Part shown: positions 1 through 64,000 of the stretch, piece by piece
Layout: the number at the start of each line of letters is the position of its first letter
Position numbering within the stretch: position 1 is the stretch's first letter
Source of the DNA: Cloacibacterium rupense
GTDB lineage: Bacteria > Bacteroidota > Bacteroidia > Flavobacteriales > Weeksellaceae
DNA length: 64,000 bases
Direction of reading: 5' to 3'
Assembly: GCF_014645495.1 (NCBI RefSeq)
Contig: NZ_BMLV01000001.1
Location: 748,410-812,409 of the forward strand
Made by a program: the position numbers and the translations under genes
Notes under the pieces: model-generated
Told to the model about the DNA's origin: nothing
Seen by the model: the letters and a program-made list of their open reading frames with translations, nothing else
The model's database searches: none

Positions 1-603
1 TGGAACCAAATTATTCGGAATTCCGATAGGTAGTTCTCCTAATTTTGCAGATGGATGAGCTCCAATTGGATTAAAATACCTCAATAAAGTGATTTTTTTA
101 TGATGAGCAGTTGCGAAATCCTTCAGAATTTCTTCGCCCATTTGTTTGGTTTTTCCGTAAGAAGATTCAGGTAACTTCAGGGCTGTTTCTTCATCTATTG
201 GCATGGTATCGGCTTGTCCGTAAACGGTACAACTAGAACTGAAAATGAAATTAGAAATATTTCTTTCTTTCATTTCTTGCAAAAGATTGATGAGTGAAAA
301 CAGATTGTTTTCGTAATAATCTACTGGTTTTTCTTGAGATTCTCCTACCGCTTTATAAGCTGCAAAGTGAATGCAACCTTCGATTTGGTGAGCATCAAAA
401 ACTTGTTTTAAAAGCTCCTTTCTTTTTAAATCAAAAGGATAAAAAATAGGTTTCTTGCCCGTTATTTCTTCAATATTTTTGAGGATAAATTTTTCGGTGT
501 TTGATAAATCATCGATGATAACTACTTCAAAATTATTTTGGAGCAGTTCTACAACCGTGTGAGAACCAATATATCCTAATCCGCCTGTTACGAGTATTGT
601 CAT
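1..603 (-). CDS. galE: UDP-glucose 4-epimerase, partial (3' end outside window)
   Basis: Extended short-chain dehydrogenase that interconverts UDP-glucose and UDP-galactose in the cytoplasm with bound NAD. The visible 201 codons start at ATG 603 with the NAD-binding glycine motif TGGLGYIGS (residues 6-14). The SSSCTVYG stretch follows near residue 122, and the catalytic YGKTK near residue 149 gives the Tyr and Lys of the family. The C-terminal substrate-binding part lies beyond the left edge. The gene follows the DegT-type aminotransferase by 30 nt on the same strand, so the two are probably co-transcribed and serve surface polysaccharide sugar supply. Other extended SDR epimerases are possible, but the match to GalE over the visible part is close. 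Confidence 0.9.
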   Translation of the reverse strand, partial: MTILVTGGLGYIGSHTVVELLQNNFEVVIIDDLSNTEKFILKNIEEITGKKPIFYPFDLKRKELLKQVFDAHQIEGCIHFAAYKAVGESQEKPVDYYENNLFSLINLLQEMKERNISNFIFSSSCTVYGQADTMPIDEETALKLPESSYGKTKQMGEEILKDFATAHHKKITLLRYFNPIGAHPSAKLGELPIGIPNNLVP

Positions 604-633
604 GTTAAATTGTTTCGAATTTCTAGTTCAGAG

Positions 634-1758
634 TTATTTCATAAACTCTAATACAGAATCTGTAATGTATTTCAATTGTTCTTCATCTAATTCTGTGTGC
701 ATTGGTAAAGAAATTACTTGATCTAGCAATTTATCTGTATTCACAAAATCTGCATCATTTGATTCTTGGTAATACGCTTTTTGCTTTCTCAATGCCACAG
801 GATAATAAATCATCGCTGGAATTTCTTTTTCAGCTAAAAATGCCTGTAATTCATTGCGTTTTCCATTTAAAATCCTGAGAGTATATTGATGGAAAACGTG
901 AGTAGAATTTTCTGCTCTTTTTGGTGTTAAGATATGAGGATGATTGGCAAAAGCTTTGTCGTAATAATCTGCAGCGCTTCTTCTAGCAGTGTTATAAGTG
1001 TCTAAAAGCGGAAGTTTCACTCTTAGAACTGCAGCTTGTACACTGTCTAATCTAGAATTTACTCCTACTTCATCATGATAATATCTTTTGTACATTCCAT
1101 GATTTACAATTCCACGCATTTTGTAAGCCAAATCGTCATCATTGGTAAAAATGGCACCACCATCACCATAACAACCTAGATTTTTTGAAGGGAAGAAACT
1201 CGTAGTACCAATGGTTCCCATTGTTCCAGATTTTTGTACCGTTCCATCAGAAAAAGTAAAATCTGCACCAATCCCTTGACAATTATCTTCAATTACGTAC
1301 AAATTATGTTCTTTTGCGACTTCTAAAACCGCTTCCATATTGGCACATTGACCGAACAAATGAACAGGAATAATCGCTTTAGTTTTTGGGGTGATTGCTG
1401 CTTTTAATTTTTCAATATCAATATTAAAAGTATCATAATCTACATCTACCAAAACTGATTTTAACCTTAATAAATGGATAACTTCTACCGTAGCAGCAAA
1501 TGTGAAATCTGCGGTAATTACCTCATCACCTGGTTCTAATTGTAGCGCCATTAAAGCTATTTGAAGAGCGTCTGTTCCATTAGCACACGGAATTACGTGT
1601 TTTACACCTAAATACTCTTCTAATTCTTTTTGGAAATTCTGAACCTCTGGACCATTGATGAACATTGCACTTTGCATTACATTTAGTACCTTTTCATCTA
1701 CTTCATTTTTTATTTTTTGATACTGACTTTGCAAGTCAACCATTTGGATTTTTCTCAT
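634..1758 (-). CDS. DegT/DnrJ/EryC1-type sugar aminotransferase
   Basis: PLP-dependent aminotransferase of the DegT/DnrJ/EryC1 family (374 aa, a usual length), which transfers an amino group to a keto-sugar nucleotide during polysaccharide or glycan synthesis. The cofactor lysine is K192 in TSFFPSKNLGCYGDGG. An aspartate that contacts the pyridine nitrogen lies in VIEDNCQ (D158), and the PANGTDAL-like phosphate loop is CANGTDAL near residue 58. The ATG at 1758 is preceded by AT-rich sequence facing a divergent protease gene. The gene runs into galE with a 30-nt gap, which fits a nucleotide-sugar operon continuing to the left. The exact sugar substrate cannot be told from sequence. Confidence 0.9.
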   Translation of the reverse strand: MRKIQMVDLQSQYQKIKNEVDEKVLNVMQSAMFINGPEVQNFQKELEEYLGVKHVIPCANGTDALQIALMALQLEPGDEVITADFTFAATVEVIHLLRLKSVLVDVDYDTFNIDIEKLKAAITPKTKAIIPVHLFGQCANMEAVLEVAKEHNLYVIEDNCQGIGADFTFSDGTVQKSGTMGTIGTTSFFPSKNLGCYGDGGAIFTNDDDLAYKMRGIVNHGMYKRYYHDEVGVNSRLDSVQAAVLRVKLPLLDTYNTARRSAADYYDKAFANHPHILTPKRAENSTHVFHQYTLRILNGKRNELQAFLAEKEIPAMIYYPVALRKQKAYYQESNDADFVNTDKLLDQVISLPMHTELDEEQLKYITDSVLEFMK

Positions 1759-1874
1759 GAGAAATTTTTTGTAAAATTAATGATTTTATAGGTTTCTACG
1801 AAACAAGATTAAGCTTAAATATCAACATTGATGATAGATAAGAGAAAAAAAAATCAGATTGGATAAAAATATTA

Positions 1875-1882
1875 TATTTTTG
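1875..1882 (+). promoter_or_regulatory. Bacteroidetes -7 box for the subtilase gene
   Basis: TATTTTTG fits the TAnnTTTG -7 consensus of Bacteroidetes sigma-70 promoters. It lies 46 nt before the protease ATG. No clear -33 TTG sits at the usual 19-nt spacing, so this is a moderate call. Confidence 0.45.
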
Positions 1883-1927
1883 TATTATTAATGATTGTTT
1901 TAAAATCTGAATACGATATTTAAAAAT

Positions 1928-3526
1928 ATGAAAAATTATTTATCTTTTTTACTACTATACTGCAGTTTATTTACATTCTCTCAAACAGAATTGGTTTTTG
2001 TCTATTTCAAAGATAAGCCCAATGCATCAATATTTATTGCTAATCCTAGCACAGAATTGTCTCAAAAATCTATTACCAGAAGAGCCAATTTAAATATTCC
2101 AATTACCGAACAAGATGCCCCGATAGAAACATCTTATATACAAAATATAGAAAACCTAGGTTTTACTGTAACAGACCAATCGAAATGGTTAAATGGCGTT
2201 GCAGTAAATGCTACAGCTACACAAATTGCTCTATTGCAATCTGAACCATATGTCTTAAAAGTAGAAAGTTTTGTGAAAAACGCTACAACTACAAGACAAA
2301 ATAGAATTTCTAAAATAGAAAAATTTCAAAATTCTGCTACAGATTTTAATTATGGAAATTCTTTGGACCAAATCAATCAAATTAATCTTAGAAGTTTACA
2401 TGTAATTGGTTTCACTGGTGCAGGCATTAGCATAGCAGTTATAGATACTGGTTTTCCTACGGTAAATACTGGCTCTGCTTTTGCTAGAATTAGAAATAAC
2501 AATCAAATAAAAGGAGGATACAACTTCATCAATAAATCTATAGACATTTACAATACAAGTCTCAATTCACATGGGACCAATTGCTTGGGAATTATCGGAG
2601 GTTATATCGATGGTAATTTTGTAGGTGCTGCTCCTGATGCAGAATTTTATCTTTACGCAACAGAAAATGCATCTGTAGAAATTCCAGAAGAAGAAATGTA
2701 TTGGATAGAAGCTGCTGAAGAAGCTGATAGACAAGGTGTAGATATTATTTCTACCTCTTTGGGATATAACACTTTTGATGATTCTAGATATGATTATCAA
2801 TATAGTGACATGACGGGTCAAAAATCATTTATTGCAAGAGCAGCAGGAATAGCCTCAGATAAAGGAATCATAGTATTAATAGCCAACGGAAACGAAGGAA
2901 ACAAAACTTGGCAATATCTTACAACCCCTGCAGATAGCCCAAAAGTTTTTAGTATTGGAGCAGTAGACAGCAATGGTAATGCTTCAGCATTTAGCTCTTT
3001 TGGCCCCAATGCAATTGGCACTGTAAAACCAGATGCTACAGCCAGAGGAACGGCTACCTATTACACTTATAATAATTCTTCCTATTCTGGAAATGGGACT
3101 TCCTATTCTACTCCACTTTCTGCAGGAGGAGTTGCATGTCTTTTGCAAGCTCTTCCTAACTCTACCAATAGAGAAAACATCAAAAATAAATTAAGACAAA
3201 CTGCATCATTATACCCTAGTTATGATAACCAAAGAGGCTACGGAGTATTGAATTTCGGAAATACACTCAATTCTCTTTTAGCCACCTCAGAGAGTATTTT
3301 AGAAAAAACTGTAAATGTTTTCCCAATTCCCGCTCAAAGCGAAATTAATATAGAAACCACTAAAAAAATAACTGGTATATCTATTTACAATACTTTAGGA
3401 CAGCTTATTAAAAATATTAATTCTAACTATAAAAAAATCAGTCTAGATTCTCTCCCGAAAGGAATTTATTATCTAAAAATCAACATTGAAAACAGCCAAG
3501 TGATTAAAAAAATTATAAAAGAATAG
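1928..3526 (+). CDS. Secreted S8 subtilisin-family protease with T9SS sorting tail
   Basis: Secreted serine protease of 532 aa. A signal peptide ends near FTFSQ (residue 19). The prodomain runs to about residue 150. The catalytic triad is visible as D173 in VIDTGFP, H215 in NSHGTNCLG and S392 in GNGTSYSTP, with the oxyanion asparagine in IANGNEG near N320. The last 70 residues, beginning VNVFPIPAQ and ending in a basic tail (KKIIKE), look like a type A C-terminal domain for the Por/type IX secretion system. The protein therefore probably crosses the outer membrane and is anchored or released at the surface. It stands alone and convergent with the next gene, whose stop is only 3 nt away. Substrate unknown. 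Confidence 0.9.
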   Translation: MKNYLSFLLLYCSLFTFSQTELVFVYFKDKPNASIFIANPSTELSQKSITRRANLNIPITEQDAPIETSYIQNIENLGFTVTDQSKWLNGVAVNATATQIALLQSEPYVLKVESFVKNATTTRQNRISKIEKFQNSATDFNYGNSLDQINQINLRSLHVIGFTGAGISIAVIDTGFPTVNTGSAFARIRNNNQIKGGYNFINKSIDIYNTSLNSHGTNCLGIIGGYIDGNFVGAAPDAEFYLYATENASVEIPEEEMYWIEAAEEADRQGVDIISTSLGYNTFDDSRYDYQYSDMTGQKSFIARAAGIASDKGIIVLIANGNEGNKTWQYLTTPADSPKVFSIGAVDSNGNASAFSSFGPNAIGTVKPDATARGTATYYTYNNSSYSGNGTSYSTPLSAGGVACLLQALPNSTNRENIKNKLRQTASLYPSYDNQRGYGVLNFGNTLNSLLATSESILEKTVNVFPIPAQSEINIETTKKITGISIYNTLGQLIKNINSNYKKISLDSLPKGIYYLKINIENSQVIKKIIKE

Positions 3527-3528
3527 AA

Positions 3529-5247
3529 TCAAATGCTTTTAAGGAATTCTATCAGGCTTTCATCTTTTTTCAGTCCAAGTTTTGATTTTATTTTACTTTT
3601 ATAAACCCGTACACTTCCATCTGTTATTTTTTCTAAAACTGATATTTCTTTGGCACTAAGGTCTAATCTAAAATAAACACAAAATTGAAGCTCCTGCTCA
3701 TTTAAAAAAGGATATTTATCTGATAGTAGTTTGATAAACTGTTTATTTTCTGCAGAACTTTCATCAGAAAAACCTATACTTTTTTTATCAATTCCTATTA
3801 GGTTGTTCATATCAAAATAAAGTTCTCTAAGAACTTGTTCTGCATTTTCAGCATCAGATTTTCTTACTTTTTTTATTTTGTCTAGAAAAACTTTTTCGGT
3901 TTCTTGTTTCAAATTAAGATTGAGATGCAGATTTTTTATCTTCTCATTTTTTATTAACAAATCTTGCTCCATCAGTTTTTTTTGTTGTTCACTGATTAGA
4001 TTTTTACTTACGAAGAGTTGCTTATCCTTCTTTCTTTTGTTGTATAATAAAATATAAGTAGCTACAAAAATTACGATAATCAAGAAAAAAGTGAAACTCA
4101 TCCAAAATATTTTTCTATTCTGCCTTTCTACTTGATAATCAAACTTTTGATTTACATTTTCAATGATATTTTTATTAAGCAAATTAGAAATTTCTGCAAA
4201 TTGCTCCTTTTTCAAATGGGCATTTTTTTCATTGAGGTCGTTTAGTTTTTGAGCGTAAAATTCTGCATCGCTAACATTACCCATTTTAAACGAATAATCT
4301 AATAAAATTGACGCAAATACTTTCTTAAATTCGTCATTATGCTCTATGTTACTTTCATATACTTTTTTTAAAAATATGATTAAATCATCTCTTTCGCGTA
4401 ACAATGATTGATTAGAGTAACAATGATACAAATTAAAAATAAGCGCAGATCTTTCATTTACTTTTTGGGGATTTAACTTTAGATAATCTAACACTTTCCC
4501 CCAGTTATACAATGTATTTTTTCTATCAGACAAATCATAATAAACCTCGCCTAAATTACTATAAACCAAATATTTAAAATCTAAAACTTCCTCAGTAATA
4601 TTTTGAATTTTGGGCAAATAAGAAAGTGATTTTTCAAATTCTTCAATACTTTTTTTGTATTGTTTTTGCTTTGCGAATACCAATCCGAAATTATTATGCA
4701 TAGATGATATGTACAAATAATCTGATGACTTGTAATGACTCAAAGCTAACCTGAAGAAATATAGCGCTTGATTATACTCTTTTAGATTAAAATACAATTT
4801 CCCTTTAAGATGGTACAAATGAGGAATTAAATTACTTTTTTTATTGTATTGAAGTTCATTTGCAATAGCTTCATTGATGTACTTAAGACTAATTTCGGAA
4901 GAAAAGCCTTCTAGATAATTAGCAATAGAATTATTAGCTTCTGTAGTGATTATTGGGTATTTGCCATTATTAAGTTTTAAAACTTCATTAGATGTGATAA
5001 AGAATTGAACCCCATTTTTTTTTAAATCATAGAAATACAAAGAAGCATATTTAAAAGCCAAAAGATAATCTTCATTTCCTGTATTTTTAAACTTTTGAAA
5101 CTCTTCCTTTCTAATTTCATTTATTACATTTTTATGGTTAATCGCTTTACTCAGTTTTAAGTTTAGCTCAATGAAATACTCATGAGGTAAATCGGCATAT
5201 AATACATTCGAAAGGAAGACTAAAAATAAAAATATTCTGTTTGGCAT
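3529..5247 (-). CDS. Membrane-anchored TPR protein with C-terminal LuxR-like HTH
   Basis: A 572-aa protein of a type common in Flavobacteriia. It has an N-terminal signal/anchor (MPNRIFLFLVFLSNVLYA), tetratricopeptide repeats over about residues 100-350, one transmembrane helix near residue 385-405 (FFLIIVIFVATYILLY), a coiled coil, and a C-terminal helix-turn-helix (about 510-572) with the phrase DLSAKEISVLEKITDGSVRVYKSKIKSKL cut here only for description. The arrangement suggests a periplasmic TPR sensor joined to a cytoplasmic DNA-binding domain. The target genes are not evident. Its stop lies 3 nt from the convergent subtilase gene. A terminator-like hairpin at 5303-5325 lies upstream on the same strand. 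Confidence 0.8.
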   Translation of the reverse strand: MPNRIFLFLVFLSNVLYADLPHEYFIELNLKLSKAINHKNVINEIRKEEFQKFKNTGNEDYLLAFKYASLYFYDLKKNGVQFFITSNEVLKLNNGKYPIITTEANNSIANYLEGFSSEISLKYINEAIANELQYNKKSNLIPHLYHLKGKLYFNLKEYNQALYFFRLALSHYKSSDYLYISSMHNNFGLVFAKQKQYKKSIEEFEKSLSYLPKIQNITEEVLDFKYLVYSNLGEVYYDLSDRKNTLYNWGKVLDYLKLNPQKVNERSALIFNLYHCYSNQSLLRERDDLIIFLKKVYESNIEHNDEFKKVFASILLDYSFKMGNVSDAEFYAQKLNDLNEKNAHLKKEQFAEISNLLNKNIIENVNQKFDYQVERQNRKIFWMSFTFFLIIVIFVATYILLYNKRKKDKQLFVSKNLISEQQKKLMEQDLLIKNEKIKNLHLNLNLKQETEKVFLDKIKKVRKSDAENAEQVLRELYFDMNNLIGIDKKSIGFSDESSAENKQFIKLLSDKYPFLNEQELQFCVYFRLDLSAKEISVLEKITDGSVRVYKSKIKSKLGLKKDESLIEFLKSI

Positions 5248-5302
5248 TTATTTATATCTAAAATATTGATAAAAATAATGAATTTAATTTACAATAAAAA
5301 AA

Positions 5303-5325
5303 TCTCCAGCTGCAATAGCTAGAGA
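5303..5325 (-). terminator. Terminator-like hairpin upstream of the TPR regulator
   Basis: On the minus strand, TCTCTAGCT and AGCTGGAGA pair with one mismatch around a 5-nt loop and are followed by a run of seven T. It lies upstream of the TPR regulator, so it would end a short separate transcript or attenuate the regulator gene. Confidence 0.45.
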
Positions 5326-5657
5326 ATTTCAATAACAGTTTTGTTTTAATAGATTATCTAAAGCAAAATGAAATAAAAGAATTAAAATCATTGAACTTTA
5401 AAATGAAATGAATGATAAGCCTGAACGTTTTTTATAATTCATTATTAAAACAAAATTAGTACATATCAACTTAATAAATATAAGTTTTCAAGACGCGCAT
5501 CATTAATTAACATCAATAAAAACGCAAATACCTAATTTACAAACAGTTAACTACAATGCAATTAATACTTTTTCATTAAAAAAAACTAGAATTCAGCTAA
5601 AAAAACCTACTATTATAAACAATAAGTCTAGTGAATAAGATGCAGTTCAATAAAAAA

Positions 5658-5677
5658 GAGAAGCAAAATTGCTTCTC
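5658..5677 (-). terminator. Intrinsic terminator of ppc
   Basis: GAGAAGCAA and TTGCTTCTC form a perfect stem. On the minus strand it is followed by TTTTTT, just after the ppc stop codon. Confidence 0.85.
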
Positions 5678-5682
5678 CTTTT

Positions 5683-8229
5683 TTACGCTGAATTTCTACT
5701 GGCATTAATATTACCGAATAGTGACCTGGTCACTAATTTTTCTAGTGCTTCTCGTTTTCCTTCGTCTTTTTGAAGTTTTATTAAAGCATATTGTTGTATG
5801 CTGAGCAATGGCAAAACTATTTTTTCTCTAATTTTTACTGATTTTCTTCCTACAGGTTCTTCTTCCATCAAGGTTTTGAAACCCGTTATTTCAAACATCA
5901 TTTCTTTAGACAGATTATATTCGTTAAACAGAATTTGCCAAAATTCACCAAATTTAGGATGGTTTTTCATGTAATAAGTCAACGGGAAATAAGACTTATT
6001 CATGGCCATCATAGAATTGAGCACTAATGTTTTAAAGAAATCAGAATTTCTAAATAAGTCTTTCACTTCCTCTATTCTACCTTCTGATTTCAGTTTTGCT
6101 ATTGATGTACCGAAACCAAAGAAACCTGGAACGTTTTGCTTCAATTGACTCCAACTTCCTACAAACGGAATGGCTCTAAGGTCTTCAAATTTCAATTCAT
6201 TACCTGCACCACGTTTGCTAGGTCTACTACCAATATTGGTTTTTCCGTAATATTGAAGCGTGCTTATTTCTTGTAAATAAGGTACAAAAAGCGGGTGCTG
6301 TTTCAGTGCAGAATATTTTGCGTAACTATTTTTAGCCAATTCTTCTATGAGTTTTCGTTCATCATCTGTAATATCTTTTTTATGATTTTTGAAAACTTCA
6401 TTTTCAATTCCTGCCGTTAATAATTGTTCAAAATTATATTTTGCTTGGTCTTTATTCCCAAAAACAGAGGTAATTGTTTGCCCTTGAATTGTCAATTCTA
6501 TTTTATTATTTGCAATCGTTTTTCCTTGCGAAGCGTAAAACTGGTGAGTTTTTCCGCCACCTCTAGCTGGTGGACCACCTCTACCATCAAAGAAAATAAC
6601 CTTCACTTCATTTTCTTCCGAAACTTTAGTCAATTTTTCTTTGGTACTATAAATTTCCCAGTTTGCTTTTAGGTACCCCCCATCTTTAGTTCCGTCTGAA
6701 AAGCCTAACATAATGGTTTGCCATTGATTTCTCTTCGCCAAATGTTTTTGATAAATAGGGTCATTATAAAGATTTCTCATGACTTCTTCAGCATCAGCCA
6801 AACCTTCCATCGTCTCGAAAAGAGGCACTATATCTACATTAATTTCCTCGTCTTGATAACCGCATACTTTGAAAAGTGCAAAAACATTCATTACATCTTC
6901 TACGGTGTCAGAGTTTGAAATAATGTATCTGTGCATTCCTCTTTCTCCGTTGCTTTGTTGAATTTTCTTTACATTAACTACACTTTTTAGGGTTTCTCTG
7001 GTTATTTCATCTTCGAAATCATCTGGATTTGCAATAATATTTTCATTCATTAAAACTTCTACTTTTTCAGAATTTTTCAATGAAGAAATGTCCCTATTGG
7101 CATATTTTTCAACAATTTCATCTATTACTTTCTGGTGAATTCTACTATCTTGTCTGATGTCTAAAGTAGCAAAATGTGTCCCAAAAATCTTTATACGATC
7201 TCTATAATCTTCTAATAAATTTTTAAAAAGACCATTGTGTTGAGATTCTAAAATCTGTTGCGCATCATGTAAATAAGATAAAATATGACTTGCGGTAATA
7301 GATTTTTCTTTCCCAAAAATGTTTTCGTAAAGTTCATTGCTCAGCTTTTCTAATACCTCTGAAACTCCCCTGAAACTCAATCTTCTCCTCAAACTTTTCA
7401 GATGATTGTAATAGTTTTTAAGAATAGAAACTCTCAGTTCTTCTGCTACTTTCAGGGTAACATCTGCCGTTACAAAAGGATTGCCGTCTCTATCACCACC
7501 CGGCCAAAAACCTAACTGAATTACATCTTGATGAATTTCAAAATTATTGGCAGAAAAAGACTCTTTCAGTTTTTTATACAATTCTCCGAAAGCATCATAA
7601 TATACATTTCTCAGATAATAAATAATACTTAGTGCTTCATCTAATGGAGTCGGCCTTTCCTTATTTACAAAAGGAGTTTTACCTAATTGCTGAAGCAGTA
7701 AATCTATCTCAGAAATATCATCTTTGAGAATAGCCGCACGCAAATCGTGTAAAATTCGCTGTACAGAATTGGGGTAAAATTGGGTAGGGTGCGCCGTAAA
7801 AACCACCTTAATCCCAAAATCTTCTAATTTCGCTTGAACTTTAGAAAATTGATGCTCTTGTATCGCTCTTTCGTGGAGCTGCATTACGGTACCAGCATCA
7901 CTCTCTGAGTGTAACTGAGAAAAAGCGGCATCTTCTATACTATCAAAAAGCACTACTTGCCTTTCGATGTATTGTATTATCTTGAATAAAAGTTCTAGCT
8001 TTTGGTCTTCGGTTTCTAGTTCTGTGTGTTTCTTAAAAAACTCTTCCACTATTTCTTCTGGAGATTTCCCTTCCTCATAACCATCCCTGCTTTCCTCATA
8101 CAAAAACGGGAGCAACATACCAATATTGGTCATTTTATCATACGGAAGACTCATAAATAGACTATTGTAAATCTGGAACTTAGTCTCTACAACCTGTCGG
8201 AATTTTTCTAATCGGGCTTCATTTATCAT
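5683..8229 (-). CDS. ppc: Phosphoenolpyruvate carboxylase
   Basis: Carboxylates phosphoenolpyruvate with bicarbonate to oxaloacetate, refilling the TCA cycle in the cytoplasm. The protein has 848 aa, close to the usual 850-930. The catalytic-histidine block VFTAHPTQFYPNSVQR is near residue 145, the PEP-binding GFWPGGDRDGNPFV near 240, and the glycine-rich loop appears as FFDGRGGPPARGGGKTHQF near 550. Several signature blocks differ from the enterobacterial form: FSDGTKDGGY replaces the usual YSDSAKDAG, and PGFFGFG replaces the C-terminal LPAWLG block. This matches a divergent Bacteroidetes subgroup, as I recall it. The gene is single, with its own terminator, and is divergent from the alcohol dehydrogenase gene. 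Confidence 0.93.
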   Translation of the reverse strand: MINEARLEKFRQVVETKFQIYNSLFMSLPYDKMTNIGMLLPFLYEESRDGYEEGKSPEEIVEEFFKKHTELETEDQKLELLFKIIQYIERQVVLFDSIEDAAFSQLHSESDAGTVMQLHERAIQEHQFSKVQAKLEDFGIKVVFTAHPTQFYPNSVQRILHDLRAAILKDDISEIDLLLQQLGKTPFVNKERPTPLDEALSIIYYLRNVYYDAFGELYKKLKESFSANNFEIHQDVIQLGFWPGGDRDGNPFVTADVTLKVAEELRVSILKNYYNHLKSLRRRLSFRGVSEVLEKLSNELYENIFGKEKSITASHILSYLHDAQQILESQHNGLFKNLLEDYRDRIKIFGTHFATLDIRQDSRIHQKVIDEIVEKYANRDISSLKNSEKVEVLMNENIIANPDDFEDEITRETLKSVVNVKKIQQSNGERGMHRYIISNSDTVEDVMNVFALFKVCGYQDEEINVDIVPLFETMEGLADAEEVMRNLYNDPIYQKHLAKRNQWQTIMLGFSDGTKDGGYLKANWEIYSTKEKLTKVSEENEVKVIFFDGRGGPPARGGGKTHQFYASQGKTIANNKIELTIQGQTITSVFGNKDQAKYNFEQLLTAGIENEVFKNHKKDITDDERKLIEELAKNSYAKYSALKQHPLFVPYLQEISTLQYYGKTNIGSRPSKRGAGNELKFEDLRAIPFVGSWSQLKQNVPGFFGFGTSIAKLKSEGRIEEVKDLFRNSDFFKTLVLNSMMAMNKSYFPLTYYMKNHPKFGEFWQILFNEYNLSKEMMFEITGFKTLMEEEPVGRKSVKIREKIVLPLLSIQQYALIKLQKDEGKREALEKLVTRSLFGNINASRNSA

Positions 8230-8353
8230 ATAACAAATTTAGGAAAAACTCTTAAAATTAAGTATATTATTGAATATTTCTATGTTAACTTTATATGAAA
8301 TTTTAATTTTTATCATTTTCTAATTCGTAATTTTGAAGAAAAATTTTAAGAAT

Positions 8354-9517
8354 ATGTTAAACTTTGAATTTAAAAATCCTACAAAAATTATTTTCGGTAA
8401 AGGTGAGATTGCAAAAATCTCTAGAGAAATTCCGAAAACAGAAAAGATATTGGTACTCTATGGTGGTGGAAGCATAAAATCTAATGGTGTCTATGACCAA
8501 GTAAAATCTGCACTAGAAGGTTATGAATGGGAAGAATTCGGTGGAATTCCTGCCAATCCAGAATATGAAGTTTTAATGGAAGCTTTAAAAATTATTAAAG
8601 AAAAAAACATTACTTATATGCTGGCTGTAGGTGGTGGTTCTGTAATAGATGGCGTAAAATTTCTTTCGGCTGCCGCTAAATACGAAGGTGAACCTTGGGA
8701 TATTTTACAAAAAGGAATAAGAACCGAGGAAGGAAAAGGACTTCCTTTCGCTTCTGTACTTACTTTACCTGCTACTGGTTCTGAAATGAATTCTGGTTCT
8801 GTAATTTCTAGAAGAGCTACCAAACAAAAATTAGCCATGGGCGGTCCTGGGCTTTTCCCTGTTTTTTCAGTTTTAGACCCAGAAGTTATTCGTTCTATTC
8901 CTAAAAAACAAATTGCCAACGGAATTACAGATGCATACACACACGTTTTGGAGCAATATATGACTGTGAAAACTTCGGCAACATTACAAGACAGATTTGC
9001 GGAAAGCATCTTACAAACTTTACAAGAAATAGCTCCGAAAATGATGGAAGATGAGTTTGATTATGATGCAGCAGCTAACTTTATGTGGAGTTGTACGATG
9101 GCTCTTAATGGTTTAATTCAAAAAGGAGTAACTTCTGACTGGGCAGTTCATATGATGGGGCACGAACTAACTGCTCAATTTGGCATAGACCACGCTAGAA
9201 CTTTGGCAGTGATTGCACCTAGCCATTACCGATACAATTTTGAGGCTAAAAAAGAAAAACTAGCACAATACGCAGAAAGAGTTTGGAATGTAACCGAAGG
9301 TTCTCTAGAAGAAAAAGCCAACAAAGGAATAGAATATTTAGAAAAATTCTTCCAAAGCTTAGGAATTGCCACCAAACTATCAGACTACACCGAAAATTAT
9401 GAAGGGACTGCCGAATTGGTAGAAAAAACTTTCCTTGATAGAAAATGGTTAGCTCTAGGTGAAAGAGGAATTGTAAAACCTGAAGATGCTAAGAAAATTG
9501 TAGAAATGGCATATTAA
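8354..9517 (+). CDS. Iron-containing alcohol dehydrogenase, YqhD-like aldehyde reductase
   Basis: Group III metal-dependent alcohol dehydrogenase (387 aa), probably an NADPH-dependent reductase of short aldehydes like YqhD. The start ATG at 8354 is chosen because the protein then begins MLNFEFKNPTKIIFGKG, typical of the family. An upstream in-frame TTG at 8333 would only add seven residues. Nucleotide-binding motif AVGGGSVIDG is near residue 93. Metal ligands are visible in TDAYTHVLEQ, MMGHEL and IDHARTLA. The segment SGSVISRRATKQK is characteristic of the YqhD/BDH branch. It is monocistronic with a strong terminator. Physiological substrate not deducible. Confidence 0.9.
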   Translation: MLNFEFKNPTKIIFGKGEIAKISREIPKTEKILVLYGGGSIKSNGVYDQVKSALEGYEWEEFGGIPANPEYEVLMEALKIIKEKNITYMLAVGGGSVIDGVKFLSAAAKYEGEPWDILQKGIRTEEGKGLPFASVLTLPATGSEMNSGSVISRRATKQKLAMGGPGLFPVFSVLDPEVIRSIPKKQIANGITDAYTHVLEQYMTVKTSATLQDRFAESILQTLQEIAPKMMEDEFDYDAAANFMWSCTMALNGLIQKGVTSDWAVHMMGHELTAQFGIDHARTLAVIAPSHYRYNFEAKKEKLAQYAERVWNVTEGSLEEKANKGIEYLEKFFQSLGIATKLSDYTENYEGTAELVEKTFLDRKWLALGERGIVKPEDAKKIVEMAY

Positions 9518-9539
9518 TGCTTACTTTCAATATGATATT

Positions 9540-9569
9540 AATCGGTTTCAAAACATTTTGAGACCGATT
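9540..9569 (+). terminator. Terminator after the alcohol dehydrogenase
   Basis: A 14-bp stem (AATCGGTTTCAAAA with TTTTGAGACCGATT, one wobble) with a 2-nt gap, followed by TTTATTTTT. Confidence 0.85.
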
Positions 9570-9621
9570 TTTATTTTTAAATCAAAATTTTTATACATTT
9601 ACACAAATCAAAACTAATACT

Positions 9622-10590
9622 ATGAAAAAAATTCTTTTTGCAACATTCATTTTACTTTCAATCACTACTTTTTCTCAAGAAAAAAATATTGAATTCCCTG
9701 AAAAAAAAAATTTATTAAAATCGGTAGCTGAAGAAACGTGTAAGTGTATAGATTCTATCATAATTACAGACAAATCTCACGCAAAAATATCTGAAGAAAT
9801 AAGCCAATGCATCAAAAAAGAAGTAACAGCCTATCAAACTGGATTAAAACTTATAGACGCACAAAAAGAATCTGAAAAAGGTGTAAAAAAAATAAATATC
9901 AATATTCAAATGAATGAAAATTCTAATGAGTATAAGCAATATTATTATGAAATTGAAAATTATTTGAGAGATCATTGTACTTCTATGAATGATAAAATAG
10001 ACACTAATGAAAAGAAATCTCATAAATCTATTTCCACCGATTCTAAAGCAATACAATTCTACAACGATGGCATCACAGAATACAAAAACAAAAATTATGA
10101 AGTTGCTATTGTACAATTTAAAAAGGCAATAGAACAAGACTACTATTTTCCATTTGCTTGGGATAACCTGGGCATTTGTTACAGAAAATTAGGAAATTAT
10201 GACAAAGCTTTGGATGCATACCAAACTTCTTTAAAAATTGATCCTACAGGGAAAATGCCTCTTCAGAATATACCAATCATTTATATCTACAAAAAAGAAT
10301 ATCAAAAAGCGATTGATGCTTACCAAGAAATGAAAAATGTCTATTTTGATGACCCAGAAATAGAATATGGAATTGGACAAGTCTATTTTCAGTACATCAA
10401 AGATTATGAAAAATCCTTAGACTTTATCGCAAAAGCTTATAATAAATATGTGAAAATAAATTCTCCGTATAGATCAGATGCTGAATCTATTATCCAGAGT
10501 ATTTACAAAATAATGAAAGAACAAAATAAATTAGAAACCTTCCACAAGATTTTGAATCAAAACAATATCAATTTTGATGAAAAAAAATAA
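9622..10590 (+). CDS. Secreted TPR-repeat protein, function unknown
   Basis: Protein of 322 aa with a signal peptide ending near TTFSQ (residue 19). The N-terminal part (about 25-120) is lysine-rich with paired cysteines (ETCKCIDSI, QCIKKE, DHCTS), similar to other flavobacterial exported proteins. The C-terminal part (about 145-300) consists of tetratricopeptide repeats, e.g. AIQFYNDGITEYKNKNYEVA and AWDNLGICYRKLGNYDKAL. It probably acts as a periplasmic or surface protein-protein interaction scaffold. It lies between two terminators and so is a single-gene unit. No specific function can be assigned. Confidence 0.75.
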   Translation: MKKILFATFILLSITTFSQEKNIEFPEKKNLLKSVAEETCKCIDSIIITDKSHAKISEEISQCIKKEVTAYQTGLKLIDAQKESEKGVKKININIQMNENSNEYKQYYYEIENYLRDHCTSMNDKIDTNEKKSHKSISTDSKAIQFYNDGITEYKNKNYEVAIVQFKKAIEQDYYFPFAWDNLGICYRKLGNYDKALDAYQTSLKIDPTGKMPLQNIPIIYIYKKEYQKAIDAYQEMKNVYFDDPEIEYGIGQVYFQYIKDYEKSLDFIAKAYNKYVKINSPYRSDAESIIQSIYKIMKEQNKLETFHKILNQNNINFDEKK

Positions 10591-10610
10591 CCGTAAAATA
10601 TAAGTTTCAC

Positions 10611-10636
10611 AAAATCACAGAAAATTCTGTGATTTT
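10611..10636 (+). terminator. Terminator after the TPR protein
   Basis: AAAATCACAGAA and TTCTGTGATTTT form a 12-bp perfect stem with a 2-nt loop, ending in a T-run. Confidence 0.9.
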
Positions 10637-10640
10637 TTTT

Positions 10641-10648
10641 TATTTTTG
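10641..10648 (+). promoter_or_regulatory. -7 box for the class V aminotransferase
   Basis: TATTTTTG fits TAnnTTTG, directly after the preceding terminator and 14 nt before the ATG at 10662, so the mRNA leader would be very short. Confidence 0.55.
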
Positions 10649-10661
10649 AAAAAAAGTAAAA

Positions 10662-12032
10662 ATGAGTACAATAACTGAGAACAAAACAGTTTTAGCACAT
10701 CAAGATTTTTTCGAAATCCTTAGAAATGTAGAATACAAACGTCTGGATAACAATAAACAAGTTTACTTAGACTACACCGGAGGAAATCTGTATGCTAAAT
10801 CTCAAATTATGGAACATCAGGATTTACTCATTAATAATATCCTTGGAAATCCTCATTCTACCAATCCTACTTCGCAATTGGCAACCAAATTGGTGGAAGA
10901 AGCCCGCCAAAAAGTCATCGATTTTTTTAATGCAGAAGATTATTTCTGTATTTTCACTCAAAATGCTTCTGGAGCTTTAAAAATTGTAGGGGAAAGCTAT
11001 CCTTTTTCAGAAAAATCTCATTTTTTGCTTTTGGCAGACAATCATAATTCGGTGAACGGAATTCGTCAGTTTTGCTTATCAAAAGGTGGCAAAGTAACCT
11101 ACGCTCCTATTTATTATCAAGATTTAACTATAGACGAAAATTTCTTAAAAGAACAATTAGAAGACGCTTCCGAATATGATAATAAACTTCTTGCTTTCCC
11201 AGCCCAATCTAATGTTTCTGGCGTAAAACACGATTTAGATTGGATTAAAAAAGCACAAGATTTAGGTTGGGATGTTTTGCTAGATGCCGCAGCATTTGTA
11301 CCTACCAATCGATTAGATTTAAAGGAAATAAAACCTGATTTTGTTTCGGTGTCATTTTACAAAATCTTCGGATATCCTACTGGTATTGGTTGTCTTTTGG
11401 TGAATAAAGAAAAATTCAAAAAGCTAAGAAAACCATGGTTTGCAGGTGGAACGGTAAGTCTAGTTTCGGTGAATACTATTCAGCATTTTTTGATTAATAA
11501 TCACGAAAGATTCGAAGACGGAACGCTTAATTATTTAGATATTCCTGCTATTAAAATTGGGCTAGATTATATCGAAAATATCGGCATCGAAAGAATTAAT
11601 GAAAGAGTAGCTTCTCTTCGAAAGTACGTTTTCGAAAGATTAGAAAACTTAAAACATGATAGCGGACAAAACTTAGTTCAAATTTTTGGCCCAAAAAATC
11701 ATCAAAACGTTGGTGGAACCATCATTTTAGCTTTTTACAATAAAGACGGAATTCGCTATGAATTTGAACAAATAGAAGAGCAAGCCAATCAATTTAATAT
11801 TTCTCTTCGTTCTGGTTGTTTTTGCAATCCTGGAATAGACGAAACAAACAACTGCCTAACAGACAACGAATTAGCAACCTACTACTCTTCTCATCAAGAA
11901 GGCGATTATAAAGATATGATTAAATTTCTAGGAAAAATGCGTGGTGCCACTAGAATTTCCGTAGGAATTGCTACCAATCAAAATGATATTAATCAACTCA
12001 TTAACTTCTTAGAAACCCTTCTCAACCAATAA
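10662..12032 (+). CDS. Class V aminotransferase, molybdenum-cofactor-sulfurase-like
   Basis: PLP enzyme of 456 aa in the class V aminotransferase/cysteine desulfurase fold. The PLP lysine sits in SVSFYKIFGYPTGIGCLL near residue 230, a sequence typical of the N-terminal domain of molybdenum cofactor sulfurase. The motif RSGCFCNPG near residue 388 carries the cysteine that forms the persulfide in MOCOS-like proteins. The MOSC domain of full-length MoCo sulfurases is absent. It may move sulfur from cysteine to an unknown acceptor, but no molybdenum genes are nearby. It is followed 64 nt later by an SGNH hydrolase gene on the same strand, with no obvious link. General family is certain, acceptor unknown. 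Confidence 0.85.
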   Translation: MSTITENKTVLAHQDFFEILRNVEYKRLDNNKQVYLDYTGGNLYAKSQIMEHQDLLINNILGNPHSTNPTSQLATKLVEEARQKVIDFFNAEDYFCIFTQNASGALKIVGESYPFSEKSHFLLLADNHNSVNGIRQFCLSKGGKVTYAPIYYQDLTIDENFLKEQLEDASEYDNKLLAFPAQSNVSGVKHDLDWIKKAQDLGWDVLLDAAAFVPTNRLDLKEIKPDFVSVSFYKIFGYPTGIGCLLVNKEKFKKLRKPWFAGGTVSLVSVNTIQHFLINNHERFEDGTLNYLDIPAIKIGLDYIENIGIERINERVASLRKYVFERLENLKHDSGQNLVQIFGPKNHQNVGGTIILAFYNKDGIRYEFEQIEEQANQFNISLRSGCFCNPGIDETNNCLTDNELATYYSSHQEGDYKDMIKFLGKMRGATRISVGIATNQNDINQLINFLETLLNQ

Positions 12033-12096
12033 AGATTCCCTAAATTTGGTAAGAATTTTCGGCAATGAATTGATTGCTGAAGCTAAATTATTTTTA

Positions 12097-12759
12097 ATGA
12101 AAAATTTATTCAAGTTTTTTACGCTGATTTTAGCGTTTTGTTTCGTGGGAATTTTTGCTCAGCAGAAACCCGATTTTTATGATGATGTACAACATTTCAA
12201 AAAACTGAATGAGGAGAAAACTCCACCAAAAAATGCTGTTTTATTTCTAGGAAGTTCTTCTTTTACCATGTGGAAAGATGTAAACGATTATTTTCCTGAT
12301 AAAACCATCATAAATAGAGCTTTCGGAGGTTCTAGATTGGTGAATCTCAACTATTACGCCGAAGATTTACTCAATCCTTATCAACCAAAACAAGTGGTCA
12401 TTTACTGTGGAGAAAATGACGTTGTACACACAGACAAACCTTCTGCAAAAGAAGTTCTCAGCAGATTCAAACAGTTTTACAATACGGTAAGAACTAAATA
12501 TCCTAATGCCAATATTTCTTATGTCTCCATTAAATATTCGCCAAGTAGAGAACAATATTGGCCCATAATGAAGAAAGTGAATCAGAAAATAAAATGCTTT
12601 TTACGATTCAAAAAAAATGCAAATTACATAGATATTACCAAGGTAATGAATGATGAAAACGGCAATGTAAGAAAAGATATTTTCTTAGAAGATATGCTGC
12701 ATATGAAACCCGAAGGCTATCAACTTTGGACGAAGGTAATGTATCCTTATTTGAAATAA
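12097..12759 (+). CDS. Exported SGNH/GDSL-type hydrolase
   Basis: Predicted exported esterase or carbohydrate deacetylase of 220 aa. The ATG at 12097 is chosen because it opens a normal signal peptide (MKNLFKFFTLILAFCFVGIFAQQ has the n-, h- and c-regions). A TTG 51 nt upstream would put a charged tail before it. SGNH blocks are visible: the nucleophile serine in VLFLGSSSFTMW, the asparagine block CGENDVVH, and the terminal Asp-His pair in DMLHMKPEGY. It follows the class V aminotransferase gene by 64 nt and ends at a shared bidirectional terminator. Substrate unknown. Confidence 0.85.
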   Translation: MKNLFKFFTLILAFCFVGIFAQQKPDFYDDVQHFKKLNEEKTPPKNAVLFLGSSSFTMWKDVNDYFPDKTIINRAFGGSRLVNLNYYAEDLLNPYQPKQVVIYCGENDVVHTDKPSAKEVLSRFKQFYNTVRTKYPNANISYVSIKYSPSREQYWPIMKKVNQKIKCFLRFKKNANYIDITKVMNDENGNVRKDIFLEDMLHMKPEGYQLWTKVMYPYLK

Positions 12760-12762
12760 AAA

Positions 12763-12793
12763 AAACGGCTTCAAAATTTTGGAGCCGTTTTTT
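12763..12793. terminator. Bidirectional terminator between SGNH hydrolase and sulfur locus
   Basis: AAACGGCTTC pairs with GGAGCCGTTT around AAAATTTT, flanked by A-runs on the left and T-runs on the right, so it can serve both the plus-strand hydrolase and the minus-strand fusion gene. Confidence 0.88.
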
Positions 12794-12805
12794 GTTAAAA
12801 TTCTA

Positions 12806-14338
12806 TCAAAAAAAACTTAATATCGTTTTTACAATACTGAAAATACTAAGAGCCATTACTAAAACCCCGACCGCAATAAACATATATTTTGGCGCTACTT
12901 TAGAAGTAAGTCTTGCAGAAAATGGTGCGGTTATGATTCCTCCAATCAATAAACCTAATACGATATTCCAATGATGGATGCCTATAGTGTAGATAAAAGC
13001 TACAGCACTTGCTACAGTAAGAATAAATTTTGCTACGGTAGAGCTTCCAACTACATATCTTGGGGTATAACCATTTTTGATTAATGTACCTGTAACAAAA
13101 GGTCCCCAACCGCCTCCAGTAAAGGAATCTATAAAGCCACCAAAAACACCTAGCACTTTGAAGTTTGCTTTCTTTTTAGGGTATTTTACATTGGCTTTCT
13201 TTAACACTGAATTTTGAAAAATCTTGAATCCTAAATATAAGGTATAAAGTGATATTATCGGTTTTACATATTTTGCATAGCCTTCACCCAAAAAAGAAAT
13301 AGCTGCAACTCCTATTACCACACCTAAAATAGCAGGAATTACGAGTTTTTTCACCATATTTTTATTGACATTTTTCAGTTTGTAATGACTGATGCTTCCT
13401 GCCAAAGAAGTAAAAGATTCTGCAGAATGTATACTAGCCGTTACAATGTGAGGCGCTATTCCAAAACTCAATAATATCGTAGTACAGATTACTCCATAGC
13501 CCATCCCGACAGAACCGGCCACTACTTCTGCCACAAAACCTGTAAACATCATCCAAAGAAAACGGTTGTTATCTTTATTCAGCAATAATGAAATATCTGA
13601 CCAAAGATTAAAATATTTTATCATAAAAAAGCCTGAAACCAAAACCAACAAACCACCCATAATCAAGAGTGTATTGTTTACTATTCTTCTGGCCCTTTTT
13701 ACCACCAAAATAGACTTTTCGAACTGAGAAATATCCGAAATATATTTATCAAAATCCTCTGGATGAGTTGAAAGATTTTCAGTGACTTTATTTAGAATTT
13801 TTACTTTAGTTTTAAAATCTCCAGACAATTGATTTCTCAATTTATTCATATTTAAAATCAAGTAATCTAATTGGTCTGGCAAAGAATGCTCTAACGTTTC
13901 TTTTAATCTTTTGGCAATGGTTGGTGATTTTCCATTCGTAGAAATGGCAATTTTTAGATTTCCTTTGTTAACAATAGAGCCTAAATAAAAATCGCACAAA
14001 TCTGGTTGGTCTGCGGCATTTACCAAAATTTTTCTCGCATTCGCCAATTTTTTAATTTCAGCATTTACTTCTTTGATATTGGTTGCTGCAATTACAAAAT
14101 CTACACCCTCTAAATCTGTTTCATCAAAGAGTTTCTCCTTCAAAGTAACATTAGAATTTTGGACAGATATATCTCTAACTTCATCTAAAAATTCTGGAGA
14201 AACTATGGTAATTTTCACCTCAGGATTTTGATTGAGGAGTGTCTCTGTTTTTTCTAGACCTATATTCCCACCTCCTACAATCAAGAAGTGGGCTTGTTCT
14301 GTTTTTAGAAATATAGGGAATAATGTATTGCTGCTCAT
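12806..14338 (-). CDS. Fusion: Met8/SirC-like precorrin-2 dehydrogenase + TauE/SafE permease
   Basis: A 510-aa two-part protein. Residues 1-about 215 match the siroheme-synthase N-terminal unit (Met8/SirC/CysG-N): the NAD loop VGGGNIGLEK at 21-30, NAADQPDLCDF near 107-117, and ISTNGKSPTIAKRLKE near 132-147. This domain oxidises precorrin-2 to sirohydrochlorin and may insert iron. Residues about 220-510 form a TauE/SafE (TSUP) membrane permease with several helices and the repeat motif GFVAEVVAGSVGMGYG. TSUP proteins move sulfite, sulfonates or related anions. Placed last in the sulfate-reduction locus, 4 nt after the TonB receptor gene, the fusion joins siroheme supply for CysI to sulfur-anion transport at the inner membrane. 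Each half looks intact, and no frameshift signs were seen. Confidence 0.88.
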   Translation of the reverse strand: MSSNTLFPIFLKTEQAHFLIVGGGNIGLEKTETLLNQNPEVKITIVSPEFLDEVRDISVQNSNVTLKEKLFDETDLEGVDFVIAATNIKEVNAEIKKLANARKILVNAADQPDLCDFYLGSIVNKGNLKIAISTNGKSPTIAKRLKETLEHSLPDQLDYLILNMNKLRNQLSGDFKTKVKILNKVTENLSTHPEDFDKYISDISQFEKSILVVKRARRIVNNTLLIMGGLLVLVSGFFMIKYFNLWSDISLLLNKDNNRFLWMMFTGFVAEVVAGSVGMGYGVICTTILLSFGIAPHIVTASIHSAESFTSLAGSISHYKLKNVNKNMVKKLVIPAILGVVIGVAAISFLGEGYAKYVKPIISLYTLYLGFKIFQNSVLKKANVKYPKKKANFKVLGVFGGFIDSFTGGGWGPFVTGTLIKNGYTPRYVVGSSTVAKFILTVASAVAFIYTIGIHHWNIVLGLLIGGIITAPFSARLTSKVAPKYMFIAVGVLVMALSIFSIVKTILSFF

Positions 14339-14342
14339 TTAA

Positions 14343-16922
14343 TTATTGTTTCAAAGTATATTTAAGAGTTACACCAAAAGTTGCTGGATCACCAATTACA
14401 CCAGCGTAATGTCCTGCACTACCTGGAGCGGCTAATAATTGTTCGTAATAATCTTTATTAAGTAAATTTCTTGCCCAAAGATTGATAGACAAACCATTAG
14501 AAGCTCTGAAACCAACTCTACTATTTAGCAAATAATATCCAGAAATATTCAAATACTGTGAAGGAGAAGGGCTAGAGGAAAAATTGGATCTAAAAAAGAC
14601 ATCAGCTCCTACAAAATAGCTACCTTCAAAACCTAGAAAATGCCCATCAAAAGAATCTTCAGCCCCGAAAGAGCCAGACCATTTAGAAATACCTGGTAGT
14701 CTACCACCTGAAACATCTTTGAAAGCAAGTGAACCTCCTACTTCTTCTAAAGGTACTGGTGCATTTGTAAATTTAACGTATTTGCCTTCTGTATAGGCTA
14801 AAGCAGCATTAAATACAAAATTCTGAATTCTTAAATTACCATCTATTTCCACACCTTTTACATTTACTTTCTCGGCATTTGCCAGATAACCTCTGTTTAC
14901 ACCTGGCTCTGGAGTTTGCACTTGTGTTTGATAATCATTAATATCATCATTAAAAAATACCACATTAAAAACAGAGTTGGCAGTAGGTTTGGTTTTCACC
15001 CCAATTTCAAAATGTCTTACAGATTCTGGTTTTACTTTTGCCAAATCAATTAAAACTACTCCATTTGCTGTAGGCAAACCACCAATGTTTATCCCTACAG
15101 GTTTATAGCTTAGAGAATAGGTAGCAAAGGTATTGAAATTATTGTTGATATTGTACTGCAAAGTAAGCTGTCCAGAGAAATTTCCTTCTTTGGCATCTGT
15201 ATCAAAAGCTTGGTTAGTGTACACTTTATTTTTAAGCGCAATTAAAGCTGGATCAGTAGTTTGCAAACCTCCGTACGTTTGTCTTTTGTAATTCGCAATC
15301 TTTTTATCATAATTGTATCTAACTCCTGGTAAAATGTGCAACTTTTCTGTTAAAGCCCAATCTAATTGACCAAAAACTGCTAAACTGGTACTTTGAATTC
15401 TATTGGTGGTTCTAATTCCAAAATTGTCAAACAAACCTGGTGTTTTCCAAAGTGAACTGGTAGAATCTTGTGCAAAACGCCACTGTGCTGAGCCAGCTTC
15501 TTCTGTCTGTACAGGGTCTGAATTAAGGTCTTGCCACAACCCAAAAACACCTATAACACCGTGAAGTTTTTCGGTAAAATCACCAGAGTATCTTATTTCT
15601 TGAGACCATTGTTCATGTTTAGAATTTCCAGATGAAATGGTAAATACAGGTATGCCTAAATAATCCCTATCATTTAGTGGATTCCATCTCCAATATCTGA
15701 ATGCCGAAGTAGAAGTAAGTGTACCTTTCCCAATTTTGAAATCTGCATTAATGGAAACGCCTCCTAATTGATTGTCTGCTTTAGATGGTGTATCTAAATC
15801 TACTTTTCTTTCGAAGGCGCTGCTATATGGAATTTGGTAATTCAAATCTTTAATGATATTATAAAACTGTCTATATGCTGCTCTTTTTGTAGTAACTACA
15901 CCTGCAATTGGCCATCCGTAACCATCAGGTTTTTGGTCTGTGATATCAGCATTTAATGTCAATTTTATTTCATCTGTTGGTTTGTAAAGCAATTGAGCTC
16001 TTACACCTATGTTATTGATATCATTAATATTTTGTTGAGTATGTACATTATACAAAAGACCATTTCTTTGACTTCCAGAGAAAGAAATTCTAGCTGCCAA
16101 TTTTTTGGAAATAGGACCAGACAAAAAACCTCTAGCTTGAAGAAAACCATAATTACCACCAGTGATTTCAAAACTTGCACTTGGTCGGAAAGTAGCGTCT
16201 TTGGTAGTAATGTTAAAAGCACCAGCAGTAGTATTTTTACCAAAAAGTGTTCCTTGCGGACCTCTAAGAACCTCTATTCTTTCGGTGTCTATAAAATCTA
16301 ATGCCGTAGCTGCAGGTCTAGCGTAATAAACTCCATCTACATAAAAACCAACCCCAGGGTCTATCCCATCATTGGTAAGACCAAACGTAGAGCCTAACCC
16401 CCTGATATTAAGCGTAGTATTTCTAGCATTAGAAGCGTACAATTGAACTGTAGGCACTAATTCTTTTAATCTATTTACCGTAAAAGAACCTGTCTCGTCT
16501 ATTCTTTTAGAAGTAAGAACTGTAATTGGGATAGGAATTTTCTGAATTTCTTCGCTTCTTCTTCTAGAAGTTACCAAAACGGCTTCAATATGTTTTTCAA
16601 TTAAATTTAATTTTATAGTAATGCTTGGTTGGTACTCGTCTAAAATGACTTCAGATTTTTGATACCCTTTTTTATTTACTTCTAAAACCACAGGAAAATC
16701 GTTGATATTCTGTAATTTAAAAGTTCCTTCTGCATCAGATTTTACAGAATATTCTGTTCCTTTTATTTTGATTGTCGCATCTGTAAGTGGTGTATTGTCA
16801 TAATCTACCACATATCCTTTGATTAATTTTTTCTCGGTAATTTGGATACTGTCTTTTTCTTGAGAATATGCAAAATTTTGGTTTAAAAATAATAATCCTA
16901 AAATATAAATTGTTTTTTTCAT
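14343..16922 (-). CDS. TonB-dependent outer-membrane receptor of the sulfur locus
   Basis: Outer-membrane receptor of 859 aa. A signal peptide ends near NFAYSQ. A carboxypeptidase-regulatory-like beta-sandwich (about 30-110, GYVDYDNTPL-type start) is followed by a plug domain (about 120-240) with IRGLGSTFGLTNDGID and VLRGPQGTLFGKNTTAG. The barrel runs to the C-terminus, ending with an aromatic-rich strand (VTLKYTLKQ). Its family resembles siderophore-type receptors rather than SusC. Position between the Rrf2 regulator and the siroheme/TSUP fusion (4-nt gap) suggests uptake of a sulfur source such as a sulfonate or sulfate ester, or of iron needed for the Fe-S and siroheme enzymes. The ligand is inference only. 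A short Cys-containing ORF lies in its 322-nt leader. Confidence 0.88.
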   Translation of the reverse strand: MKKTIYILGLLFLNQNFAYSQEKDSIQITEKKLIKGYVVDYDNTPLTDATIKIKGTEYSVKSDAEGTFKLQNINDFPVVLEVNKKGYQKSEVILDEYQPSITIKLNLIEKHIEAVLVTSRRRSEEIQKIPIPITVLTSKRIDETGSFTVNRLKELVPTVQLYASNARNTTLNIRGLGSTFGLTNDGIDPGVGFYVDGVYYARPAATALDFIDTERIEVLRGPQGTLFGKNTTAGAFNITTKDATFRPSASFEITGGNYGFLQARGFLSGPISKKLAARISFSGSQRNGLLYNVHTQQNINDINNIGVRAQLLYKPTDEIKLTLNADITDQKPDGYGWPIAGVVTTKRAAYRQFYNIIKDLNYQIPYSSAFERKVDLDTPSKADNQLGGVSINADFKIGKGTLTSTSAFRYWRWNPLNDRDYLGIPVFTISSGNSKHEQWSQEIRYSGDFTEKLHGVIGVFGLWQDLNSDPVQTEEAGSAQWRFAQDSTSSLWKTPGLFDNFGIRTTNRIQSTSLAVFGQLDWALTEKLHILPGVRYNYDKKIANYKRQTYGGLQTTDPALIALKNKVYTNQAFDTDAKEGNFSGQLTLQYNINNNFNTFATYSLSYKPVGINIGGLPTANGVVLIDLAKVKPESVRHFEIGVKTKPTANSVFNVVFFNDDINDYQTQVQTPEPGVNRGYLANAEKVNVKGVEIDGNLRIQNFVFNAALAYTEGKYVKFTNAPVPLEEVGGSLAFKDVSGGRLPGISKWSGSFGAEDSFDGHFLGFEGSYFVGADVFFRSNFSSSPSPSQYLNISGYYLLNSRVGFRASNGLSINLWARNLLNKDYYEQLLAAPGSAGHYAGVIGDPATFGVTLKYTLKQ

Positions 16923-16964
16923 TGTTAATTATTCTAAAAAAGTTTAAAGTAAATAGTAAGAAAA

Positions 16965-16993
16965 TAGAATTCTATACATGGTTAGAAATTCTA
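16965..16993 (-). terminator. Weak terminator-like hairpin in the receptor gene leader
   Basis: On the minus strand TAGAATTTCTA pairs with TAGAATTCTA (one bulged base) around ACCATGTA and is followed by TTTTCTTA. AT-rich, so weaker than the hairpins at 26247 and 26472. It lies between the short Cys ORF and the receptor ATG. Confidence 0.4.
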
Positions 16994-17003
16994 ATAAAAC
17001 TTG

Positions 17004-17075
17004 TTAAAATAATTGGCAACAACTGCTTTTAGAATTATTTTTATAATAATTCTTTTTCAAAAATTTAGTCTTCAT
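17004..17075 (-). CDS. Candidate leader peptide with Cys-Cys (23 aa)
   Basis: A short frame beginning MKTKFLKKNYYKNN and ending SKSSCCQLF then TAA, placed in the leader of the TonB receptor gene 82 nt before its ATG. It has adjacent Cys codons (17016-17021), like the two leader peptides of the cysH operon. A 9-bp hairpin (17031-17039 with 17045-17053) lies inside the frame, and a weak terminator follows. Unlike the cysH leaders, the only strong competitor strand for the terminator lies before the Cys codons, so simple stalling-based antitermination does not fit well. It may be chance. Confidence 0.35.
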   Translation of the reverse strand: MKTKFLKKNYYKNNSKSSCCQLF

Positions 17076-17149
17076 ATTATTCAATTCTTAGGTTTAATCA
17101 AAATTTAATTAAAATGAAATAATCATTATCCAATCAAAATTTGAAGTAG

Positions 17150-17183
17150 CAAATATAATTAATATTATATAATTCCTACCAAA
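17150..17183 (-). promoter_or_regulatory. Putative promoter of the TonB receptor transcript
   Basis: Minus-strand TATATTTG at 17150-17157 matches TAnnTTTG. TTTG at 17180-17183 could be the -33 element, at a slightly long 22-nt spacing. The -33 region overlaps TACCAAATTAGTAT (plus strand 17177-17190), similar to a motif at the Rrf2 gene and the cysH operon promoters. Confidence 0.5.
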
Positions 17184-17244
17184 TTAGTATGAATTTTTAT
17201 TTAATATATTATAATTACATTTAAATAAAGGAAAAAACATTAAT

Positions 17245-17655
17245 TTATTTGGAGAGTTCTGCTATAGTTTTGTTAAGAATAGGCAATGTAGCATCTCTTA
17301 CTTCGGTAAATAATAACTTAATACTACAGGTTTCTTCATCTATGCAATCTTCACATTTCTGATAATAATTAACCGAAACACAATTCATCATAGATATAGG
17401 ACCATCTATAAACCTTAGAATTTCGGCAACAGAAATTTCGTGAGGTGCTTTTAAAAAAGAATAGCCACCCTCTGCTCCTCTTTCGCTTTTAAGAATCTTA
17501 TTCTGTTTAAGTTCTCTAAGAATGGTCTCTAAAAACTTATAAGGAATTTTTTCTTTCGCTGAAATCAATTTCGCTGAAACAGGTTTATTCGCTTCGACAT
17601 TTTTCGAAATAAAAATCAAAGCTTTGATGGCATATTTTACTTTTTTTGAAAGCAT
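17245..17655 (-). CDS. Rrf2-family transcriptional regulator, probable sulfur/cysteine regulator
   Basis: Winged-helix Rrf2 regulator of 136 aa. The ATG at 17655 gives the family-typical opening MLSKKVKYAIKALIF. An upstream TTG at 17676 overlaps the predicted -7 box and is unlikely. The HTH covers about residues 25-60 with the wing motif SERGAEGGYSFLK. Cysteines near the C-terminus (NCVSVNYYQKCEDC and ETCS) resemble the Fe-S ligands of IscR/NsrR types but in a different spacing. Rrf2 members such as CymR control cysteine metabolism in Firmicutes. Placed inside the sulfate-reduction locus between cysI and the TonB receptor gene, this is the obvious candidate local regulator. Effector and sites are unproven. 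Confidence 0.85.
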   Translation of the reverse strand: MLSKKVKYAIKALIFISKNVEANKPVSAKLISAKEKIPYKFLETILRELKQNKILKSERGAEGGYSFLKAPHEISVAEILRFIDGPISMMNCVSVNYYQKCEDCIDEETCSIKLLFTEVRDATLPILNKTIAELSK

Positions 17656-17657
17656 AA

Positions 17658-17705
17658 TTTTGGTAATACTTTTCAAAAATACAAAATATCCTAAATCTTT
17701 AACAA
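17658..17705 (-). promoter_or_regulatory. Promoter of the Rrf2 gene with possible operator
   Basis: Minus-strand TATTTTTG (17674-17681) is a -7 box with TTG at 17703-17705 (21-nt spacing). AGTATTACCAAAAT (minus, about 17657-17670) sits at the predicted transcription start, where a repressor would block. TTACCAAAATTAT here differs by one base from TTACCAAAAGTAT at the cysH operon promoter. Confidence 0.5.
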
Positions 17706-17719
17706 AACTTCAACTCTTT

Positions 17720-19363
17720 TTAATTAAAATACTTTCGATAAGCAAAATCCCCGAAATGTTCTCCTGCTTGTTTTTCTTTTACATATTGCCCAAACAAATG
17801 ATCCACTTCATCTAAAATCTCTTGCTCTGAAAGTTTTTCTTTATACAATTTATTGAGTCTTAATCCGTATCTATCTCCACCCAACATAAAATTATACTGT
17901 TCTGCTGCCGTTCCTATAAAACCTAATTCTGCCACGTAAGGTCTACCGCAACCATTAGGGCAACCCGTCATTCTGATAGAAATTTCATGTTCCGAAAGTC
18001 CGTGTTTTTCTAAAATAGGTTCTATTTTTGTTACCAATTCTGGCAAATATCTTTGAGCTTCAGCTAGAGCAAGCGGACAAGTTGGCAATGCTACACATGC
18101 CATAGAACTTTTCCTCATCGGCGAAACATTCTTTTCAATTTCAAATTTTTCTAATAATTCTTCAATTTTTTTCTTATCAATTTCAGAAACATTACCAATA
18201 ATCAAATTCTGATTTCCTGTGAAGATGAAATTACTTAAATTAAGATTCGCCACTTCTAATAAGAAAGCTTTTTGATAAGGTTTTACCACGCCGTGTTCTA
18301 CAAAAAGGGTGTAATACCATTTTCCATCTGCGCTTTGTTCCCAACCGTAACGGTCATTTCTTTCGGTAAATTGATAGGGTTTTGCAGGTTCTAGTTTGAA
18401 ACCAATTCGTTTTTCTAATTCTTCTTTGAAACCTTCTACCGTCAATCTTTCGATGGTGTATTTTAATCTAGACAATTTTCTGTCTGCTCTGTTCCCGAAA
18501 TCTCTTTGAATGGTTAAAACTTCGTAAACTGCTTTCAATGTTTTTTCTTCGGTATCTAAAAACCCGAGTACATTTCCCAAACGTGGAAAAGTAGCAGCAT
18601 TACCGTGAGTAGTGCCCAAACCACCACCAACAACTAAGTTGAAGCCTTTCAATTCATCATTTTCGATAATGGCAATCAGTCCTAAATCGTTGGTGAACAA
18701 ATCCACATCATTGCTTGGTGGAATTGCTATTGCAATTTTGAACTTTCTCGGTAAATAACGGTCTTCGTACAAAGGATCTGCTTCTGCGGAACGTTCGTAG
18801 ATTTTTTCTCCGTCTATAAAAACCTCGTAATAAGCTTTGGTTTTTGGCAAAAGTAATTTCGAAATTTTATCTGCATACTCGTGAACCTGATGATGAATGG
18901 GCGACAATTGCGGATGCGAACTGGCAATCACATTTCTATTCACATCACCACAAGCTGCAATGGAATCTAGTTTTGCGGTATTAAACGCTTGAATCGTAGG
19001 TCTAATTTGATGTTTCAAAATCCCGTGAAGTTGCACCGTTTGTCTGGTGGTAATTTTAAGAGTTCCTGTACCAAATTCTTCTGAAACTTGGTGTAATGCT
19101 TGCCATTGTTCCGCCGAAATTGCTCCACCCGGAATTCTGAGACGAATCATAAAAGAATACAATTTGTCTAATTTTTTAGCGGCTCTTTCTGCTCTTTTAT
19201 CACGGTCGTCTTGCACATACATTCCGTGGAATTTTACCAATGCTTCATCGTCTGGACGAACATTTCCGGTGTGATTATCAAGTTCTATACTTTCTTTCAA
19301 CGTACCTCTCAGTCCGTCGCTTTTCATTTTTATGTGTTCTATTGGAGATAATTTATCGCTCAT
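17720..19363 (-). CDS. cysI: Assimilatory sulfite reductase, siroheme/Fe-S subunit
   Basis: Siroheme and [4Fe-4S] subunit (547 aa) that reduces sulfite to sulfide by six electrons taken from the CysJ flavoprotein. N-terminal ferredoxin-like half-domain includes MIRLRIPGGAISAEQW near residue 70 and TTRQTVQLHGI near 103. The cluster/siroheme cysteines are in VALPTCPLALAEAQR and TGCPNGCGRPYVAE (C-X5-C then C-X3-C pattern) near residues 435-480. The gene follows cysJ after a 142-nt repeat-rich spacer and precedes the Rrf2 gene by about 64 nt on the same strand. Nitrite reductases share the fold, but the cysJ, cysH and cysDN neighbours decide for sulfite. Confidence 0.93.
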   Translation of the reverse strand: MSDKLSPIEHIKMKSDGLRGTLKESIELDNHTGNVRPDDEALVKFHGMYVQDDRDKRAERAAKKLDKLYSFMIRLRIPGGAISAEQWQALHQVSEEFGTGTLKITTRQTVQLHGILKHQIRPTIQAFNTAKLDSIAACGDVNRNVIASSHPQLSPIHHQVHEYADKISKLLLPKTKAYYEVFIDGEKIYERSAEADPLYEDRYLPRKFKIAIAIPPSNDVDLFTNDLGLIAIIENDELKGFNLVVGGGLGTTHGNAATFPRLGNVLGFLDTEEKTLKAVYEVLTIQRDFGNRADRKLSRLKYTIERLTVEGFKEELEKRIGFKLEPAKPYQFTERNDRYGWEQSADGKWYYTLFVEHGVVKPYQKAFLLEVANLNLSNFIFTGNQNLIIGNVSEIDKKKIEELLEKFEIEKNVSPMRKSSMACVALPTCPLALAEAQRYLPELVTKIEPILEKHGLSEHEISIRMTGCPNGCGRPYVAELGFIGTAAEQYNFMLGGDRYGLRLNKLYKEKLSEQEILDEVDHLFGQYVKEKQAGEHFGDFAYRKYFN

Positions 19364-19505
19364 AATTTAAAGTTTGAGGTGGTTTGAAATTGTTTGGTAT
19401 TGTTTGAAATGGTTTGACTTTGTTTGATGTTGTTTGAATGAGTTTGATTTACACCTTTCTGCTTCCATCTTCCATCTTCCAGCATCCATCATCTAACATC
19501 CATCA
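19364..19505. repeat. Spacer of imperfect short repeats between cysJ and cysI
   Basis: Two low-complexity blocks. At about 19370-19451 the unit GTTTGA recurs roughly nine times at about 11-nt steps (e.g. GGTTTGAAATT, GTTTGAAATG). At about 19460-19504 CATCTTCCA/CATCCATCAT-like units recur. No reading frame or clear hairpin was seen. Similar short intergenic repeats occur in many Bacteroidetes genomes, as I recall. Confidence 0.7.
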
Positions 19506-21206
19506 TTAGTAAACATCTTTCAGAAATCTGCCTTGGTTTTCTAATTCTTCTACTACTGTTTTTGCTTGTTCTACAGAAATATTTCGTTGGGTAGAAATTA
19601 CTTCTACAATCGTGTTTTCCACATCTTTGCTCATAGGTTCTTTTTGTCCGCACAAGTAGATGTAAGCTCCATTTTCAATCCAAGAATTAAATTCTCTTGC
19701 ATTTTCTTTAATTCTATCTTGTACATAGATTTTTTTTTCTTGGTCACGTGAAAAAGCAGTACTCAATTTGGTTAAAACCCCTGTACTCAACCATTCCTGA
19801 ATTTCGGTTTGGTAATAAAAATCAAGCGTAAAGTGCTGTTCACCAAAGAACAACCAATTTTTACCTTCTGCTCCGTTGGCATCTCTTCCTGCTAAAAAGC
19901 TTCTGAAAGGCGCAATTCCCGTTCCTGGACCAATTAAAATAATGTCTTTGTCATCTTCTGGCAATCTGAAATTTTCGTTTTTATGAATGTAAAATTCAAA
20001 TTCTTGATTTAGAGGAAAATCTGCAAAATATTGTGAAGCAAAACCAGTTTTTTTCTCGTCATTTGCATTAAATTTATTAAGGTTTACCGTTAAATGAACT
20101 TCGCCATCGTGTGCTTCAGAAGAAGATGAAATAGAATACAATCTAGGCGCAACAGGCAACAAAATTTCTAGAATTTTTTGGAATGAATTTGATTCTAATT
20201 TTGGAGTTTTAATGCTTTTTAAAACATCTATCAAATCTGCTTTTTCCCAAATGTTTTCAAATGGTAAAACTTCTGATATTAAATCTAAAGAACGCTTGCT
20301 TAATCCTTTAATATTTCTAAGTTCTAACCAATCAAAAACTGTTTTTGTTTCATTTTTAATGGCAATTTCATCATTACTTTTTGCATCGAAATAATTGATA
20401 ATGAAATCAATATCTTCTTTAGAATTTTTAGGAATAATTCCGAGCGCATCACCAGGTTGGTACGCAATTTCATCATCTGAAATAATTTCTAAATGATAGG
20501 TTTCTTTGTTAGAACCTGTATCATTCAGCACAATTTTATGTTTGATTATGCCTTTGTAATTCTTTTTATGAGGAATAATCTGAACAGAATGAGCAACCTT
20601 AGTTTCACTTTTAACTCCAGAAAACAAATTCTGTAAATCTTTTTGCCAAGCTTCTACCAAAGGATTGAAATCTACATCTGCTTTTACCAAAGGCAATAAT
20701 CTTTTAGCTCCTTTTTCTTCCAAAACCTCATCTAGAAGTCTTCCTGCTTCGCAGAAAAGAGGGTAAGAACTATCTCCCAAACCAAAAACAGCGTAAGAAA
20801 GTTGATTAAGATTTACATTAGAAGATTTCAGTTTTTCATAAAAATCTTTGGCATTCAGAGGAAGTTCGCCTTCGCCTTGGGTGCTGATGATGAAAAGAAT
20901 TAAAGTTTCTTTTTCTAGTTTTTTTACATCAAACTGAAAAATATCTACAGATTTTGCATTGATTTTTTCCTTTTTGAAATTAGCCTGAAGTTTTGAAGCT
21001 ACTTTTTTGGCATTTCCTGTTTCCGTTCCATAAACGATGAGTGGTTTTACATTGATTAAAGGAACAGAAGTATTTTCTATTTTAAGATTTCCTTCGCTAG
21101 ATTTTGCAATGTAACCCGCCAAAAATCCTTTAGAATAGATTAATTCTTCGTAAGTGGCGTTAGAAACCAATTGTTGCAATAGGTTTTGTTTAGTATCAGA
21201 TAGCAT
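19506..21206 (-). CDS. cysJ: Sulfite reductase flavoprotein subunit
   Basis: NADPH-dependent diflavin reductase (566 aa) that feeds electrons to CysI. The start ATG at 21206 (MLSDTKQNLLQQL) overlaps the end of cobA by 11 nt. A longer frame to 21272 would overlap cobA further and adds no recognisable sequence. A flavodoxin domain (about 50-190) has VYGTETGNAKKVA and STQGEGELPLNAKDFYEKL. The FAD domain has PRLYSISSSSEAH, and the NADPH domain has IGPGTGIAPFRSFLAGR and YLCGQKEPMSKDVE. All cofactor motifs look intact. Translational coupling with cobA ties siroheme methyltransfer to sulfite reduction. Confidence 0.92.
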   Translation of the reverse strand: MLSDTKQNLLQQLVSNATYEELIYSKGFLAGYIAKSSEGNLKIENTSVPLINVKPLIVYGTETGNAKKVASKLQANFKKEKINAKSVDIFQFDVKKLEKETLILFIISTQGEGELPLNAKDFYEKLKSSNVNLNQLSYAVFGLGDSSYPLFCEAGRLLDEVLEEKGAKRLLPLVKADVDFNPLVEAWQKDLQNLFSGVKSETKVAHSVQIIPHKKNYKGIIKHKIVLNDTGSNKETYHLEIISDDEIAYQPGDALGIIPKNSKEDIDFIINYFDAKSNDEIAIKNETKTVFDWLELRNIKGLSKRSLDLISEVLPFENIWEKADLIDVLKSIKTPKLESNSFQKILEILLPVAPRLYSISSSSEAHDGEVHLTVNLNKFNANDEKKTGFASQYFADFPLNQEFEFYIHKNENFRLPEDDKDIILIGPGTGIAPFRSFLAGRDANGAEGKNWLFFGEQHFTLDFYYQTEIQEWLSTGVLTKLSTAFSRDQEKKIYVQDRIKENAREFNSWIENGAYIYLCGQKEPMSKDVENTIVEVISTQRNISVEQAKTVVEELENQGRFLKDVY

Positions 21207-22017
21207 TTTGATAGTTTGTTTTGTGATTATCGAAATAAGAGTTTCCAGATTTTTTTTCCTCGAACCAAGCAAATTGATGATGCAAGTTCACCACATTTCC
21301 GATGATGATAAGCGTAGGAACGTATTCAAATTCTGGTAGAGATTGAGATTTAATTTCCTCGAAAGAGAAAACCTGCGTTTTTTGTTCTGGAGTGGTCGCT
21401 TGTTGAACCACCGCAATCGATTTTGAGCCTTCAATCCCAAATTCAATCAATTTTTGAGTGATATTTTCTAGTTTTTGTCCGCTCATATAAAACACCAAGG
21501 TATCTTCTGTAGTTGCCCAATCTTGCCACTGATGAAGGGTTACAAATTTGAAATCATACAGCGTAAGAAACCTCACTCCTCTAGAATATTCTCTGGCAGT
21601 AAGCGGAATACCTGTGTAAGCCGCAGCGCCAAAAGCAGCAGAAACTCCGGGAATAATTTCGTAGGAAATTTGGTGTTCTTTTAAAATTTGAAGTTCATCC
21701 AAAATATTTGAAAAAAGGCTGGCATCGCCACCTTTTAGGCGAAGCACCAATTTCCCTTGTTTGGCAAAATGCACCATCAAATTGTTGATGTCTTTTTGGG
21801 GAGTCCAAATTCCTTTAGAACATTGCTTGCCAACGTACACAATTTCTGCTTTTTCGGAAGCGTATTCTTCTATCAACTCTGGCGAAACCAATCTGTCGGT
21901 AAGAATGACTTCCGCTTTTTGAAGGTACTTTAAAGCCTTCAAACTGATAAGTTCTGGATCGCCTGGTCCTGCACCTGCCAAAACCACTTTTCCTGTATTT
22001 TGAATTAAACTTTTCAT
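21196..22017 (-). CDS. cobA: Uroporphyrinogen-III C-methyltransferase
   Basis: S-adenosylmethionine-dependent methylase (273 aa) that converts uroporphyrinogen III to precorrin-2, the first step to siroheme. SAM-binding GAGPGDPELISLKALKYL opens the protein (residues 15-33). LRLKGGDASLFSN near 93 and EIIPGVSAAFGAAAYTGIPLT near 120 are family blocks. It lacks the CysG N-terminal domain, which is instead supplied by the fusion protein at 12806-14338. It overlaps cysJ by 11 nt. Other SUMT relatives (cobalamin pathway) are less likely given the sulfate-reduction neighbours. Confidence 0.93.
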   Translation of the reverse strand: MKSLIQNTGKVVLAGAGPGDPELISLKALKYLQKAEVILTDRLVSPELIEEYASEKAEIVYVGKQCSKGIWTPQKDINNLMVHFAKQGKLVLRLKGGDASLFSNILDELQILKEHQISYEIIPGVSAAFGAAAYTGIPLTAREYSRGVRFLTLYDFKFVTLHQWQDWATTEDTLVFYMSGQKLENITQKLIEFGIEGSKSIAVVQQATTPEQKTQVFSFEEIKSQSLPEFEYVPTLIIIGNVVNLHHQFAWFEEKKSGNSYFDNHKTNYQNAI

Positions 22018-22147
22018 AAATTTTGTATAAATTTTTGCATAAAATCTCCTCCGCCTTATCGAAAACGATATGGTAAAAACTTGATTATCTGTAAGTTAAA
22101 GATTAATTAAAAAGTCTGCTAACTCTATTTTTTAGTCTAATCTTTTC

Positions 22148-22245
22148 GCAGCCCGACCTGAGTGGAGCTCTCCCGAAAAAATATTTTTTTTAAATTTTAA
22201 AAAATATTTTTTCGGGAAGCGGGAACGGAGGGCGGAATAGCTGCC
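22148..22245. repeat. Long palindromic intergenic element, possibly REP-like
   Basis: Between cysK and cobA. The core is a perfect 18-bp inverted repeat, CCCGAAAAAATATTTTTT (22172-22189) with its complement at 22199-22216, and a 9-nt loop. Conserved-looking flanks are GCAGCCCGACCTGAGTGGAG on the left and GGGAACGGAGGGCGG on the right, and outer GCAGC/GCTGC can also pair. Its GC-rich flanks stand out from the AT-rich spacer. I recall similar hairpins dispersed in flavobacterial genomes. Only this copy is present in the window. Confidence 0.7.
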
Positions 22246-22284
22246 CAAAAAATCATAAATTACTAGCTAACAGACTTTTAAGAA

Positions 22285-23193
22285 TTAGAACAATCCTTCG
22301 ATGGAAAGATAACGTTCTCCTGTATCGTAATTGAAAGTTAGAATCTGAGCGTCATCTGGTAAAGTCTCTGCTTTTTTGGCAACCGCTGCTAAAGAAGCAC
22401 CTGTGGAAATCCCTACTAAAATCCCTTCTTTTTTGGCAATTTCTCTGGCATATTCGAAAGCCTCGTCTTTGCTCACTTGAATAACTTCGTCTATTAAATC
22501 TGAGCGATAAACATCTGGTACAAAACCTGCTCCAATCCCTTGAATTGGATGCGGTCCGGGCGCACCTCCGCTTAAAACAGGAGATAATTCTGGTTCTACG
22601 GCAATCACTTTAAGATTTGGGAATTTTTCTTTCAAAACAGCAGCAACCCCTGTAATGTGGCCACCAGTCCCAACTCCTGTGATAATATAATCTAATCCGT
22701 CTGGAAAATCTGCCAAAATCTCTTGAGCGGTAGTTCTTTTGTGAACTTCTACATTAGCTTGATTTGCAAATTGTGATGGCGACCAAGCATTTGGTGTATT
22801 GGCAACCAATTCTGCGGCTCTTTCTATAGCGCCTTTCATTCCTTTTTCACGTGGGGTAAGGTCGAATTCTGCACCATAAATTTCCATTAATTTTCTACGC
22901 TCTACACTCATAGATTCTGGCATTACCAAAATTACTTTGTAACCTTTAACCGCAGCTACTAAAGCCAAGCCGATACCTGTGTTACCCGAAGTTGGTTCTA
23001 TGATTACACTATCTGAGTTTAAAAGTCCTTTAGCTTCTGCATCTTCTATCATTGCCAATGCAATACGGTCTTTGATGCTGTTACCTGGATTGGTTCTTTC
23101 TAATTTGATGAAAACATTTTTATTGCCGTATAATTTGTTGATTTTAACGACTGGAGTGTTTCCGATGGTTTCTAAAATGTTACTTGCTTTCAT
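22285..23193 (-). CDS. cysK: Cysteine synthase (O-acetylserine sulfhydrylase)
   Basis: PLP enzyme (302 aa) that combines O-acetylserine and sulfide to cysteine, the last step of the pathway encoded here. The PLP lysine is in [17 protein letters not shown]-type sequence near residue 40 (K in SIKDR). The substrate loop [12 protein letters not shown] is near 66, and the phosphate-binding [10 protein letters not shown] near 174. The lack of a C-terminal CBS extension excludes cystathionine beta-synthase. It follows cysN by 109 nt. A TACCAAAA motif lies in that gap (23210-23230). A separate promoter is not clear. CysK versus CysM type was not resolved. Confidence 0.92.
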
Positions 23194-23302
23194 ATTTTTT
23201 ATTTTTCTATTTTTTGGTACTAAAAAATCTTTACATAAAGCTTAGCTCTATGCTATTATAAATTGTAATAATGTATCTAATTCTAAGTTTTTCTTAAATT
23301 GT

Positions 23303-24535
23303 TTAAAGGAACATTAATGCTCCTACGGTGTTGAAGCTGGTTTCGTCTATTAAAATGGCGCTTCCTGATTTTGGATTTTTCTCGAAAGTGTCATAAAATA
23401 ATGGTTGACTGGTTTTTAATGTAACTTGTGCAATATCATTGAGTTGAACTGCATCTCCATCCGTAAATTGCCATTGATTAACGTTCCATTTTCTATTAAT
23501 TTGTTGCACTTTTACTCTCACATTTTTGAATCTGTGTTGTAATAAATACGTTTTACCAACTTGTAACGAATTGTTATCTAACCAAGAAATCCAAGTGTTG
23601 ATTTGGTTGTCTTCTTTTGGCAATTGATTGCTGAGAACTACAGTGTCTCCACGGCTGATGTCTATATCATTTTCGAAATGTAACACTACATTGTCACCTG
23701 CTATTACTTCCGAAACATCTTTTAAATCTTTTTCTATTTTCACTAAAGTTGTTTCTATTTTAGCAGGCAAAATGGTTACTTTGTCTCCAACTTTGTAGCT
23801 TCCGCTCAAGATTTGCCCTGCATAACCTCTGTAATCGTGGTTGTCTTCATCTTTTGGCCTGATTACCCATTGCACTTGGAATCTTGCTTCTAAATCTTCC
23901 GTTCCGTCTAATTCTACAGTTTCTAAAGTTTGAAGAATAGATTTCCCGTTGTACCAAGGTGTATTTTCAGAAGTGGTAACTACGTTATCTCCTACCAATG
24001 CACTTACCGGAATGTAGATAATTTCGTTGTAATTCAATTCAGATTTTATGGCTTCGAAATCATTTTTTATTTGGTTAAAAACTTCTTCGGAATAGTTTAA
24101 TAAATCTATTTTATTAATGGCGATTATTGCTTTTTTAATTCCCATTAAAGAGCCTACACTTGCGTGTCTTTTGGTTTGGTCTGTAATTCCGTTTCGGGCA
24201 TCAACTAGAACAATGATTAAATCTGAGTTGGAAGCACCAGTAATCATATTTCTAGTGTATTGTTCGTGACCAGGTGCATCTGCAATGATAAATTTTCTTT
24301 TAGAAGTAGAGAAATATTTGTACGCAACATCTATTGTAATTCCTTGTTCACGCTCTGCACGAAGGCCGTCTGTAATTAAAGATAAATCTATATCTACACC
24401 TTCTTGCTTGGTTTGTTTTTGTAAAACACCCAATTGGTCTGTATGTATGCTGTCAGAATCATAGAGAAGTCTTCCGATTAAGGTACTTTTGCCATCATCT
24501 ACGTTTCCTGCGGTTATAAATCTTAATGTATTCAT
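23303..24535 (-). CDS. cysN: Sulfate adenylyltransferase subunit 1 (GTPase)
   Basis: GTP-hydrolysing regulatory subunit (410 aa) of ATP sulfurylase, which with CysD makes APS from sulfate and ATP. EF-Tu-like motifs: GNVDDGKSTLIGRLL (residues 10-24), the DAPGHEQY switch region near 90, and NKID near 145. Beta-barrel domains follow. There is no C-terminal APS kinase (CysC) domain, unlike the bifunctional NodQ/CysNC form. That agrees with the APS-type CysH encoded just upstream. A 73-nt gap with short GAGTTTCG repeats separates it from cysD. Confidence 0.93.
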   Translation of the reverse strand: MNTLRFITAGNVDDGKSTLIGRLLYDSDSIHTDQLGVLQKQTKQEGVDIDLSLITDGLRAEREQGITIDVAYKYFSTSKRKFIIADAPGHEQYTRNMITGASNSDLIIVLVDARNGITDQTKRHASVGSLMGIKKAIIAINKIDLLNYSEEVFNQIKNDFEAIKSELNYNEIIYIPVSALVGDNVVTTSENTPWYNGKSILQTLETVELDGTEDLEARFQVQWVIRPKDEDNHDYRGYAGQILSGSYKVGDKVTILPAKIETTLVKIEKDLKDVSEVIAGDNVVLHFENDIDISRGDTVVLSNQLPKEDNQINTWISWLDNNSLQVGKTYLLQHRFKNVRVKVQQINRKWNVNQWQFTDGDAVQLNDIAQVTLKTSQPLFYDTFEKNPKSGSAILIDETSFNTVGALMFL

Positions 24536-24537
24536 TT

Positions 24538-24580
24538 TTTTATGAGTTTCGAGTTTCGTGATACGAGTTTCGACTTAATT
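24538..24580. repeat. Short GAGTTTCG repeats between cysD and cysN
   Basis: GAGTTTCGAGTTTCG, then CGAGTTTCG again after TGATA, in a 73-nt spacer. Low complexity. No terminator or start signal was seen in it. Confidence 0.5.
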
Positions 24581-24608
24581 ATTAATTTAAAATTTTGAAT
24601 ATTTGATA

Positions 24609-25514
24609 TTAAAAGTACCCTTGTTTTTTACGGTCTTCCATTGCAGCTTCCGAAAGTTGATCATCTAATCTTGTTTGTCCTCTTTCGCTAATTCTGGTTT
24701 GGATAATATCTTCAATAATGTCATCAATTGTAGAAGCTTCAGAAGGCACTGCTGCGGTACAAGTCATATCTCCAACGGTTCTGTATCTTACTTTTTCAAT
24801 CACCACTTCGTCACCTTCTTGAGGTTGAATAAACGCCGAAGTTGCCACTAATTTATCTTGAAACTTAATACATTCTCTATTGTGAGAGAAATACAAATTC
24901 GGCAATTCTATATTGTATTTTTTGATGTAATTCCAGATGTCTAACTCCGTCCAATTGCTAATTGGGAAGACTCTTACATTATGACCTTTTTGTACTTTTC
25001 CGTTAAGGATATTCCACAGTTCGGGTCTTTGAAGTTTTGGGTCCCAAGCTCCGAAATCGTCTCTTACAGAGAAAATTCTTTCTTTGGCTCTGGCTTTTTC
25101 TTCGTCTCTTCTTGCGCCGCCAATACAAGCGTCAAATTCATTTTCTTCGATGGTGTCTAAAAGAGTGTAAGTTTGAAGAGAATTTCTAGAAGGGAATCTA
25201 CCGCCAGTTTCTTTTAAATTATATTTTTTGATGCTGTCTTCTACATAACCCACTACCAATTTTTCTCCAATTTTTTCTACCAATTCATCTCTGAATTCTA
25301 AAGCTTCAGGGAAATTATGACCTGTGTCTATATGCACCAAAGGAAAAGGAAATTTACCTGGGCGAAACGCCTTCAACGCTAAATGTACCAACACGATGGA
25401 ATCTTTACCTCCCGAGAAAAGCAAAGCTGGCTTTTCGAACTGCGCCGCTGTTTCTCTTAAAATATAAATTGCTTCGTTTTCTAATTGCTCTAAATAATCT
25501 ACTGTATTGCTCAT
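24609..25514 (-). CDS. cysD: Sulfate adenylyltransferase subunit 2
   Basis: Catalytic subunit (301 aa) of ATP sulfurylase, of the PP-loop ATP pyrophosphatase fold. The ATG at 25514 gives MSNTVDYLEQLENEAIYIL, the usual flavobacterial opening. An ATG at 25532 abuts the cysH stop and would add six residues (MQKKIK), so it is a weaker choice. The PP-loop is LLFSGGKDSIV near residue 35. ARRDEEKARAKERIFS near 140 is a CysD signature. It is co-transcribed with cysH (18-nt gap) and cysN. Confidence 0.93.
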   Translation of the reverse strand: MSNTVDYLEQLENEAIYILRETAAQFEKPALLFSGGKDSIVLVHLALKAFRPGKFPFPLVHIDTGHNFPEALEFRDELVEKIGEKLVVGYVEDSIKKYNLKETGGRFPSRNSLQTYTLLDTIEENEFDACIGGARRDEEKARAKERIFSVRDDFGAWDPKLQRPELWNILNGKVQKGHNVRVFPISNWTELDIWNYIKKYNIELPNLYFSHNRECIKFQDKLVATSAFIQPQEGDEVVIEKVRYRTVGDMTCTAAVPSEASTIDDIIEDIIQTRISERGQTRLDDQLSEAAMEDRKKQGYF

Positions 25515-25532
25515 TTTAATTTTTTTCTGCAT

Positions 25533-26225
25533 TTATTGATGTAAACCACATTCTTTTTTAGATTGATCTTCCCACCACCATCTTCCAGCTCGGAAATCTT
25601 CGCCTTCTTTTACCGCTCTAGTGCAAGGTGCACAACCAATACTTATGAAACCTTTGTGATGAAGCGTATTGTAAGGAACTCCTTTTTGTTGTAAGTATGC
25701 TACCACGTCATCGGTTGACCAGTTCATCAAAGGATTGAATTTGTATAACTGATGCGCTTCATCCCATTCTACCAATTTCATTGTTTGTCTATTAGGCGAT
25801 TGCTCTGCTCTAAGTCCTGTAATCCATACATTTGCACCTTGTAAAGCTCTATTTAATGGTTGAACTTTTCTGATATTACAACATTCTTTTCTAAGTTCTA
25901 CACTGTTATAAAAACCATTAATTCCGTTGTCTGAAACATATTTTTCTATGTTTGAAGCTTCTGGATAAAAAGGTTTTATTTTGTTTCCAAATTTTAGATT
26001 GGTTTTATCCCAAACTTCATAAGTTTCTGGGAAAAGTCTGCCAGTATCTAGTGTAAAAACCTCTATATTTTCTAATTGATTACTAAAAATTTCGTTGGTA
26101 ATCACTTGATCTTCTATTCCGAAACTGGTAGAAAAAACAATTTTCCCTTTTAATTGTTCATTCAAGATTTTTAAATTTTCCTGAACTGAATTGTTCTCAT
26201 TGAGTAATTTTAATACTTCTTCCAT
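25533..26225 (-). CDS. cysH: Adenylylsulfate (APS) reductase, CysH family
   Basis: Reduces activated sulfate to sulfite in the cytoplasm using thioredoxin (230 aa). The paired-cysteine motifs for a [4Fe-4S] cluster are present, ECCNIRKVQPL near residue 130 and GCAPCTRAVKEGED near 195. The catalytic cysteine is at the C-terminus in KKECGLH. The CC...CxxC pattern marks the APS-reducing type rather than the PAPS-only enterobacterial type, which fits the absence of cysC. The PP-loop region reads VFSTSFGIEDQV near residue 30. First gene of the operon, it begins 13 nt after an attenuator terminator, so its expression is set by the leader at 26238-26643. Confidence 0.93.
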   Translation of the reverse strand: MEEVLKLLNENNSVQENLKILNEQLKGKIVFSTSFGIEDQVITNEIFSNQLENIEVFTLDTGRLFPETYEVWDKTNLKFGNKIKPFYPEASNIEKYVSDNGINGFYNSVELRKECCNIRKVQPLNRALQGANVWITGLRAEQSPNRQTMKLVEWDEAHQLYKFNPLMNWSTDDVVAYLQQKGVPYNTLHHKGFISIGCAPCTRAVKEGEDFRAGRWWWEDQSKKECGLHQ

Positions 26226-26237
26226 ACTATTTTTTCA

Positions 26238-26268
26238 AAAAAAATGACCTCTTGAAACCAAGAAGCCA
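26238..26268 (-). terminator. Attenuator terminator B, directly before cysH
   Basis: In the transcript GGCUUCUUG (26268-26260) pairs with CAAGAGGUC (26255-26247) over 9 positions including two G-U pairs, with a GUUU loop. It is followed by A and eight U (26238-26245), 13 nt before the cysH ATG. No gene ends here, so it acts as an attenuator. Confidence 0.8.
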
Positions 26269-26298
26269 ATATTTATTTATAATCACAATAATTCTATA

Positions 26299-26412
26299 CT
26301 ATAGACCATAAGAAATAGGAGCTTCCAAAGAAACTTTACAACAACAAACCATCATACACATTGCTGTGAAGCTGTATTTTGGGTTATTAAAAGTAAAATC
26401 TTTTGTATTCAT
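26299..26412 (-). CDS. Leader peptide B, Cys-rich (37 aa), second attenuator module
   Basis: Short ORF from ATG 26412 to TAG 26299. It opens MNTKDFTFNNPKYSF and contains TAMCMMVCCCKVS, with Cys at positions 19, 23, 24 and 25. It has no signal peptide or known domain. Four RNA strands can be drawn: AGCUUC (26373-26368, codons 14-15) can pair with GAAGCU (26325-26320, codons 30-31), and GGAAGCUCCUAUUU (26326-26313) can pair at 12 of 14 positions with AAAUAUUGGCUUCU (26275-26262), which includes the 5' arm of terminator B. The second strand starts 11 nt after the last Cys codon. Expected role: ribosome stalling at Cys codons when charged tRNA-Cys is low allows read-through into cysH. Ends 73 nt before cysH. 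Confidence 0.8.
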   Translation of the reverse strand: MNTKDFTFNNPKYSFTAMCMMVCCCKVSLEAPISYGL

Positions 26413-26464
26413 TTCGTTTCTAATTTCTATTTTCTTAATTTCTGTGTAAAATTACTAATTTTTA

Positions 26465-26505
26465 AAACAAAAAAGACTCCTTAATCATAAAATTAAGGAG
26501 TCTTT
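26465..26505 (-). terminator. Attenuator terminator A
   Basis: A perfect 14-bp stem (26472-26485 with 26492-26505) and 6-nt loop, giving AAAGACUCCUUAAU with its complement, then UUUUUUGUUUU in the minus-strand transcript. It lies between leader ORF A and leader ORF B and ends no long gene. Confidence 0.88.
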
Positions 26506-26540
26506 CTTGAAAATATTTTTTGTTAAATCTATATCAATAT

Positions 26541-26553
26541 AAGAAATTCTCCT
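26541..26553 (-). promoter_or_regulatory. Antiterminator strand of module A
   Basis: AGGAGAAUUUCUU begins 12 nt after the last Cys codon of leader A. It can pair with AAGAAAGACUCCU (26508-26496) at 11 of 13 positions (a 2x2 A-A/A-G mismatch in the middle), which destroys terminator A. CCUCU (26565-26561) can instead pair with AGAGG (26555-26551) when no ribosome is stalled. Confidence 0.75.
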
Positions 26554-26604
26554 CTAGTTAAGAGGACAACAGCACATTGCGATATTTGATATAATTTGTT
26601 TCAT
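26554..26604 (-). CDS. Leader peptide A, MKQIISNIAMCCCPLN (16 aa), first attenuator module
   Basis: Short ORF from ATG 26604 to TAG 26554, first in the cysH-operon transcript. Codons 11-13 are TGC TGT TGT. The predicted -7 box ends at 26614, so the mRNA would begin only about 3-7 nt before the ATG, making the ORF close to leaderless. The Cys codons are followed by a small hairpin, an antiterminator strand and a strong terminator in the order of a trp-type attenuator. Peptide function is expected to be regulatory only, through stalling when Cys-tRNA is scarce. Found only by reading short frames, as it is far below usual gene-calling limits. Confidence 0.82.
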   Translation of the reverse strand: MKQIISNIAMCCCPLN

Positions 26605-26613
26605 TTTGTGTTG

Positions 26614-26643
26614 CAAATATATAATTAATTTTAAACAAAACAA
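26614..26643 (-). promoter_or_regulatory. Promoter of the cysH operon
   Basis: Minus-strand TTG (26641-26643), exactly 19 nt, then TATATTTG (26614-26621), a good Bacteroidetes -33/-7 pair. Upstream on the plus strand ATTACCAAAAGTAT (26681-26694) resembles the motif at the Rrf2 gene start. Confidence 0.72.
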
Positions 26644-26851
26644 TAATTCTTTAAAAAATTTTACAACAATGTAACATTTCATTACCAAAAGTATAAATTA
26701 AAACATGATAAAAAGACTTTGAAAGCACTCTATTTAAAGGTAATTTCATATCATAATTTACACATTTTCAAGCTAAAAATTTTCGTCAAAAAATTTAATT
26801 TTGATTTTATGATTAAACTCATATCTACTAAAAAGTGCTTTTTTAGAATTG

Positions 26852-26859
26852 TAAATTTG
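26852..26859 (+). promoter_or_regulatory. -7 box of the radical SAM gene
   Basis: TAAATTTG fits TAnnTTTG, 18 nt before the ATG at 26878. This argues against the longer upstream frame, most of which lies upstream of the box. A -33 TTG at proper spacing was not seen. Confidence 0.5.
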
Positions 26860-26877
26860 CAAAAATTAAGGTTGAAG

Positions 26878-27840
26878 ATGGAAAAAACATTGGCTTTTGG
26901 CGAAAAAAATTACAATTATTACAGTGCTTATCTTAGAAATAAATATGATGGGCAAAAGGTATATAAAGTAATTGTAGATGCCGGTTTTACCTGCCCAAAC
27001 CGAGACGGAAGCAAAGGTTACGGTGGTTGCACCTATTGTAATACCGATTCTTTCACGCCAGTTTCTAGAAATTTAGAAACTTTCAGAGAACAAATTTCTT
27101 ACAGTATGGAACGAGCTGCCAAAAATTATGGCGCAGAAAAATTTATTATTTATTTTCAACCTAATACCAATACTTATGCACCTGTAGAAGAATTGAAAAT
27201 GCTGTATGATGAAGCTTTGAAAATCAATCGTGAAAAGATTGTAGGACTCTCTGTAGGAACCAGACCAGACTGTATAGATGAAGAGAAGATAGCGCTTCTT
27301 GAAAGTTATAAAAAACAAGGTTTAGAAGTAGATTTGGAAATGGGAATGGAATCTATTTATGATGAAACTTTGACAGAAATCAACAGGGGTTGCAGTCATC
27401 AAGAATTTGTTGATGCTATGAAATTACTTGAAAATTCTACTCTAGATGTTTGCATACACACCATTTTGGGATTCCCAAATGAGACCAAAGAAATGATGCT
27501 GAAATATGTAGATGAACTGAACCGATTTTACAAAATAAATTTTGTGAAATTTCATCATCTTCACATTGTAGAAGGTTCTATTTTAGGCGTTAAATACAAA
27601 AGAGCTCCATTTAAACTTTTTAGCTTAGAAGAATATACTGACTTATTGTGTGAAATATTGCCTAAATTAAGACCAGATATTGTAATCCAAAGATTATTTG
27701 GACTGTCAGATTTAGAAATGCTAATCGCGCCGAAATGGAACTTAAAAAAGTCTCAAATTCAGCACTTTATAGATTCTGAAATCGAAAAACGCAACATTAT
27801 ACAAGGAAGCGAATACACAAAAAAAGAAGCACTTTTGTAA
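26878..27840 (+). CDS. TIGR01212-type radical SAM protein (YhcC-like)
   Basis: Radical S-adenosylmethionine protein of 320 aa. ATG 26878 is chosen (MEKTLAFGEKNYNYYSAYL), since an upstream in-frame stretch of 53 codons lies in promoter sequence and is not protein-like. Cluster cysteines appear in DAGFTCPNRDGSKGYGGCTYC (C-X11-C-X2-C is the YhcC-type spacing), near residues 35-50. LSVGTRPDCIDEE and HTILGFPNETKEMM belong to the radical SAM barrel. The YhcC group has no proven reaction. The gene is divergent from the cysH operon and ends convergent with the tolC-like gene. Single gene. Confidence 0.85.
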   Translation: MEKTLAFGEKNYNYYSAYLRNKYDGQKVYKVIVDAGFTCPNRDGSKGYGGCTYCNTDSFTPVSRNLETFREQISYSMERAAKNYGAEKFIIYFQPNTNTYAPVEELKMLYDEALKINREKIVGLSVGTRPDCIDEEKIALLESYKKQGLEVDLEMGMESIYDETLTEINRGCSHQEFVDAMKLLENSTLDVCIHTILGFPNETKEMMLKYVDELNRFYKINFVKFHHLHIVEGSILGVKYKRAPFKLFSLEEYTDLLCEILPKLRPDIVIQRLFGLSDLEMLIAPKWNLKKSQIQHFIDSEIEKRNIIQGSEYTKKEALL

Positions 27841-27850
27841 GTACTTCTTT
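27823..27850. terminator. Bidirectional terminator between radical SAM and TolC genes
   Basis: AAAGAAGCACTT pairs with AAGTACTTCTTT (one mismatch) around TTGT, flanked by A-runs and T-rich sequence. It overlaps the radical SAM stop codon. Confidence 0.7.
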
Positions 27851-27854
27851 AAAA

Positions 27855-29255
27855 TTATTGTTCTATGCTTTCGCTCATCCACTTTAGCTTATTGTAGCTT
27901 TTAATGACTTTCGCTTTTAGATTGATGAGTTTTTCCTGAGCATCTATCTTTTTATTTTCTCTAGAGTTGATTAAGAAGATTGAACTTTCACCATTTTCAA
28001 ATCTGGTTTCTTCGGCTTTTAGAAGTTTTTCATAATTGTTAAGATTTTGTTCTGCCAAAGAAATTTGCTCATTATAGTTTTCTACTTCTTGTTGATAAGT
28101 AGCAGTTTTTACCATTAATTCATTTTCTTTTACCTTAATATCTTGTTGGTTCTGAAGCAGTTTCAATTTCGCTTGTTCATAATCTGCTCTTGCTCCTCTC
28201 AGGAAAACTGGAATCTCCAATTTCAGACCATATTGAAAATTATTGTCAAACAAAGGCAACATCTGCGCATTTTTATTTTCTTTATTGAAAAACTGATAAC
28301 TGAAGTCTATTTTGGGTAAAAAACTTTGCCATTTCAGTTTCTTTTCGCTTTCTAAAATATTATTTTTAAAAGCATAATATTTCAAAAATTGAGAATTAAT
28401 AAGGTTATCTTTATTCAATTTCTGAGCGAGAAACAGATAATCATTCGTAATTTCCGAATTCATTTTTTCGGAAGGGAAAATGGGTGCTTTAATTTCATAA
28501 AACTCTAAATTATCTTGCCAAAGATACCATTGCAAATCTTGGGTACTTTTCACAAAATTAAGATAAGCTTCTTTTTCTTGAATTTGAAAATTTTGCAACT
28601 GAGATTCTGCTTCTACCGTGTCTATTGCAGCTCTTTCGCCATAAGAAAATGTCTTTTTAATGAATTCAAAACGCTTTTTATTAAGTTCTACATTTTTCCT
28701 TTGAAGTTTTAAAACCTCATAATTTTTCACCCATTCCCAATAGGTATTTTCTGCATCTAAAAGCAGTTCGTTGCTGAGAATAATTTGTTCTGCGCGCGTC
28801 ATTTTTTCTGCCAATTTTGCTTGGTCTAGTGCAGCTCTTCTTTTGTCATACCAAAGATTTTTAGCTAACGGAATAGTCACTCCATAATTGTAAAGACCGC
28901 CTTTGGTATCGTTTTCGTTTAGTTTTTCTCCTGTCAAATAATTGTATCCTCCATTTACTTCTATTCCGTACCAAGTCGGAATTCCTAATTCTATATTTTT
29001 TTGATTATAGTAGAGAGTATTATCAATGTCTTTTTCACCTAATTTAGCACTCAAAACAGGATCGAAATTACCTCTAGCTTTGGTGATTTCGGCTTGTGCA
29101 ATTTTGTTTTGCAATTGATACCTTTTGAGTACCGGATGATAATTTTTAACAATATTTAGAAATTCATTTTTTGACAAAAGCAAAGAATCTTGCGCTTGTA
29201 AAAAAGAGGAAATCATCATCAAAAATGTTAAAAACAATTTACTTTTTCTTTTCAT
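27855..29255 (-). CDS. TolC-family outer-membrane efflux protein
   Basis: Outer-membrane channel of 466 aa for the export system encoded upstream. A signal peptide MKRKSKLFLTFLMMISSFLQ ends near QAQ. ATG 29255 gives the basic n-region, while ATG 29264 would add MEQ. Long amphipathic helices in two repeats (about 40-240 and 260-460) are typical of the TolC fold (outer membrane efflux family). The start overlaps the HlyD gene end by about 17 nt, indicating translational coupling. Partners are the HlyD adaptor and the ABC protein. Exported substrate unknown. Confidence 0.88.
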   Translation of the reverse strand: MKRKSKLFLTFLMMISSFLQAQDSLLLSKNEFLNIVKNYHPVLKRYQLQNKIAQAEITKARGNFDPVLSAKLGEKDIDNTLYYNQKNIELGIPTWYGIEVNGGYNYLTGEKLNENDTKGGLYNYGVTIPLAKNLWYDKRRAALDQAKLAEKMTRAEQIILSNELLLDAENTYWEWVKNYEVLKLQRKNVELNKKRFEFIKKTFSYGERAAIDTVEAESQLQNFQIQEKEAYLNFVKSTQDLQWYLWQDNLEFYEIKAPIFPSEKMNSEITNDYLFLAQKLNKDNLINSQFLKYYAFKNNILESEKKLKWQSFLPKIDFSYQFFNKENKNAQMLPLFDNNFQYGLKLEIPVFLRGARADYEQAKLKLLQNQQDIKVKENELMVKTATYQQEVENYNEQISLAEQNLNNYEKLLKAEETRFENGESSIFLINSRENKKIDAQEKLINLKAKVIKSYNKLKWMSESIEQ

Positions 29256-30543
29256 CTGTTCCATTTTTTACCACATAATAATCAGGTGGAAAACCATTAA
29301 TATTTCGCCATATTTCGTACCAAATAGGAACGTCATTTAGAATAGCCAATCCATTAACACCAGCACCCATCATAATCTGAGGAGGCCAAGGTTTGTCATC
29401 TTTATCTTGAATCACAAGTGCTTTGAACATTCCGTTTGCACTGATATTACCCTCCACAGCAATTACTTTTCCTTTAAAAGTACCATAACTGCTATTGGGC
29501 CACCCCGAAAAAACAATGGCTGGAAAACCATCAAAAATACACGTTACAGATTGTCCTTCTTTAATCAAAGGTAAATCTACAGGTTTTATGTAAAATTCTA
29601 CGGCATAATCTACATTGGTAGGAACAATCATTCCTATACTTTCTCCATCTTTTAGAATTTCGCCAATTCCAGCTTTATTGATTTGGGTAATTTGCCCGTC
29701 TTGCGAAGCAATAATGTAATACAAACCTTTTCGCATTTTATAATTGGTGATTTGATTTTGAAGCTTTGCAATTTCGCCAGAGTTTCCTTCAATCTGACCA
29801 AGAGCCTGAAAACGGTCACCTTCTATTTTGCTAATTTTTTCTGTATATTCTTGTATAGCAGCATTTTGTTCAATTTGTGTATTCGTAATCTCTTGTCTAG
29901 TCTGGGCTACTTTGTTTTCTGCAGAAGTTTTTTTAGCTACAGTATTTTGGTATGAAGCACTTCTTTGTTGGAATTGCGTAAGAGATACTAAGCCTTCATC
30001 AAACATTTTCTTTTGTCTGTTAAATTGGTCTTCACTTAGTTTCAATTCATTTTTCACGGCTAAAAGTTCTGCTTCTTCTGCTGCCAATTTATTATTTAGC
30101 TGACTGATTTTTATCTTTAATTGACTCAATTTTAAATCTAAAGCATTATCTAGAGCGCTTAACTGAGAATTGGTAGTTTTTACTTTTGCAGAGTAGTAAT
30201 CGCCTACCCCTTTTTTGGCAGACATTTGTTGCTCTGTACGTTCTACCAAAAGTGGGTCAAAATATTCATCTTTAATTTCAGAAATTTGAAGAATGGTATC
30301 TCCTTTTTTCACAAAATCACCATTTTTAACAAACCATTTTACGATTTTACCTGGTATGGGAGAATTTAACTGTTGAGGGCGCTGCTCTTGATATAGAGAG
30401 CTTACATTACCTGTAAGGCTAATATTCTGAGTCCAAGGCAAGAACAACCCCAAAATAAGTAAGGCCATAGAAATCCAAAACCATTTCTTGACATTATTAT
30501 TTCTATGAATTAAATAAATCTTATCTTCTGATTGATATTTCAT
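29239..30543 (-). CDS. HlyD-family membrane-fusion protein
   Basis: Periplasmic adaptor of 434 aa linking the inner-membrane ABC transporter with the TolC-like channel. One N-terminal transmembrane helix (WFWISMALLILGLFLPW, about 21-37) is followed by a biotinyl-lipoyl half (NSPIPGKIVKWFVKNGDFVKKGD near 62-84), a long coiled coil (about 100-260) and the second lipoyl half (YYIIASQDGQITQINKAGIG). A beta-barrel domain includes the VTCIFDGFPAIVFSGWP segment. It is 8 nt after the ABC gene and overlaps the TolC gene. A type I secretion or peptide-export role is likely, and the cargo is not identifiable. Confidence 0.88.
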   Translation of the reverse strand: MKYQSEDKIYLIHRNNNVKKWFWISMALLILGLFLPWTQNISLTGNVSSLYQEQRPQQLNSPIPGKIVKWFVKNGDFVKKGDTILQISEIKDEYFDPLLVERTEQQMSAKKGVGDYYSAKVKTTNSQLSALDNALDLKLSQLKIKISQLNNKLAAEEAELLAVKNELKLSEDQFNRQKKMFDEGLVSLTQFQQRSASYQNTVAKKTSAENKVAQTRQEITNTQIEQNAAIQEYTEKISKIEGDRFQALGQIEGNSGEIAKLQNQITNYKMRKGLYYIIASQDGQITQINKAGIGEILKDGESIGMIVPTNVDYAVEFYIKPVDLPLIKEGQSVTCIFDGFPAIVFSGWPNSSYGTFKGKVIAVEGNISANGMFKALVIQDKDDKPWPPQIMMGAGVNGLAILNDVPIWYEIWRNINGFPPDYYVVKNGTDEKKK

Positions 30544-30551
30544 GGTTGTGA

Positions 30552-32219
30552 TTATTTTTTAAATTGAACATTTCCGTTTGATAAAAATAAATGATGCTGT
30601 GCTTCTGCTATAAAACGCTCTTCCTTAGTCACCATGATGATATTTCTATGTTCAGACATTTTTTTAAGGTATCTCCAAATATTTTCTTTGAGATTTTCTC
30701 CTAGTCCTTCGAAAGGGTCTTCTAAAATTAGGAAACGTGTTTTTCCTAAAATCGCTCTTAAGAGTAAAATCATTTTCTTGGAGCTGAAAGAAAGTTGACT
30801 GTCAGTTTCACTAATCTCAGTATAATATCCATTGGTAAAATATTCTGTTAAATTTTCTACACCTAACTCTATTGCCGTTTTGGTAATATCTTCTGGTGTT
30901 ACCTCAGGATTAGATATCTGTATATTCTGAAGAACAGTACCTTTTATAATGCCGACATCATTTAGATAAATGCCAATTTGATTTCTAAAAATATGTTTAT
31001 TGATATTATTAAAAGGAGTCTTATCATATAAAATTTTACCAGTTGTAGGTTCATAAAAACCTGCAAAAAGATTCATCAAAACACTTTTACCAGCTCCTAG
31101 ACTACCAGAAATAGCTGTGATGGTATTGGGTAAGATTTTAAAATTAACTTCTGTTAAGATTGGTGAAGAATCATTAAACGTAACGCTTACTTCTTTGAAT
31201 TCTATTTCGAAGCCTTCTTGTGTATCTCTTAGACTTACTTCGCCATTATTCTCTTCTGGTAAATCTAGAACTTTAGACAATTTTACCATAGAAGTAATCA
31301 TATCATAATAACTTTCTAAATTCTTGATGAGCTTTTCAACTGCAGACATTATCATAATTACCACAATTTCTGTGGCAATAAATGCCCCAATATTAAGTTG
31401 CTGATTTAATAATAAATAGGTCGCAATAGCCAACATCGTGAGTATAATAACCACTTTAAAAACGATAATGGTTTTATACTGAAAGTAAAGCACCTGGAAA
31501 TGCGAGGTCCTATGTTCTAGATATTCTTCTACCAAGTGGTCTGTTTCTTTAAGGTGCATTTGAGTAGCAGAATTGTTTTTAAATGTTTTTACAGAATGAG
31601 CAATATCTTCTAGCCAAGAAGCTACAGCATACTTTTTATCACTTTCTTCAAGACTAGAGGCTATCCCTTGCTCCATGGTAATTCTAAAAATGAAAACCAC
31701 TCCAAGAATAACCATTAAACCAAAAATTAAAAACCAAGGATGATAAAAAGACAACAATATTATCCCAAAAAATATTTGGATAATAGCCGTAGGAATTTCT
31801 AATAAAATTTTTGACATTCCTTTTTGTAAATTAGGCATATCAAAAAATCTGTTGACTAGTTCTGGCAAAAAATATTTATTGATTTTGGTAAGATTAAGTT
31901 TTGGCAACTTTTCTGCAAATGCGATAGAATATTCTACAAAAATTTTCTGTTGAATCTTCTCGATAATCTGCATTACCTTTAGTCTAAAAAAACCTACCAA
32001 CCATGTTCCTATGACCACTAAAGCTATAAGTAAGTAGATAGAGGTAACCATGGTAGCACCCATTGCGTAACTTATAATCGCCTGAATACCAAGCGGTAAA
32101 CTCAACTGAACCAAACCACTAAAAATAGCATAGAAATAAATATTTGCTACATCTTTTCTTTCTTTGGTAATAAATTTAAAAAGTTGAATACCTTTTTCTT
32201 TATAATTTTTATTTGCCAT
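30552..32219 (-). CDS. ABC transporter permease/ATPase with degenerate ATPase motifs
   Basis: Fused transmembrane-ATPase half transporter (555 aa). Six helices cover about 20-300, with no N-terminal C39 peptidase. Walker A is GSLGAGKS. Walker B is FLILEDPFEGL. The usual signature LSGGQ is replaced by QLSFSSKKM, and the H-loop histidine is missing (IIMVTKEER). Such changes usually weaken ATP hydrolysis, so it may be a specialised or slow transporter, or may pair with another ATPase. It opens the export operon after a TetR-type gene, with 4-nt spacing upstream and 8-nt spacing to the HlyD gene. Related to the HlyB/RTX exporter branch by context. Confidence 0.85.
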   Translation of the reverse strand: MANKNYKEKGIQLFKFITKERKDVANIYFYAIFSGLVQLSLPLGIQAIISYAMGATMVTSIYLLIALVVIGTWLVGFFRLKVMQIIEKIQQKIFVEYSIAFAEKLPKLNLTKINKYFLPELVNRFFDMPNLQKGMSKILLEIPTAIIQIFFGIILLSFYHPWFLIFGLMVILGVVFIFRITMEQGIASSLEESDKKYAVASWLEDIAHSVKTFKNNSATQMHLKETDHLVEEYLEHRTSHFQVLYFQYKTIIVFKVVIILTMLAIATYLLLNQQLNIGAFIATEIVVIMIMSAVEKLIKNLESYYDMITSMVKLSKVLDLPEENNGEVSLRDTQEGFEIEFKEVSVTFNDSSPILTEVNFKILPNTITAISGSLGAGKSVLMNLFAGFYEPTTGKILYDKTPFNNINKHIFRNQIGIYLNDVGIIKGTVLQNIQISNPEVTPEDITKTAIELGVENLTEYFTNGYYTEISETDSQLSFSSKKMILLLRAILGKTRFLILEDPFEGLGENLKENIWRYLKKMSEHRNIIMVTKEERFIAEAQHHLFLSNGNVQFKK

Positions 32220-32223
32220 TTTA

Positions 32224-32901
32224 TTAATGATTTAAAACATTGAATAGTAATTGATTAAGATAATTTAAAACATATTGATTGTGATTTTTCTTCTCCACAT
32301 TATCCGTAAGTTTATTGAGGTGCTGACTAAAAAATTGCTGGTCATGAGATGTTTCTAATAATGTACTCGCCAAAGAGTTCGGGAACTTATAATCTGGCTT
32401 ATATTCTCTAATAATATTAGAAATATAAAAGCAATAATTCTTAAGGGGTGCATAAGCTAGGTCATTATTAATTTCATCTACTTCTTTTACTAAATAAACT
32501 TTACTACTCTCACTTATCACAATAGAGTTTAACCTATCTAGATTAAAATCTAATAAACTATCATCTGTCACAAAGTTATAAGTTATTATTTCTAAAACCA
32601 ATTCTAATTTTTCTTTTGAATTCTTTACATTGAGCAATCTCATTTTTGTAAAAAATTCTAGATATTGCCAATACCAACTCATAATATAGAGCAGCAATTT
32701 GTGCTTACTAGAGAAATATCTGTAAATAGTAGCTTCTGTGGTATTGATTACATGCGCCAATTTTTTAAATGTAAACTGCTCAAAACCAATTTCATATATT
32801 AAATCAATTGCACTAGTAACCATTGCTTTTCCAATAGTACTTTCATCTGGATCTTTTAGATATAGCGAGGGATTGACTTTAAATTTTAATTGAAATTCCA
32901 T
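32224..32901 (-). CDS. TetR-family regulator of the export operon
   Basis: DNA-binding regulator of 225 aa. The N-terminal HTH covers about residues 25-75, with FTFKKLAHVINTTEATIYRYF containing the recognition helix (only its key part is given). The C-terminal ligand-binding half is not like a known subgroup. It is first in the operon, 4 nt before the ABC gene, so it probably regulates the operon it belongs to. The upstream promoter region has no clear operator palindrome that I could pick out. Activator versus repressor is undecided. Confidence 0.85.
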   Translation of the reverse strand: MEFQLKFKVNPSLYLKDPDESTIGKAMVTSAIDLIYEIGFEQFTFKKLAHVINTTEATIYRYFSSKHKLLLYIMSWYWQYLEFFTKMRLLNVKNSKEKLELVLEIITYNFVTDDSLLDFNLDRLNSIVISESSKVYLVKEVDEINNDLAYAPLKNYCFYISNIIREYKPDYKFPNSLASTLLETSHDQQFFSQHLNKLTDNVEKKNHNQYVLNYLNQLLFNVLNH

Positions 32902-33012
32902 GAATATTTTTTTACAAAAATAGTACCAATTTCAAATAGATGAATATTTATTTTATCTATAATAGTTTTATAAATATCAATAATAGTATTACTATCAAAT
33001 TAAACGTTAAAA

Positions 33013-33036
33013 AAAGCCTCTCAAAAGAGAAGCTTT
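33013..33036 (-). terminator. Terminator of the GH3 gene
   Basis: On the minus strand AAAGCTTCTC, TTTT, GAGAGGCTTT (one G-U pair) then TTTTTT, after the GH3 stop codon. Confidence 0.85.
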
Positions 33037-33060
33037 GAAATTAAATGTATCAAATTGATC

Positions 33061-35316
33061 TTATTGAAGAGAAAATCTAATTTTAGATTTTATATCAGAA
33101 GAAGAATTTCCAATTAAAGCTTCGAACTCACCAGGCTCTGCAACCCAATCGTGTTTTTCAGGATCAAAGAAACTTAGCGCAGATTGATCTACAGTAATAC
33201 TTACTTCTTTGGTCTCACCTGGTTTTAAATAAACTTTTTCAAAACCTTTTAATTCTTTAGTTGGTCTTGGCAAAGAAGATTTTAAATCACTAATGTACAA
33301 CTGCACTACTTCCGCTCCTTCTCTATTTCCTGTATTTTTTACAGAAACTGTAAAGGTAATTTTGTCATTTCTTGAAATTTTGGTTTTATCAGCTTTTACT
33401 TTTCCAAATTCAAAAGTAGTATAGCTCAACCCATGACCAAAACTGAACAAAGGTTTTATATTTTTGGTATCGTGCCATCTGTAGCCAACAAAAATTCCTT
33501 CGTTGTACTTAATATTAATTACATTATTTTTATCTGTTCCTTTACCAGCAGCCATTTCTTCTTTATTACCAGGGTATTCTCCCATAGCGTGTGCTGCATT
33601 ATCTTCTAATTTTACAGGGAAAGAAAAAGGTAATTTTCCCGAAGGATTGGCATCACCAGCCAAAATAGATGCTAAAGCATTACCAGCTTCTGAACCTAAA
33701 TACCACGTTTGTAAAATAGAAGGAACTTCTTTTACCCAAGGCATAGAAACTGCATTACCTGTCACTAAAACTACCGCTAAATTTTTATTTGCTTTAGCTA
33801 AAGAAGAAATCAACACATCTTGATTGTATGGCAAAGAAAGGCTTTTTCTATCTGCGCCTTCACTATCTTGGAATTCACTTTTATTAAGACCACCAACAAA
33901 AACCACGAAATCTGCAGATTTAGCTACTTTTACCGCTTCGTCTATTAATTCTTTTTCTGAACGATTGTCTTTAAGGTTTTGACCTGTAATTACACCGTTA
34001 TATTCACCTCCCGGATCACCTACATAACCTCTAGCAAAGACAATTTCAGCATCTTTACCAAAACGTTTTTTGATTCCATCTAAAGGCAAAGTTTCATATT
34101 TTACCTTCAGCGAAGAACTACCACCACCTACAGTCATCATTTTAACAGCATTCTCACCAATTACAGCTATTTTTTTAGTTTTATTAAGGTTTATTGGTAA
34201 AGTTCCGTTTTGATTTTGAAGCAAAACAATCCCTTCTTCTCCTATTTTTCTAGCTGCTTCTATATGCTCTGCCGAAGCTACAGAACCCAAAGGTCTGTTT
34301 TTATTTAAAGTAGTATGGAAAGCCAGTCTCAATAATCTTCTTACTTTATCATCTAGTTCAGCAGTTCCTACTTTTCCCGAAAGAATCATTTCTTTGTAAG
34401 GATTGGCTAAATAATAATTATCATACGCATTTTTGGTTCCTGCTGCTAAACCATCAGTCCAAGTTCCGAATTCTAAATCTAATCCATTAAAAATAGCTTG
34501 CTTAGTATCTGCTGTAGCTCCCCAATCTGAAATTACCACACCTTTATAGCCCCATTCTTTTTTTAGAATATCGTTAATTAAATATTGATTATGAGTAGCA
34601 TATTGCCCTTTGTACAAATCATAAGCTCCCATTATAGACCAACTGTCACCTTCTTGCACCGCTGCTTTAAATGGCGGCAAATAAATTTCGTATAACGTTC
34701 TATCGTCTATAATTACATTACTTGTATGTCTGTATGTTTCCTGATTGTTGAGCGCATAATGCTTAACACAAGCTGCTACACCATTAGACTGTAAACCTTT
34801 GATATAAGGAACCACCATCTGAGAAGTCAAAAACGGATCTTCGCCCATATATTCAAAATTCCTTCCGTTCAATGGAGTTCTGTAAATGTTTACACCAGGT
34901 CCTAGCAAAATATCTTTTCTTCTGTAACGTGCCTCTTCGCCAAGAGAAACGCCATAAATTTTAGACATATTTCTGTTCCAAGTGGCAGAAAGCGCTGTAA
35001 GTGCAGGATACGCAATTATAGAATCATTAGTCCATCCTGCTTGATCCCATTCATCCCATTTTACCTCTGGGCGTACTCCGTGAGGACCATCTGTAGTCCA
35101 AAATTCTGGTATTCCCAATCTAGGAACACCTGGCGAACTGAACTTAGATTGTGCGTGAATCATGGCAATTTTCTCATCCAAAGTCATCTTAGAAAGTGCA
35201 TCTTCTACACGTTGTTCTATAGGTTTTGAATCATCTAAATAAATTGGTTTTGCTTGCTGAGCATTGCTCATAGCAGAAAAAGCAAACATAGCTATGTATA
35301 TTATTCTACGATACAT
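33061..35316 (-). CDS. Glycoside hydrolase family 3, beta-glucosidase-like
   Basis: Exported exo-acting glycosidase of 751 aa (BglX/beta-glucosidase length). A signal peptide ends near SNAQQ. The nucleophile aspartate is in GVVISDWGAT (about residue 265). VKHYALNNQET near 190 is the family's His/Lys substrate block. The second domain includes EEGIVLLQN and EGADRKSLSLP. A fibronectin-III-like domain closes the protein (about 655-751). Probably periplasmic, releasing glucose or other sugars from oligosaccharides. The gene is single, with its own terminator. Exact linkage and sugar cannot be given from sequence. Confidence 0.92.
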   Translation of the reverse strand: MYRRIIYIAMFAFSAMSNAQQAKPIYLDDSKPIEQRVEDALSKMTLDEKIAMIHAQSKFSSPGVPRLGIPEFWTTDGPHGVRPEVKWDEWDQAGWTNDSIIAYPALTALSATWNRNMSKIYGVSLGEEARYRRKDILLGPGVNIYRTPLNGRNFEYMGEDPFLTSQMVVPYIKGLQSNGVAACVKHYALNNQETYRHTSNVIIDDRTLYEIYLPPFKAAVQEGDSWSIMGAYDLYKGQYATHNQYLINDILKKEWGYKGVVISDWGATADTKQAIFNGLDLEFGTWTDGLAAGTKNAYDNYYLANPYKEMILSGKVGTAELDDKVRRLLRLAFHTTLNKNRPLGSVASAEHIEAARKIGEEGIVLLQNQNGTLPINLNKTKKIAVIGENAVKMMTVGGGSSSLKVKYETLPLDGIKKRFGKDAEIVFARGYVGDPGGEYNGVITGQNLKDNRSEKELIDEAVKVAKSADFVVFVGGLNKSEFQDSEGADRKSLSLPYNQDVLISSLAKANKNLAVVLVTGNAVSMPWVKEVPSILQTWYLGSEAGNALASILAGDANPSGKLPFSFPVKLEDNAAHAMGEYPGNKEEMAAGKGTDKNNVINIKYNEGIFVGYRWHDTKNIKPLFSFGHGLSYTTFEFGKVKADKTKISRNDKITFTVSVKNTGNREGAEVVQLYISDLKSSLPRPTKELKGFEKVYLKPGETKEVSITVDQSALSFFDPEKHDWVAEPGEFEALIGNSSSDIKSKIRFSLQ

Positions 35317-35397
35317 CTTTGTTTTGATTTAAAAGATTGATACAAATATACAAATTTATTGTCTCATAATGAGATTTTATAAAATTTATTCAAAAAA

Positions 35398-35426
35398 AAA
35401 CACACTCCTAAAAAAGTAGTGTGTTT
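35398..35426 (-). terminator. Terminator of the large subtilase gene
   Basis: AAACACACT pairs with AGTGTGTTT around an 11-nt loop, followed on the minus strand by a T-run, just past the stop at 35447. Confidence 0.78.
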
Positions 35427-35446
35427 TTTAAAATTAAAAAACTAAG

Positions 35447-38400
35447 TTATTTCTTAATCAACTTTGCTTTATATGAACTGTTTTTATCTTTTACAACCAA
35501 CAAATAGCTACCTGATATTAAAGAAGATAAATCAATCCCTTGTTTTTCTAATACATTCTCAGAAAATAATTTGGTAAGAACTAATTTTCCATCCATATTA
35601 TAAATTTCAACAGTTGCATTATCACTTAATTTATTTGCAAATTTAATTCTTACAAAATCAGTAACAGGATTAGGAAAAACTGAAAGTGCACCAAACTTAT
35701 TGATATCAAATGTAGATAAAGTAGTATCCACATTTAAACAAACATCTGGCGAAGACGGAGTAGACTTAATTACATTATCATAAATTGCTACTACATTATA
35801 GCAGTAATTACCTGGAACAGTAATTGAATTATCTACGTAAATGGTATTCGTATTATCAATATTTGCTAATACATTACCATTTCTTTCAATTTCATAACCC
35901 GTAACATTATTACTATACCCTACATTTAATTGAGGCCAAGCTGGTTTTGGAGTTGCTTCTGTTGCCAAATACAGACTACCATCACTTTTCTCTTCTGCTG
36001 CTATCAATTTTTCTTTAGTTATTGATTCTGACACTAAATAATTGTTAAAAGATTCTGTAACTGTTCCTGGCTTTGAAATCTTCACATTATCTAAAGAAAG
36101 TAAATAATTGTCATAATTATTACTATAAAAAGCTAATCTAAACGGAGTTCCATCATAGTTAGTACCTAGACTTACTTTATTAAAATTTGAAGTTGAGGAG
36201 ATTGTAGTTCCATCAAAAATCTTAACTCCAGCCTCAATTTGTGTTTTAGTAAGAGGATTGCTATCAGAAACTTTAACATAATATATTTTTAAATTATCAG
36301 GATATGCAACATCACCGTAGGAATTAAATGTAAGCTCATTATATCCAGAAGGTAAAGTAGAGATAACATTAGACACCAAATAATCGTCAGTCTGGATTGC
36401 TACCCCTGTAGTAGTATTCCAAGAGTAAACTCCTGCAACTATAGGCCCAGCAGATAGGACTACTCTCTTCCAAGTATTGCTATCTCCATTTGAATTTAGC
36501 ACTTGCCAATCTGTAGGTGGAAAAGTAGTTGCGTCATAAGTTTCATTTATAAAACTGTCTTGATATTTATATTCAGGAACATCCCAATCTATAGAAACAG
36601 ATGTCCCATTTTTAGTTGCTGAAACCGCTAATGGAGGATTTGTATTAGCTTTTACAATTATTGAATTTAATGCCTCAAATACTCTATCTCCGGCAGTTGT
36701 AGTATTGGTAAGCTTAACAGAATATGTTCCTGGCTTCTTAAATTTAACATTTAAATGCTCTGAACTAGCGGAAGTTCCTTCTAAATATTCAAACGAGCCT
36801 TCAGAATTTGGTGTAATAGTCCAATTGTAGGCAGTTGGAGCAGGAGATCCAGAACTCAAATTTGTAAATTGAACATTTTCTAAAGCATAAACATTTGTTC
36901 TATCAATAGTAAAATTAGCAGTTGCGTTTGGACTTACTACGTTTATATAAGAATATTTTTGTTTAAAAGCTGATCCATTAACATTTGTTGCGGTAAGTTT
37001 TACAGAATACTCTCCTTCTGCATTAAATCTCACTTGAGGAATTTGACTAGAAGCATTGGAAGCATTAACAAAAGTAACTGTATTAGGCGTAAATTCCCAG
37101 TTCCATGAACTTACAGCTGGATTAGATTCTGTATTGTTATCTAACCTAACATCTGTAGATGTTGTTATTCTATTAGTCCCATCTAATATTGTATAACTAA
37201 AGTCTGGTGTAGGTTTTCCTGCATCAGTATTTTGGATTTTAAAGTTATCAAGAGCTATAAGCCAACTACTTTTACCTGCATCATTATAATGTCTTAATCC
37301 TAAGTATTGCAACCCTGTTTTAGGTGCTACAAAATTAAACTCAACTTTTTTGTAGGTAGCGTTAGGTTCTGACTGTACCCAAGTAAACTTGTTCAATGAA
37401 TTGGTCATAGATGGAACATCTCTGTTATCACCAACAAAAATTTCTAAATTCTCATTTCTAGTAGTATTTGACGAATTTTTAGCTATGTAGTAGGTTACTT
37501 TATAGTTTGACCCTGCATTGAGCAAAATAGGATTAGAAAATAGCCAATCATTGGCCTGTTGACCAGAATTAGAGGCTAATACAAATTGAGAACCATCATA
37601 AAGTAAAGTACTAGCTGTTGACAATTGAAAAGTAGGCGTAGTAGAAACTACATTAAGCACATTCCAATTATGTGATGAAAAGGAAGGCGCATTAAAATCT
37701 TCTAACATAACACTACCACCTACTCTAAGATCAGCAACTGTGGAAATTGCATTAGTAGATTTTGAATTATTACCTGCAATTGCGTCATCAGCTGCAATAA
37801 TTTGTGCTGTAACTGTATATGGCGTAAACAATTCTGAAATTTCTGTCGTAGTAGAATTAATTTCTACGGTTTCTCCCACCAAGACACCTGTAGAATTTAC
37901 AGTATTCTCTTGTAGTACAGTTCCTTTAGGATCTTTAATGATAAATTTAACATCAAAAGCACCAAAGTCACTAGTCCCAACATTTTTGATTGTAGCTTTT
38001 AATGGAGTACTTGTAGGAATGTCAATCTGCGAAACTTCAGCAGTTACTGAATCTAATAACAAATCTTTATTTACAGCAATTCCAGAAACACTGAGACCAT
38101 AATCTACCCCATCTGTTGGAAGTGTTCCTTTGTGAGTGAATGTAAGAGTAAGCGTTCCTGATACAGGATTAGGTATATATACTTGCTCTACATTATCAAC
38201 AATATTATCACCAGTTGTTGCAACATTTGCAGGATTTGCAGGATCTAAGACATATGGCAAATATGTTGTTCCATTTAATTCTACTCTCAAATCTAAATCA
38301 TCAATTAATTTTGGTGTCCTATCATTTAAGAAAGATGGATTCTTGGGAGTAGTGTTTCCTACATTTGCTTTCGGAACACCAGGTCTATCATTCCATGCCA

Positions 38401-39826
38401 ATGATGCTTTAAATGGAATCCCAGCTTGTGTTTGAAAAGTAACAGTAACTGTTTGACCATTAACCAATTTACCTTCTTGATAATCTGTTATTTTACCTTT
38501 ATAATCAATGCTCTCTACGGCAGCTTTAGCATCAATTAATCCAAAACCATAGATATAATCAGGTCCAAGATTTCCAGCTTCTTTGGCAGTATTTACAATT
38601 AAACTTTTGACTAAAGGTGCAGAAAAATAATTTCCTGTTTTTTGTTTTGCAAATTCTTGAACTAAGGTTAAAGCCCCAGTAGTTGCAGGAGTTGCCATAG
38701 ATGTACCACTCATTGTCATATATGCATCATTTCCTGTACTAGAAGTGGAATACAAATTAAAACCATCGGCTACTACTGTAGGTACAATTCTTCCATCATC
38801 AGTTGGCCCCCAAGAACTAAAACTTGTCATTTGCACACTAGATGGTCCAGTATATTCTATTACAGGCTGTACTGCACCAACCACAATAACATTTTTAGGT
38901 AAACTCCCAAATGAAACACAGTCATAACCAGTTGTTCCACCGTCTAATTCTTGTCCAGCTGGTCTTGAAGCAGGCCCCTCTCCTCTATGATTACCTGCAG
39001 AACGAACATAAGTATGCCAAGGAGCAGCTCTTAACATTTCATCTACTACCGCATCATATTCTGAATAATATCCAAATTTATAATCAATTGTAGAACTTAC
39101 ATTTCCATCGCCACCCCAAGAGTAAGTCCCATTTGATGAATTATATGTCCAACCTGCGTTATATCCGTAAGAATGGGTAGACAAAAGACCTTCTTGAATA
39201 TTTAAAGAAGCTAGAAGTTCATTAAAAGTATCATTAAAATCATAACTAATGATATTTGCCTCAGGTGCCATTCCTTTGGCTTTTTTATCAACTCCAGTTG
39301 CTATAACAGTTCCTGCAACGTGTGTAGAATGGTCACTTAACGCAGTAGTAACTGTTCCTGTATCTGCTCCATTGGTAATTTTACCTGTAAGTTCTTGGTG
39401 TGTAGTTCTTATTCTACCTCCATCCCATTCTACAATTTTTAGATTTTTTCCAGATAATTCATAACCAGTACTACCTCCTTTTTGCAACAAATTTACACCA
39501 GAGGTGATGGCTGCTTTTTCATTTTCAGTTATATGATAAATTGGGTTTCCTAAACCATCTACATACACCAACTGCATAATTTTTCCATCTTTCCCTTCTA
39601 CACGAAATGGAATGTTCTTTTTTGATGCAAAACTTTTTAGACTTTTTTCAGATAAAACAATTTTGTTCAATTTAGATTTTACTACAGATAAAGTCTTCAA
39701 ATCTGTTTTAGACTTTAGCACTCTTTTTTCTTCTCCCGTTTGAGCACGCATACCTATAGAAACTAGGGTTAGAAAGCTCGCTATTGAATACAAAAAAGAA
39801 GATTTTCTAAAATAATTTTTTTTCAT
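35447..39826 (-). CDS. Large T9SS-secreted S8 subtilase with PKD and anchor-J domains
   Basis: Secreted protein of 1459 aa. Signal peptide ends about residue 29 (MRAQ). The S8 catalytic domain (about 95-440) has an Asp in VEWDGGRIRTTH, His in SDHSTHVAGT and Ser in MSGTSMATPATTG. A P/proprotein-like region and a CARDB-like segment (about 590-690) follow, then a choice-of-anchor J domain (about 700-860, MLEDFNAPSFSS), PKD-like repeats (about 870-1060), a second anchor-J-like domain (about 1100-1260), and a C-terminal sorting tail (about 1385-1459, LSVFPNPVTDFVRIKF and SSYKAKLIKK). It is a surface or released protease with binding modules. No operon partner. Confidence 0.88.
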   Translation of the reverse strand: MKKNYFRKSSFLYSIASFLTLVSIGMRAQTGEEKRVLKSKTDLKTLSVVKSKLNKIVLSEKSLKSFASKKNIPFRVEGKDGKIMQLVYVDGLGNPIYHITENEKAAITSGVNLLQKGGSTGYELSGKNLKIVEWDGGRIRTTHQELTGKITNGADTGTVTTALSDHSTHVAGTVIATGVDKKAKGMAPEANIISYDFNDTFNELLASLNIQEGLLSTHSYGYNAGWTYNSSNGTYSWGGDGNVSSTIDYKFGYYSEYDAVVDEMLRAAPWHTYVRSAGNHRGEGPASRPAGQELDGGTTGYDCVSFGSLPKNVIVVGAVQPVIEYTGPSSVQMTSFSSWGPTDDGRIVPTVVADGFNLYSTSSTGNDAYMTMSGTSMATPATTGALTLVQEFAKQKTGNYFSAPLVKSLIVNTAKEAGNLGPDYIYGFGLIDAKAAVESIDYKGKITDYQEGKLVNGQTVTVTFQTQAGIPFKASLAWNDRPGVPKANVGNTTPKNPSFLNDRTPKLIDDLDLRVELNGTTYLPYVLDPANPANVATTGDNIVDNVEQVYIPNPVSGTLTLTFTHKGTLPTDGVDYGLSVSGIAVNKDLLLDSVTAEVSQIDIPTSTPLKATIKNVGTSDFGAFDVKFIIKDPKGTVLQENTVNSTGVLVGETVEINSTTTEISELFTPYTVTAQIIAADDAIAGNNSKSTNAISTVADLRVGGSVMLEDFNAPSFSSHNWNVLNVVSTTPTFQLSTASTLLYDGSQFVLASNSGQQANDWLFSNPILLNAGSNYKVTYYIAKNSSNTTRNENLEIFVGDNRDVPSMTNSLNKFTWVQSEPNATYKKVEFNFVAPKTGLQYLGLRHYNDAGKSSWLIALDNFKIQNTDAGKPTPDFSYTILDGTNRITTSTDVRLDNNTESNPAVSSWNWEFTPNTVTFVNASNASSQIPQVRFNAEGEYSVKLTATNVNGSAFKQKYSYINVVSPNATANFTIDRTNVYALENVQFTNLSSGSPAPTAYNWTITPNSEGSFEYLEGTSASSEHLNVKFKKPGTYSVKLTNTTTAGDRVFEALNSIIVKANTNPPLAVSATKNGTSVSIDWDVPEYKYQDSFINETYDATTFPPTDWQVLNSNGDSNTWKRVVLSAGPIVAGVYSWNTTTGVAIQTDDYLVSNVISTLPSGYNELTFNSYGDVAYPDNLKIYYVKVSDSNPLTKTQIEAGVKIFDGTTISSTSNFNKVSLGTNYDGTPFRLAFYSNNYDNYLLSLDNVKISKPGTVTESFNNYLVSESITKEKLIAAEEKSDGSLYLATEATPKPAWPQLNVGYSNNVTGYEIERNGNVLANIDNTNTIYVDNSITVPGNYCYNVVAIYDNVIKSTPSSPDVCLNVDTTLSTFDINKFGALSVFPNPVTDFVRIKFANKLSDNATVEIYNMDGKLVLTKLFSENVLEKQGIDLSSLISGSYLLVVKDKNSSYKAKLIKK

Positions 39827-39944
39827 ATAAATTTTTTTTCATTACATCTTGCTAAAATAACAATTTCGCAACAAAAAAAACACTATTCATGAATTTTATT
39901 CAAAAAAAATCCTTTTTCGAGGTAAGAATAGGATGCAAATAAAA

Positions 39945-42068
39945 TCAAATTAAATCAATAAGATAATCGCCTTTTAAAACAAGAATTCCTTCTTCTTTTT
40001 TTTCTGGATGTTCTGTAAAACCTTTTAATTTTGAAGTTTTACCTTTTATAATTAAATCTTGAATTTGCTTCTCCGAAAGTTTTTTGCCAAAGACATGAAA
40101 AGGAACTTTAAAACCACATTCTTTGAATTCTTTACAACCAATCGCAGTTTTCCCTTTCATTAAAGGGTTTGTTTTACATTTGGGACAAGTAATTTCTTCC
40201 CAAACTATTTCAGATTTTTTGGTTTCTTTTTTCTCTTTAGATTCAGTTTTTATGGGTTTCTCTTCTTTCCAAGAAATGGCCTTTCCTCTGCTGTCAATTA
40301 CTTTTTTGGTGAGTTGAGTTACCATTTCTATCAACTCGTCTTTGAAATTTTGTGCTTCGTATTCGCCTTTTTCAATTTTTCTGAGTTTTTGTTCCCATTC
40401 TCCAGTTAGTTCTGCACTTTTCAGCAATTCATCTTCAATGGTATCAATTAAATCAATACCAGTTTGTGTAGCAATAAGATTTTTACGTTTTTTTTCGATG
40501 TATTTTCTTTTAAAAAGCGTTTCAATGATATTGGCTCTTGTAGAAGGCCTTCCTATTCCGTTGTTTTTCAATAATTCTCGCAGTTCTTCATCTTCCACTT
40601 GTTTTCCAGCAGTTTCCATTGCTCTTAGAAGCGTAGCTTCGGTGTAAGGTTTTGGCGGAGAAGTTCTTCCTTGATGAATGAAAGGTTCGTGTTCTCCTTT
40701 TTCGCCTACTTTAAATTCTGGAATCAATTGTTCTTCGTCTTTCTCCTCTTTTTCTTCTTTCTCGGCATTATTTTTAGAATCTTTGGCATAAACAGCGCGC
40801 CAACCTGGTTCTAAAATTTGTTTACCCGAAGCTTTGAAATTTATGGTTCCTACTTGTCCTTCAACCAAAGTATTAGAAATTTTACATTCTGGATAAAAAA
40901 CGGCGATGAAACGTTTTGCTACCAAATCATACACCAATTTTTCTTCTCTACTCAGATTAGAAGTTGGCGGAATTTCGGTAGGAATTATCGCGTGGTGATC
41001 TGTTACTTTAGCATCATCAAAAACTGCTTTAGATTTTGGAATTGGCGCTTCTAAAAGAGGAGCAATTAAGTCTGAATAAAAATTCATACTCTTTAAAATT
41101 CCCGAAATTTTTGGGTACAAATTCTCCGAAAGGTAAGTAGTATCTACTCTAGGATAAGTGGTGTGTTTTTTTTCGTAAAGACTTTGAATATAATTGAGTG
41201 TATTTTCAGCAGAAAAACCATATTTTTTATTGGCTTCCACCTGAAGTCCCGTTAAATCAAACAATCTGGGATTTTTTTCTTTTCCTTCTTTAATTTCAAA
41301 AGAAACAATTTCAAAAAGATTTTGTTTGAGATATTCTAAACCTTTTTCTGCTCTTTCTAAAGATTTTAATCTGTCTATTGCAGCACTGAAAACCACTTCT
41401 CTGTATTTGGTTTTCAGCTCCCAATAATCATCTTGCACAAAAGCATCTATTTCTTTTTGGCGTTTTACCAGCATTGCCAAAGTCGGAGTTTGCACTCTAC
41501 CAATAGACAAAACTGCTTTATTTCCTCCGAATTTCTTGGTAAAAAGTCGGGTTGCATTGATGCCTAAAAGCCAATCACCTATTGCTCTCGCGTTTCCTGC
41601 TAAATAGAGATTTTTATAATCTTCGGCAGATTTTAGATTTTCAAAACCTTCTTTTATGGCGTCTTCAGTCAAAGAAGAAATCCAAAGTCTTTTTACGGGT
41701 TTATCACACTTTGCTTTTTGCAAAACCCAGCGTTGAATAAGTTCACCTTCTTGTCCAGCATCACCACAATTAATCACCTCATCACAATCTTTCACTAGAC
41801 TTTCAATAACTTTGAATTGCCTTTCTACTCCGTTGTTATTGATTAGCTTAATTCCAAAATTTTTAGGAATAATCGGCAAAAGAAAAAGATTCCAAGCTTT
41901 GTATTCTGGTGCATAATCGTGCGGTTCTTTTAGGGTACAAAGATGTCCGAAAGTCCATGTTACACAATAACCATTGCCTTCCATATAGCCATTTTTAGGA
42001 GTTGTAGCTCCTAAAACTTTAGCAATATCTCTTGCAACGCTTGGTTTTTCGGCAATACAAAGTTTCAT
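39945..42068 (-). CDS. topB: DNA topoisomerase III
   Basis: Type IA topoisomerase of 707 aa that passes single DNA strands during replication and recombination. The toprim domain contains NCGDAGQEGELIQRW near residue 97, with Gln in place of the common Arg (DxDREGELI), as in Bacteroidetes/plasmid TopB forms I recall. The catalytic tyrosine is in HTTYPRVDTTYLS near residue 310. RPSTRANIIETLFKR near 530 is a conserved block. A C-terminal zinc-type cysteine set is visible in CPKCKTNPL...GCKEFKECGF. Chromosomal copy. No conjugation genes in the window, so integration as part of an ICE is not supported. Confidence 0.9.
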   Translation of the reverse strand: MKLCIAEKPSVARDIAKVLGATTPKNGYMEGNGYCVTWTFGHLCTLKEPHDYAPEYKAWNLFLLPIIPKNFGIKLINNNGVERQFKVIESLVKDCDEVINCGDAGQEGELIQRWVLQKAKCDKPVKRLWISSLTEDAIKEGFENLKSAEDYKNLYLAGNARAIGDWLLGINATRLFTKKFGGNKAVLSIGRVQTPTLAMLVKRQKEIDAFVQDDYWELKTKYREVVFSAAIDRLKSLERAEKGLEYLKQNLFEIVSFEIKEGKEKNPRLFDLTGLQVEANKKYGFSAENTLNYIQSLYEKKHTTYPRVDTTYLSENLYPKISGILKSMNFYSDLIAPLLEAPIPKSKAVFDDAKVTDHHAIIPTEIPPTSNLSREEKLVYDLVAKRFIAVFYPECKISNTLVEGQVGTINFKASGKQILEPGWRAVYAKDSKNNAEKEEKEEKDEEQLIPEFKVGEKGEHEPFIHQGRTSPPKPYTEATLLRAMETAGKQVEDEELRELLKNNGIGRPSTRANIIETLFKRKYIEKKRKNLIATQTGIDLIDTIEDELLKSAELTGEWEQKLRKIEKGEYEAQNFKDELIEMVTQLTKKVIDSRGKAISWKEEKPIKTESKEKKETKKSEIVWEEITCPKCKTNPLMKGKTAIGCKEFKECGFKVPFHVFGKKLSEKQIQDLIIKGKTSKLKGFTEHPEKKEEGILVLKGDYLIDLI

Positions 42069-42239
42069 TAATAAAATTTAAATGGGGTGCAAATTTGCAA
42101 TTTTTTTAAAAAAATACAATCATTATTATAAAATAAAAGTGAAATTTATCATCAAAGACTTAATAAATGATTAAAACAATTATTAAATTTGTATAATATA
42201 AACTATTATTAATTATAAACAACTATTAAACAAAACGTT

Positions 42240-42941
42240 ATGAAGACAAAATTTTCAAAAATTACAATTCCTTTATTGTTACTTACTGGTATTTTCATCA
42301 GTTTCGCTTTTAAATTTGTGAATTGTGATGGTTACTCTGCCACCCAAAAAGGCATAAAAACTGAAACTACAGAGTATGATGCAAGCAACAATGTCACAGG
42401 AAAATCCACTTCTGAAGTCATTGATTCTAAAATGGTCGGTGGAAAAACTCTAGCTACAGTAAAAAGCACAGTCATTGATTTGAAGAAAAACAAAACTACT
42501 GAGTCTGTATTTGACGTAGAATGTGATGGAACTTCTACTACTGTAAATACCATTAAATTACTAACAGATAATCTAAAAAAGAGTAACACTCTAGGAGAAT
42601 CTACAGCTTCTGGCAACAACCCTGTTACTCCAAATATTTTAAGTGTAGGACAAACTTTACCTGAAGCTAATATCAATATCAGCATTAAAGGAGAAATCAG
42701 CTTACAAAGTAATGTAAAAATGTATGACAGAAAAGTGGTTGCTATGGAAAAAGTAACCGTGCCAGCTGGAACTTTTGACTGCGCTGTAGTTACTTACACA
42801 GAAGACACCAGAATTTTATTTGACAAGATAAAAAACCATAAAGTATGGTTAGCAAAAGGAATAGGCGCTGTGAAATCAGAAGAATATGATAAAAAAGGTA
42901 AATTAGAAAAACGCACAGAACTTACAAGTATTACTCATTAA
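42240..42941 (+). CDS. Exported DUF3108/TapB-like protein
   Basis: Protein of 233 aa with a signal sequence ending about residue 25. No catalytic residues could be identified. The sequence is rich in Thr/Ser/Lys with the pattern VPAGTFDCAVVTYTEDTR, and VWLAKGIGAVKSEEYDKKGKL near the end, which resembles the beta-barrel-like DUF3108 family and proteins named TapB in Bacteroidetes annotations. Predicted periplasmic or surface-exposed. Single gene, followed by a strong terminator before the tRNA gene. Function unknown. Confidence 0.65.
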   Translation: MKTKFSKITIPLLLLTGIFISFAFKFVNCDGYSATQKGIKTETTEYDASNNVTGKSTSEVIDSKMVGGKTLATVKSTVIDLKKNKTTESVFDVECDGTSTTVNTIKLLTDNLKKSNTLGESTASGNNPVTPNILSVGQTLPEANINISIKGEISLQSNVKMYDRKVVAMEKVTVPAGTFDCAVVTYTEDTRILFDKIKNHKVWLAKGIGAVKSEEYDKKGKLEKRTELTSITH

Positions 42942-42960
42942 TCTACAGGTCTTATGAAAT

Positions 42961-42991
42961 AAAAAACAACCGATTTTTTCGGTTGTTTTTT
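42961..42991. terminator. Bidirectional terminator between DUF3108-like gene and tRNA-Ala
   Basis: AAAAAACAACCGA and TCGGTTGTTTTTT form a 13-bp stem around TTTTT. Confidence 0.9.
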
Positions 42992-43003
42992 TGTAAAATA
43001 AAG

Positions 43004-43077
43004 TGGAGGATATCGGGATCGAACCGACCACCTTTAGACTGCCAGTCTAACGCTCTAGCCAAATGAGCTAATCCCCC
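43004..43077 (-). tRNA. tRNA-Ala (anticodon GGC)
   Basis: A 74-nt cloverleaf. The acceptor GGGGGAT pairs with ATCCTCC and includes the G3-U70 pair that marks alanine identity, with discriminator A. The D-arm is GCTC...GAGC, the anticodon stem TTAGA/TCTAA with loop CTGGCAG (anticodon GGC), and the T-arm ends GGTTCGATCCC-like. The 3' CCA is not encoded, as the next genomic bases read CTT. Confidence 0.95.
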
Positions 43078-43083
43078 AAAATA

Positions 43084-43317
43084 TCAATTATCTTTTGATT
43101 GCAAATAAGCATCAATAATTTCGAAAGCTTTTTGCTCATCTAGAATATTTACTTCTAATTTAAGAGCAGTCGCAGTAGGTGTAGACAGTAATGTATTAAG
43201 ATATTTAGTATTAACAGAACAAGCAATGCCTGCATCTTCTAATTTCTTTTTCACAATCTGTATTTGTACCATTTCATCAGCTTCAAAAACAGACACTCTT
43301 GGTAATTCCGCACTCAT
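43084..43317 (-). CDS. DUF2007-domain small protein
   Basis: A 77-aa protein matching the DUF2007 (putative signal-transducing) family, for example VSVFEADEMVQIQIVKKKLEDAGI and the closing VNILDEQKAFEIIDAYL. These small beta-alpha proteins are ferredoxin-like in fold and have no proven role. It lies between the tRNA-Ala gene and the amidohydrolase pair on the same strand. Confidence 0.75.
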   Translation of the reverse strand: MSAELPRVSVFEADEMVQIQIVKKKLEDAGIACSVNTKYLNTLLSTPTATALKLEVNILDEQKAFEIIDAYLQSKDN

Positions 43318-43368
43318 ATTTCAAAATTTAAGAAGCTAAAATTAGTAATTTTTCTTGAATCTAAAAAA

Positions 43369-44640
43369 TTATTTTGTTGAAGTATATTTTTCTTTATACC
43401 TTTTGTATAATTCTTTTTGCTGATTATGAAGGTTTATTTTTCTACCATCTATAAAAGCTTCAGTAACTTGATTGGTCAATTGATCCAAGGCATCACCTTC
43501 TGAAATAAAAAGAGTCGCACTTTTGCCAACTTCTAAAGATCCAAATCTATCTTCAATTCCAAGAATTTTTGCCAAATTATAAGAAATACTTTGTAATGCT
43601 TTTTCTTTTTCAACCCCATAAGCAGCAGTAGTTCCGGCTAAAAAAGGCAAATTTCTAGAATCTTGATATTCGTGAGCACCAGAATAATCTAAACCATATA
43701 AAATTCCTTTATCTGAAACTAATTTCGCGAATTGATAGGGTAATCTAGGCGACATAGAATTCCCAGCTGGTAAAGAATGAACTCTGGTAATGATTAATGG
43801 GAAGTTGCTCTTTTTAATCTCATCTAAAATAGGTACTAATGCCGCATCACCTACTAATACTAAATTTCTGAGTTCTAAATCTTGTGCAAATTTTATGACT
43901 TCTAAAGCTTCATTAGCACTAGAAACTTCAACAAAAAGCTTAGTTTTATCAAAAACAGGTTTTATGGCTTCTAGCTTATAATCTTTAACGGGAGATTTTT
44001 GATAGGCTTTGGCTCTGGTAAATAAATTTTTAATTTCTTCTAATTTTTTAGTTCTCATTTCCTTTCTTTCCGCTTCTCTTTTTTCATCAAAAAAACGTGT
44101 AGAAATAGTAGGCCAAGACATATGTAAAGCATTATCTTTTTCTTCTACCGCGTCTTCCCAGTTCCAGCCGTCAAGATTCATAATAGAAGAAGTGCAAGAA
44201 ATAGTTCCGCTTTTAAGAACTGGCTGAGTAAGCAAAATCCCATTGGTTCTAACCGTAGGAATTACATGGCTGTCTGTATTAAAAGAAATTAAAGAACGGA
44301 CTTCGGGTGTAATATCATTAGCTTCTTGTGTATCATCAGTAGCTCTGGTTGCTTCAATCTCTACCAAACCTAGGGTATTATTCACCAAAATAAACCCTGG
44401 ATAAACGTGTTTATTCTGTGCATTGATAACCTCAGCATTAGAAGGAATAGTTCCATTAATCTGAGTGATTTTTCCGTTTTCAAAAACAATACTTGCATTT
44501 TGCAAAACATTACCAGTACCTGTATGAATGGTAGCATTGGTAATAGCAATAGGATTTTTTTGTGTAGGTGCTGGTGCAGGTCTTTGCGACCATCCAAAAA
44601 TTGAAATTCCTAAAAATATAATGGTTTTAAACTGTTTCAT
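43369..44640 (-). CDS. Exported amidohydrolase-family protein, metal site apparently lost
   Basis: A 423-aa relative of dihydroorotase/imidazolonepropionase-type amidohydrolases, with a signal sequence ending near GWSQ. The strand that usually carries the HxH metal pair reads HVYPGFILVNNTLGLVE, with no histidines. Later metal histidines are also not obvious (e.g. SYNLAKILGIEDRFGSLEVGK is the usual closing segment and is intact). It is likely non-catalytic or uses a changed centre. It begins 10 nt after the 992-aa partner gene, so the two are probably co-transcribed and may form a complex. Confidence 0.8.
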   Translation of the reverse strand: MKQFKTIIFLGISIFGWSQRPAPAPTQKNPIAITNATIHTGTGNVLQNASIVFENGKITQINGTIPSNAEVINAQNKHVYPGFILVNNTLGLVEIEATRATDDTQEANDITPEVRSLISFNTDSHVIPTVRTNGILLTQPVLKSGTISCTSSIMNLDGWNWEDAVEEKDNALHMSWPTISTRFFDEKREAERKEMRTKKLEEIKNLFTRAKAYQKSPVKDYKLEAIKPVFDKTKLFVEVSSANEALEVIKFAQDLELRNLVLVGDAALVPILDEIKKSNFPLIITRVHSLPAGNSMSPRLPYQFAKLVSDKGILYGLDYSGAHEYQDSRNLPFLAGTTAAYGVEKEKALQSISYNLAKILGIEDRFGSLEVGKSATLFISEGDALDQLTNQVTEAFIDGRKINLHNQQKELYKRYKEKYTSTK

Positions 44641-44650
44641 TTTCTAAAAA

Positions 44651-47629
44651 TTAATGGGAATGAGAATGTTCTTCTGTTTCATCTAAAGTATCACAATGAT
44701 ATTGTTTTGGCTCTTCTTTTTTCAAAGGTTGAGTATTTCCTTTTTTGGTATCGTCTGAGAAAAGCATTTTTTGTACAATTCTATTCTTTTCGGCTTTTAT
44801 TTTCTCATCTTTTAAGATTTGTTCTTTTGCATCAAATAGCAATTTACCATCTACAAAAGTCTTACTTACAGTTGCATAAATACTAAGAGGATTATCTGTC
44901 CAAAGTACCAAATCTGCATCTTTCCCCACTTCTATGCTCCCTATTCTATTATCAATTTTCAACATTTTAGCAGGATTTAGAGTTACGGTTTTCCAAGCAT
45001 CTTCTTGAGAAACATTTCCGTATTTCACTAATTTTCCTGCTTCTTGGTTTAGTCTTCTTGCCATTTCAGCATCATCAGAATTAATTGCCGTATTTACGCC
45101 AGCTTGTAGAAGCAGTGCTGCATTATAAGGAATGGCTTCTCTCACCTCTTCTTTATAAGCCCACCAATCTGAGAATGTAGAAGCATTAGCGCCATGTTTT
45201 TCCATGATATCTGCTACTTTATAACCTTCTAAAATATGGGTAAAAGTATTCACTTTGAAACCAAATTTCTCTGCCATTTTCATAAACATATTGATTTCAC
45301 TTTGAACATAAGAGTGACACGTAATAAAACGCTGAGCTTTCAAAATTTCTAAATGAGTTTCTAAACGAAGGTCTTTTCTGTAATTTTTATTGCTGGCTTT
45401 TTCTTTTTCGTATTCTAAAGCTCTGGTAAACCAAAAATCATAAGCTTGTTCTACCCCACCTCTAGACTGAGGGAAACGATTAGGATTATCTCCCCAATTG
45501 CTTTGTTTCACGTTTTCACCGAGTGCAAATTTTATAAATTTCGGAGCATTAGGAAATTTCATTCCATCGGCATTTTCTCCCCAAGCAAATTTCACGATAG
45601 ATGATTGACCACCAATTGGATTGGCAGAACCGTGTAATTGTTGCGCAGAAGTTACACCACCAGAAAGTTGACGATAGAAATTGACATCATCAGGATTTAA
45701 AACATCTTCCATTCTTACTTCGGCAGACGAATTGCTTCCTGCTTCGTTTACACCTCTTGTTAAACCAATATGTGTATGTTCGTCTAGAATTCCGTTGGTT
45801 AAATGGAGATTGGTTCCGTCTATTTCTTCAGCATTTCCTTTGGCTAAATTAGCACCAACTTGTACAATTTTTCCTTTAGAAATTTTTACATCATAGTTTT
45901 TTACAATTCCTTTGTTAGTATTGGTCCAAACGGTCGCATTTTTAATGATATAATCTTTTTGTATAGGCAAAGTTTCGTTACCAAAAGCTGAAAAAGGATA
46001 CCAAATTTTCCCTATTTCTGAAGGTTTTTTATCCTCCTCTTTTTTATCCTCTTTTGCCAATTCCTTAACGAAAGATATACTGTATGGAACTTCTTTTCCT
46101 TCTTTATTTAATGCAAAATCTTGTTTATTTTTAAAATCAGCAACAGGATAAAGAATTCTGTAATTTTGAAGGCTATCTTTTGGTAAGACTAATTCTAGAG
46201 CCATTTTATAATCAGTGAAATTCAGTTTTGCTTTACCGTCTTTTTTATCTTTAGAAACCGAAGCTTCAGGTTTATTGATTTTTCCTTTAATTTTTAAATC
46301 ATAAGTTTGGTTGTTGATATTCAAAGAATATTCTCCTCTTACATCTACCTCAGGAATTTTATTTACCACAAAACTTTTTCCGTTTACCCAATTTTCATAA
46401 AGCATTGCATCCTTATTGAAAAGGTCTTCAGAAAAAATAACAAAATTGGCAATAGAACCTTTTCTAAGATTTCCCAAAGTATTTTCTACCTTAAAATTTT
46501 TAGCAGGTCTATCGGTAAGTGCTGCCAGAATTTCTTCTTTAGACAAACCATTTTTATATAACTCTCTTAATTTCGAAAAAAAAGTAGATTTGTCTTTTAA
46601 TTTATTCATCGTGAAAGAAAACGGAACGCCTTCTTTAGAGAGATAAACTGCATTGTAAGGCGCCATTTCCCAATGTTTAAGCACGGCTACATCTGCCGCT
46701 TCTACATCTAGTGCATCGTTTACTTGATAGGCTTTCGGATATTCTAAAGGCAAAATTAGATTTCCGTTGGTTGCTTTTATTTCTTTTGCTCTTTGATATT
46801 CATTACCAGAACCTAAAAAAGTGAACTGAAAACCTGCTTCATCGCCTATTTTATCAGCTCTTAAAACATCCCATTTTTCGGAAGTCTCTATAATGGTTGG
46901 TAATTTTTTATATTTATTAAAAGCTTCTAAATTCAGATTTTTTTGTTCTAAATTTCCTCCTTTTTCATACCAATCTGCATCTAGATAAGTTTGTCTTAAC
47001 AAAGCAATAGAACCAGTAAGAGACGTAGGATAAGACTGTTTAGAGCTTCCTTTATCAAAAGACAAAAGAAAAGCTGCGTCTTCTTTCACAATTTTATCCG
47101 AAGGTTTACCTTGACCTAAAGTTACTAAAACTGCAGAACCACGTACAATTCCGTCTTGGTTGAAAGCTAGAGCAGCGCCAAAACCTTGAGACAAATATTC
47201 TTCGTAGTTTTTAGATTGATTGGTAAAGGTATCTGCTGCTCTGGTGTAAGATTTTACAGCATCATTATAAGCTGCAAAAGAAGCCGTATTTGGTAAATAA
47301 ATACTTCCGCTGTTGTACTCTTTGCTTTCAGATTTTTCCACACCAATGTTAGTATAAGAATCTATAAAAGAAGGATATACATAAGCTCCTTTACCATCAA
47401 CAACTACTGCATTTTTAGGAATAGAAACCTTCCCAGATTCTAGTATTTTACCATTTTGGACCACCAAAACAGCATCGTTAATCACTGTTTTATAATCTTG
47501 ATAAAGTGTAATATTTTTAATTACATATAGGCTTTGGTCTTTGGTGGTGGTATCATTTTGCCAATACCCAACTTGAGCAGAAATAATCCCAGAAAAAACC
47601 AAACCTAAAGAAATAAAGAATTTCTTCAT
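44651..47629 (-). CDS. Exported double amidohydrolase, 992 aa
   Basis: Contains two amidohydrolase-like halves. The first (about 20-450) has the usual start and closing segments (VYPSFIDSYTNIG and LGNLRKGSIANFVIFSED) but lacks the HxH metal pair. The second (about 560-960) has an intact LTNGILDEHTHIGLTRG, CHSYVQSE, NTFTHILEGYKV and AINSDDAEMARR, enough for a metal-bound active site. The N-terminal signal ends near ISAQVG. A His-rich tail (EEHSHSH) closes the protein. Probably periplasmic, cleaving an amide, lactam or peptide-like bond. Followed at 10 nt by the inactive-looking 423-aa relative. Confidence 0.85.
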   Translation of the reverse strand: MKKFFISLGLVFSGIISAQVGYWQNDTTTKDQSLYVIKNITLYQDYKTVINDAVLVVQNGKILESGKVSIPKNAVVVDGKGAYVYPSFIDSYTNIGVEKSESKEYNSGSIYLPNTASFAAYNDAVKSYTRAADTFTNQSKNYEEYLSQGFGAALAFNQDGIVRGSAVLVTLGQGKPSDKIVKEDAAFLLSFDKGSSKQSYPTSLTGSIALLRQTYLDADWYEKGGNLEQKNLNLEAFNKYKKLPTIIETSEKWDVLRADKIGDEAGFQFTFLGSGNEYQRAKEIKATNGNLILPLEYPKAYQVNDALDVEAADVAVLKHWEMAPYNAVYLSKEGVPFSFTMNKLKDKSTFFSKLRELYKNGLSKEEILAALTDRPAKNFKVENTLGNLRKGSIANFVIFSEDLFNKDAMLYENWVNGKSFVVNKIPEVDVRGEYSLNINNQTYDLKIKGKINKPEASVSKDKKDGKAKLNFTDYKMALELVLPKDSLQNYRILYPVADFKNKQDFALNKEGKEVPYSISFVKELAKEDKKEEDKKPSEIGKIWYPFSAFGNETLPIQKDYIIKNATVWTNTNKGIVKNYDVKISKGKIVQVGANLAKGNAEEIDGTNLHLTNGILDEHTHIGLTRGVNEAGSNSSAEVRMEDVLNPDDVNFYRQLSGGVTSAQQLHGSANPIGGQSSIVKFAWGENADGMKFPNAPKFIKFALGENVKQSNWGDNPNRFPQSRGGVEQAYDFWFTRALEYEKEKASNKNYRKDLRLETHLEILKAQRFITCHSYVQSEINMFMKMAEKFGFKVNTFTHILEGYKVADIMEKHGANASTFSDWWAYKEEVREAIPYNAALLLQAGVNTAINSDDAEMARRLNQEAGKLVKYGNVSQEDAWKTVTLNPAKMLKIDNRIGSIEVGKDADLVLWTDNPLSIYATVSKTFVDGKLLFDAKEQILKDEKIKAEKNRIVQKMLFSDDTKKGNTQPLKKEEPKQYHCDTLDETEEHSHSH

Positions 47630-47717
47630 ATACTTTTCATTTATTTTTATAATTAAGGCTAAAATAACAATTTTATTCTAATAACCTTATATTTTTGAGG
47701 GTAATTCAAAAAATAAA

Positions 47718-47743
47718 ACCGAATTTTATAAATAAAACTCGGC
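47718..47743 (-). terminator. Terminator of lat
   Basis: On the minus strand GCCGAGTTTTAT pairs with ATAAAATTCGGT (G-U pairs included) around TT, then TTTTATTTTTT, just past the lat stop. Confidence 0.78.
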
Positions 47744-47766
47744 TTTTGTAAAAATAATCCTAATAA

Positions 47767-49101
47767 CTATAACTGTACAATTTTCTCTATCTTTTCTAAA
47801 GCATATTCTAAATCTTCTTGTGATACGTTTAAGTGAGGACGAAAACGCAATGAACGGTCACCACAAATCAAAATAATGACATTCTCTTCATATAATTTTT
47901 CTTGAAAATCTTTTCTTATTTCGCTTGTTGGCAAGTCAAAAGCGCACATTAATCCTCTTCCTCTTGCATTGGAAATCAAATGAGGATATTTTTCTTGTAA
48001 TTTTTGTAAACCTTCAAGTAAAAATGCACCTTGTTTTTGTACATTTTCGAGTAAGTTTTCTTTTTCTATAATTTCTAAAACCAATTGAAACCTCAACATA
48101 TCAATAAAATTTCCACCGAAAGTAGAATTGATTCTAGAACTTTCTGCAAAAACGTGGTGTTCTACTTCATCTAATTTTTCTTTACTCGCCAAAATCCCAC
48201 AAACTTGAGTTTTCTTGCCAAAAGAAATTACATCTGGTACTACGCTAAAATTCTGAAAAGCCCACATTTTACCTGTAATTCCGATGCCAGTTTGAACTTC
48301 GTCAAAAATCAACAACATTTCGTTTTCGTCACAGATTTTTCTTAATTCTACGAAAAATTCGTCACGGAAATGATTGTCACCACCTTCCGCTTGAATCACT
48401 TCAATAATAATACACGAAACTTTTTCAGGATTCATTAAAATTGCTTGTTCTATTTCTAGCAAAGCCAATTGTTCGTTTTTGATGGTTTCCTGCAAATTTT
48501 CTTCGGTTATTGGGAAATACAATTTCGGATTGATGATTCTAGGCCAATCAAAAAGTGGAAAATATTGATATTTTCTTGGATCTGAAGTATTGGTTAAACT
48601 CAAGGTATAACCGCTTCTTCCATGGAAAGCTTGTTTGAAATGAATTGCCATAGAACCTTCGGTTTTGCTTCCTTTTTGCCAATTTTTTCTGGTTTTCCAA
48701 TCGAAAGCAGTTTTCAAGGCATTTTCTACCGCAAGAGCGCCACCTTCCACAAAGAAACAATACGGCAATTCTTTAGGAATCGCAATTCTACTAAAAGTTT
48801 CTACAAAATCTGCATATTCTTGCAAATAAACATCAGACATTGTAGGTTTGAAGACCGCCATTTTCCCGAGCCAAGCAGATTTTTCAACAATATACGGATG
48901 ATTATAACCAACCGAAGCCGAACCAAACATAGAAAACATATCCAGAAATTTGTTGCCCGTCAATCTATCTACAATCCAAGAACCGTGAGATTTTTCGTAA
49001 TCCATCACGAAATCAAAACCATCGGCTAAAATGTGTTTTCCGAGGGTTTGTTTTACTTTATTGCCAGTTACTTCGTGGCTTAATTCTATTGTTTTGTTCA
49101 T
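47767..49101 (-). CDS. lat: L-lysine 6-transaminase
   Basis: PLP enzyme (444 aa) that moves the epsilon-amino group of lysine to 2-oxoglutarate, giving 2-aminoadipate 6-semialdehyde. Class III aminotransferase features: GSASVGYNHPYI near residue 60, the aspartate block LLIFDEVQTGIGITGKMWAF near 260, and the PLP lysine in DVISFGKKTQVCGIL near 297. The third gene of a minus-strand set with the aldehyde dehydrogenase at 49589. Together they convert lysine to 2-aminoadipate. Regulation not seen. Confidence 0.92.
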   Translation of the reverse strand: MNKTIELSHEVTGNKVKQTLGKHILADGFDFVMDYEKSHGSWIVDRLTGNKFLDMFSMFGSASVGYNHPYIVEKSAWLGKMAVFKPTMSDVYLQEYADFVETFSRIAIPKELPYCFFVEGGALAVENALKTAFDWKTRKNWQKGSKTEGSMAIHFKQAFHGRSGYTLSLTNTSDPRKYQYFPLFDWPRIINPKLYFPITEENLQETIKNEQLALLEIEQAILMNPEKVSCIIIEVIQAEGGDNHFRDEFFVELRKICDENEMLLIFDEVQTGIGITGKMWAFQNFSVVPDVISFGKKTQVCGILASKEKLDEVEHHVFAESSRINSTFGGNFIDMLRFQLVLEIIEKENLLENVQKQGAFLLEGLQKLQEKYPHLISNARGRGLMCAFDLPTSEIRKDFQEKLYEENVIILICGDRSLRFRPHLNVSQEDLEYALEKIEKIVQL

Positions 49102-49121
49102 AACTTTTTTTTGTTTCGGGT

Positions 49122-49586
49122 TTAAGGTTTAAGGTCTAAAGTTTTTTCAAAATCTGATTTTATTTCTTTTAGTTTCTCTTTGTATAAATAATAAATCAAA
49201 AACATTAGAGAGAAAGAAATTATTGGGAAAACAAATATTAGTGGAAATTATTTTATCTCAAATATTACTAAATATCCGAAAGTAAAAATAAAAATTAAGA
49301 AGATTAAAAAGAACAAGAAAGATCTAAATCTTGGTCTAATTATTATTTCTATTTGTGTATTTTTATTATTTTGTTCAAAAGTTCCAAAAATATTTGGCTT
49401 TAAACCATATCTACTTGGTAATACTTTTTGTATTCTGAATTTGTTTTCTTTAATTATTCCTTCAAATAAAAAATTTCTATCTGGATTTATATTGAAAAAA
49501 GTTTCATCTGTAGTATTATTCTTAAGTAAATCAATTATTTGATTTACTTTTTTAGCAGAATAATATTTCTTTCTATCAATAAACAT
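49122..49586 (-). pseudogene. Small two-helix membrane protein split by an in-frame TAA
   Basis: The frame from 49586 runs 112 codons to TAA at 49248-49250, ending after a transmembrane helix (FFLIFLIFIFTFGYLVIFEIK). The same frame then continues without a stop for another 41 codons to TAA at 49122-49124, encoding a second hydrophobic helix (VFPIISFSLMFLIYYLY) and a Lys/Glu-rich tail, ending 20 nt before lat. The simplest reading is a single nonsense change splitting a protein of about 153 aa. Alternatively a shorter protein is real. Function unknown. It sits between the two lysine-degradation genes. Confidence 0.5.
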
Positions 49587-49588
49587 TT

Positions 49589-51142
49589 CTACAAATCAAA
49601 CTTAATTCCTTGTGCTAAAGGTAAATTTGTGGTGTAATTAATGGTGTTGGTTTGTCTTCTCATATACACTTTCCAAGCGTCGCTTCCAGATTCTCTTCCG
49701 CCGCCAGTTTCTTTTTCTCCACCAAAAGCTCCGCCAATTTCTGCACCAGAAGTTCCGATGTTTACATTGGCAATTCCGCAATCTGAACCAGCATGAGAAA
49801 GGAATTTTTCGGCTTCTCTTAAATTATTGGTCATAATTGCAGAAGATAAACCTTGCACTACTCCATTCTGAATTTCGATGGCGTTTTCTACGTCTCCAGA
49901 ATACTTTAACAAGTATAAAATCGGGGCAAAAGTTTCGTGTTGTACCATTTCAAAATGATTTTCTGCTTCCACAATCGCTGGTTTTACGTAGCAACCACTT
50001 TCATAGCCTTTTCCTTTTAAAACTCCACCTTTTACAAGAAGTTTTCCGCCCTCTGTTTCTACTTTTTTCAAAGCATTTTCGTACATTTTTACAGCATCTT
50101 TATCGATTAGCGGACCAACATGATTGCTTTCATCAAGCGGATTTCCTATTTTTAATTGTCCGTAAGCTGTAACCAGGGCATCTTTCACTTTTTCGTACAT
50201 ACTTTCGTGAATGATGAGTCTTCTGGTAGAAGTACAACGTTGTCCCGCAGTTCCTACCGCTCCGAAAACCGCACCAATAACCGTCATTTTAATATCTGCA
50301 TCAGGAGTTACAATAATAGCGTTGTTTCCGCCTAATTCTAAAAGAGATTTTCCTAATCTTGCCGCTACATTTTGAGCTACAATTTTCCCCATTCTTGTAG
50401 AACCAGTTGCCGAAATAAGAGGAACTCTGGTATCTTTTGCCATTAAATCGCCAATTTCTGCATCACCAATTACCAAACCAGAAATTCCTTGAGGTAAATG
50501 ATTATCTTTAAGAACTTCAGCAATAATATTCTGACAAGCAATGCCACAAAGTGGAGCTTTTTCTGAAGGTTTCCAAATGCAAACATCGCCACAAATCCAA
50601 GCTAGAGCAGTGTTCCAACTCCAAACTGCAACCGGAAAATTGAAAGCAGAAATAATTCCTACAATTCCTAGAGGATGATATTGTTCGTACATTCTGTGTC
50701 CTGGTCTTTCTGAATGCATCGTGAAACCGTGTAACTGACGAGATAAACCGACTGCAAAATCACAGATATCAATCATTTCTTGTACTTCACCCAAACCTTC
50801 TTGCAGAGATTTTCCCATTTCGTAGGAAACCAGTTTTCCTAAATCGTCTTTATGTTTTCTTAATTTTTCACCGAATTGCCTCACTATTTCTCCACGTTTA
50901 GGAGCTGGCATTAATCTGAATTCTTTAAAAGCTATTTCGGCTTCGGAAATTACTTTTTCGTAATCTTTTTTAGATGAAGAAGTAACTTTAGCGATTAAAT
51001 TTCCATCAACGGGTGAATAACTTTCAATTACTTTACCTGTTGCAAACCATTTTCCGCCAGTAGAAGTTCCTTTGTTTTCTTTTTTAATTCCTAAATTTTT
51101 GAGAACTTTTTCTATCCCGAAATCTTTATTTTTTTTTGCCAT
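49589..51142 (-). CDS. Aldehyde dehydrogenase, probable 2-aminoadipate-semialdehyde dehydrogenase
   Basis: NAD-dependent aldehyde dehydrogenase of 517 aa. The catalytic cysteine is in VGTAGQRCTSTRRL near residue 305. The glutamate base is in LLELGGNNAIIVTP near 270. NAD-binding WKPSEKAPLCG is near 192 and SATGSTRMGKIVA near 245. Its length and sequence resemble ALDH7/antiquitin-like enzymes. The operon with lat points to oxidation of 2-aminoadipate 6-semialdehyde to 2-aminoadipate. The substrate is inferred from context. Confidence 0.9.
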   Translation of the reverse strand: MAKKNKDFGIEKVLKNLGIKKENKGTSTGGKWFATGKVIESYSPVDGNLIAKVTSSSKKDYEKVISEAEIAFKEFRLMPAPKRGEIVRQFGEKLRKHKDDLGKLVSYEMGKSLQEGLGEVQEMIDICDFAVGLSRQLHGFTMHSERPGHRMYEQYHPLGIVGIISAFNFPVAVWSWNTALAWICGDVCIWKPSEKAPLCGIACQNIIAEVLKDNHLPQGISGLVIGDAEIGDLMAKDTRVPLISATGSTRMGKIVAQNVAARLGKSLLELGGNNAIIVTPDADIKMTVIGAVFGAVGTAGQRCTSTRRLIIHESMYEKVKDALVTAYGQLKIGNPLDESNHVGPLIDKDAVKMYENALKKVETEGGKLLVKGGVLKGKGYESGCYVKPAIVEAENHFEMVQHETFAPILYLLKYSGDVENAIEIQNGVVQGLSSAIMTNNLREAEKFLSHAGSDCGIANVNIGTSGAEIGGAFGGEKETGGGRESGSDAWKVYMRRQTNTINYTTNLPLAQGIKFDL

Positions 51143-51351
51143 TTTTTTTGAATTTGTTCCTTAGTAAATATAAATATATTTAGTTATAAACATAAAAAAA
51201 GTTTAAATAATTCAAAAATTCAAATCCTTTTCACTGAAACACAGAAAAATATTAAGAATAATTATTTATAAAAGGTTAATTGTAAAAATAAAATATCTAC
51301 AAGGAATATTAATCTCTATTAACACATCAATGAATTTTAGGATTAAAATAA

Positions 51352-51359
51352 TACATTTG
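51352..51359 (+). promoter_or_regulatory. -7 box of serB
   Basis: TACATTTG fits TAnnTTTG, 29 nt before the serB ATG at 51389. Confidence 0.55.
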
Positions 51360-51388
51360 CAAAAAAATTCCCTCGAATCCTGATAAAA

Positions 51389-52615
51389 ATGACAAAACAC
51401 GAAATTGTACTAATGAGTATTACCGGCGAAGACAAACCTGGTGTAACCTCTTCTCTTACTGAAATCCTAAGTAAACACAATGCGACTATTTTAGACATTG
51501 GTCAAGCAAATATCCATCAATCATTATCCTTAGGTATTCTTTTTCGCTTAGATCCAGATATGCAAGGAAATATTTTGAAAGATTTACTTTTTAGGTCTTA
51601 TGAATTGGGAGTAAACGCTAAGTTCACTCCTATCAAAAGAGAAGATTATGATGCTTGGGTTTCTAGACAAGGAAAAGAAAGTTTCGTGATTACCCTACTT
51701 GGTCAGAAAATCGAAGCCGATCAATTATCACAAGTAACCCATGTTATTGCTGAACAAGGATTAAATATAGACACCATCAAACGTTTGACGGGCAGAATCC
51801 CGCTTGATAGTGAAGATGATTCGCAAAATAGGTCTTGTATAGAACTTTCGGTGAGAGGAACTCCACAGAATTTGAATTTAATTCACGAAAAATTTGTGAA
51901 TCTGAGTGGTGAATTAGACATTGACATTTCTTTCCAAAAAGATAATATTTATAGAAGAAACAGAAGACTAATCTGTTTTGATATGGATTCTACCTTGATT
52001 AAGACTGAAGTAATAGACGAATTGGCTGATAGAGCTGGTGCTGGTGAAGAAGTACGTGCCATTACAGAAGCTGCCATGCGTGGTGAATTAGATTTCAGTG
52101 AAAGTTTTAAAAAAAGAGTTTCTCTTTTGAAAGGTTTAGATGAATCTGTGATGCAAGAAATTGCAGAAAATCTACCCATAATGGATGGTGCAGACCGACT
52201 AATGCATACCTTGAAAAAATGCGGTTACAAAATTGCTATACTTTCTGGTGGTTTTACGTATTTTGGAAATTATCTTAAAAAACGTTTTGGAGCAGATTAT
52301 CTTTATGCCAACGAGCTAGAAATTATTGACGGAAAACTTACAGGGAAACACTTGGGAGATATTGTTGACGGAAAAAGAAAAGCAGAACTTTTGAAATTTC
52401 TAGCACAAGTAGAAAAAATAGAACTAGACCAAGTTATTGCTGTGGGTGATGGTGCTAATGATTTACCAATGCTCAATATTGCAGGATTGGGAATTGCTTT
52501 TCATGCGAAACCAAAAGTAAAAGAAAACGCTAGACAATCTATATCTTCTATTGGATTAGACGGTGTGTTATATTTTTTAGGCTTTAGAGATAGACACATC
52601 AACGAAGAATTTTAA
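51389..52615 (+). CDS. serB: Phosphoserine phosphatase
   Basis: Final enzyme of serine synthesis (408 aa), removing phosphate from phosphoserine. Two N-terminal ACT-like domains (about 5-90 and 95-175) likely respond to serine or other amino acids. The HAD phosphatase domain has the nucleophile pair in CFDMDSTLIK (near 198), motif II in AILSGGFTYFG and motif III in VGDGANDLPML. The length is typical of ACT-SerB fusions. It stands alone on the plus strand. It provides the serine carbon for the CysK reaction, but is not linked to the sulfur locus in space. Confidence 0.93.
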   Translation: MTKHEIVLMSITGEDKPGVTSSLTEILSKHNATILDIGQANIHQSLSLGILFRLDPDMQGNILKDLLFRSYELGVNAKFTPIKREDYDAWVSRQGKESFVITLLGQKIEADQLSQVTHVIAEQGLNIDTIKRLTGRIPLDSEDDSQNRSCIELSVRGTPQNLNLIHEKFVNLSGELDIDISFQKDNIYRRNRRLICFDMDSTLIKTEVIDELADRAGAGEEVRAITEAAMRGELDFSESFKKRVSLLKGLDESVMQEIAENLPIMDGADRLMHTLKKCGYKIAILSGGFTYFGNYLKKRFGADYLYANELEIIDGKLTGKHLGDIVDGKRKAELLKFLAQVEKIELDQVIAVGDGANDLPMLNIAGLGIAFHAKPKVKENARQSISSIGLDGVLYFLGFRDRHINEEF

Positions 52616-52673
52616 ACAAACGTTTTATAGATATAATAAATCAAGATTATTTTATCCTAAAACATTAATTATT

Positions 52674-52681
52674 TATTTTTG
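52674..52681 (+). promoter_or_regulatory. -7 box for the 49-aa ORF
   Basis: TATTTTTG fits TAnnTTTG, 15 nt before the proposed TTG start at 52697. Confidence 0.45.
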
Positions 52682-52696
52682 TAAAAAATAGCTGGT

Positions 52697-52846
52697 TTGG
52701 AAGATACGGAAGAAAAAAAACTCCCAAAATGGAAAGCACTGCTTAAAAAATACGGATGGATAGGAATTTTATTTTTCTCAGTAAAAGGTACTATTTCACT
52801 TATTGCAATCATTTGGGGAGCTAATGCATTAAAAGGATGTATTTAA
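52697..52846 (+). CDS. Small membrane protein, TTG start (49 aa)
   Basis: Reading from TTG 52697 (an in-frame stop lies at 52682-52684) gives LEDTEEKKLPKWKALLKKYG, then one hydrophobic helix (FFSVKGTISLIAIIWGANAL) and KGCI. The amphipathic KLPKWKxLLKKYGWIG opening with a single transmembrane helix recurs in small flavobacterial proteins, as I recall, which are sometimes misnamed alanyl-tRNA synthetase. No ATG is available in frame. Function unknown. Confidence 0.6.
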   Translation: MEDTEEKKLPKWKALLKKYGWIGILFFSVKGTISLIAIIWGANALKGCI

Positions 52847-52953
52847 TTTTATTGAAATGATTTTCAACCACTTATGATAATAATTAATATTTTGTTTTAA
52901 CCTATCTTACTTTTTTAAATCTTATTGATAGAAACCAAAAACAAAATAATAAT

Positions 52954-53241
52954 ATGAAAAATTTAGTTTTAAGCATTACAATTTTAGCATCAGTATTGAG
53001 TTTTGCTCAACAAAGAGAAGATAGAAATCTAAGAGGCGAAAGAAAAAGAGTGGCTCAAGGCGTAAAATCTGGAGAAATCAACAAAAAAGAAGCCGCGGTA
53101 ATTCACGAACAAGCTAAAGATGTGAAACAAGCCAAAAGAGCTGCTGCAGCAGATGGACAAATTACTGTAAAAGAAAAAGCAAAAATTGCAAGGCAAGACA
53201 GACAACTTGATAGAACCATCAGAAGAAAGAAACACAATTGA
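52954..53241 (+). CDS. Small exported basic helical protein
   Basis: A 95-aa protein with signal peptide ending near LSFAQQ. The mature part is Lys/Arg/Ala-rich and helical, with ERKRVAQGVKSGEINKKEA and AADGQITVKEKAKIARQ. Similar small proteins exist in other bacteria without known function. Its strong terminator at 53273 makes it a single gene. Confidence 0.65.
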   Translation: MKNLVLSITILASVLSFAQQREDRNLRGERKRVAQGVKSGEINKKEAAVIHEQAKDVKQAKRAAAADGQITVKEKAKIARQDRQLDRTIRRKKHN

Positions 53242-53272
53242 TGATTACTATATTTTTACTTAACACAAGATT

Positions 53273-53294
53273 GGAGAAGAACTAGTTCTTCTCC
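53273..53294 (+). terminator. Terminator after the basic helical protein
   Basis: A perfect 22-bp palindrome, GGAGAAGAACT with its complement, followed by TTTTTTT. Confidence 0.92.
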
Positions 53295-53360
53295 TTTTTT
53301 TAGTAACATTGGTTACTTTTTATTTATTCGGGTTTTTCTATTTTGCATTAAAATAATAAT

Positions 53361-53933
53361 ATGAAAAAAAAATTATTCTTAAGTATTGTTTTGCTCTCTT
53401 TTATAGGGTGTAAAAAAACTGAAAAGAAGGTAGAAATAATACCAGAAACCAAAGTGGAAGAAAAAGTGCTAAAACAAAAATCACTAAATTTTGCCTTGGA
53501 AACTAAAGAATTGCTAGGCAAAAATCTTCAAGAAAAAATTAAAGAAGGTGGCGCAGAAAATGCTCTAAATTTTTGTAATATTAATGCCATACCACTAACA
53601 AAAAGCATATCAGACAAGTATAAAACCAACATAAAGAGAGTTTCTGACCAACCCAGAAACCAACTGAATACTGCCAGCGAAAAAGAAAAAAAACACATTA
53701 ATCTTTTCAAAGAAAGAATTGCAAAAGGCGAAGAATTAAAACCAGAACTTGTAGACAATCAATTATATGTTCCTATAGTAACCAATGCTATGTGTTTACA
53801 ATGTCACGGAAACATAGAGGATAACAATCCTCTACTTGCTGCAAAAATAAAAAAACTATACCCCGAAGATAAAGCCACTGGATACAGTGAAAACCAAGTA
53901 AGAGGAATTTTTGTGGTAGACTTACCAAAATAA
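53361..53933 (+). CDS. DUF3365 haem-binding lipoprotein (Tll0287-like)
   Basis: A 190-aa exported protein. A lipobox is visible, LLSFIGC with the Cys at residue 17, followed by KKTEKK. The DUF3365 domain (about 60-185) contains one c-type haem motif, CLQCHGN (CXXCH). DUF3365/Tll0287-type proteins bind haem as PAS-like sensors or electron carriers. It lies next to the cytochrome bd genes but on the opposite strand, divided by a terminator. Function unproven. Confidence 0.8.
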   Translation: MKKKLFLSIVLLSFIGCKKTEKKVEIIPETKVEEKVLKQKSLNFALETKELLGKNLQEKIKEGGAENALNFCNINAIPLTKSISDKYKTNIKRVSDQPRNQLNTASEKEKKHINLFKERIAKGEELKPELVDNQLYVPIVTNAMCLQCHGNIEDNNPLLAAKIKKLYPEDKATGYSENQVRGIFVVDLPK

Positions 53934-53940
53934 ATAAAAA

Positions 53941-53962
53941 AAACATCTCAAAAGAGATGTTT
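53941..53962. terminator. Bidirectional terminator between DUF3365 and NifX-like genes
   Basis: AAACATCTC and GAGATGTTT around AAAA, with A- and T-runs on both sides. Confidence 0.9.
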
Positions 53963-53968
53963 TTTTAT

Positions 53969-54301
53969 CTAAATATCAGCCAAAATTTCTTCTATATAAA
54001 TAAATTTGGCTTTTTCTATTTTAATAGATTCTTTTTCTAAATCTTCTCGCAATCCTTTACCCATTCCTAGATAGAGCAAAAGGTCTGCTTTAGAAATAAT
54101 TTCAATCAATTCATCATGATGATGAACTTCTCCACTATGTCTTCCGCAACAACCTTCACCATGATTATGAGAATGCAGATTAGGTTCGTAATTTTTAGAA
54201 ACCAATTTACCATTTTCTATTACATAAAAAGCAAATTCTTTACATTTTCCAGTATGAGCTGCTACGGTTTTTCTGTCGTTGGTTGGGATTGCGATTTTCA
54301 T
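53969..54301 (-). CDS. NifX/NafY-like protein with His/Cys-rich loop
   Basis: A 110-aa protein of the dinitrogenase iron-molybdenum cofactor family (NifX/YedF-like). The opening MKIAIPTNDRKTVAAHTGKC and LLYLGMGKGLREDL are typical of the family. A metal-binding-like insert, HSHNHGEGCCGRHSGEVHHH, lies near residues 43-62. Nitrogen fixation genes are absent, so a general metal or cofactor-chaperone role is more likely. It is last on the strand after cydB and the 37-aa peptide (3-nt gap), possibly supporting the oxidase. Confidence 0.8.
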   Translation of the reverse strand: MKIAIPTNDRKTVAAHTGKCKEFAFYVIENGKLVSKNYEPNLHSHNHGEGCCGRHSGEVHHHDELIEIISKADLLLYLGMGKGLREDLEKESIKIEKAKFIYIEEILADI

Positions 54302-54304
54302 TTT

Positions 54305-54418
54305 TTAATTTAATTTATTTTGTTTTTCTAATTTTTTAAAAAGCCAAAAAACGATTTTGTATGTAACATAAATCATTACTGGCAAACTGATGAATTGTAT
54401 AATTTCTTTGGTGTACAT
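54305..54418 (-). CDS. Small membrane peptide in the cydAB operon (37 aa)
   Basis: From ATG 54418, opens MYTKEIIQFISLPVMIY, has one hydrophobic helix (about 8-29) and a basic tail (KKLEKQNKLN). It begins 35 nt after the cydB stop and ends 3 nt before the NifX-like gene, all on one strand. By position and size it could be a bd-oxidase accessory subunit like CydX, but its sequence is not like enterobacterial CydX. Not likely to be called by standard gene finders. Confidence 0.6.
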   Translation of the reverse strand: MYTKEIIQFISLPVMIYVTYKIVFWLFKKLEKQNKLN

Positions 54419-54453
54419 TTTTATATTGTTAGGTTGTAAAATCGTAAAATTGT

Positions 54454-55638
54454 TTAATAAACGTGTGCCTCTGTTTCATTTAAATCTTTTTCGGAAATGT
54501 TTTTGGCGTCTAATTTTCTCCAAACTAAAGCAATGTAAGCCAAAACAAAAGGCACTAACAATGAAACATAACTCATTGTTCTCAATGTAAATTCACTAGA
54601 AGAAGAGTTGTAAATCGTGAGAGAATTTTGCAAGTTATAAGTTGATGGATAATACGCTGTATTGTTAAAACCTGCATTGAGAAGTAACATCCAAACAGTA
54701 AGAACCGTCCCAATTCCTGAAAACCAAATTCCGTTTTTACTTTTTTGGAATACATTGATGAAAATTCCCATTAAAACCATCACTACTCCAACTAAAAACA
54801 CGACTAAAACAAAAGGCATTTCTAGAAAATTATTCAAATATTTATGAGCTTCCATAGAAACTTTTTGATTGGTAGGATTCACAGCAAAACCATCGATAAA
54901 TAATAACCTTATCAACCAAAAAAGAAAGAAAACCAAGAACAAAACGCTATTTATTTTCAAACTTTTTATTGAATTTCTTTGAATATTATGATTATCAATG
55001 ATTTTTTGAAAATATAAATTCGCTAAAATTCTTGCTAGGAAAAAAACGGCTAATCCTAAACTTATATTTTGAAGAAAAGCAAGTTTTTCTACCGTCCAAA
55101 TTGCTTCTAAACCATTAAATGGAGTTTCCCAAGAAGAAATTATCGGCATTTTTTGTAAATTTTGATTGATAATATTTCCTTTTTCTACAGAAAATTCGGC
55201 ACCTGTAAAAAACGTAGAAACTGCTACTCCTAATAAAATACTACCTAAAACTCCATTCAAAAAAAGAAAAGTATCGAAGGTTTTAGTACCTAAAAAATTA
55301 TTGGCTTTGCTTCTAAATTCATAAGAAACCGCTTGAATAATGAAGGCAAAAAGAATTGCCATCCAAACCCAATAAGCGCCACCAAAACTGGTAGAGTAAA
55401 ACAATGGAAAAGACGCAAAAAATGCACCACCGAAAGTAACCAATGTAGTGAAAGTAATCTCCCATTTTCTACCTGTTGCATTCAGAAGCATTGTCTTTTC
55501 TTTTTCGGTTTTGGCGATTGAAAAGATGAGTGTTTGACCACCTTGAACAAATAACATAAAAACCAACAAAGCACCAAGAAGCGAAACAATCATCCACCAA
55601 TAATGCTGTAAGCCGTTATAATCTAAAAATGAAAACAT
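54454..55638 (-). CDS. cydB: Cytochrome bd oxidase subunit II
   Basis: Integral membrane subunit (394 aa) that with CydA forms the bd-type quinol oxidase of the inner membrane. Multiple helices are evident, and the family opening FLDYNGLQHYWWMIVSLLGALLVFMLFVQGG (only cited in part) ends in a glycine motif. FGGAFFASFPLFYSTSFGGAYW near residue 75 is conserved. It follows cydA by 39 nt. Expected role: high-affinity oxygen respiration. Confidence 0.93.
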   Translation of the reverse strand: MFSFLDYNGLQHYWWMIVSLLGALLVFMLFVQGGQTLIFSIAKTEKEKTMLLNATGRKWEITFTTLVTFGGAFFASFPLFYSTSFGGAYWVWMAILFAFIIQAVSYEFRSKANNFLGTKTFDTFLFLNGVLGSILLGVAVSTFFTGAEFSVEKGNIINQNLQKMPIISSWETPFNGLEAIWTVEKLAFLQNISLGLAVFFLARILANLYFQKIIDNHNIQRNSIKSLKINSVLFLVFFLFWLIRLLFIDGFAVNPTNQKVSMEAHKYLNNFLEMPFVLVVFLVGVVMVLMGIFINVFQKSKNGIWFSGIGTVLTVWMLLLNAGFNNTAYYPSTYNLQNSLTIYNSSSSEFTLRTMSYVSLLVPFVLAYIALVWRKLDAKNISEKDLNETEAHVY

Positions 55639-55677
55639 TTTGTAAAATTTAAAAGTTAAAAATTCTATTTCCTAAAA

Positions 55678-57213
55678 TTAATGAGCTGAACGATTTTTGA
55701 TTGCTGAAAGCATAATCTTGATTTCCGCAATTAAAAGTGTTGTGAAAATCACAAGGAAGAGAAAAAACGTAATTTGTACACTATAAGCATCTATCTGTGA
55801 AACTGCTGCAATATTGGGCAAAAGATTCTGTATCGTCCAAGGTTGTCTTCCTACTTCTGCAACAATCCAACCTGCTTGTGAAGCGACATAACCGAAAGGT
55901 ATGCTCCAAAGTGTAAGCCTCAAAAGAGTTTTGCTATTATCTATTTTTCCTTGTAAAATTTTAATGAAAAGTAAAACAAACAACACCAAAAACCAAGTTC
56001 CTAAAATCACCATAATGTGAAAAGAATAGAAACTCATTTTCACATTCGGGATGAGCATATGAGGATCTTTCCCGAAATAATAACCGTAACCGAAATCATT
56101 TTCGTGAGTTCTGAAAGTTGCCAGTTCTTTTTCAGCATTGGTTGCATCTCCAGATTTTTTGAATTTAATATAATTTCCGAGTGCATCAATAGCGATTTTA
56201 CCACTGTTAATTCTTTCTTGATAAGAAACTATTCCTTCTTTTTTATTACCATGAACCAAATCATTGATTCCTGGAACAAAAGCATCACCTTGAAGAAAAG
56301 CCAAATATGACAAAGCCATTGGAATTTTAACCTCAAAAATGAATTTTTCTCTATGATGTTCATCTTTTTCAGGATCTCCGAAAATTCCCATTGCAATGAG
56401 TGGAGCACTTCTATCGCCTTGATACAAACCTTCCATTGCTGCCAATTTCATCGGTTGAGTTTTGGCAACTTGCCTTGCAGATTCGTCACCACTCCACATG
56501 GTTACGATGGTGGCTAACAAACCAAAAACGGTAGCAACTAAAATGCTTCTTTTACCAAGAACCACATCTTTTTTCTTTAAAATAAACCAAGCGCTAACTC
56601 CAGCAACAAACAAAGAAGCTACGATATAAGAGGAAATTACGGTGTGTAAAAATTTATTTACAGCCACTGGATTCATGAGAACTGCCCAAAAATCTACCAT
56701 TTCATTTCGCATGGTATCTGGATTAAACTCCATTCCTACAGGATGCTGCATCCAACCGTTTGCAACCAAAATCCACAATGCAGAAAGATTAGAACCAAGA
56801 GCAACCAACCAACTCGAAAGTAGGTGAAATTTCTTGCTTACTTTATCCCAACCGAAAAACATAACGGCAATAAAAGTACTTTCCATAAAGAAAGCCATGA
56901 TTCCTTCAATAGCTAAAGGAGCGCCGAAAATATCACCTACAAACCAAGAATAATTGCTCCAATTGGTTCCGAATTCAAATTCCATGATAATTCCTGTGGC
57001 GACACCAATCGCGAAATTAATTCCAAAAAGTTTCATCCAAAATTTGGTAATTTCTTTCCACTTTTCATCGCCTGTTTTCACGTAAATGGTTTCCATAATA
57101 GCGATGATAAAAGTGATACCTAAAGTAAGCGGAACAAAAAGCCAATGGTACATTGCAGTAAGTGCAAATTGCGCTCTGCTCCAATTGACGAGTTCCCAAT
57201 CTATATGACCCAT
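55678..57213 (-). CDS. cydA: Cytochrome bd oxidase subunit I
   Basis: Haem-bearing quinol oxidase subunit (511 aa). The haem ligands are in FALTAMYHWLFVPL (His near 23) and KFLHTVISSYIVASLF (His near 190). The conserved GRQPWTIQNLLP is near 440. It carries the short Q-loop version in the middle of the protein. It begins 15 nt after the DUF4492 gene and precedes cydB on the same strand. Uses quinol to reduce oxygen to water, mainly at low oxygen. Confidence 0.94.
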   Translation of the reverse strand: MGHIDWELVNWSRAQFALTAMYHWLFVPLTLGITFIIAIMETIYVKTGDEKWKEITKFWMKLFGINFAIGVATGIIMEFEFGTNWSNYSWFVGDIFGAPLAIEGIMAFFMESTFIAVMFFGWDKVSKKFHLLSSWLVALGSNLSALWILVANGWMQHPVGMEFNPDTMRNEMVDFWAVLMNPVAVNKFLHTVISSYIVASLFVAGVSAWFILKKKDVVLGKRSILVATVFGLLATIVTMWSGDESARQVAKTQPMKLAAMEGLYQGDRSAPLIAMGIFGDPEKDEHHREKFIFEVKIPMALSYLAFLQGDAFVPGINDLVHGNKKEGIVSYQERINSGKIAIDALGNYIKFKKSGDATNAEKELATFRTHENDFGYGYYFGKDPHMLIPNVKMSFYSFHIMVILGTWFLVLFVLLFIKILQGKIDNSKTLLRLTLWSIPFGYVASQAGWIVAEVGRQPWTIQNLLPNIAAVSQIDAYSVQITFFLFLVIFTTLLIAEIKIMLSAIKNRSAH

Positions 57214-57228
57214 AAAATTGTAATTTTC

Positions 57229-57477
57229 CTATTTTTTGATTTCAGTTAATGTGTTTTGTAGATATTCTATTCTTTGTTGATTATTATCAAAATTGGTTTT
57301 TAAGAAATCTTTAAAGAAGAACATTTTGAGAATACCAAACATGATAAACAGTTTAATAATAGCAATTGCCCAAAGTAGTTTACTCTCTCTAGACATAATA
57401 CTAAAGCCATGTTTGTAGATTTTTATCAATTCAGAAAATGGAAATAGTAGAATTTGATGAAATTTATTTTCTAACAT
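57229..57477 (-). CDS. DUF4492 protein of the cydAB operon
   Basis: An 82-aa protein with one transmembrane helix (WAIAIIKLFIMFGILKMFFF). The ATG at 57477 (MLENKFHQILLFPF) is chosen because a -7 box lies at 57510, so the longer frame from 57525 cannot be transcribed whole. DUF4492 is found beside cydAB in Bacteroidetes. Presumed accessory or assembly factor of the bd oxidase. Gap of 15 nt to cydA. Confidence 0.85.
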   Translation of the reverse strand: MLENKFHQILLFPFSELIKIYKHGFSIMSRESKLLWAIAIIKLFIMFGILKMFFFKDFLKTNFDNNQQRIEYLQNTLTEIKK

Positions 57478-57509
57478 TTTCGTTATTTTTCGATTTGTAT
57501 TTTCAATTG

Positions 57510-57517
57510 CAAAGTTA
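57510..57517 (-). promoter_or_regulatory. -7 box of the cyd operon
   Basis: Minus-strand TAACTTTG fits TAnnTTTG, 32 nt upstream of the DUF4492 ATG. No -33 TTG at the normal spacing was seen. Confidence 0.45.
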
Positions 57518-57601
57518 TTTACCAAACTGAAAAAAAATTGGTATGCAATATTTCATTAATGGTAATATTTATGTAACTGATGAAAATTCATTACAAAATC
57601 G

Positions 57602-57609
57602 TACATTTG
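57602..57609 (+). promoter_or_regulatory. -7 box of the esterase gene
   Basis: TACATTTG fits TAnnTTTG, 20 nt before ATG 57630, which supports this start over the in-frame ATG at 57543. Confidence 0.55.
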
Positions 57610-57629
57610 AAATAAATAATTTTGAACAC

Positions 57630-58562
57630 ATGAAAACAAAATTTTTCATTTTTCTTTTATCAATATTTATTGTGTCTCTGCATCAATCGCAAGAGAAAAT
57701 GCCCAAAGTTATCTCTGGTAAAGTAGAAAGAATAGAAAATTTTTCATCAAAATATGTAACCGCAAGAAATATAGATGTTTGGTTACCAGAAAATTACTCA
57801 ACTAAGACAAAATATGCCGTTTTGTATATGCACGATGGTCAGATGCTCTACGACCCAGAAATGAGCTGGAACAAACAAGCATGGAATGTAGATGATGTAG
57901 CTTCTGAGCTTATAAAATCCGAAAAAACAAAACCTTTCATTATTGTAGGAATCTGGAACGGAGGATTAACCAGACACCCTGATTATTTTCCGCAAAAACC
58001 TTTTGAAAATTTAGCTCAAAAAGACAAGGACACCATAGTTGGTCAACTGCAAAAAGCTGGTAGAACCAAAGAAATTTTTCAACCAAAATCTGACAATTAT
58101 CTAAAATTTATAGTAGAAGAATTAAAACCTTTTATCGACAAAAAATATTCTGTGTACAAAGACAGAAATAATACATTTATAGCAGGTAGCAGTATGGGCG
58201 GATTAATTTCTATGTATGCTATTTGTGAATACCCGAAAGTTTTCGGTGGGGCTGCTTGCCTTTCTACGCATTGGCCCGGAACATTTACTTTAGATAACAA
58301 TCCTATTCCCAATGCATTTTTAAATTACTTAAAAAATAATCTTCCAAACCCAAAAAATCATAAAATCTATTTTGATACAGGCGACCAAACTTTGGATGCT
58401 TTGTACCCTGAAATCCAAAAAAAGGCAGATGCCATAATGAAAGAAAAAGGTTATGATTCAAAAAACTGGACAACTGGTTACTTCCCAGGAGAAAGTCACA
58501 CTGAAACCTCTTGGAATAAAAGACTAAATATTCCACTAGAGTTTTTGCTGAATAAAAATTAA
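57630..58562 (+). CDS. Exported esterase (alpha/beta hydrolase, esterase D-like)
   Basis: Alpha/beta-hydrolase of 310 aa, of the putative esterase family (Fes/EstD-like). The ATG at 57630 is chosen for its signal peptide MKTKFFIFLLSIFIVSLHQSQ. The nucleophile serine is in IAGSSMGGLISMYA near residue 195. YDTGDQTLDALYP carries a likely acid residue, and the histidine is in PGESHTETSW near the end. Substrate unknown, with siderophore or carbohydrate esters among the options. Divergent from the cyd operon and convergent with the Ada gene (stop overlap of 4 nt). Confidence 0.85.
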   Translation: MKTKFFIFLLSIFIVSLHQSQEKMPKVISGKVERIENFSSKYVTARNIDVWLPENYSTKTKYAVLYMHDGQMLYDPEMSWNKQAWNVDDVASELIKSEKTKPFIIVGIWNGGLTRHPDYFPQKPFENLAQKDKDTIVGQLQKAGRTKEIFQPKSDNYLKFIVEELKPFIDKKYSVYKDRNNTFIAGSSMGGLISMYAICEYPKVFGGAACLSTHWPGTFTLDNNPIPNAFLNYLKNNLPNPKNHKIYFDTGDQTLDALYPEIQKKADAIMKEKGYDSKNWTTGYFPGESHTETSWNKRLNIPLEFLLNKN

Positions 58563-59602
58563 AATAAAATTACTTTTTCTAGCTCAAGAAGTTTTTGTTT
58601 TCGCCAAATTCCGCCACCATAACCTGTAAGATTGCCATCACTGCCAATTACTCTATGACAAGGAACTAGGATTGATATTTTGTTCATTCCGTTAGCGTTA
58701 GCTACAGCACGAACTTTGTTTCTATCTCCTAAAACTTCAGCTTGTTTGGCATAACTCCAAGTTTGTCCGTAAGGAATTTTCATTAAAATTTCCCAAACTT
58801 TTTTTTGGAAATCACTTCCTACGAAATCCAACGGAACGGTAAACTCAGTTCTGTTTCCTTCAAAATATTCTGAAAGTTCTTTTTCTAAAATATCAAAAAA
58901 AGGATTATCACCTTGTATTATATTGGCATTTAATGATTTAGAAAGGTGCTTCAGTTCTGTTTCTAGCATTTTACGGTCTGTAAATTCTAGCATACAAATC
59001 CCGTTTTCAGTTGCAGCAGCATACATTGTTCCTAGGGGAGTCTCGATGCGTTTCAAATCAATAACTATCTGGTTTTTAGAATTTTTTGGAGAAACACCGA
59101 AAACGTTTTTAAAGCTTTCGTTAAACCCACTTAAACTTTCGTAGCCACTTTCAAAAGCAGTTTCGGTAACACTCTCCCCTTTTTGAATTTTCTTAAAAGC
59201 CGAATTTATTCTAAACATTCTTTGGTAGGCTTGAAACGTAATTCCATGATTTTTAAGAAACCATCGCCTCATAGTTGCAGGTTCTATTCCACGTTTTACC
59301 AAATCATAATCTTTGAACTTCAACGATGGGTTGTCTGACAATTCATTTATAATTTCTTGAATATATTTTGGGGTTTCATTGAGTTTTTCTAATGGTTTAC
59401 ATACTTTACAAGGGCGATAACCTTTCAAAATAGCATCTTTGGTATTGTCAAAAAATTCTACATTTTCTGGTTTAGGTTTTCTGGCAGTGCAAGTTGGTCT
59501 GCAAAAAATACCTGTAGTTTTTACGCCCATCCAAAAAATGCCTTCAAAACTGGCGTCTTTATTATATGAGGCATTGTACATTATATCTGCTGAAAGATTC
59601 AT
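58559..59602 (-). CDS. ada: Ada, adaptive-response methyltransferase and regulator
   Basis: Repairs O6-methylguanine and methylphosphotriesters, and acts as the AraC-type activator of its own response (347 aa). The N-terminal zinc/phosphotriester domain has the Cys set GIFCRPTCTARKPKPENV and YRPCKVCKP (about 30-70). An AraC-type HTH follows (about 85-180). The C-terminal methyltransferase has the acceptor Cys in ILVPCHRVIGSDG near 315 and FGEGNRTEFTVPLD-type upstream blocks. All three parts intact. Start could also be at an internal Met eight residues later. No partner gene. Confidence 0.93.
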   Translation of the reverse strand: MNLSADIMYNASYNKDASFEGIFWMGVKTTGIFCRPTCTARKPKPENVEFFDNTKDAILKGYRPCKVCKPLEKLNETPKYIQEIINELSDNPSLKFKDYDLVKRGIEPATMRRWFLKNHGITFQAYQRMFRINSAFKKIQKGESVTETAFESGYESLSGFNESFKNVFGVSPKNSKNQIVIDLKRIETPLGTMYAAATENGICMLEFTDRKMLETELKHLSKSLNANIIQGDNPFFDILEKELSEYFEGNRTEFTVPLDFVGSDFQKKVWEILMKIPYGQTWSYAKQAEVLGDRNKVRAVANANGMNKISILVPCHRVIGSDGNLTGYGGGIWRKQKLLELEKVILF

Positions 59603-59677
59603 CGATTCAAAATTTATTTTCCAAAGGTAAATGAAACCTAATTTTTTGACAACCGAAAAATGGACAAGTAATAAAAA

Positions 59678-59696
59678 AGCCGGAAAGAATCCGGCT
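59678..59696 (-). terminator. Terminator of the 108-aa lipoprotein gene
   Basis: AGCCGGA pairs with TCCGGCT around AAGAA, with TTTTTT on the minus-strand side. Confidence 0.85.
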
Positions 59697-59717
59697 AAAC
59701 TTAATATTATAAAAAAA

Positions 59718-60044
59718 TTATTCTACAGATAATATTTCTACTGAACCTTTATTTTCATGAAACATTTTACACTTAGGTTCTATTGTAGTACTGCACTTTC
59801 CTACTCCTCTATAAGATACGGATACTCTTGCTCCATTTTGAAAACTATTTAGCATACTAGAGTTGCATACTAAGTAATCTGAATTATTATTATCAAATTT
59901 CACATAAGTTCCAGTACAGTCCTTAATTACTGTTGCACCTCTTTTAGCAGATGTGTCTGGTTTAATTGGCTGTGGCAAAGTAGTCACACAAGAAATAGCT
60001 GACATTAGGAATAAGATTCCTAAAAGTTTAAATAAATTTTTCAT
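59718..60044 (-). CDS. Small lipoprotein, function unknown
   Basis: A 108-aa protein with signal peptide and lipobox SAISC (Cys near residue 19). The mature part contains several Cys (KDCTGTY, YLVCNSS, GKCSTTIEPKC) that may form disulfides, and beta-strand-like sequence. No known domain recognised. Single gene. Confidence 0.65.
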   Translation of the reverse strand: MKNLFKLLGILFLMSAISCVTTLPQPIKPDTSAKRGATVIKDCTGTYVKFDNNNSDYLVCNSSMLNSFQNGARVSVSYRGVGKCSTTIEPKCKMFHENKGSVEILSVE

Positions 60045-60146
60045 CGTAATATTTTTTTTGGTTGTATAAAATTACAAAAAAAAACAAATAAAAATAAAAA
60101 ATATTTACAATTTCTAAATTATGACTAAGAATTTACAAAAATTCAC

Positions 60147-60773
60147 TTACTTTTTAGGTTCATTTTTCTTTCTAATCTCACCTTCTACTTTTTTGATATT
60201 TTTGAGGTGGTCTATGATTTGTAAAGTTTCTTCTACATTCTGAATTTCTACCGGTACATCTGCTCTGGTTTTGTCCCACTCAAAAACTAGGTTTAATTTT
60301 TCATCTGTAATATCTTCGAAATTAATGGTAAAACGCTCCATTTTATCGTTCATCATTTTCACAGGAACAGTGGTAGTAGCTACATCATCTTTAGCATCAT
60401 AAGTATAAGCTCCCCAATTGTTAATTCCTTTGTTTAGGATAACTTTCCATTCTTTTTCTTGTGGCACAATGTAGACAGCATACACTCCTTTCTTAACTTT
60501 TTGTCCTCCAAAAATTACATCTTGCCCAAAGGTAATTCTAGAAGCTTCATTAGCACCAGCTCTCCAAACCTGACCAAAAGGCACCAATTCTCCGAAAATT
60601 TTTCTTCCTTTCACAGCAGGTCTTCCGTATTCTACAGAAATTTTAGTTACAGAAAATTGTTGTTCTACCGCTTGTCTAGGACTTACCGCTGGTATATTGT
60701 ATTGCTGAGAAAAACCAAGCATTGCTACATTTAGAAATGCGAAAAGTGAAATTCTTTTTAACATAAATATCAT
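60147..60773 (-). CDS. DUF2911 exported protein
   Basis: A 208-aa exported protein of the DUF2911 family, common in Bacteroidetes. A signal sequence ends near MLGFSQQ. VSPRQAVEQQFSVTKISVEYGRPAVKG is shown only by its key elements SPRQ and YGRPAVKGRKIF. EWKVILNKGINNWGAYTY and FEWDKTRADVPVE are family features. The fold and role are unknown. Single gene, between two terminators. Confidence 0.85.
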   Translation of the reverse strand: MIFMLKRISLFAFLNVAMLGFSQQYNIPAVSPRQAVEQQFSVTKISVEYGRPAVKGRKIFGELVPFGQVWRAGANEASRITFGQDVIFGGQKVKKGVYAVYIVPQEKEWKVILNKGINNWGAYTYDAKDDVATTTVPVKMMNDKMERFTINFEDITDEKLNLVFEWDKTRADVPVEIQNVEETLQIIDHLKNIKKVEGEIRKKNEPKK

Positions 60774-60813
60774 TTTTAAATTTTTGATAAAGATAATATT
60801 TTTTAAAACAAAA

Positions 60814-60842
60814 AACCTCTAAGAAATAAAATCTTAGAGGTT
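60814..60842 (-). terminator. Terminator of carB
   Basis: AACCTCTAAGA and TCTTAGAGGTT form an 11-bp stem around AATAAAA. On the minus strand TTTTTGTTTT follows. Confidence 0.85.
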
Positions 60843-60902
60843 ATCTATTAAAAACTTAGTAAAAATATTTCTTTGCTTCGCAAAAACTTTGACAAAGTAG
60901 AT

Positions 60903-63900
60903 TTACATAGCTTCCATTTTAAAGTTCATACTTTCTATTACTTTTACCAAAGCAGCTACGGTATCCATAGAAGTGAGACATGGTACCCCATTTTCTACAG
61001 AAGTTCTTCTGATTTGGAAACCATCTCTTTCAGATTGCTTTCCAGATTTGGTGGTGTTTACTACGTATTGTACTTTTCCTTTTTGGATCAAATCAATTAA
61101 ATTTACATCTTCTTCACCTATTTTATAACCAATTTTGGTTGTTATACCTCGTTCATTAAAATATTGTGCAGTTCCTTCCGTAGCCCAAATTCTGAAGCCC
61201 ATATCAAACAATCTTTTTGCCAAAGCAGCCGCTTCTGGTTTATCTTTATCAGAAATGGTAAATAAAAATGCCCCATGAAGTGGAACTTTTCTACCAGCAC
61301 CTACCAAACCTTTATACAAAGCTTTTTCTAAGGTTAAATCTTTACCCATTACTTCGCCCGTAGATTTCATTTCTGGGCCTAAGGTAATATCAACTTTCGT
61401 TAATTTTGAGAAAGAGAAAACCGGAACTTTTACATAAACCCCTTCCTTAATTGGAACTAACCCGTTTTCATAACCTAAATCTTTCAGTTTTGCGCCTAAA
61501 ATTGCTTTTGTAGCGAGATTCGCCATAGGAACGTCCGTAATTTTCGAAAGAAATGGAACCGTTCTAGACGAACGCGGATTTACCTCAATTACATAGACCT
61601 CATCTTCGAAAAGTACATATTGAATATTCATTAACCCAATCACATTGAGACCTCTTGCTAATCTTTCTGTATATTCTATCAATTGTTGATTGGCTTTTTC
61701 AGAAATATTTTGCGGAGGATACATTGCAATACTGTCTCCAGAGTGCACTCCTGCTCTTTCGATGTGTTCCATAATTCCTGGGATCACCACCGTTTCACCA
61801 TCACAAATTGCATCTACTTCTAGTTCTTTACCAATCATATATTTATCGATAAGAATAGGATGCTCTGGATTTACATCAACCGCAGTTTCCATATATCTCG
61901 CCAATTCTTCTTCGGCATATACAATTTCCATAGCTCTACCTCCCAAAACATAACTTGGTCTTACCAAAACTGGGAAACCTATTTCTCTAGCAATAACCAA
62001 TGCATCTTCTTTATTGAAACAAGTGCTTCCTTTCGGTTGAGGAATACCCAATTCTTGTAACGCTTTTTCGAATTTATCACGGTTTTCAGCTCTATCTAAG
62101 TCTTCTAAAGAAGTTCCTAAAATCTGTACACCGTGCGCTGCTAATTTATCTGCAAGGTTGATAGCGGTTTGTCCGCCAAACTGAACTACTACCCCTTTTG
62201 GTTTTTCTAGCTCTATGATGTTCATTACATCTTCTTCCGTAAGAGGTTCGAAGTATAATTTATCTGAAATAGAGAAATCTGTAGAAACTGTTTCGGGATT
62301 ATTATTGATGATAATCGCCTCGTAACCCATTTCTTTAATTGCCCAAACTGAGTGTACGGTTGCATAATCAAACTCCACACCTTGTCCAATTCTGATAGGA
62401 CCAGAACCTAAAACAATTACTTTTTCTTTATCAGAAACAATGCTTTCATTTTCCTCTTCGTAAGAACCGTAGAAATATGGGGTTTCACTTTCAAATTCTG
62501 CGGCGCAAGTATCTACCATTTTATAGACAGGCATCACTCCGTTTTCTTTTCTGAATTTAAAAATTTCTCTGTGGTCAGTCTCCCAAAGATGTGCAATATT
62601 AATATCTGAAAAACCTAATTTTTTGGCTTGAAGTAAAACTTCTTTATTGAATTTATTCTCAGAAATTGTTTTTTCGAAATCAACTAGTTTTTTGAATTTC
62701 CAAACAAAGAATTTATCGATTTTACTCCATTCTACAATAGTTTCCCAATCATATCCTCTTCTAAGCGCATCACCTATGATAAATAATCTTTCGTCATCAC
62801 ATACTCTTATTCTTCTTTCAATTTCCTCTTCGGTAAGTGCAGCTGCTTGTTTAGATTTAAGACCAAAATGCTGAATACCAGTTTCTAAAGAGCGAATAGC
62901 TTTCATTAAAGATTCTTCAAAAGTTCTTCCGATGGCCATTACTTCACCCGTAGCTTTCATTTGAGTAGAAAGTCTTCTGTCACCATGCTCGAATTTATCA
63001 AAAGGAAATCTAGGAATTTTGGTTACCACATAGTCCAAAGCTGGCTCGAAACAAGCATACGTTTTACCAGTTACAGGATTTAGCATTTCGTCTAGCGTAA
63101 GACCTACTGCAATTTTTGCCGCCAATTTTGCGATAGGATAACCCGTAGCTTTACTTGCCAAAGCAGATGAACGAGAAACTCTAGGATTTACTTCAATAAT
63201 ATAATAATCAAAAGAATGAGGATCTAGAGCCAATTGCACATTACAACCGCCTTCTATTCCTAAAGCTCTGATAATTTTGAGGGAAGCATTTCTCAACATT
63301 TGATATTCTCTATCTGAAAGTGTCTGAGAAGGCGCTACTACAATAGAATCTCCGGTATGTACCCCAACTGGGTCTATGTTTTCCATATTACAAACCACAA
63401 TAGCATTGTCATTTGCATCTCGCATTACCTCGTATTCTATTTCTTTGAAACCCGCAATTGATTTTTCAATAAGACACTGATTTACAGGACTATATTTAAG
63501 ACCATTAGCGGTAATTTCTTTTAATTCTGTTTCATTATTGGCAATTCCGCCACCTGTACCTCCCATTGTAAAAGCAGGACGAACGATTACAGGATAGCCA
63601 ATTTCTGCTGCAAAATTTAAAGCACCTTGCACATCATTTACAATATCAGAATCAGGCACAGGCTCATTCAATTCTCTCATCAAAGCACGGAAAAGTTCTC
63701 TATCTTCCGCTTGATTGATGGCAGAAAGTTTGGTTCCTAAAACCTCAACTCCACATTCTTCTAAAATCCCAGAATTTTGCAATTCTACTGCCATATTAAG
63801 GCCTGTTTGTCCGCCCAAAGTAGGCAAAAGCGCATCTGGTCTTTCTTTTCTGATGATATGACTTACAAAAGGTAAAGAGATAGGCTCTATGTAAACTTTA

Positions 63901-64000
63901 TCTGCAATTTCTTTATCCGTCATAATCGTAGCAGGATTCGAATTGATCAAAATTACTTTGTAACCTTCTTCTTTAAGAGCAAGGCAAGCCTGAGTTCCTG
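60903..64000 (-). CDS. carB: Carbamoyl-phosphate synthase large subunit, partial (5' end outside window)
   Basis: Makes carbamoyl phosphate from bicarbonate, ATP and ammonia handed on from CarA, for arginine and pyrimidine synthesis. About 1032 codons are visible, so only the first 30 to 40 residues are outside the window. The frame continues past the first apparent start (TTG 63950) to the window edge ([15 protein letters not shown]). ATP-grasp motifs: [17 protein letters not shown] in the first half and [19 protein letters not shown] in the second, with [18 protein letters not shown] and [15 protein letters not shown]. The allosteric (MGS-like) domain ends the protein. Terminator at 60814. 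Confidence 0.95.

Follow-up and report, generated by a model that had tools for sequence, protein, structure and literature searches.

The gene cysH and the sulfate-assimilation operon that follows it in Cloacibacterium rupense are preceded by a leader that, as judged from sequence comparison and folding, probably comprises two ribosome-mediated transcription attenuators arranged in series on one transcript (we put the probability of this reading at about 0.88). Such a leader would most likely let the cell make cysteine only when cysteine, and perhaps also methionine, runs short. Within the window, i.e. the whole stretch of 64,000 nucleotides that was analysed, the elements follow each other on the minus strand in the order (5' to 3') promoter, ORF1, terminator T1, ORF2, terminator T2 and cysH (Table 1), each short ORF and its terminator forming one module. 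The leader displays the features known from attenuators: translatable ORFs containing codons for the product of the pathway, a terminator ahead of the structural genes and, according to the comparative and in silico data, an antiterminator strand that would be exposed upon stalling and that pairs with the 5' arm of the terminator.

We infer that the leader would operate as follows. In each module a ribosome would translate the short ORF with its cluster of Cys (and Met) codons, and when charged tRNA-Cys is low it would stall at the Cys codons. The stalled ribosome would in module 1 cover the 5' arm of a protector hairpin, and in both modules stalling would expose a strand that starts some 10 nt past the final Cys codon; this strand would capture the 5' arm of the terminator upon its synthesis and let RNA polymerase read on. 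With plentiful Cys the ribosome would reach the stop codon and either mask this strand or cede it to the protector hairpin; with the strand unavailable, the terminator would form.

Table 1. Features of the cysH leader and operon in the window, and of two further leaders discussed in the text
Feature	Position	Strand	Details
Promoter, Bacteroidetes-type	26614..26643	minus	TTG 26643-26641, 19-nt spacer, TATATTTG 26621-26614
Leader ORF1 MKQIISNIAMCCCPLN	26554..26604	minus	16 codons, MCCC; Cys codons 26574-26566
Module-1 protector hairpin (1:2)	26550..26566	minus	UCCUCU-UAACU-AGAGGA; fold of 26580-26540
Module-1 antiterminator strand AGAGGAGAAUUUCUUA	26540..26555	minus	partner T1 5' arm; -9.4 kcal/mol
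Intrinsic terminator T1	26472..26505	minus	14-bp stem AAAGACTCCTTAAT/ATTAAGGAGTCTTT; scan and folding, -20.7 kcal/mol
Leader ORF2 MNTKDFTFNNPKYSFTAMCMMVCCCKVSLEAPISYGL	26299..26412	minus	37 codons, MCMMVCCC; Cys codons 26358-26356, 26346-26338
Module-2 antiterminator strand UGGAAGCUC	26319..26327	minus	partner T2 5' arm UGGCUUCUU; -8.9 kcal/mol
Intrinsic terminator T2	26245..26268	minus	10-bp stem; scans and folding, -12.5 kcal/mol
cysH, first operon gene	25533..26225	minus	NF002537 phosphoadenylyl-sulfate reductase, 272 bits (cut-off 154); TIGR02055, 251 bits (cut-off 235)
Operon remainder	12806..25532	minus	common strand and gene order
Rrf2-family regulator, CymR-like	17245-17676	minus	below CymR cut-off; inside the cys operon
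His-run leader MNNINLIHHHHHLI	L223:17688-17732	plus	same genome; five His, then terminator, before hisG
Nine-Cys leader ORF TCCCTMTMCCCNCCC	L053:5195-5297	plus	family f13

All elements named in the original prediction were recovered at their places on the minus strand of the window, with slight corrections to two distances. T2 had been put 13 nt from the cysH ATG (26225); it does lie just upstream, the actual distances being 19 nt from the end of the stem and 11 nt from the end of the U tract. The antiterminator strands had been said to begin 11–12 nt past the last Cys codon, which in both modules was measured as 10–11 nt. The T1 stem is followed by a U-rich tract (26471-26463) and T2 by eight U (26244-26237). 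The 5' end of the transcript is predicted to lie at about 26607, and ORF1 is probably almost leaderless because the promoter element is so near to it. Folding of module 1 gave a textbook set of protector, antiterminator and terminator, the protector hairpin covering the last codons and the stop codon of ORF1, while in module 2 folding indicates that a protector hairpin is possible. A simple terminator scan of the window returned two sites against 0.1 expected, namely T2 and the module-1 protector hairpin; T1 is absent from that list and was seen by a separate scan and by folding. That T1 serves as terminator of the upstream gene was rejected, since that gene is divergent and the promoter is located between it and T1.

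The genes downstream of the leader make up a cysteine pathway: cysH is followed by cysD, cysN, cysK, a uroporphyrinogen-III methyltransferase gene, a cysJ-like gene and cysI, and the operon further includes genes for an Rrf2-family regulator, which may add control, a TonB-type receptor and a CysG-N/permease-like fusion; siroheme functions are among those encoded. As judged by their common strand and order, these genes are presumably co-transcribed with cysH. Cys-dense short ORFs (three Cys in five codons, outside long ORFs) are rare in this genome: only four were found in 1.66 Mb (1.60 Mb fetched plus the window, about half of the genome), and the two of these that are followed by a terminator are exactly ORF1 and ORF2.

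The leader is conserved well beyond the window. The comparative set, drawn from across Flavobacteriales, contains 25 leaders (21 of them tandem) with 46 modules in total, and the tandem layout is kept in about twenty related species; these modules are not independent of each other, as 25 of the 26 leader-bearing CysH rows belong to a single clade (support 97) in a FastTree phylogeny of 167 CysH proteins with many weak branches. The three-in-five filter overlooked the CMMMMCCM second modules of Flavobacterium and was therefore relaxed for this set, and the second module of L169 was entered by hand. In the sister species G089 both modules are present and ORF2 is conserved; three Cys codons differ from those of the window, all by synonymous TGT/TGC changes, and ORF1 retains its CCC run despite two of these changes. 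Across the leaders the Cys codons likewise alternate between TGT and TGC while remaining Cys at most positions. Within genus g16, G071 has a tandem leader (L010), with a counterpart of the 37-aa ORF2 containing CCC, and G016 a single one. In Flavobacterium, which belongs to another family, the leader precedes one type of CysH gene in 18 of 18 genomes (16 tandem and two single) and the other type in none of the 11 sampled; named species bearing it are Flavobacterium urocaniciphilum, F. limnosediminis and F. humi. In family f13, G222 carries two modules ahead of a short membrane-protein-like gene and then cysH, nine Cys codons being present in the second module, and in family f15 a single module of G233 precedes a cysteine synthase operon. 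Thus, the CCC codons, terminators and co-varying antiterminators that the original prediction had proposed to look for in relatives were all found (G089, g16, about 18 Flavobacterium genomes and f13).

The two modules appear to share one promoter. In 24 of the 25 leaders the -7 element TAnnTTTG precedes module 1 (1.7 expected), and in none of the 21 tandem leaders does it occur between the modules, which leaves a second promoter at that position unsupported. Most likely, therefore, both terminators lie on one transcript, and cysH would then be read only if both T1 and T2 have been passed. Read-through would then result from multiplying two responses and hence be steeper than with one, so that the series form would sharpen the response.

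In nearly all modules the antiterminators begin 6–17 nt past the last Cys codon, which is the expected front edge of a stalled ribosome. Their pairing exceeds that of shuffled sequences (mean z 2.9), and they pair more strongly with their own terminator arm than with unrelated ones, i.e. arms without a shared 6-mer (-11.8 versus -8.0 kcal/mol; 35 distinct arms, p 1.6e-9). In the tandem leaders the first antiterminator favours T1 in 21/21 cases and the second favours T2 in 19/21. Different leaders use different matched pairs (GAGGAG/CUCCUC, AAGAGGC/GCCUCUU, GCAGAGG/CCUCUGC, AAGGAGC/GCUCCUU and GGAAGCU/GGCUUCU), which in effect amounts to covariation. For the window by itself, the pairings stand out only marginally from shuffles (p 0.05 for module 1 and 0.09 for module 2), and it is the comparative evidence that makes these antiterminators convincing.

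The ribosome states were modelled by folding only the ribosome-free RNA, up to the emergence of the terminator 5' arm, with the ribosome placed either at the first Cys codon ('stalled') or at the stop codon, the latter state assuming that RNA behind the ribosome is unable to pair. The mean probability of the antiterminator was 0.74 in the stalled state, 0.09 at the stop codon and 0.40 when the intervening strand was shuffled, and it was above the shuffled mean in 46/46 modules (p 1e-14). The corresponding values for the window were 0.60 stalled versus 0.13 at stop for module 1, and 0.74 versus 0.10 for module 2. In nearly all modules the completed terminator is the favoured structure at equilibrium, even if the ribosome is stalled, and antitermination must therefore be kinetic. 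In several ORFs of module 2 the antiterminator strand lies 15–25 nt ahead of the stop codon, and a ribosome at that codon may therefore mask the strand incompletely.

The original prediction took the Cys codons as the sensor. Cys is indeed dense in all 46 modules, but it does not stand alone, as Met clusters with it: of the residues no more than three positions from a Cys, 27% are Met, as opposed to 1% elsewhere (39/178 versus 6/263 in one representative set, p 2e-11). Joint sensing of Cys and Met as sulfur amino acids is plausible from this pattern; in branched pathways such as ilv, the leader contains codons for more than one product. Another possibility is that Met near the Cys cluster provides alternative start codons. 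The same enrichment would fit a leader that mainly senses a general slowdown of translation or some other signal (e.g. methionine or redox), with the Cys codons as only part of the sensor. We consider this unlikely, since it is Cys that is dense in each of the 46 modules, and cysteine is what the downstream genes make.

Loss of the leader in close relatives was held to count against the switch. G089 keeps both modules, but most of the family of the window, e.g. Chryseobacterium-like genomes, lacks the leader. In several Chryseobacterium-like relatives a gene for an Rrf2-type regulator is found directly upstream of cysH in its place, and in five of seven sampled species of the window's own genus (G010, G039, G056, G070 and G080) cysH gave no match. 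The CysH tree further contains a leaderless group (genus g21 together with L175) nested inside the leader-bearing clade, suggesting one nested loss, and G222, outside the main clade, may represent a separate gain. The palindrome CTCTATAAAAACCATAGAG or close variants of it occur 32–38 nt before cysH in L007, L008 and L012-L017 (genus g21, no Cys leaders), where it is likely a repressor site. These leaderless relatives, with their Rrf2-like gene or palindrome, as well as the Rrf2-family gene within the operon of the window, raise the question of whether the switch is in fact an Rrf2/CymR-type repressor of initiation, with the leader playing a secondary part. Such a role for the repressor seems quite improbable: none of the leader-bearing members tested has the palindrome, and a terminator close to cysH is seen solely together with a Cys leader, being located within 120 nt of cysH in 21 of 22 leader-bearing loci and in 0/65 cysH loci without a Cys leader. 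Extending the serial-attenuator reading, one may tentatively picture, at somewhat less than even odds, a widespread sulfur switch of the Flavobacteriales in which two same-signal attenuators read Cys plus Met as a steep AND-type device for the costly sulfate-reduction operon and which was lost in the nested, palindrome-bearing subclade.

It is also conceivable that only one module regulates, the other being a duplicate that has decayed or become redundant, and that the tandem form adds no effect. Four of the 25 leaders are single (L009, L162, L164 and L072) and the window antiterminators are individually weak, which agrees with this view. We nevertheless regard such a division as very unlikely, because both modules are present in the remaining 21 leaders with each antiterminator matched to its own terminator, and G089 keeps the Cys codons of both. 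The sequences of modules 1 and 2 moreover differ, so no recent duplication is involved.

Short poly-Cys ORFs with no terminator after them were also observed about 40–160 nt before cysH in Chitinophagaceae-like and other Bacteroidota genomes (L085, L087, L101, L104, L105, L130, L136, L189, L194, L199 and L213), possibly a separate, translational type of control. Although those in the Chitinophagaceae-like genomes would agree with a mode of action through translation (uncovering of the cysH start), as proposed for mycobacteria, rather than through termination, it is hardly credible for the leaders described here, in every module of which a strong intrinsic terminator is matched by its antiterminator. 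At L140 (minus strand, 2415-2493) a poly-Cys ORF, MPQNNNHSFFFAAVPCCISCCCCMP, lies 97 nt before an O-acetylhomoserine sulfhydrylase-like gene.

The two serial attenuators proposed here resemble several known systems. The enterobacterial trp, his, leu, thr and ilv attenuators likewise combine codons for the pathway product, alternative protector, antiterminator and terminator structures and a terminator before the structural genes; in contrast to these, the cysH leader has Cys/Met codons, controls a sulfate-assimilation operon, contains two same-signal units in series, uses a Bacteroidetes promoter and has no evident Shine-Dalgarno sequence. Mycobacteria reportedly have polycysteine leaderless short ORFs that respond to cysteine, as Canestrari is said to have described in 2020. 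Common to both are Cys runs in a short ORF that is nearly leaderless and precedes cys genes, whereas the cysH leader differs in having two ORFs, each with an intrinsic terminator. Mycobacterial cys leaders contain Cys runs but no terminators were found (Seliverstov 2005, PMC1262725), and a further article describes the poly-Cys mechanism as translational (PMC13236596). The cysH leader thus falls outside the mycobacterial type, which lacks an intrinsic terminator and is presumed to rely on translational or Rho-linked control. Two short ORFs with attenuators in one leader are also found in Salmonella mgtCBR, which its authors call singular and in which the tandem attenuators sense different signals, ATP and proline (PMC3641672); in the cysH leader, by contrast, Cys codons are present in both units, and the arrangement is widespread.

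The original prediction knew of no description of such a leader in Bacteroidetes. This holds in part. A 2021 transcriptome study of Flavobacterium psychrophilum, also of the order Flavobacteriales, reports 'strong clues' that leader peptides mediate attenuation ahead of amino-acid operons generally (PMC9723704), and attenuation in Bacteroidetes is therefore not new; the main text of that study, unlike the present case, contains no cysH, sulfate or cysteine leader and no tandem units. The sulfate-operon target, the tandem form and the Cys/Met codons appear to be new, at least with regard to the main texts of open-access papers: in these, no prior account of the tandem cysH leader was found, and leader-peptide control of sulfate assimilation outside Actinobacteria is not described. 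The leader has no entry in Rfam, as a search against its families (T-box, S-box, amino-acid leaders and Flavo-1) gave no match at gathering score and only chance hairpin matches at E<=1. With this leader, amino-acid attenuation in Bacteroidota would gain a clear example directed at a defined target, sulfate assimilation. As its two serial units would answer the same signal, it offers a direct way to test whether the stacking of attenuators makes a response sharper. Relatives that naturally possess one, two or no modules can serve for comparison as they are, and the leader sequences make it possible to annotate switches of this kind throughout Flavobacterium.

A generic search of the genome of the window for amino-acid leaders produced one good case. 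A Phe-rich ORF with a terminator is doubtful, its downstream gene not evidently belonging to a Phe pathway; the good case is a run of five His codons followed by a terminator before hisG (Table 1), from which it appears that attenuation-type leaders are used elsewhere in the same genome.

Follow-up and report, generated by a model that had tools for sequence, protein, structure and literature searches.

Module B of the window (the whole stretch of 64,000 nucleotides that was analysed) is, in our reading, the downstream member of a pair of transcription attenuators in series, both ribosome-mediated (leader-peptide), which would sense charged tRNA-Cys. We give this reading, predicted from the sequence, a probability of about 0.85. 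We based it on the leaders and their Cys codons, the arms, the terminators, the content of the operon, a promoter motif present only before leader A, and the conservation of matched arms. The claim of the earlier sequence-only reading, that modules A and B have one geometry and that B is a Cys leader, was upheld. Ribosome-mediated attenuation is classical; for the tandem cysteine-leader form described here we found no earlier description in the open literature.

Organization of the leader region

All features described below lie on the minus strand, in the order promoter box, leader A, terminator A, leader B, terminator B and cysH-D-N-K-cobA-J. The promoter-like element is a Bacteroidota -7 box, TATATTTG (TAnnTTTG; 26614-26621), and the same motif is present upstream of the first leaders of relatives. 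Module A as a whole (26604-26469) extends from leader A, MKQIISNIAMCCCPLN (26554-26604, by translation), through terminator A. Folding placed a 1:2 hairpin CCUCU/AGAGG (26551-26565) adjoining its Cys codons. Antiterminator arm 2 lies in the GAGGAGAAUUUCUU region (26541-26554), and its pairing was significant in comparison with shuffles (p = 0.002). The terminator scan identified arm 3 together with a strong terminator hairpin and U tract (about 26469-26508).

Leader B is MNTKDFTFNNPKYSFTAMCMMVCCCKVSLEAPISYGL, a peptide of 37 aa (26299-26412). Translation of 26412-26299 agreed with the 37-codon ORF described before, with Cys at codon 19 (26358-26356) and at codons 23, 24 and 25 (26346-26338). 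Arm 2, GGAAGCUCCUAUUU (26313-26326), and arm 3, AAAUAUUGGCUUCU, were identified by pairing and compared with shuffles; the reported pairing at 12 of 14 positions was present and its two mismatches were both C-U, but arm 3 lies at 26274-26261 and not, as had been given, at 26275-26262. The terminator scan also found the proposed hairpin GGCUUCUUG/CAAGAGGUC with its U tract, at 26268-26237, and we confirmed that antiterminator and terminator of module B are mutually exclusive. The minimum free energy (MFE) structure of the B leader includes the antiterminator (z = -3.35), and the stretch spanning both modules had a folding z of -5.18.

One element of the sequence-only reading was not confirmed. 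A long-range hairpin between AGCUUC (codons 14-15) and GAAGCU had been proposed as the structure that competes with the antiterminator. In the closest relative, L082, the first of these words is altered to AACUUC, and the hairpin is absent from the MFE structure of the leader, so we rejected it; it is also not needed. The competing hairpin of module B is more likely local, namely AGUUUC-UUUG-GAAGCU (26320-26335, -5.0 kcal/mol), directly after the Cys codons. We preferred this hairpin because module A and the relatives have theirs at the same position.

The genes downstream of both modules were annotated as cysH, phosphoadenylyl-/adenylyl-sulfate reductase (25533-26225), cysD (24609-25532), cysN (23303-24535), cysK, cysteine synthase (22285-23193), cobA, uroporphyrinogen-III C-methyltransferase of the siroheme branch (21196-22017), and a cysJ-like sulfite reductase flavoprotein (19506-21272). 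The operon therefore serves sulfate assimilation, the product of which is cysteine. Modules A and B are predicted to lie on one transcript, of which B is the second module. In 25 of 27 loci a TAnnTTTG box was present 17-35 nt upstream of the first leader; in 23 loci we looked for it in the interval that separates leader B from terminator A and found none. Since the box lies only upstream of leader A, leader B is probably reached only by polymerases that have passed terminator A.

We compared the whole window with Rfam models of cis-regulators (SAM riboswitches, T-box and others) and obtained no match apart from a tRNA. The leader peptide matched no NCBIfam family, and in the genome that carries the window the R2 search returned nothing besides the cysH leader. 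Because there is no Rfam match and the leaders do not align in sequence across lineages, annotation misses tandem leaders of this kind.

Further, we estimated what could be expected by chance. At least one Cys-run leader (up to 45 codons) in the 400 nt upstream of cysH was obtained in 1.5% of 3000 dinucleotide shuffles, and two such leaders in none of the 3000. Cys made up 14-17% of leader residues, mainly in frame. The motif TGYTGYTGY occurs 276 times in the genome and is thus common alone, so its context matters; a genome-wide scan for this motif to find other leaders was discarded for the same reason.

The proposed course of events is as follows. RNA polymerase would start upstream of leader A and would meet two terminators, first A and later B, both of which it has to pass before cysH. 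If Cys-tRNA were short, the ribosome would halt on the Cys codons and cover the RNA just downstream, which is predicted to be the normal partner of the antiterminator arm (1:2 hairpin). Arm 2, released in this way, would then capture the terminator's 5' half (2:3), and the polymerase would read on. If Cys-tRNA were plentiful, the ribosome would run over arm 2, the terminator (3:4) would form and transcription would stop. The effects of two successive gates should multiply, so that the background would be lower and the response sharper. Here we infer that the leaders are translated, that ribosomes stall and polymerase reads through, that the gates multiply, and how exactly module B of the window is closed.

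Matched arms in related loci

Homologous loci were fetched by CysH; the genomes are related, so the counts given here are not independent. We observed two modules at 23 of the relatives' cysH loci and one at three (L085, L152 and L159). All cysH leaders in these 26 related loci carry a Cys cluster that is followed by a terminator. The scan detected an intrinsic terminator between leader and first gene in all modules with the exception of module B of L086; this locus has two leaders too, but the scan overlooked its second terminator, the hairpin of which contains mismatches. We nevertheless included this module in the arm-swap test described below.

The plan of the modules is constant: a Cys cluster, a local hairpin, arm 2 and then a terminator, with complementarity between arm 2 and the 5' half of this terminator. 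The stretch that pairs best with the terminator arm begins 7-18 nt past the last Cys codon in 45 of 49 modules. The words used for arm 2 and arm 3 differ by lineage (GAGGGG/CUCCUC, CCGCAGAG/CUCUGC, GCAAGAGGC/GCCUCUUG and AAGGAGC/GCUCCUU; GGAAGCU/GGCUUC in module B of the window). In the B modules of L010, L147 and L151, read by eye, CUAUUGCC or CUAUUACC pairs with GGUAAUAG in the terminator loop.

An analysis of covariation by alignment columns was dropped for the full set of lineages, since their arms are misaligned with one another, and the arm-swap test was used instead. For 21 representative modules, pairing of arms with their own partners gave -13.05 kcal/mol, compared with -9.13 kcal/mol for swapped partners, and none of 100,000 permutations reached the native value. 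The arms thus stay matched across lineages: loss of the pairing in orthologous leaders without compensatory change, which would have spoken against the sequence-only reading, was not what we found, and the suggestion of selection on mechanism rather than on sequence agreed with arms that remain matched despite sequence turnover. Within one group, alternation of a leader A codon between ACA and GCA goes with alternation of U and C in the terminator arm. The arm CCGCAGAG is read as Ser-Ala-Glu (SAE) in most leaders and, in another frame, as Pro-Gln-Arg (PQR) in L152; being conserved as RNA while read in two frames, it points to selection there on RNA and not on the peptide. As judged from these comparisons, the predicted antiterminator arm is conserved by covariation, is exclusive with the terminator and lies just downstream of the regulatory codons.

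The pairing of the arms was significant (p < 0.05) in 38 of 49 modules, which come from related species and are not independent counts. For module B of the window it was marginal (p = 0.077), while module B of L082, a close relative, reached p = 0.015. Since the pairing of the window's module B is marginal by itself, the judgement has to rest on comparison with relatives.

Modelled switching and alternative readings

We modelled the leaders with the ribosome either stalled at the last Cys codon or positioned at the stop codon. In the first model the RNA upstream of the ribosome was ignored and the RNA was nascent, which is too generous. Under these conditions the median sequestration of the terminator arm in all 50 modules was 0.70 at the last Cys codon vs 0.08 at the stop codon. 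Shuffled segments already reached 0.41 in the stalled state, so folding of a single module is weak evidence. Equilibrium folding with the complete hairpin almost always favoured the terminator, as is expected of a kinetic switch, and is therefore not informative. In the second, stricter model, upstream RNA was allowed to pair; the A modules gave 0.69 stalled vs 0.30 at stop, and the B modules 0.72 vs 0.47.

In the stricter model module A of the window switched cleanly (0.62 stalled vs 0.07 at stop), and as modelled it is a textbook gate, closed by default and with the ribosome at the stop codon. The contrast nearly disappeared for module B of the window (0.79 stalled vs 0.74 at stop; 0.76 vs 0.64 with a 24-nt footprint), because its arm 2 lies approximately 19 nt upstream of the stop codon. 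Over the models together, stalled and completed ribosomes led to clearly opposite structures in most relatives and in module A of the window, and to weakly different ones in its module B. This module is open by default in the model, and thermodynamics alone, as modelled, does not show its closure. To close it, either a ribosome must cross arm 2 at the right time or the local hairpin AGUUUC/GAAGCU must form, which is the weakest step of the modelled scheme.

These values could mean that module A is the sole regulator and that module B of the window is degenerate or constitutive, with the antiterminator favoured in every state, and the marginal pairing of its arms points in the same direction. 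We consider this unlikely, as B modules with matched arms are kept in 23 related loci and switch on average in the stricter model, and as L082 retains the Cys codons, the arms and the terminator. In a further alternative the hairpins have no role and the leader ORFs act through Rho or through translation, as has been proposed for Actinobacteria, where polycysteine ORFs precede cys operons without terminators (PMC1262725); this is very improbable here, given that the leaders are followed by intrinsic terminators with U tracts and that arm 2 and arm 3 are conserved. We give equally little credence to the idea that the products of the leaders are small Cys-rich peptides with a function of their own, such as metal or redox binding, and that the terminators are incidental. 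The peptides are indeed Cys-rich and their ORFs are kept in relatives, but beyond Cys and Met almost nothing is common to peptides of different lineages, the RNA of the arm is retained while its reading frame differs, Cys is replaced by Met before Met genes, and a matched terminator lies downstream.

Another possibility, which we consider less likely than not, is a mixed sulfur-amino-acid sensor, in which module B (CMMVCCC) also stalls on Met and the second gate reads methionyl-tRNA too. Both cysH leaders carry Cys, and of the retention of Cys and Met codons in relatives, which had been raised as a check, the Cys part stood, with Cys in every cysH leader; Met is enriched, but it is missing from some. 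Non-start Met constitutes 7-9% of leader residues, and counts of Met in frame exceed those in the two other frames (54 vs 9 and 3 in A; 54 vs 5 and 2 in B). Several cysH B leaders, however, contain little Met or none at all, with no Met near the Cys run (ASCCCCCQ, SVCCACF), the Met of leader A is Val in a close relative of the window, and related species have Met in common by descent. Met is also needed for initiation, so that falling Met-tRNA would itself reduce leader translation. Met sensing by cysH leaders is plausible but optional.

Leaders of other sulfur genes also bear on Met sensing. A covariance model was built from one group of first modules and run on 81 Flavobacterium genomes; it gave matches in 51 of them, mostly to tandem leaders before metY (O-acetylhomoserine sulfhydrylase). 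Tandem leaders with Cys and Met codons and with terminators were also found before metX-like (named by eye from sequence), OsmC / homoserine-dehydrogenase-like, cysE and metH genes (L196-L255, metY loci included), and their share of Met increases along the pathway. Met accounted for 0.34-0.35 of leader Cys plus Met before cysH and for 0.58-0.60 before metY (p = 0.0005 and p = 0.003, for relatives that are not independent). The leaders MIFNTNTMMMAMMMMNMMMFTTPYCLKSTS, before metY in L240, and MITITLNNGMMMMHMMMCFRIVVSKS, before metH in L217 (one genome), are nearly pure Met. The metY leaders of L240, L239, L243 and L237 consist largely of Met codons (MMMxMMMM), and from these codons we predict a methionine leader-peptide attenuator. 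As leaders were absent upstream of metH in 17 other Flavobacterium genomes, Met leaders of metH come from a single genome.

It is conceivable, though we would put it at somewhat below even odds, that Flavobacteriales have a sulfur-amino-acid regulon built on tandem attenuators which are tuned gene by gene, with Cys at cysH, Cys and Met at metY and metX-like genes, and near-pure Met at metH and some metY. Gates may differ in their mixture, so that Cys-tRNA and Met-tRNA would be weighted per operon, and module B of the window (CMMVCCC) would be a mixed gate. If the gradient from Cys to Met over cysH, metY and metH holds, the specificity of a sensor could be read from leader codons alone. In the window's own genome, metY (L230) is preceded by a SAM-I riboswitch and has no leaders; a Flavo-1 RNA lies nearby.

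Known attenuators and origin of the operon

In the attenuators of trp, his, leu and ilv operons, codons for the product amino acid stand in a leader ORF, the 1:2, 2:3 and 3:4 helices exclude one another, and an intrinsic terminator is present. The cysH modules resemble them in the leader codons for the product amino acid, the exclusive helices and the intrinsic terminator. They differ in that two complete modules stand in series per operon, in Bacteroidota and in the cysteine pathway, and in that the stop codon of module B lies beyond arm 2.

In Rhodobacterales, uORFC-8-2 before cysS has two conserved Cys codons and an intrinsic terminator and is predicted to sense Cys-tRNA (PMC8632094). It is a single module in another phylum, its target is a tRNA synthetase and it forms one alignable RNA family (PMC8632094), whereas cysH leader sequences are not alignable across lineages. 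Short polycysteine ORFs before cys operons were described in mycobacteria and other Actinobacteria, where no terminators were found and Rho or translational control was proposed (PMC1262725); actinobacterial polycysteine leader ORFs are also attributed to Canestrari 2020, as cited in PMC13236596. Those are leaderless single ORFs, unlike the tandem leaders with terminators found here. The mgtCBR operon of Salmonella has two leader ORFs with attenuators in one leader mRNA, which respond to ATP and proline (PMC3641672); the arrangement of two leaders in one mRNA is alike, but here both carry Cys codons. For Flavobacterium psychrophilum, a member of the same order, signs of leader-peptide attenuation were reported upstream of operons for amino-acid biosynthesis (PMC9723704), and the main-text passages concerned mention neither cysteine leaders nor a tandem arrangement of leaders. 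The open literature, to which our search was largely confined as most subscription journals lie outside its coverage, contained no description of tandem same-amino-acid leaders, Bacteroidota Cys leaders or Met-codon leaders. Two full attenuators for one amino acid, widely kept while their sequence is rewritten, offer natural experiments on the stacking of gates, and tandem Cys leaders are also informative on the evolution of leader peptides.

The leader-bearing CysH clade comprises mostly Flavobacterium, together with the genus of the window and a second genus from the same family as the latter. The CysH tree places the window as sister to F. covae and F. davisii (support 99/98), while its genome belongs to another family, and cysH was present in only 2 of 7 genomes of the window's genus. 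From this placement and this patchy distribution we infer that the operon with its leaders (19506-26621) was probably acquired horizontally, from relatives of F. covae/davisii. The leaders of the window are unlike those of this sister group in sequence; by this comparison, leader sequence changes fast and the plan stays. No leaders were found upstream of cysH in Empedobacter, whose CysH nests within the leader-bearing clade, or in the Sphingobacteriaceae sampled.

Several loci showed other arrangements. A contig labelled as a Limnohabitans MAG (L003) carries a cysH locus like that of Flavobacterium covae and is probably misbinned. Compared with it, leader B of F. covae (L004) is frameshifted near its start and reaches a stop after six codons, which may be a sequencing slip or indicate another start codon. 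In Empedobacter and its kin (L084, L088-L093), which have no leaders, a palindrome-like CTCTATAA...CYATAGAG recurs shortly upstream of cysH. In another Flavobacterium CysH clade (L161-L188) a gene for an Rrf2-like regulator is often found upstream and Cys leaders are absent; attenuation and a protein regulator of this type may replace each other upstream of cysH. L164 and L180 have a single Cys leader (MVMCMC.CFSKEE) and a terminator before the Rrf2-type regulator gene that precedes cysH. In Flavisolibacter (L017, L018 and L048; about 2006-2500) a SAM-I riboswitch is followed by a polycysteine leader (up to CCCCCC) and then by cysH. We saw no terminator with a U tract after this leader, and the region of its Cys codons could pair with CCGUACAAC, which is conserved farther downstream.

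Follow-up and report, generated by a model that had tools for sequence, protein, structure and literature searches.

The sulfate-assimilation operon and its leader region

The window analysed here, a 64,000-nt stretch of Cloacibacterium rupense DNA, carries on its minus strand the operon cysH-cysD-cysN-cysK-cobA-cysJ-cysI (17720-26225), whose products lead from sulfate to cysteine:

25533..26225 (-), cysH, phosphoadenylyl/adenylyl-sulfate reductase, first gene of the operon (family assignment)
24609-25532 (-), cysD (family assignment)
23303-24535 (-), cysN (family assignment)
22285-23193 (-), cysK (family assignment)
21196-22017 (-), cobA (family assignment)
19506-21272 (-), cysJ-like gene (family assignment)
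17720-19363 (-), cysI-like gene (identified from its own sequence; no family named)

An Rrf2-type gene follows cysI (17245-17676). Near the operon, an ORF at 12806-14338 resembles a siroheme synthase NAD-binding domain at its start and a TauE-type membrane exporter over the remainder; from its sequence it is an apparent fusion.

The gene upstream of the leader region is divergently oriented. Ahead of cysH lie two modules, each with a short cysteine-rich ORF, a candidate antiterminator strand and a predicted intrinsic terminator:

26614..26643 (-), Bacteroidota-type promoter motif of module A: TTG at 26643-26641, 19 nt, TATATTTG at 26621-26614
26554..26604 (-), leader ORF A, MKQIISNIAMCCCPLN and stop, 16 codons, ATG at 26604, TAG at 26554
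26566..26574 (-), control codons TGC TGT TGT, Cys 11-13 of leader A (direct reading)
26550..26566 (-), 1:2 hairpin UCCUCU/AGAGGA of leader A (folding; free transcript structure -16 kcal/mol)
26541..26553 (-), strand 2, antiterminator A, AGGAGAAUUUCUU (pairing and folding)
26496..26508 (-), strand 3, AAGAAAGACUCCU, overlapping the 5' arm of terminator A (pairing and folding)
26464..26505 (-), intrinsic terminator A: hairpin 26505-26472 and U-tract, -18.7 kcal/mol
26412-26237 (-), module B, predicted second cysteine attenuator, between module A and cysH
26299..26412 (-), leader ORF B, MNTKDFTFNNPKYSFTAMCMMVCCCKVSLEAPISYGL and stop; Cys codons at 26358-26356 and 26346-26338, in the run CMMVCCC
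26319..26327 (-), antiterminator strand B, UGGAAGCUC, 10 nt past the last Cys codon
26237..26268 (-), intrinsic terminator B: hairpin 26268-26245 and U8, -11.7 kcal/mol, ending 11 nt before cysH

The CCC of leader A denotes three cysteine codons, not proline, and in one relative (L007) TGT and TGC are exchanged synonymously among the control codons. Several elements of module A had been proposed beforehand in a sequence-only reading. Direct reading of the minus strand confirms that 26553-26541 pairs with 26508-26496 at 11 of 13 positions. The proposed terminator at 26505-26472 does have 14 perfect pairs, to which we add a G-U pair (the minimum-free-energy stem, with outer A-U pairs, reaches 19 bp), and the small CCUCU/AGAGG hairpin across the end of the ORF was found at 26565-26561/26555-26551, spanning the TAG. 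The antiterminator duplex of module A, taken alone, has an energy of -9.4 kcal/mol, where shuffled sequences average -5.5 (P=0.04), and that of module B -8.9 kcal/mol (P=0.04-0.05 against shuffles). Two traits of trp-type attenuators are present at this locus: predicted intrinsic terminators lie between the leader ORFs and the first gene of the operon, and the cysteine runs of the leaders agree with cysteine as the operon's product.

The promoter motif was called with the Bacteroidota consensus given in PMC9723704. Its box ends 9-10 nt ahead of the leader ATG, which places the expected start ~0-6 nt before the ATG and makes the transcript near-leaderless. A TTG exactly 19 nt before TAnnTTTG also occurs in L010, L011, L014, L015, L018, L019, L089 and L090. 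No promoter motif was found in the 90 nt preceding module B of the window; elsewhere, just one TAnnTTTG, without TTG, lies upstream of a module B (L015). Because the promoter motif precedes module A only, units A and B appear to share one transcript.

We also searched the same genome for other cysteine leaders. The pattern TGYTGYTGYN{4,30}RGAGG, which is narrow and misses units like module B, identified module A only; seven further hits were judged to be coincidental or to fall in coding sequence. The leader DNA also has weak matches at other sites in this genome, one in a promoter region and one of 31 nt inside leuD, neither of them taken for a leader. In the window (26401-26371) and in L004, 31 nt close to the start of leader B match leuD of the same genome at 90%, which may reflect chance or insertion of a fragment.

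Masked folding of the leader transcripts

We folded the leaders in silico with E. coli trpL as a positive control, assuming in the masks a ribosome footprint of 15 nt behind and 12 nt ahead. Transcripts were cut at the end of the terminator 5' arm and masked as free, stalled on the Cys codons or at the stop codon. In module A, upstream pairing of the terminator arm was 0.04 in the free transcript, 0.60 when stalled and 0.03 at the stop; the corresponding values for trpL were 0.33, 0.62 and 0.01. These values support two earlier proposals, namely that the small hairpin can keep the antiterminator strand paired when no ribosome stalls, and that a ribosome at the TAG would cover this strand while a stalled one would leave it free. 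The stall-minus-stop difference of module A was 0.56 as compared with 0.05 for shuffled spacers (P=0.01). Over 17 modules the mean difference was 0.37, against 0.098 ± 0.042 for shuffled spacers, with little or no difference in L018 A, L090 A and B and L013 B under the same model. Module B of the window paired at 0.81 when stalled and 0.64 at the stop (P=0.22 in this simple stall-versus-stop model), and its antiterminator pairing without a ribosome was 0.65-0.80; unlike module A, module B shows no restoration of termination by a 1:2 hairpin.

At full length, the equilibrium fold of leader A is the terminator under any mask, the stalled one included, an outcome that the sequence-only reading had named as telling against a switch. 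Full-length trpL under the stalled mask, however, gives the terminator at 0.95. Since trpL too yields the terminator only, equilibrium folding at full length is an invalid test; the terminator wins there because the choice in attenuation is made before transcription reaches the 3' arm, and truncated transcripts of module A do switch. In path estimates (saddle values taken as units of 0.01 kcal/mol), the barrier for escape from antiterminator to terminator was ~5.0 and 5.3 kcal/mol in modules A and B, respectively, and 5.8 kcal/mol in trpL.

Cysteine leaders of related cysH operons

Relatives of cysH were taken from named genomes, from 299 genomes of the genus with the Flavobacterium-type relatives and from the window's own family. 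Of the 160 loci scanned, 33 carry cysteine-rich leaders, all with an intrinsic terminator downstream. Removal of near copies left 26 loci with 48 modules (22 loci had two scored units), from Flavobacterium and several Weeksellaceae, and all 48 scored leaders combine cysteine runs with an intrinsic terminator; L012 has a second unit, shorter and with a break in its U-tract, that was added by hand. The first switch is kept in many Flavobacterium species.

This conservation bears on one alternative, that plain terminators and chance short ORFs share a long intergenic region. Strong terminators can serve many roles, and the equilibrium fold is the terminator in every state. Yet only 0.0016 short CCC ORFs are expected in the 493-nt intergenic region, where two are observed, and two together arose in 0 of 5000 dinucleotide shuffles of that region. 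The arrangement recurs in the 26 non-redundant loci, the U-tract of terminator A lies on the minus (leader) strand only, and, because the upstream gene is divergent, there is no upstream transcript to terminate. We therefore give this alternative almost no credence.

Among relatives the leaders occupy the same position and their peptides diverge widely, while the cysteine runs stay, at a near-fixed distance from the antiterminator strand. This strand begins a median of 11 nt past the last Cys codon (12 if counted 1-based; 48 modules), the place expected for the leading edge of a stalled ribosome, and the offset falls within 6-20 nt in 94% of modules against 27% of shuffles. The antiterminator duplex reached P<0.05 against shuffles in 35 of the 48 non-redundant modules; as the modules share ancestry, a P value combined over them is not a true probability. 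Coevolution of antiterminator and terminator arms was also considered, and cross-species swaps ranked a module's own partner anywhere from 1 to 12 of 15. We make no claim of coevolution because many arms share a CUCCU/CCUCU core.

The near-fixed distance between Cys codons and upstream complements also argues against a mechanism of the mycobacterial kind. Mycobacterial polycysteine sORFs are reported to act by translation attenuation, and leader A resembles them in being near-leaderless and cysteine-rich. Leader ORF B ends 73 nt ahead of cysH. By analogy, stalling or passage of a ribosome on the cysteine leader would alter access to the cysH start, with the hairpins incidental. Against this stand the hairpin and U-tract terminators of both modules, which recur in relatives, the position of terminator A >230 nt ahead of cysH, and the use of signals other than Shine-Dalgarno in Bacteroidota translation initiation (PMC9723704). 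We consider such a mechanism improbable here.

Methionine is enriched around the cysteine runs. Of the 304 residues other than Cys that lie no more than two positions from a cysteine, 91 are Met, as compared with 20 of 709 elsewhere, a count that overstates independence because the modules are related. A Met so placed occurs in 36 of 48 modules, in runs such as MMMCMCC and ACMMMMCCM. The Met codons may thus be control codons as well, so that shortage of either amino acid would open the gates, which would extend rather than exclude sensing of cysteine. Leader A of the window has a single Met by its run (MCCC), L007 has none there, and in some leaders Met is absent from the surroundings of Cys; we regard dual sensing as a serious possibility that falls somewhat short of probable.

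Cysteine-rich short ORFs with no terminator occur in four further loci, three from Flavisolibacter and one that is likely due to chance. In the former (L022, L023 and L053, ~3506-3871) a SAM-I riboswitch (RF00162) precedes the leader ORF, which precedes cysH; the ORF has two poly-Cys runs (for example CCCCCC...CCC) and no terminator was found after it, giving two sulfur sensors in a row. A metabolite riboswitch or T-box in the window itself would have precedent in these riboswitches ahead of Flavisolibacter leaders and in the control of sulfur genes by such elements elsewhere. Rfam covariance models at the gathering score, however, matched only a tRNA in the window and nothing in L006, L013, L014 and L090, which makes this explanation very improbable.

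On the CysH tree, leader presence is strongly clustered and the tandem label requires 4 changes, compared with 18.3 when labels are shuffled. The smallest well-supported branch uniting all tandem rows (support 98/91) also holds three single-unit and eight leaderless rows, seven of the latter in one Empedobacter-type subclade. Because this branch includes single-unit and leaderless rows, the sequences suggest that the tandem form was probably ancestral on it and lost later. At the threshold used, cysH was found in only two of seven genomes of the window's genus, and the nearest CysH outside the genus come from Flavobacterium-type genomes; on these grounds, operon and leader may have arrived together by horizontal transfer. 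The contig of L008 is labelled Limnohabitans (Pseudomonadota) and carries a Flavobacterium-type cysH with a leader nearly identical to that of F. covae; it is probably misbinned.

Proposed mechanism and known attenuators

Taken together, the sequence elements and the folding models make it very probable that the sulfate-assimilation operon is preceded by trp-type, ribosome-mediated transcription attenuators, two in series, that sense charged tRNA-Cys. The sequence-only reading had placed a full 1:2, 2:3, 3:4 layout in about 140 nt; that layout is upheld by sequence, masked folding and relatives, but these 140 nt are not the whole switch, as a second predicted cysteine attenuator lies downstream. 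When cysteine is plentiful, the leading ribosome would translate past the Cys codons, reach the stop and there cover the antiterminator strand; if the leader carries no ribosome, that strand would be kept paired in the 1:2 hairpin. In either case the terminator would form and transcription would end. When cysteine is scarce, shortage of Cys-tRNA would stall the ribosome on the Cys codons with its front edge just short of the antiterminator strand, which, thus freed, would capture the terminator 5' arm before the 3' arm is made. Transcription would then read through to module B, where the same decision would be taken again just ahead of cysH. In this scheme the leaders would be translated, and two serial gates would steepen the response. 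Tentatively, and as something possible rather than probable, the units might form a two-stage sulfur-amino-acid gate in which serial attenuators each read Cys and Met codons and full readthrough needs both stalls, making the response steep and AND-like. Such a gate would have persisted across most of one cysH-operon clade, and is also found as a single unit before a differently organized rrf2-cysH operon.

Trp-type attenuation is classical, and module A shares with E. coli trpL the 1:2, 2:3, 3:4 layout, an antiterminator that is predicted to be free only on a control-codon stall, the response to ribosome masks and a similar escape barrier. It differs in reading Cys instead of Trp, in having two serial units and a near-leaderless first ORF, and in belonging to Bacteroidota. 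The two ORFs of the Salmonella mgtCBR leader each answer a different signal, whereas both units here are predicted cysteine sensors. Tandem attenuators are known for mgtCBR, and the likeness lies in a single leader that carries two short ORFs and is subject to attenuation (PMC3641672). The uORFC-8-2 motif of the Rhodobacterales cysS leader, a predicted cysteine attenuator, likewise has a short ORF with two tandem Cys codons followed by an intrinsic terminator, but it is a single unit of other structure that controls cysteinyl-tRNA synthetase in Alphaproteobacteria (PMC8632094). The cys leaders of Actinobacteria, mycobacteria included, also place a Cys run before sulfate/cysteine genes; no terminators were found in the actinobacterial leaders (PMC1262725), in contrast to the intrinsic terminators and antiterminators of both modules here. 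Within the same order, a study of F. psychrophilum notes hints that amino-acid biosynthesis operons are preceded by leader-peptide attenuation, and its main text mentions neither cysH nor sulfate and describes no tandem cysteine unit (PMC9723704). In the open-access literature searched we found no description of tandem cysteine attenuators, or of any cysteine attenuator in Bacteroidota. The tandem form in this phylum thus seems undescribed there, an absence that lends weak support to novelty.

For Bacteroidota, these leaders indicate at the level of sequence how cysteine supply can be coupled to sulfate assimilation, and their numerous natural variants could be used to find out what a second attenuator of similar kind contributes. 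Operons headed by a leader and those headed by Rrf2 provide a natural comparison. The lower-identity cysH loci examined from Flavobacterium and the family (L146-L164) have an Rrf2 regulator gene upstream and mostly no cysteine leader. Ahead of the rrf2-cysH operon of L146 stands a lone Cys/Met leader, MRINNLNMVMCMCKCFSKEE, accompanied by AAGAGGAG (cysH strand, 9650-9790) and by a terminator of the form CTCCTT...AAGGGGC plus a U-tract.
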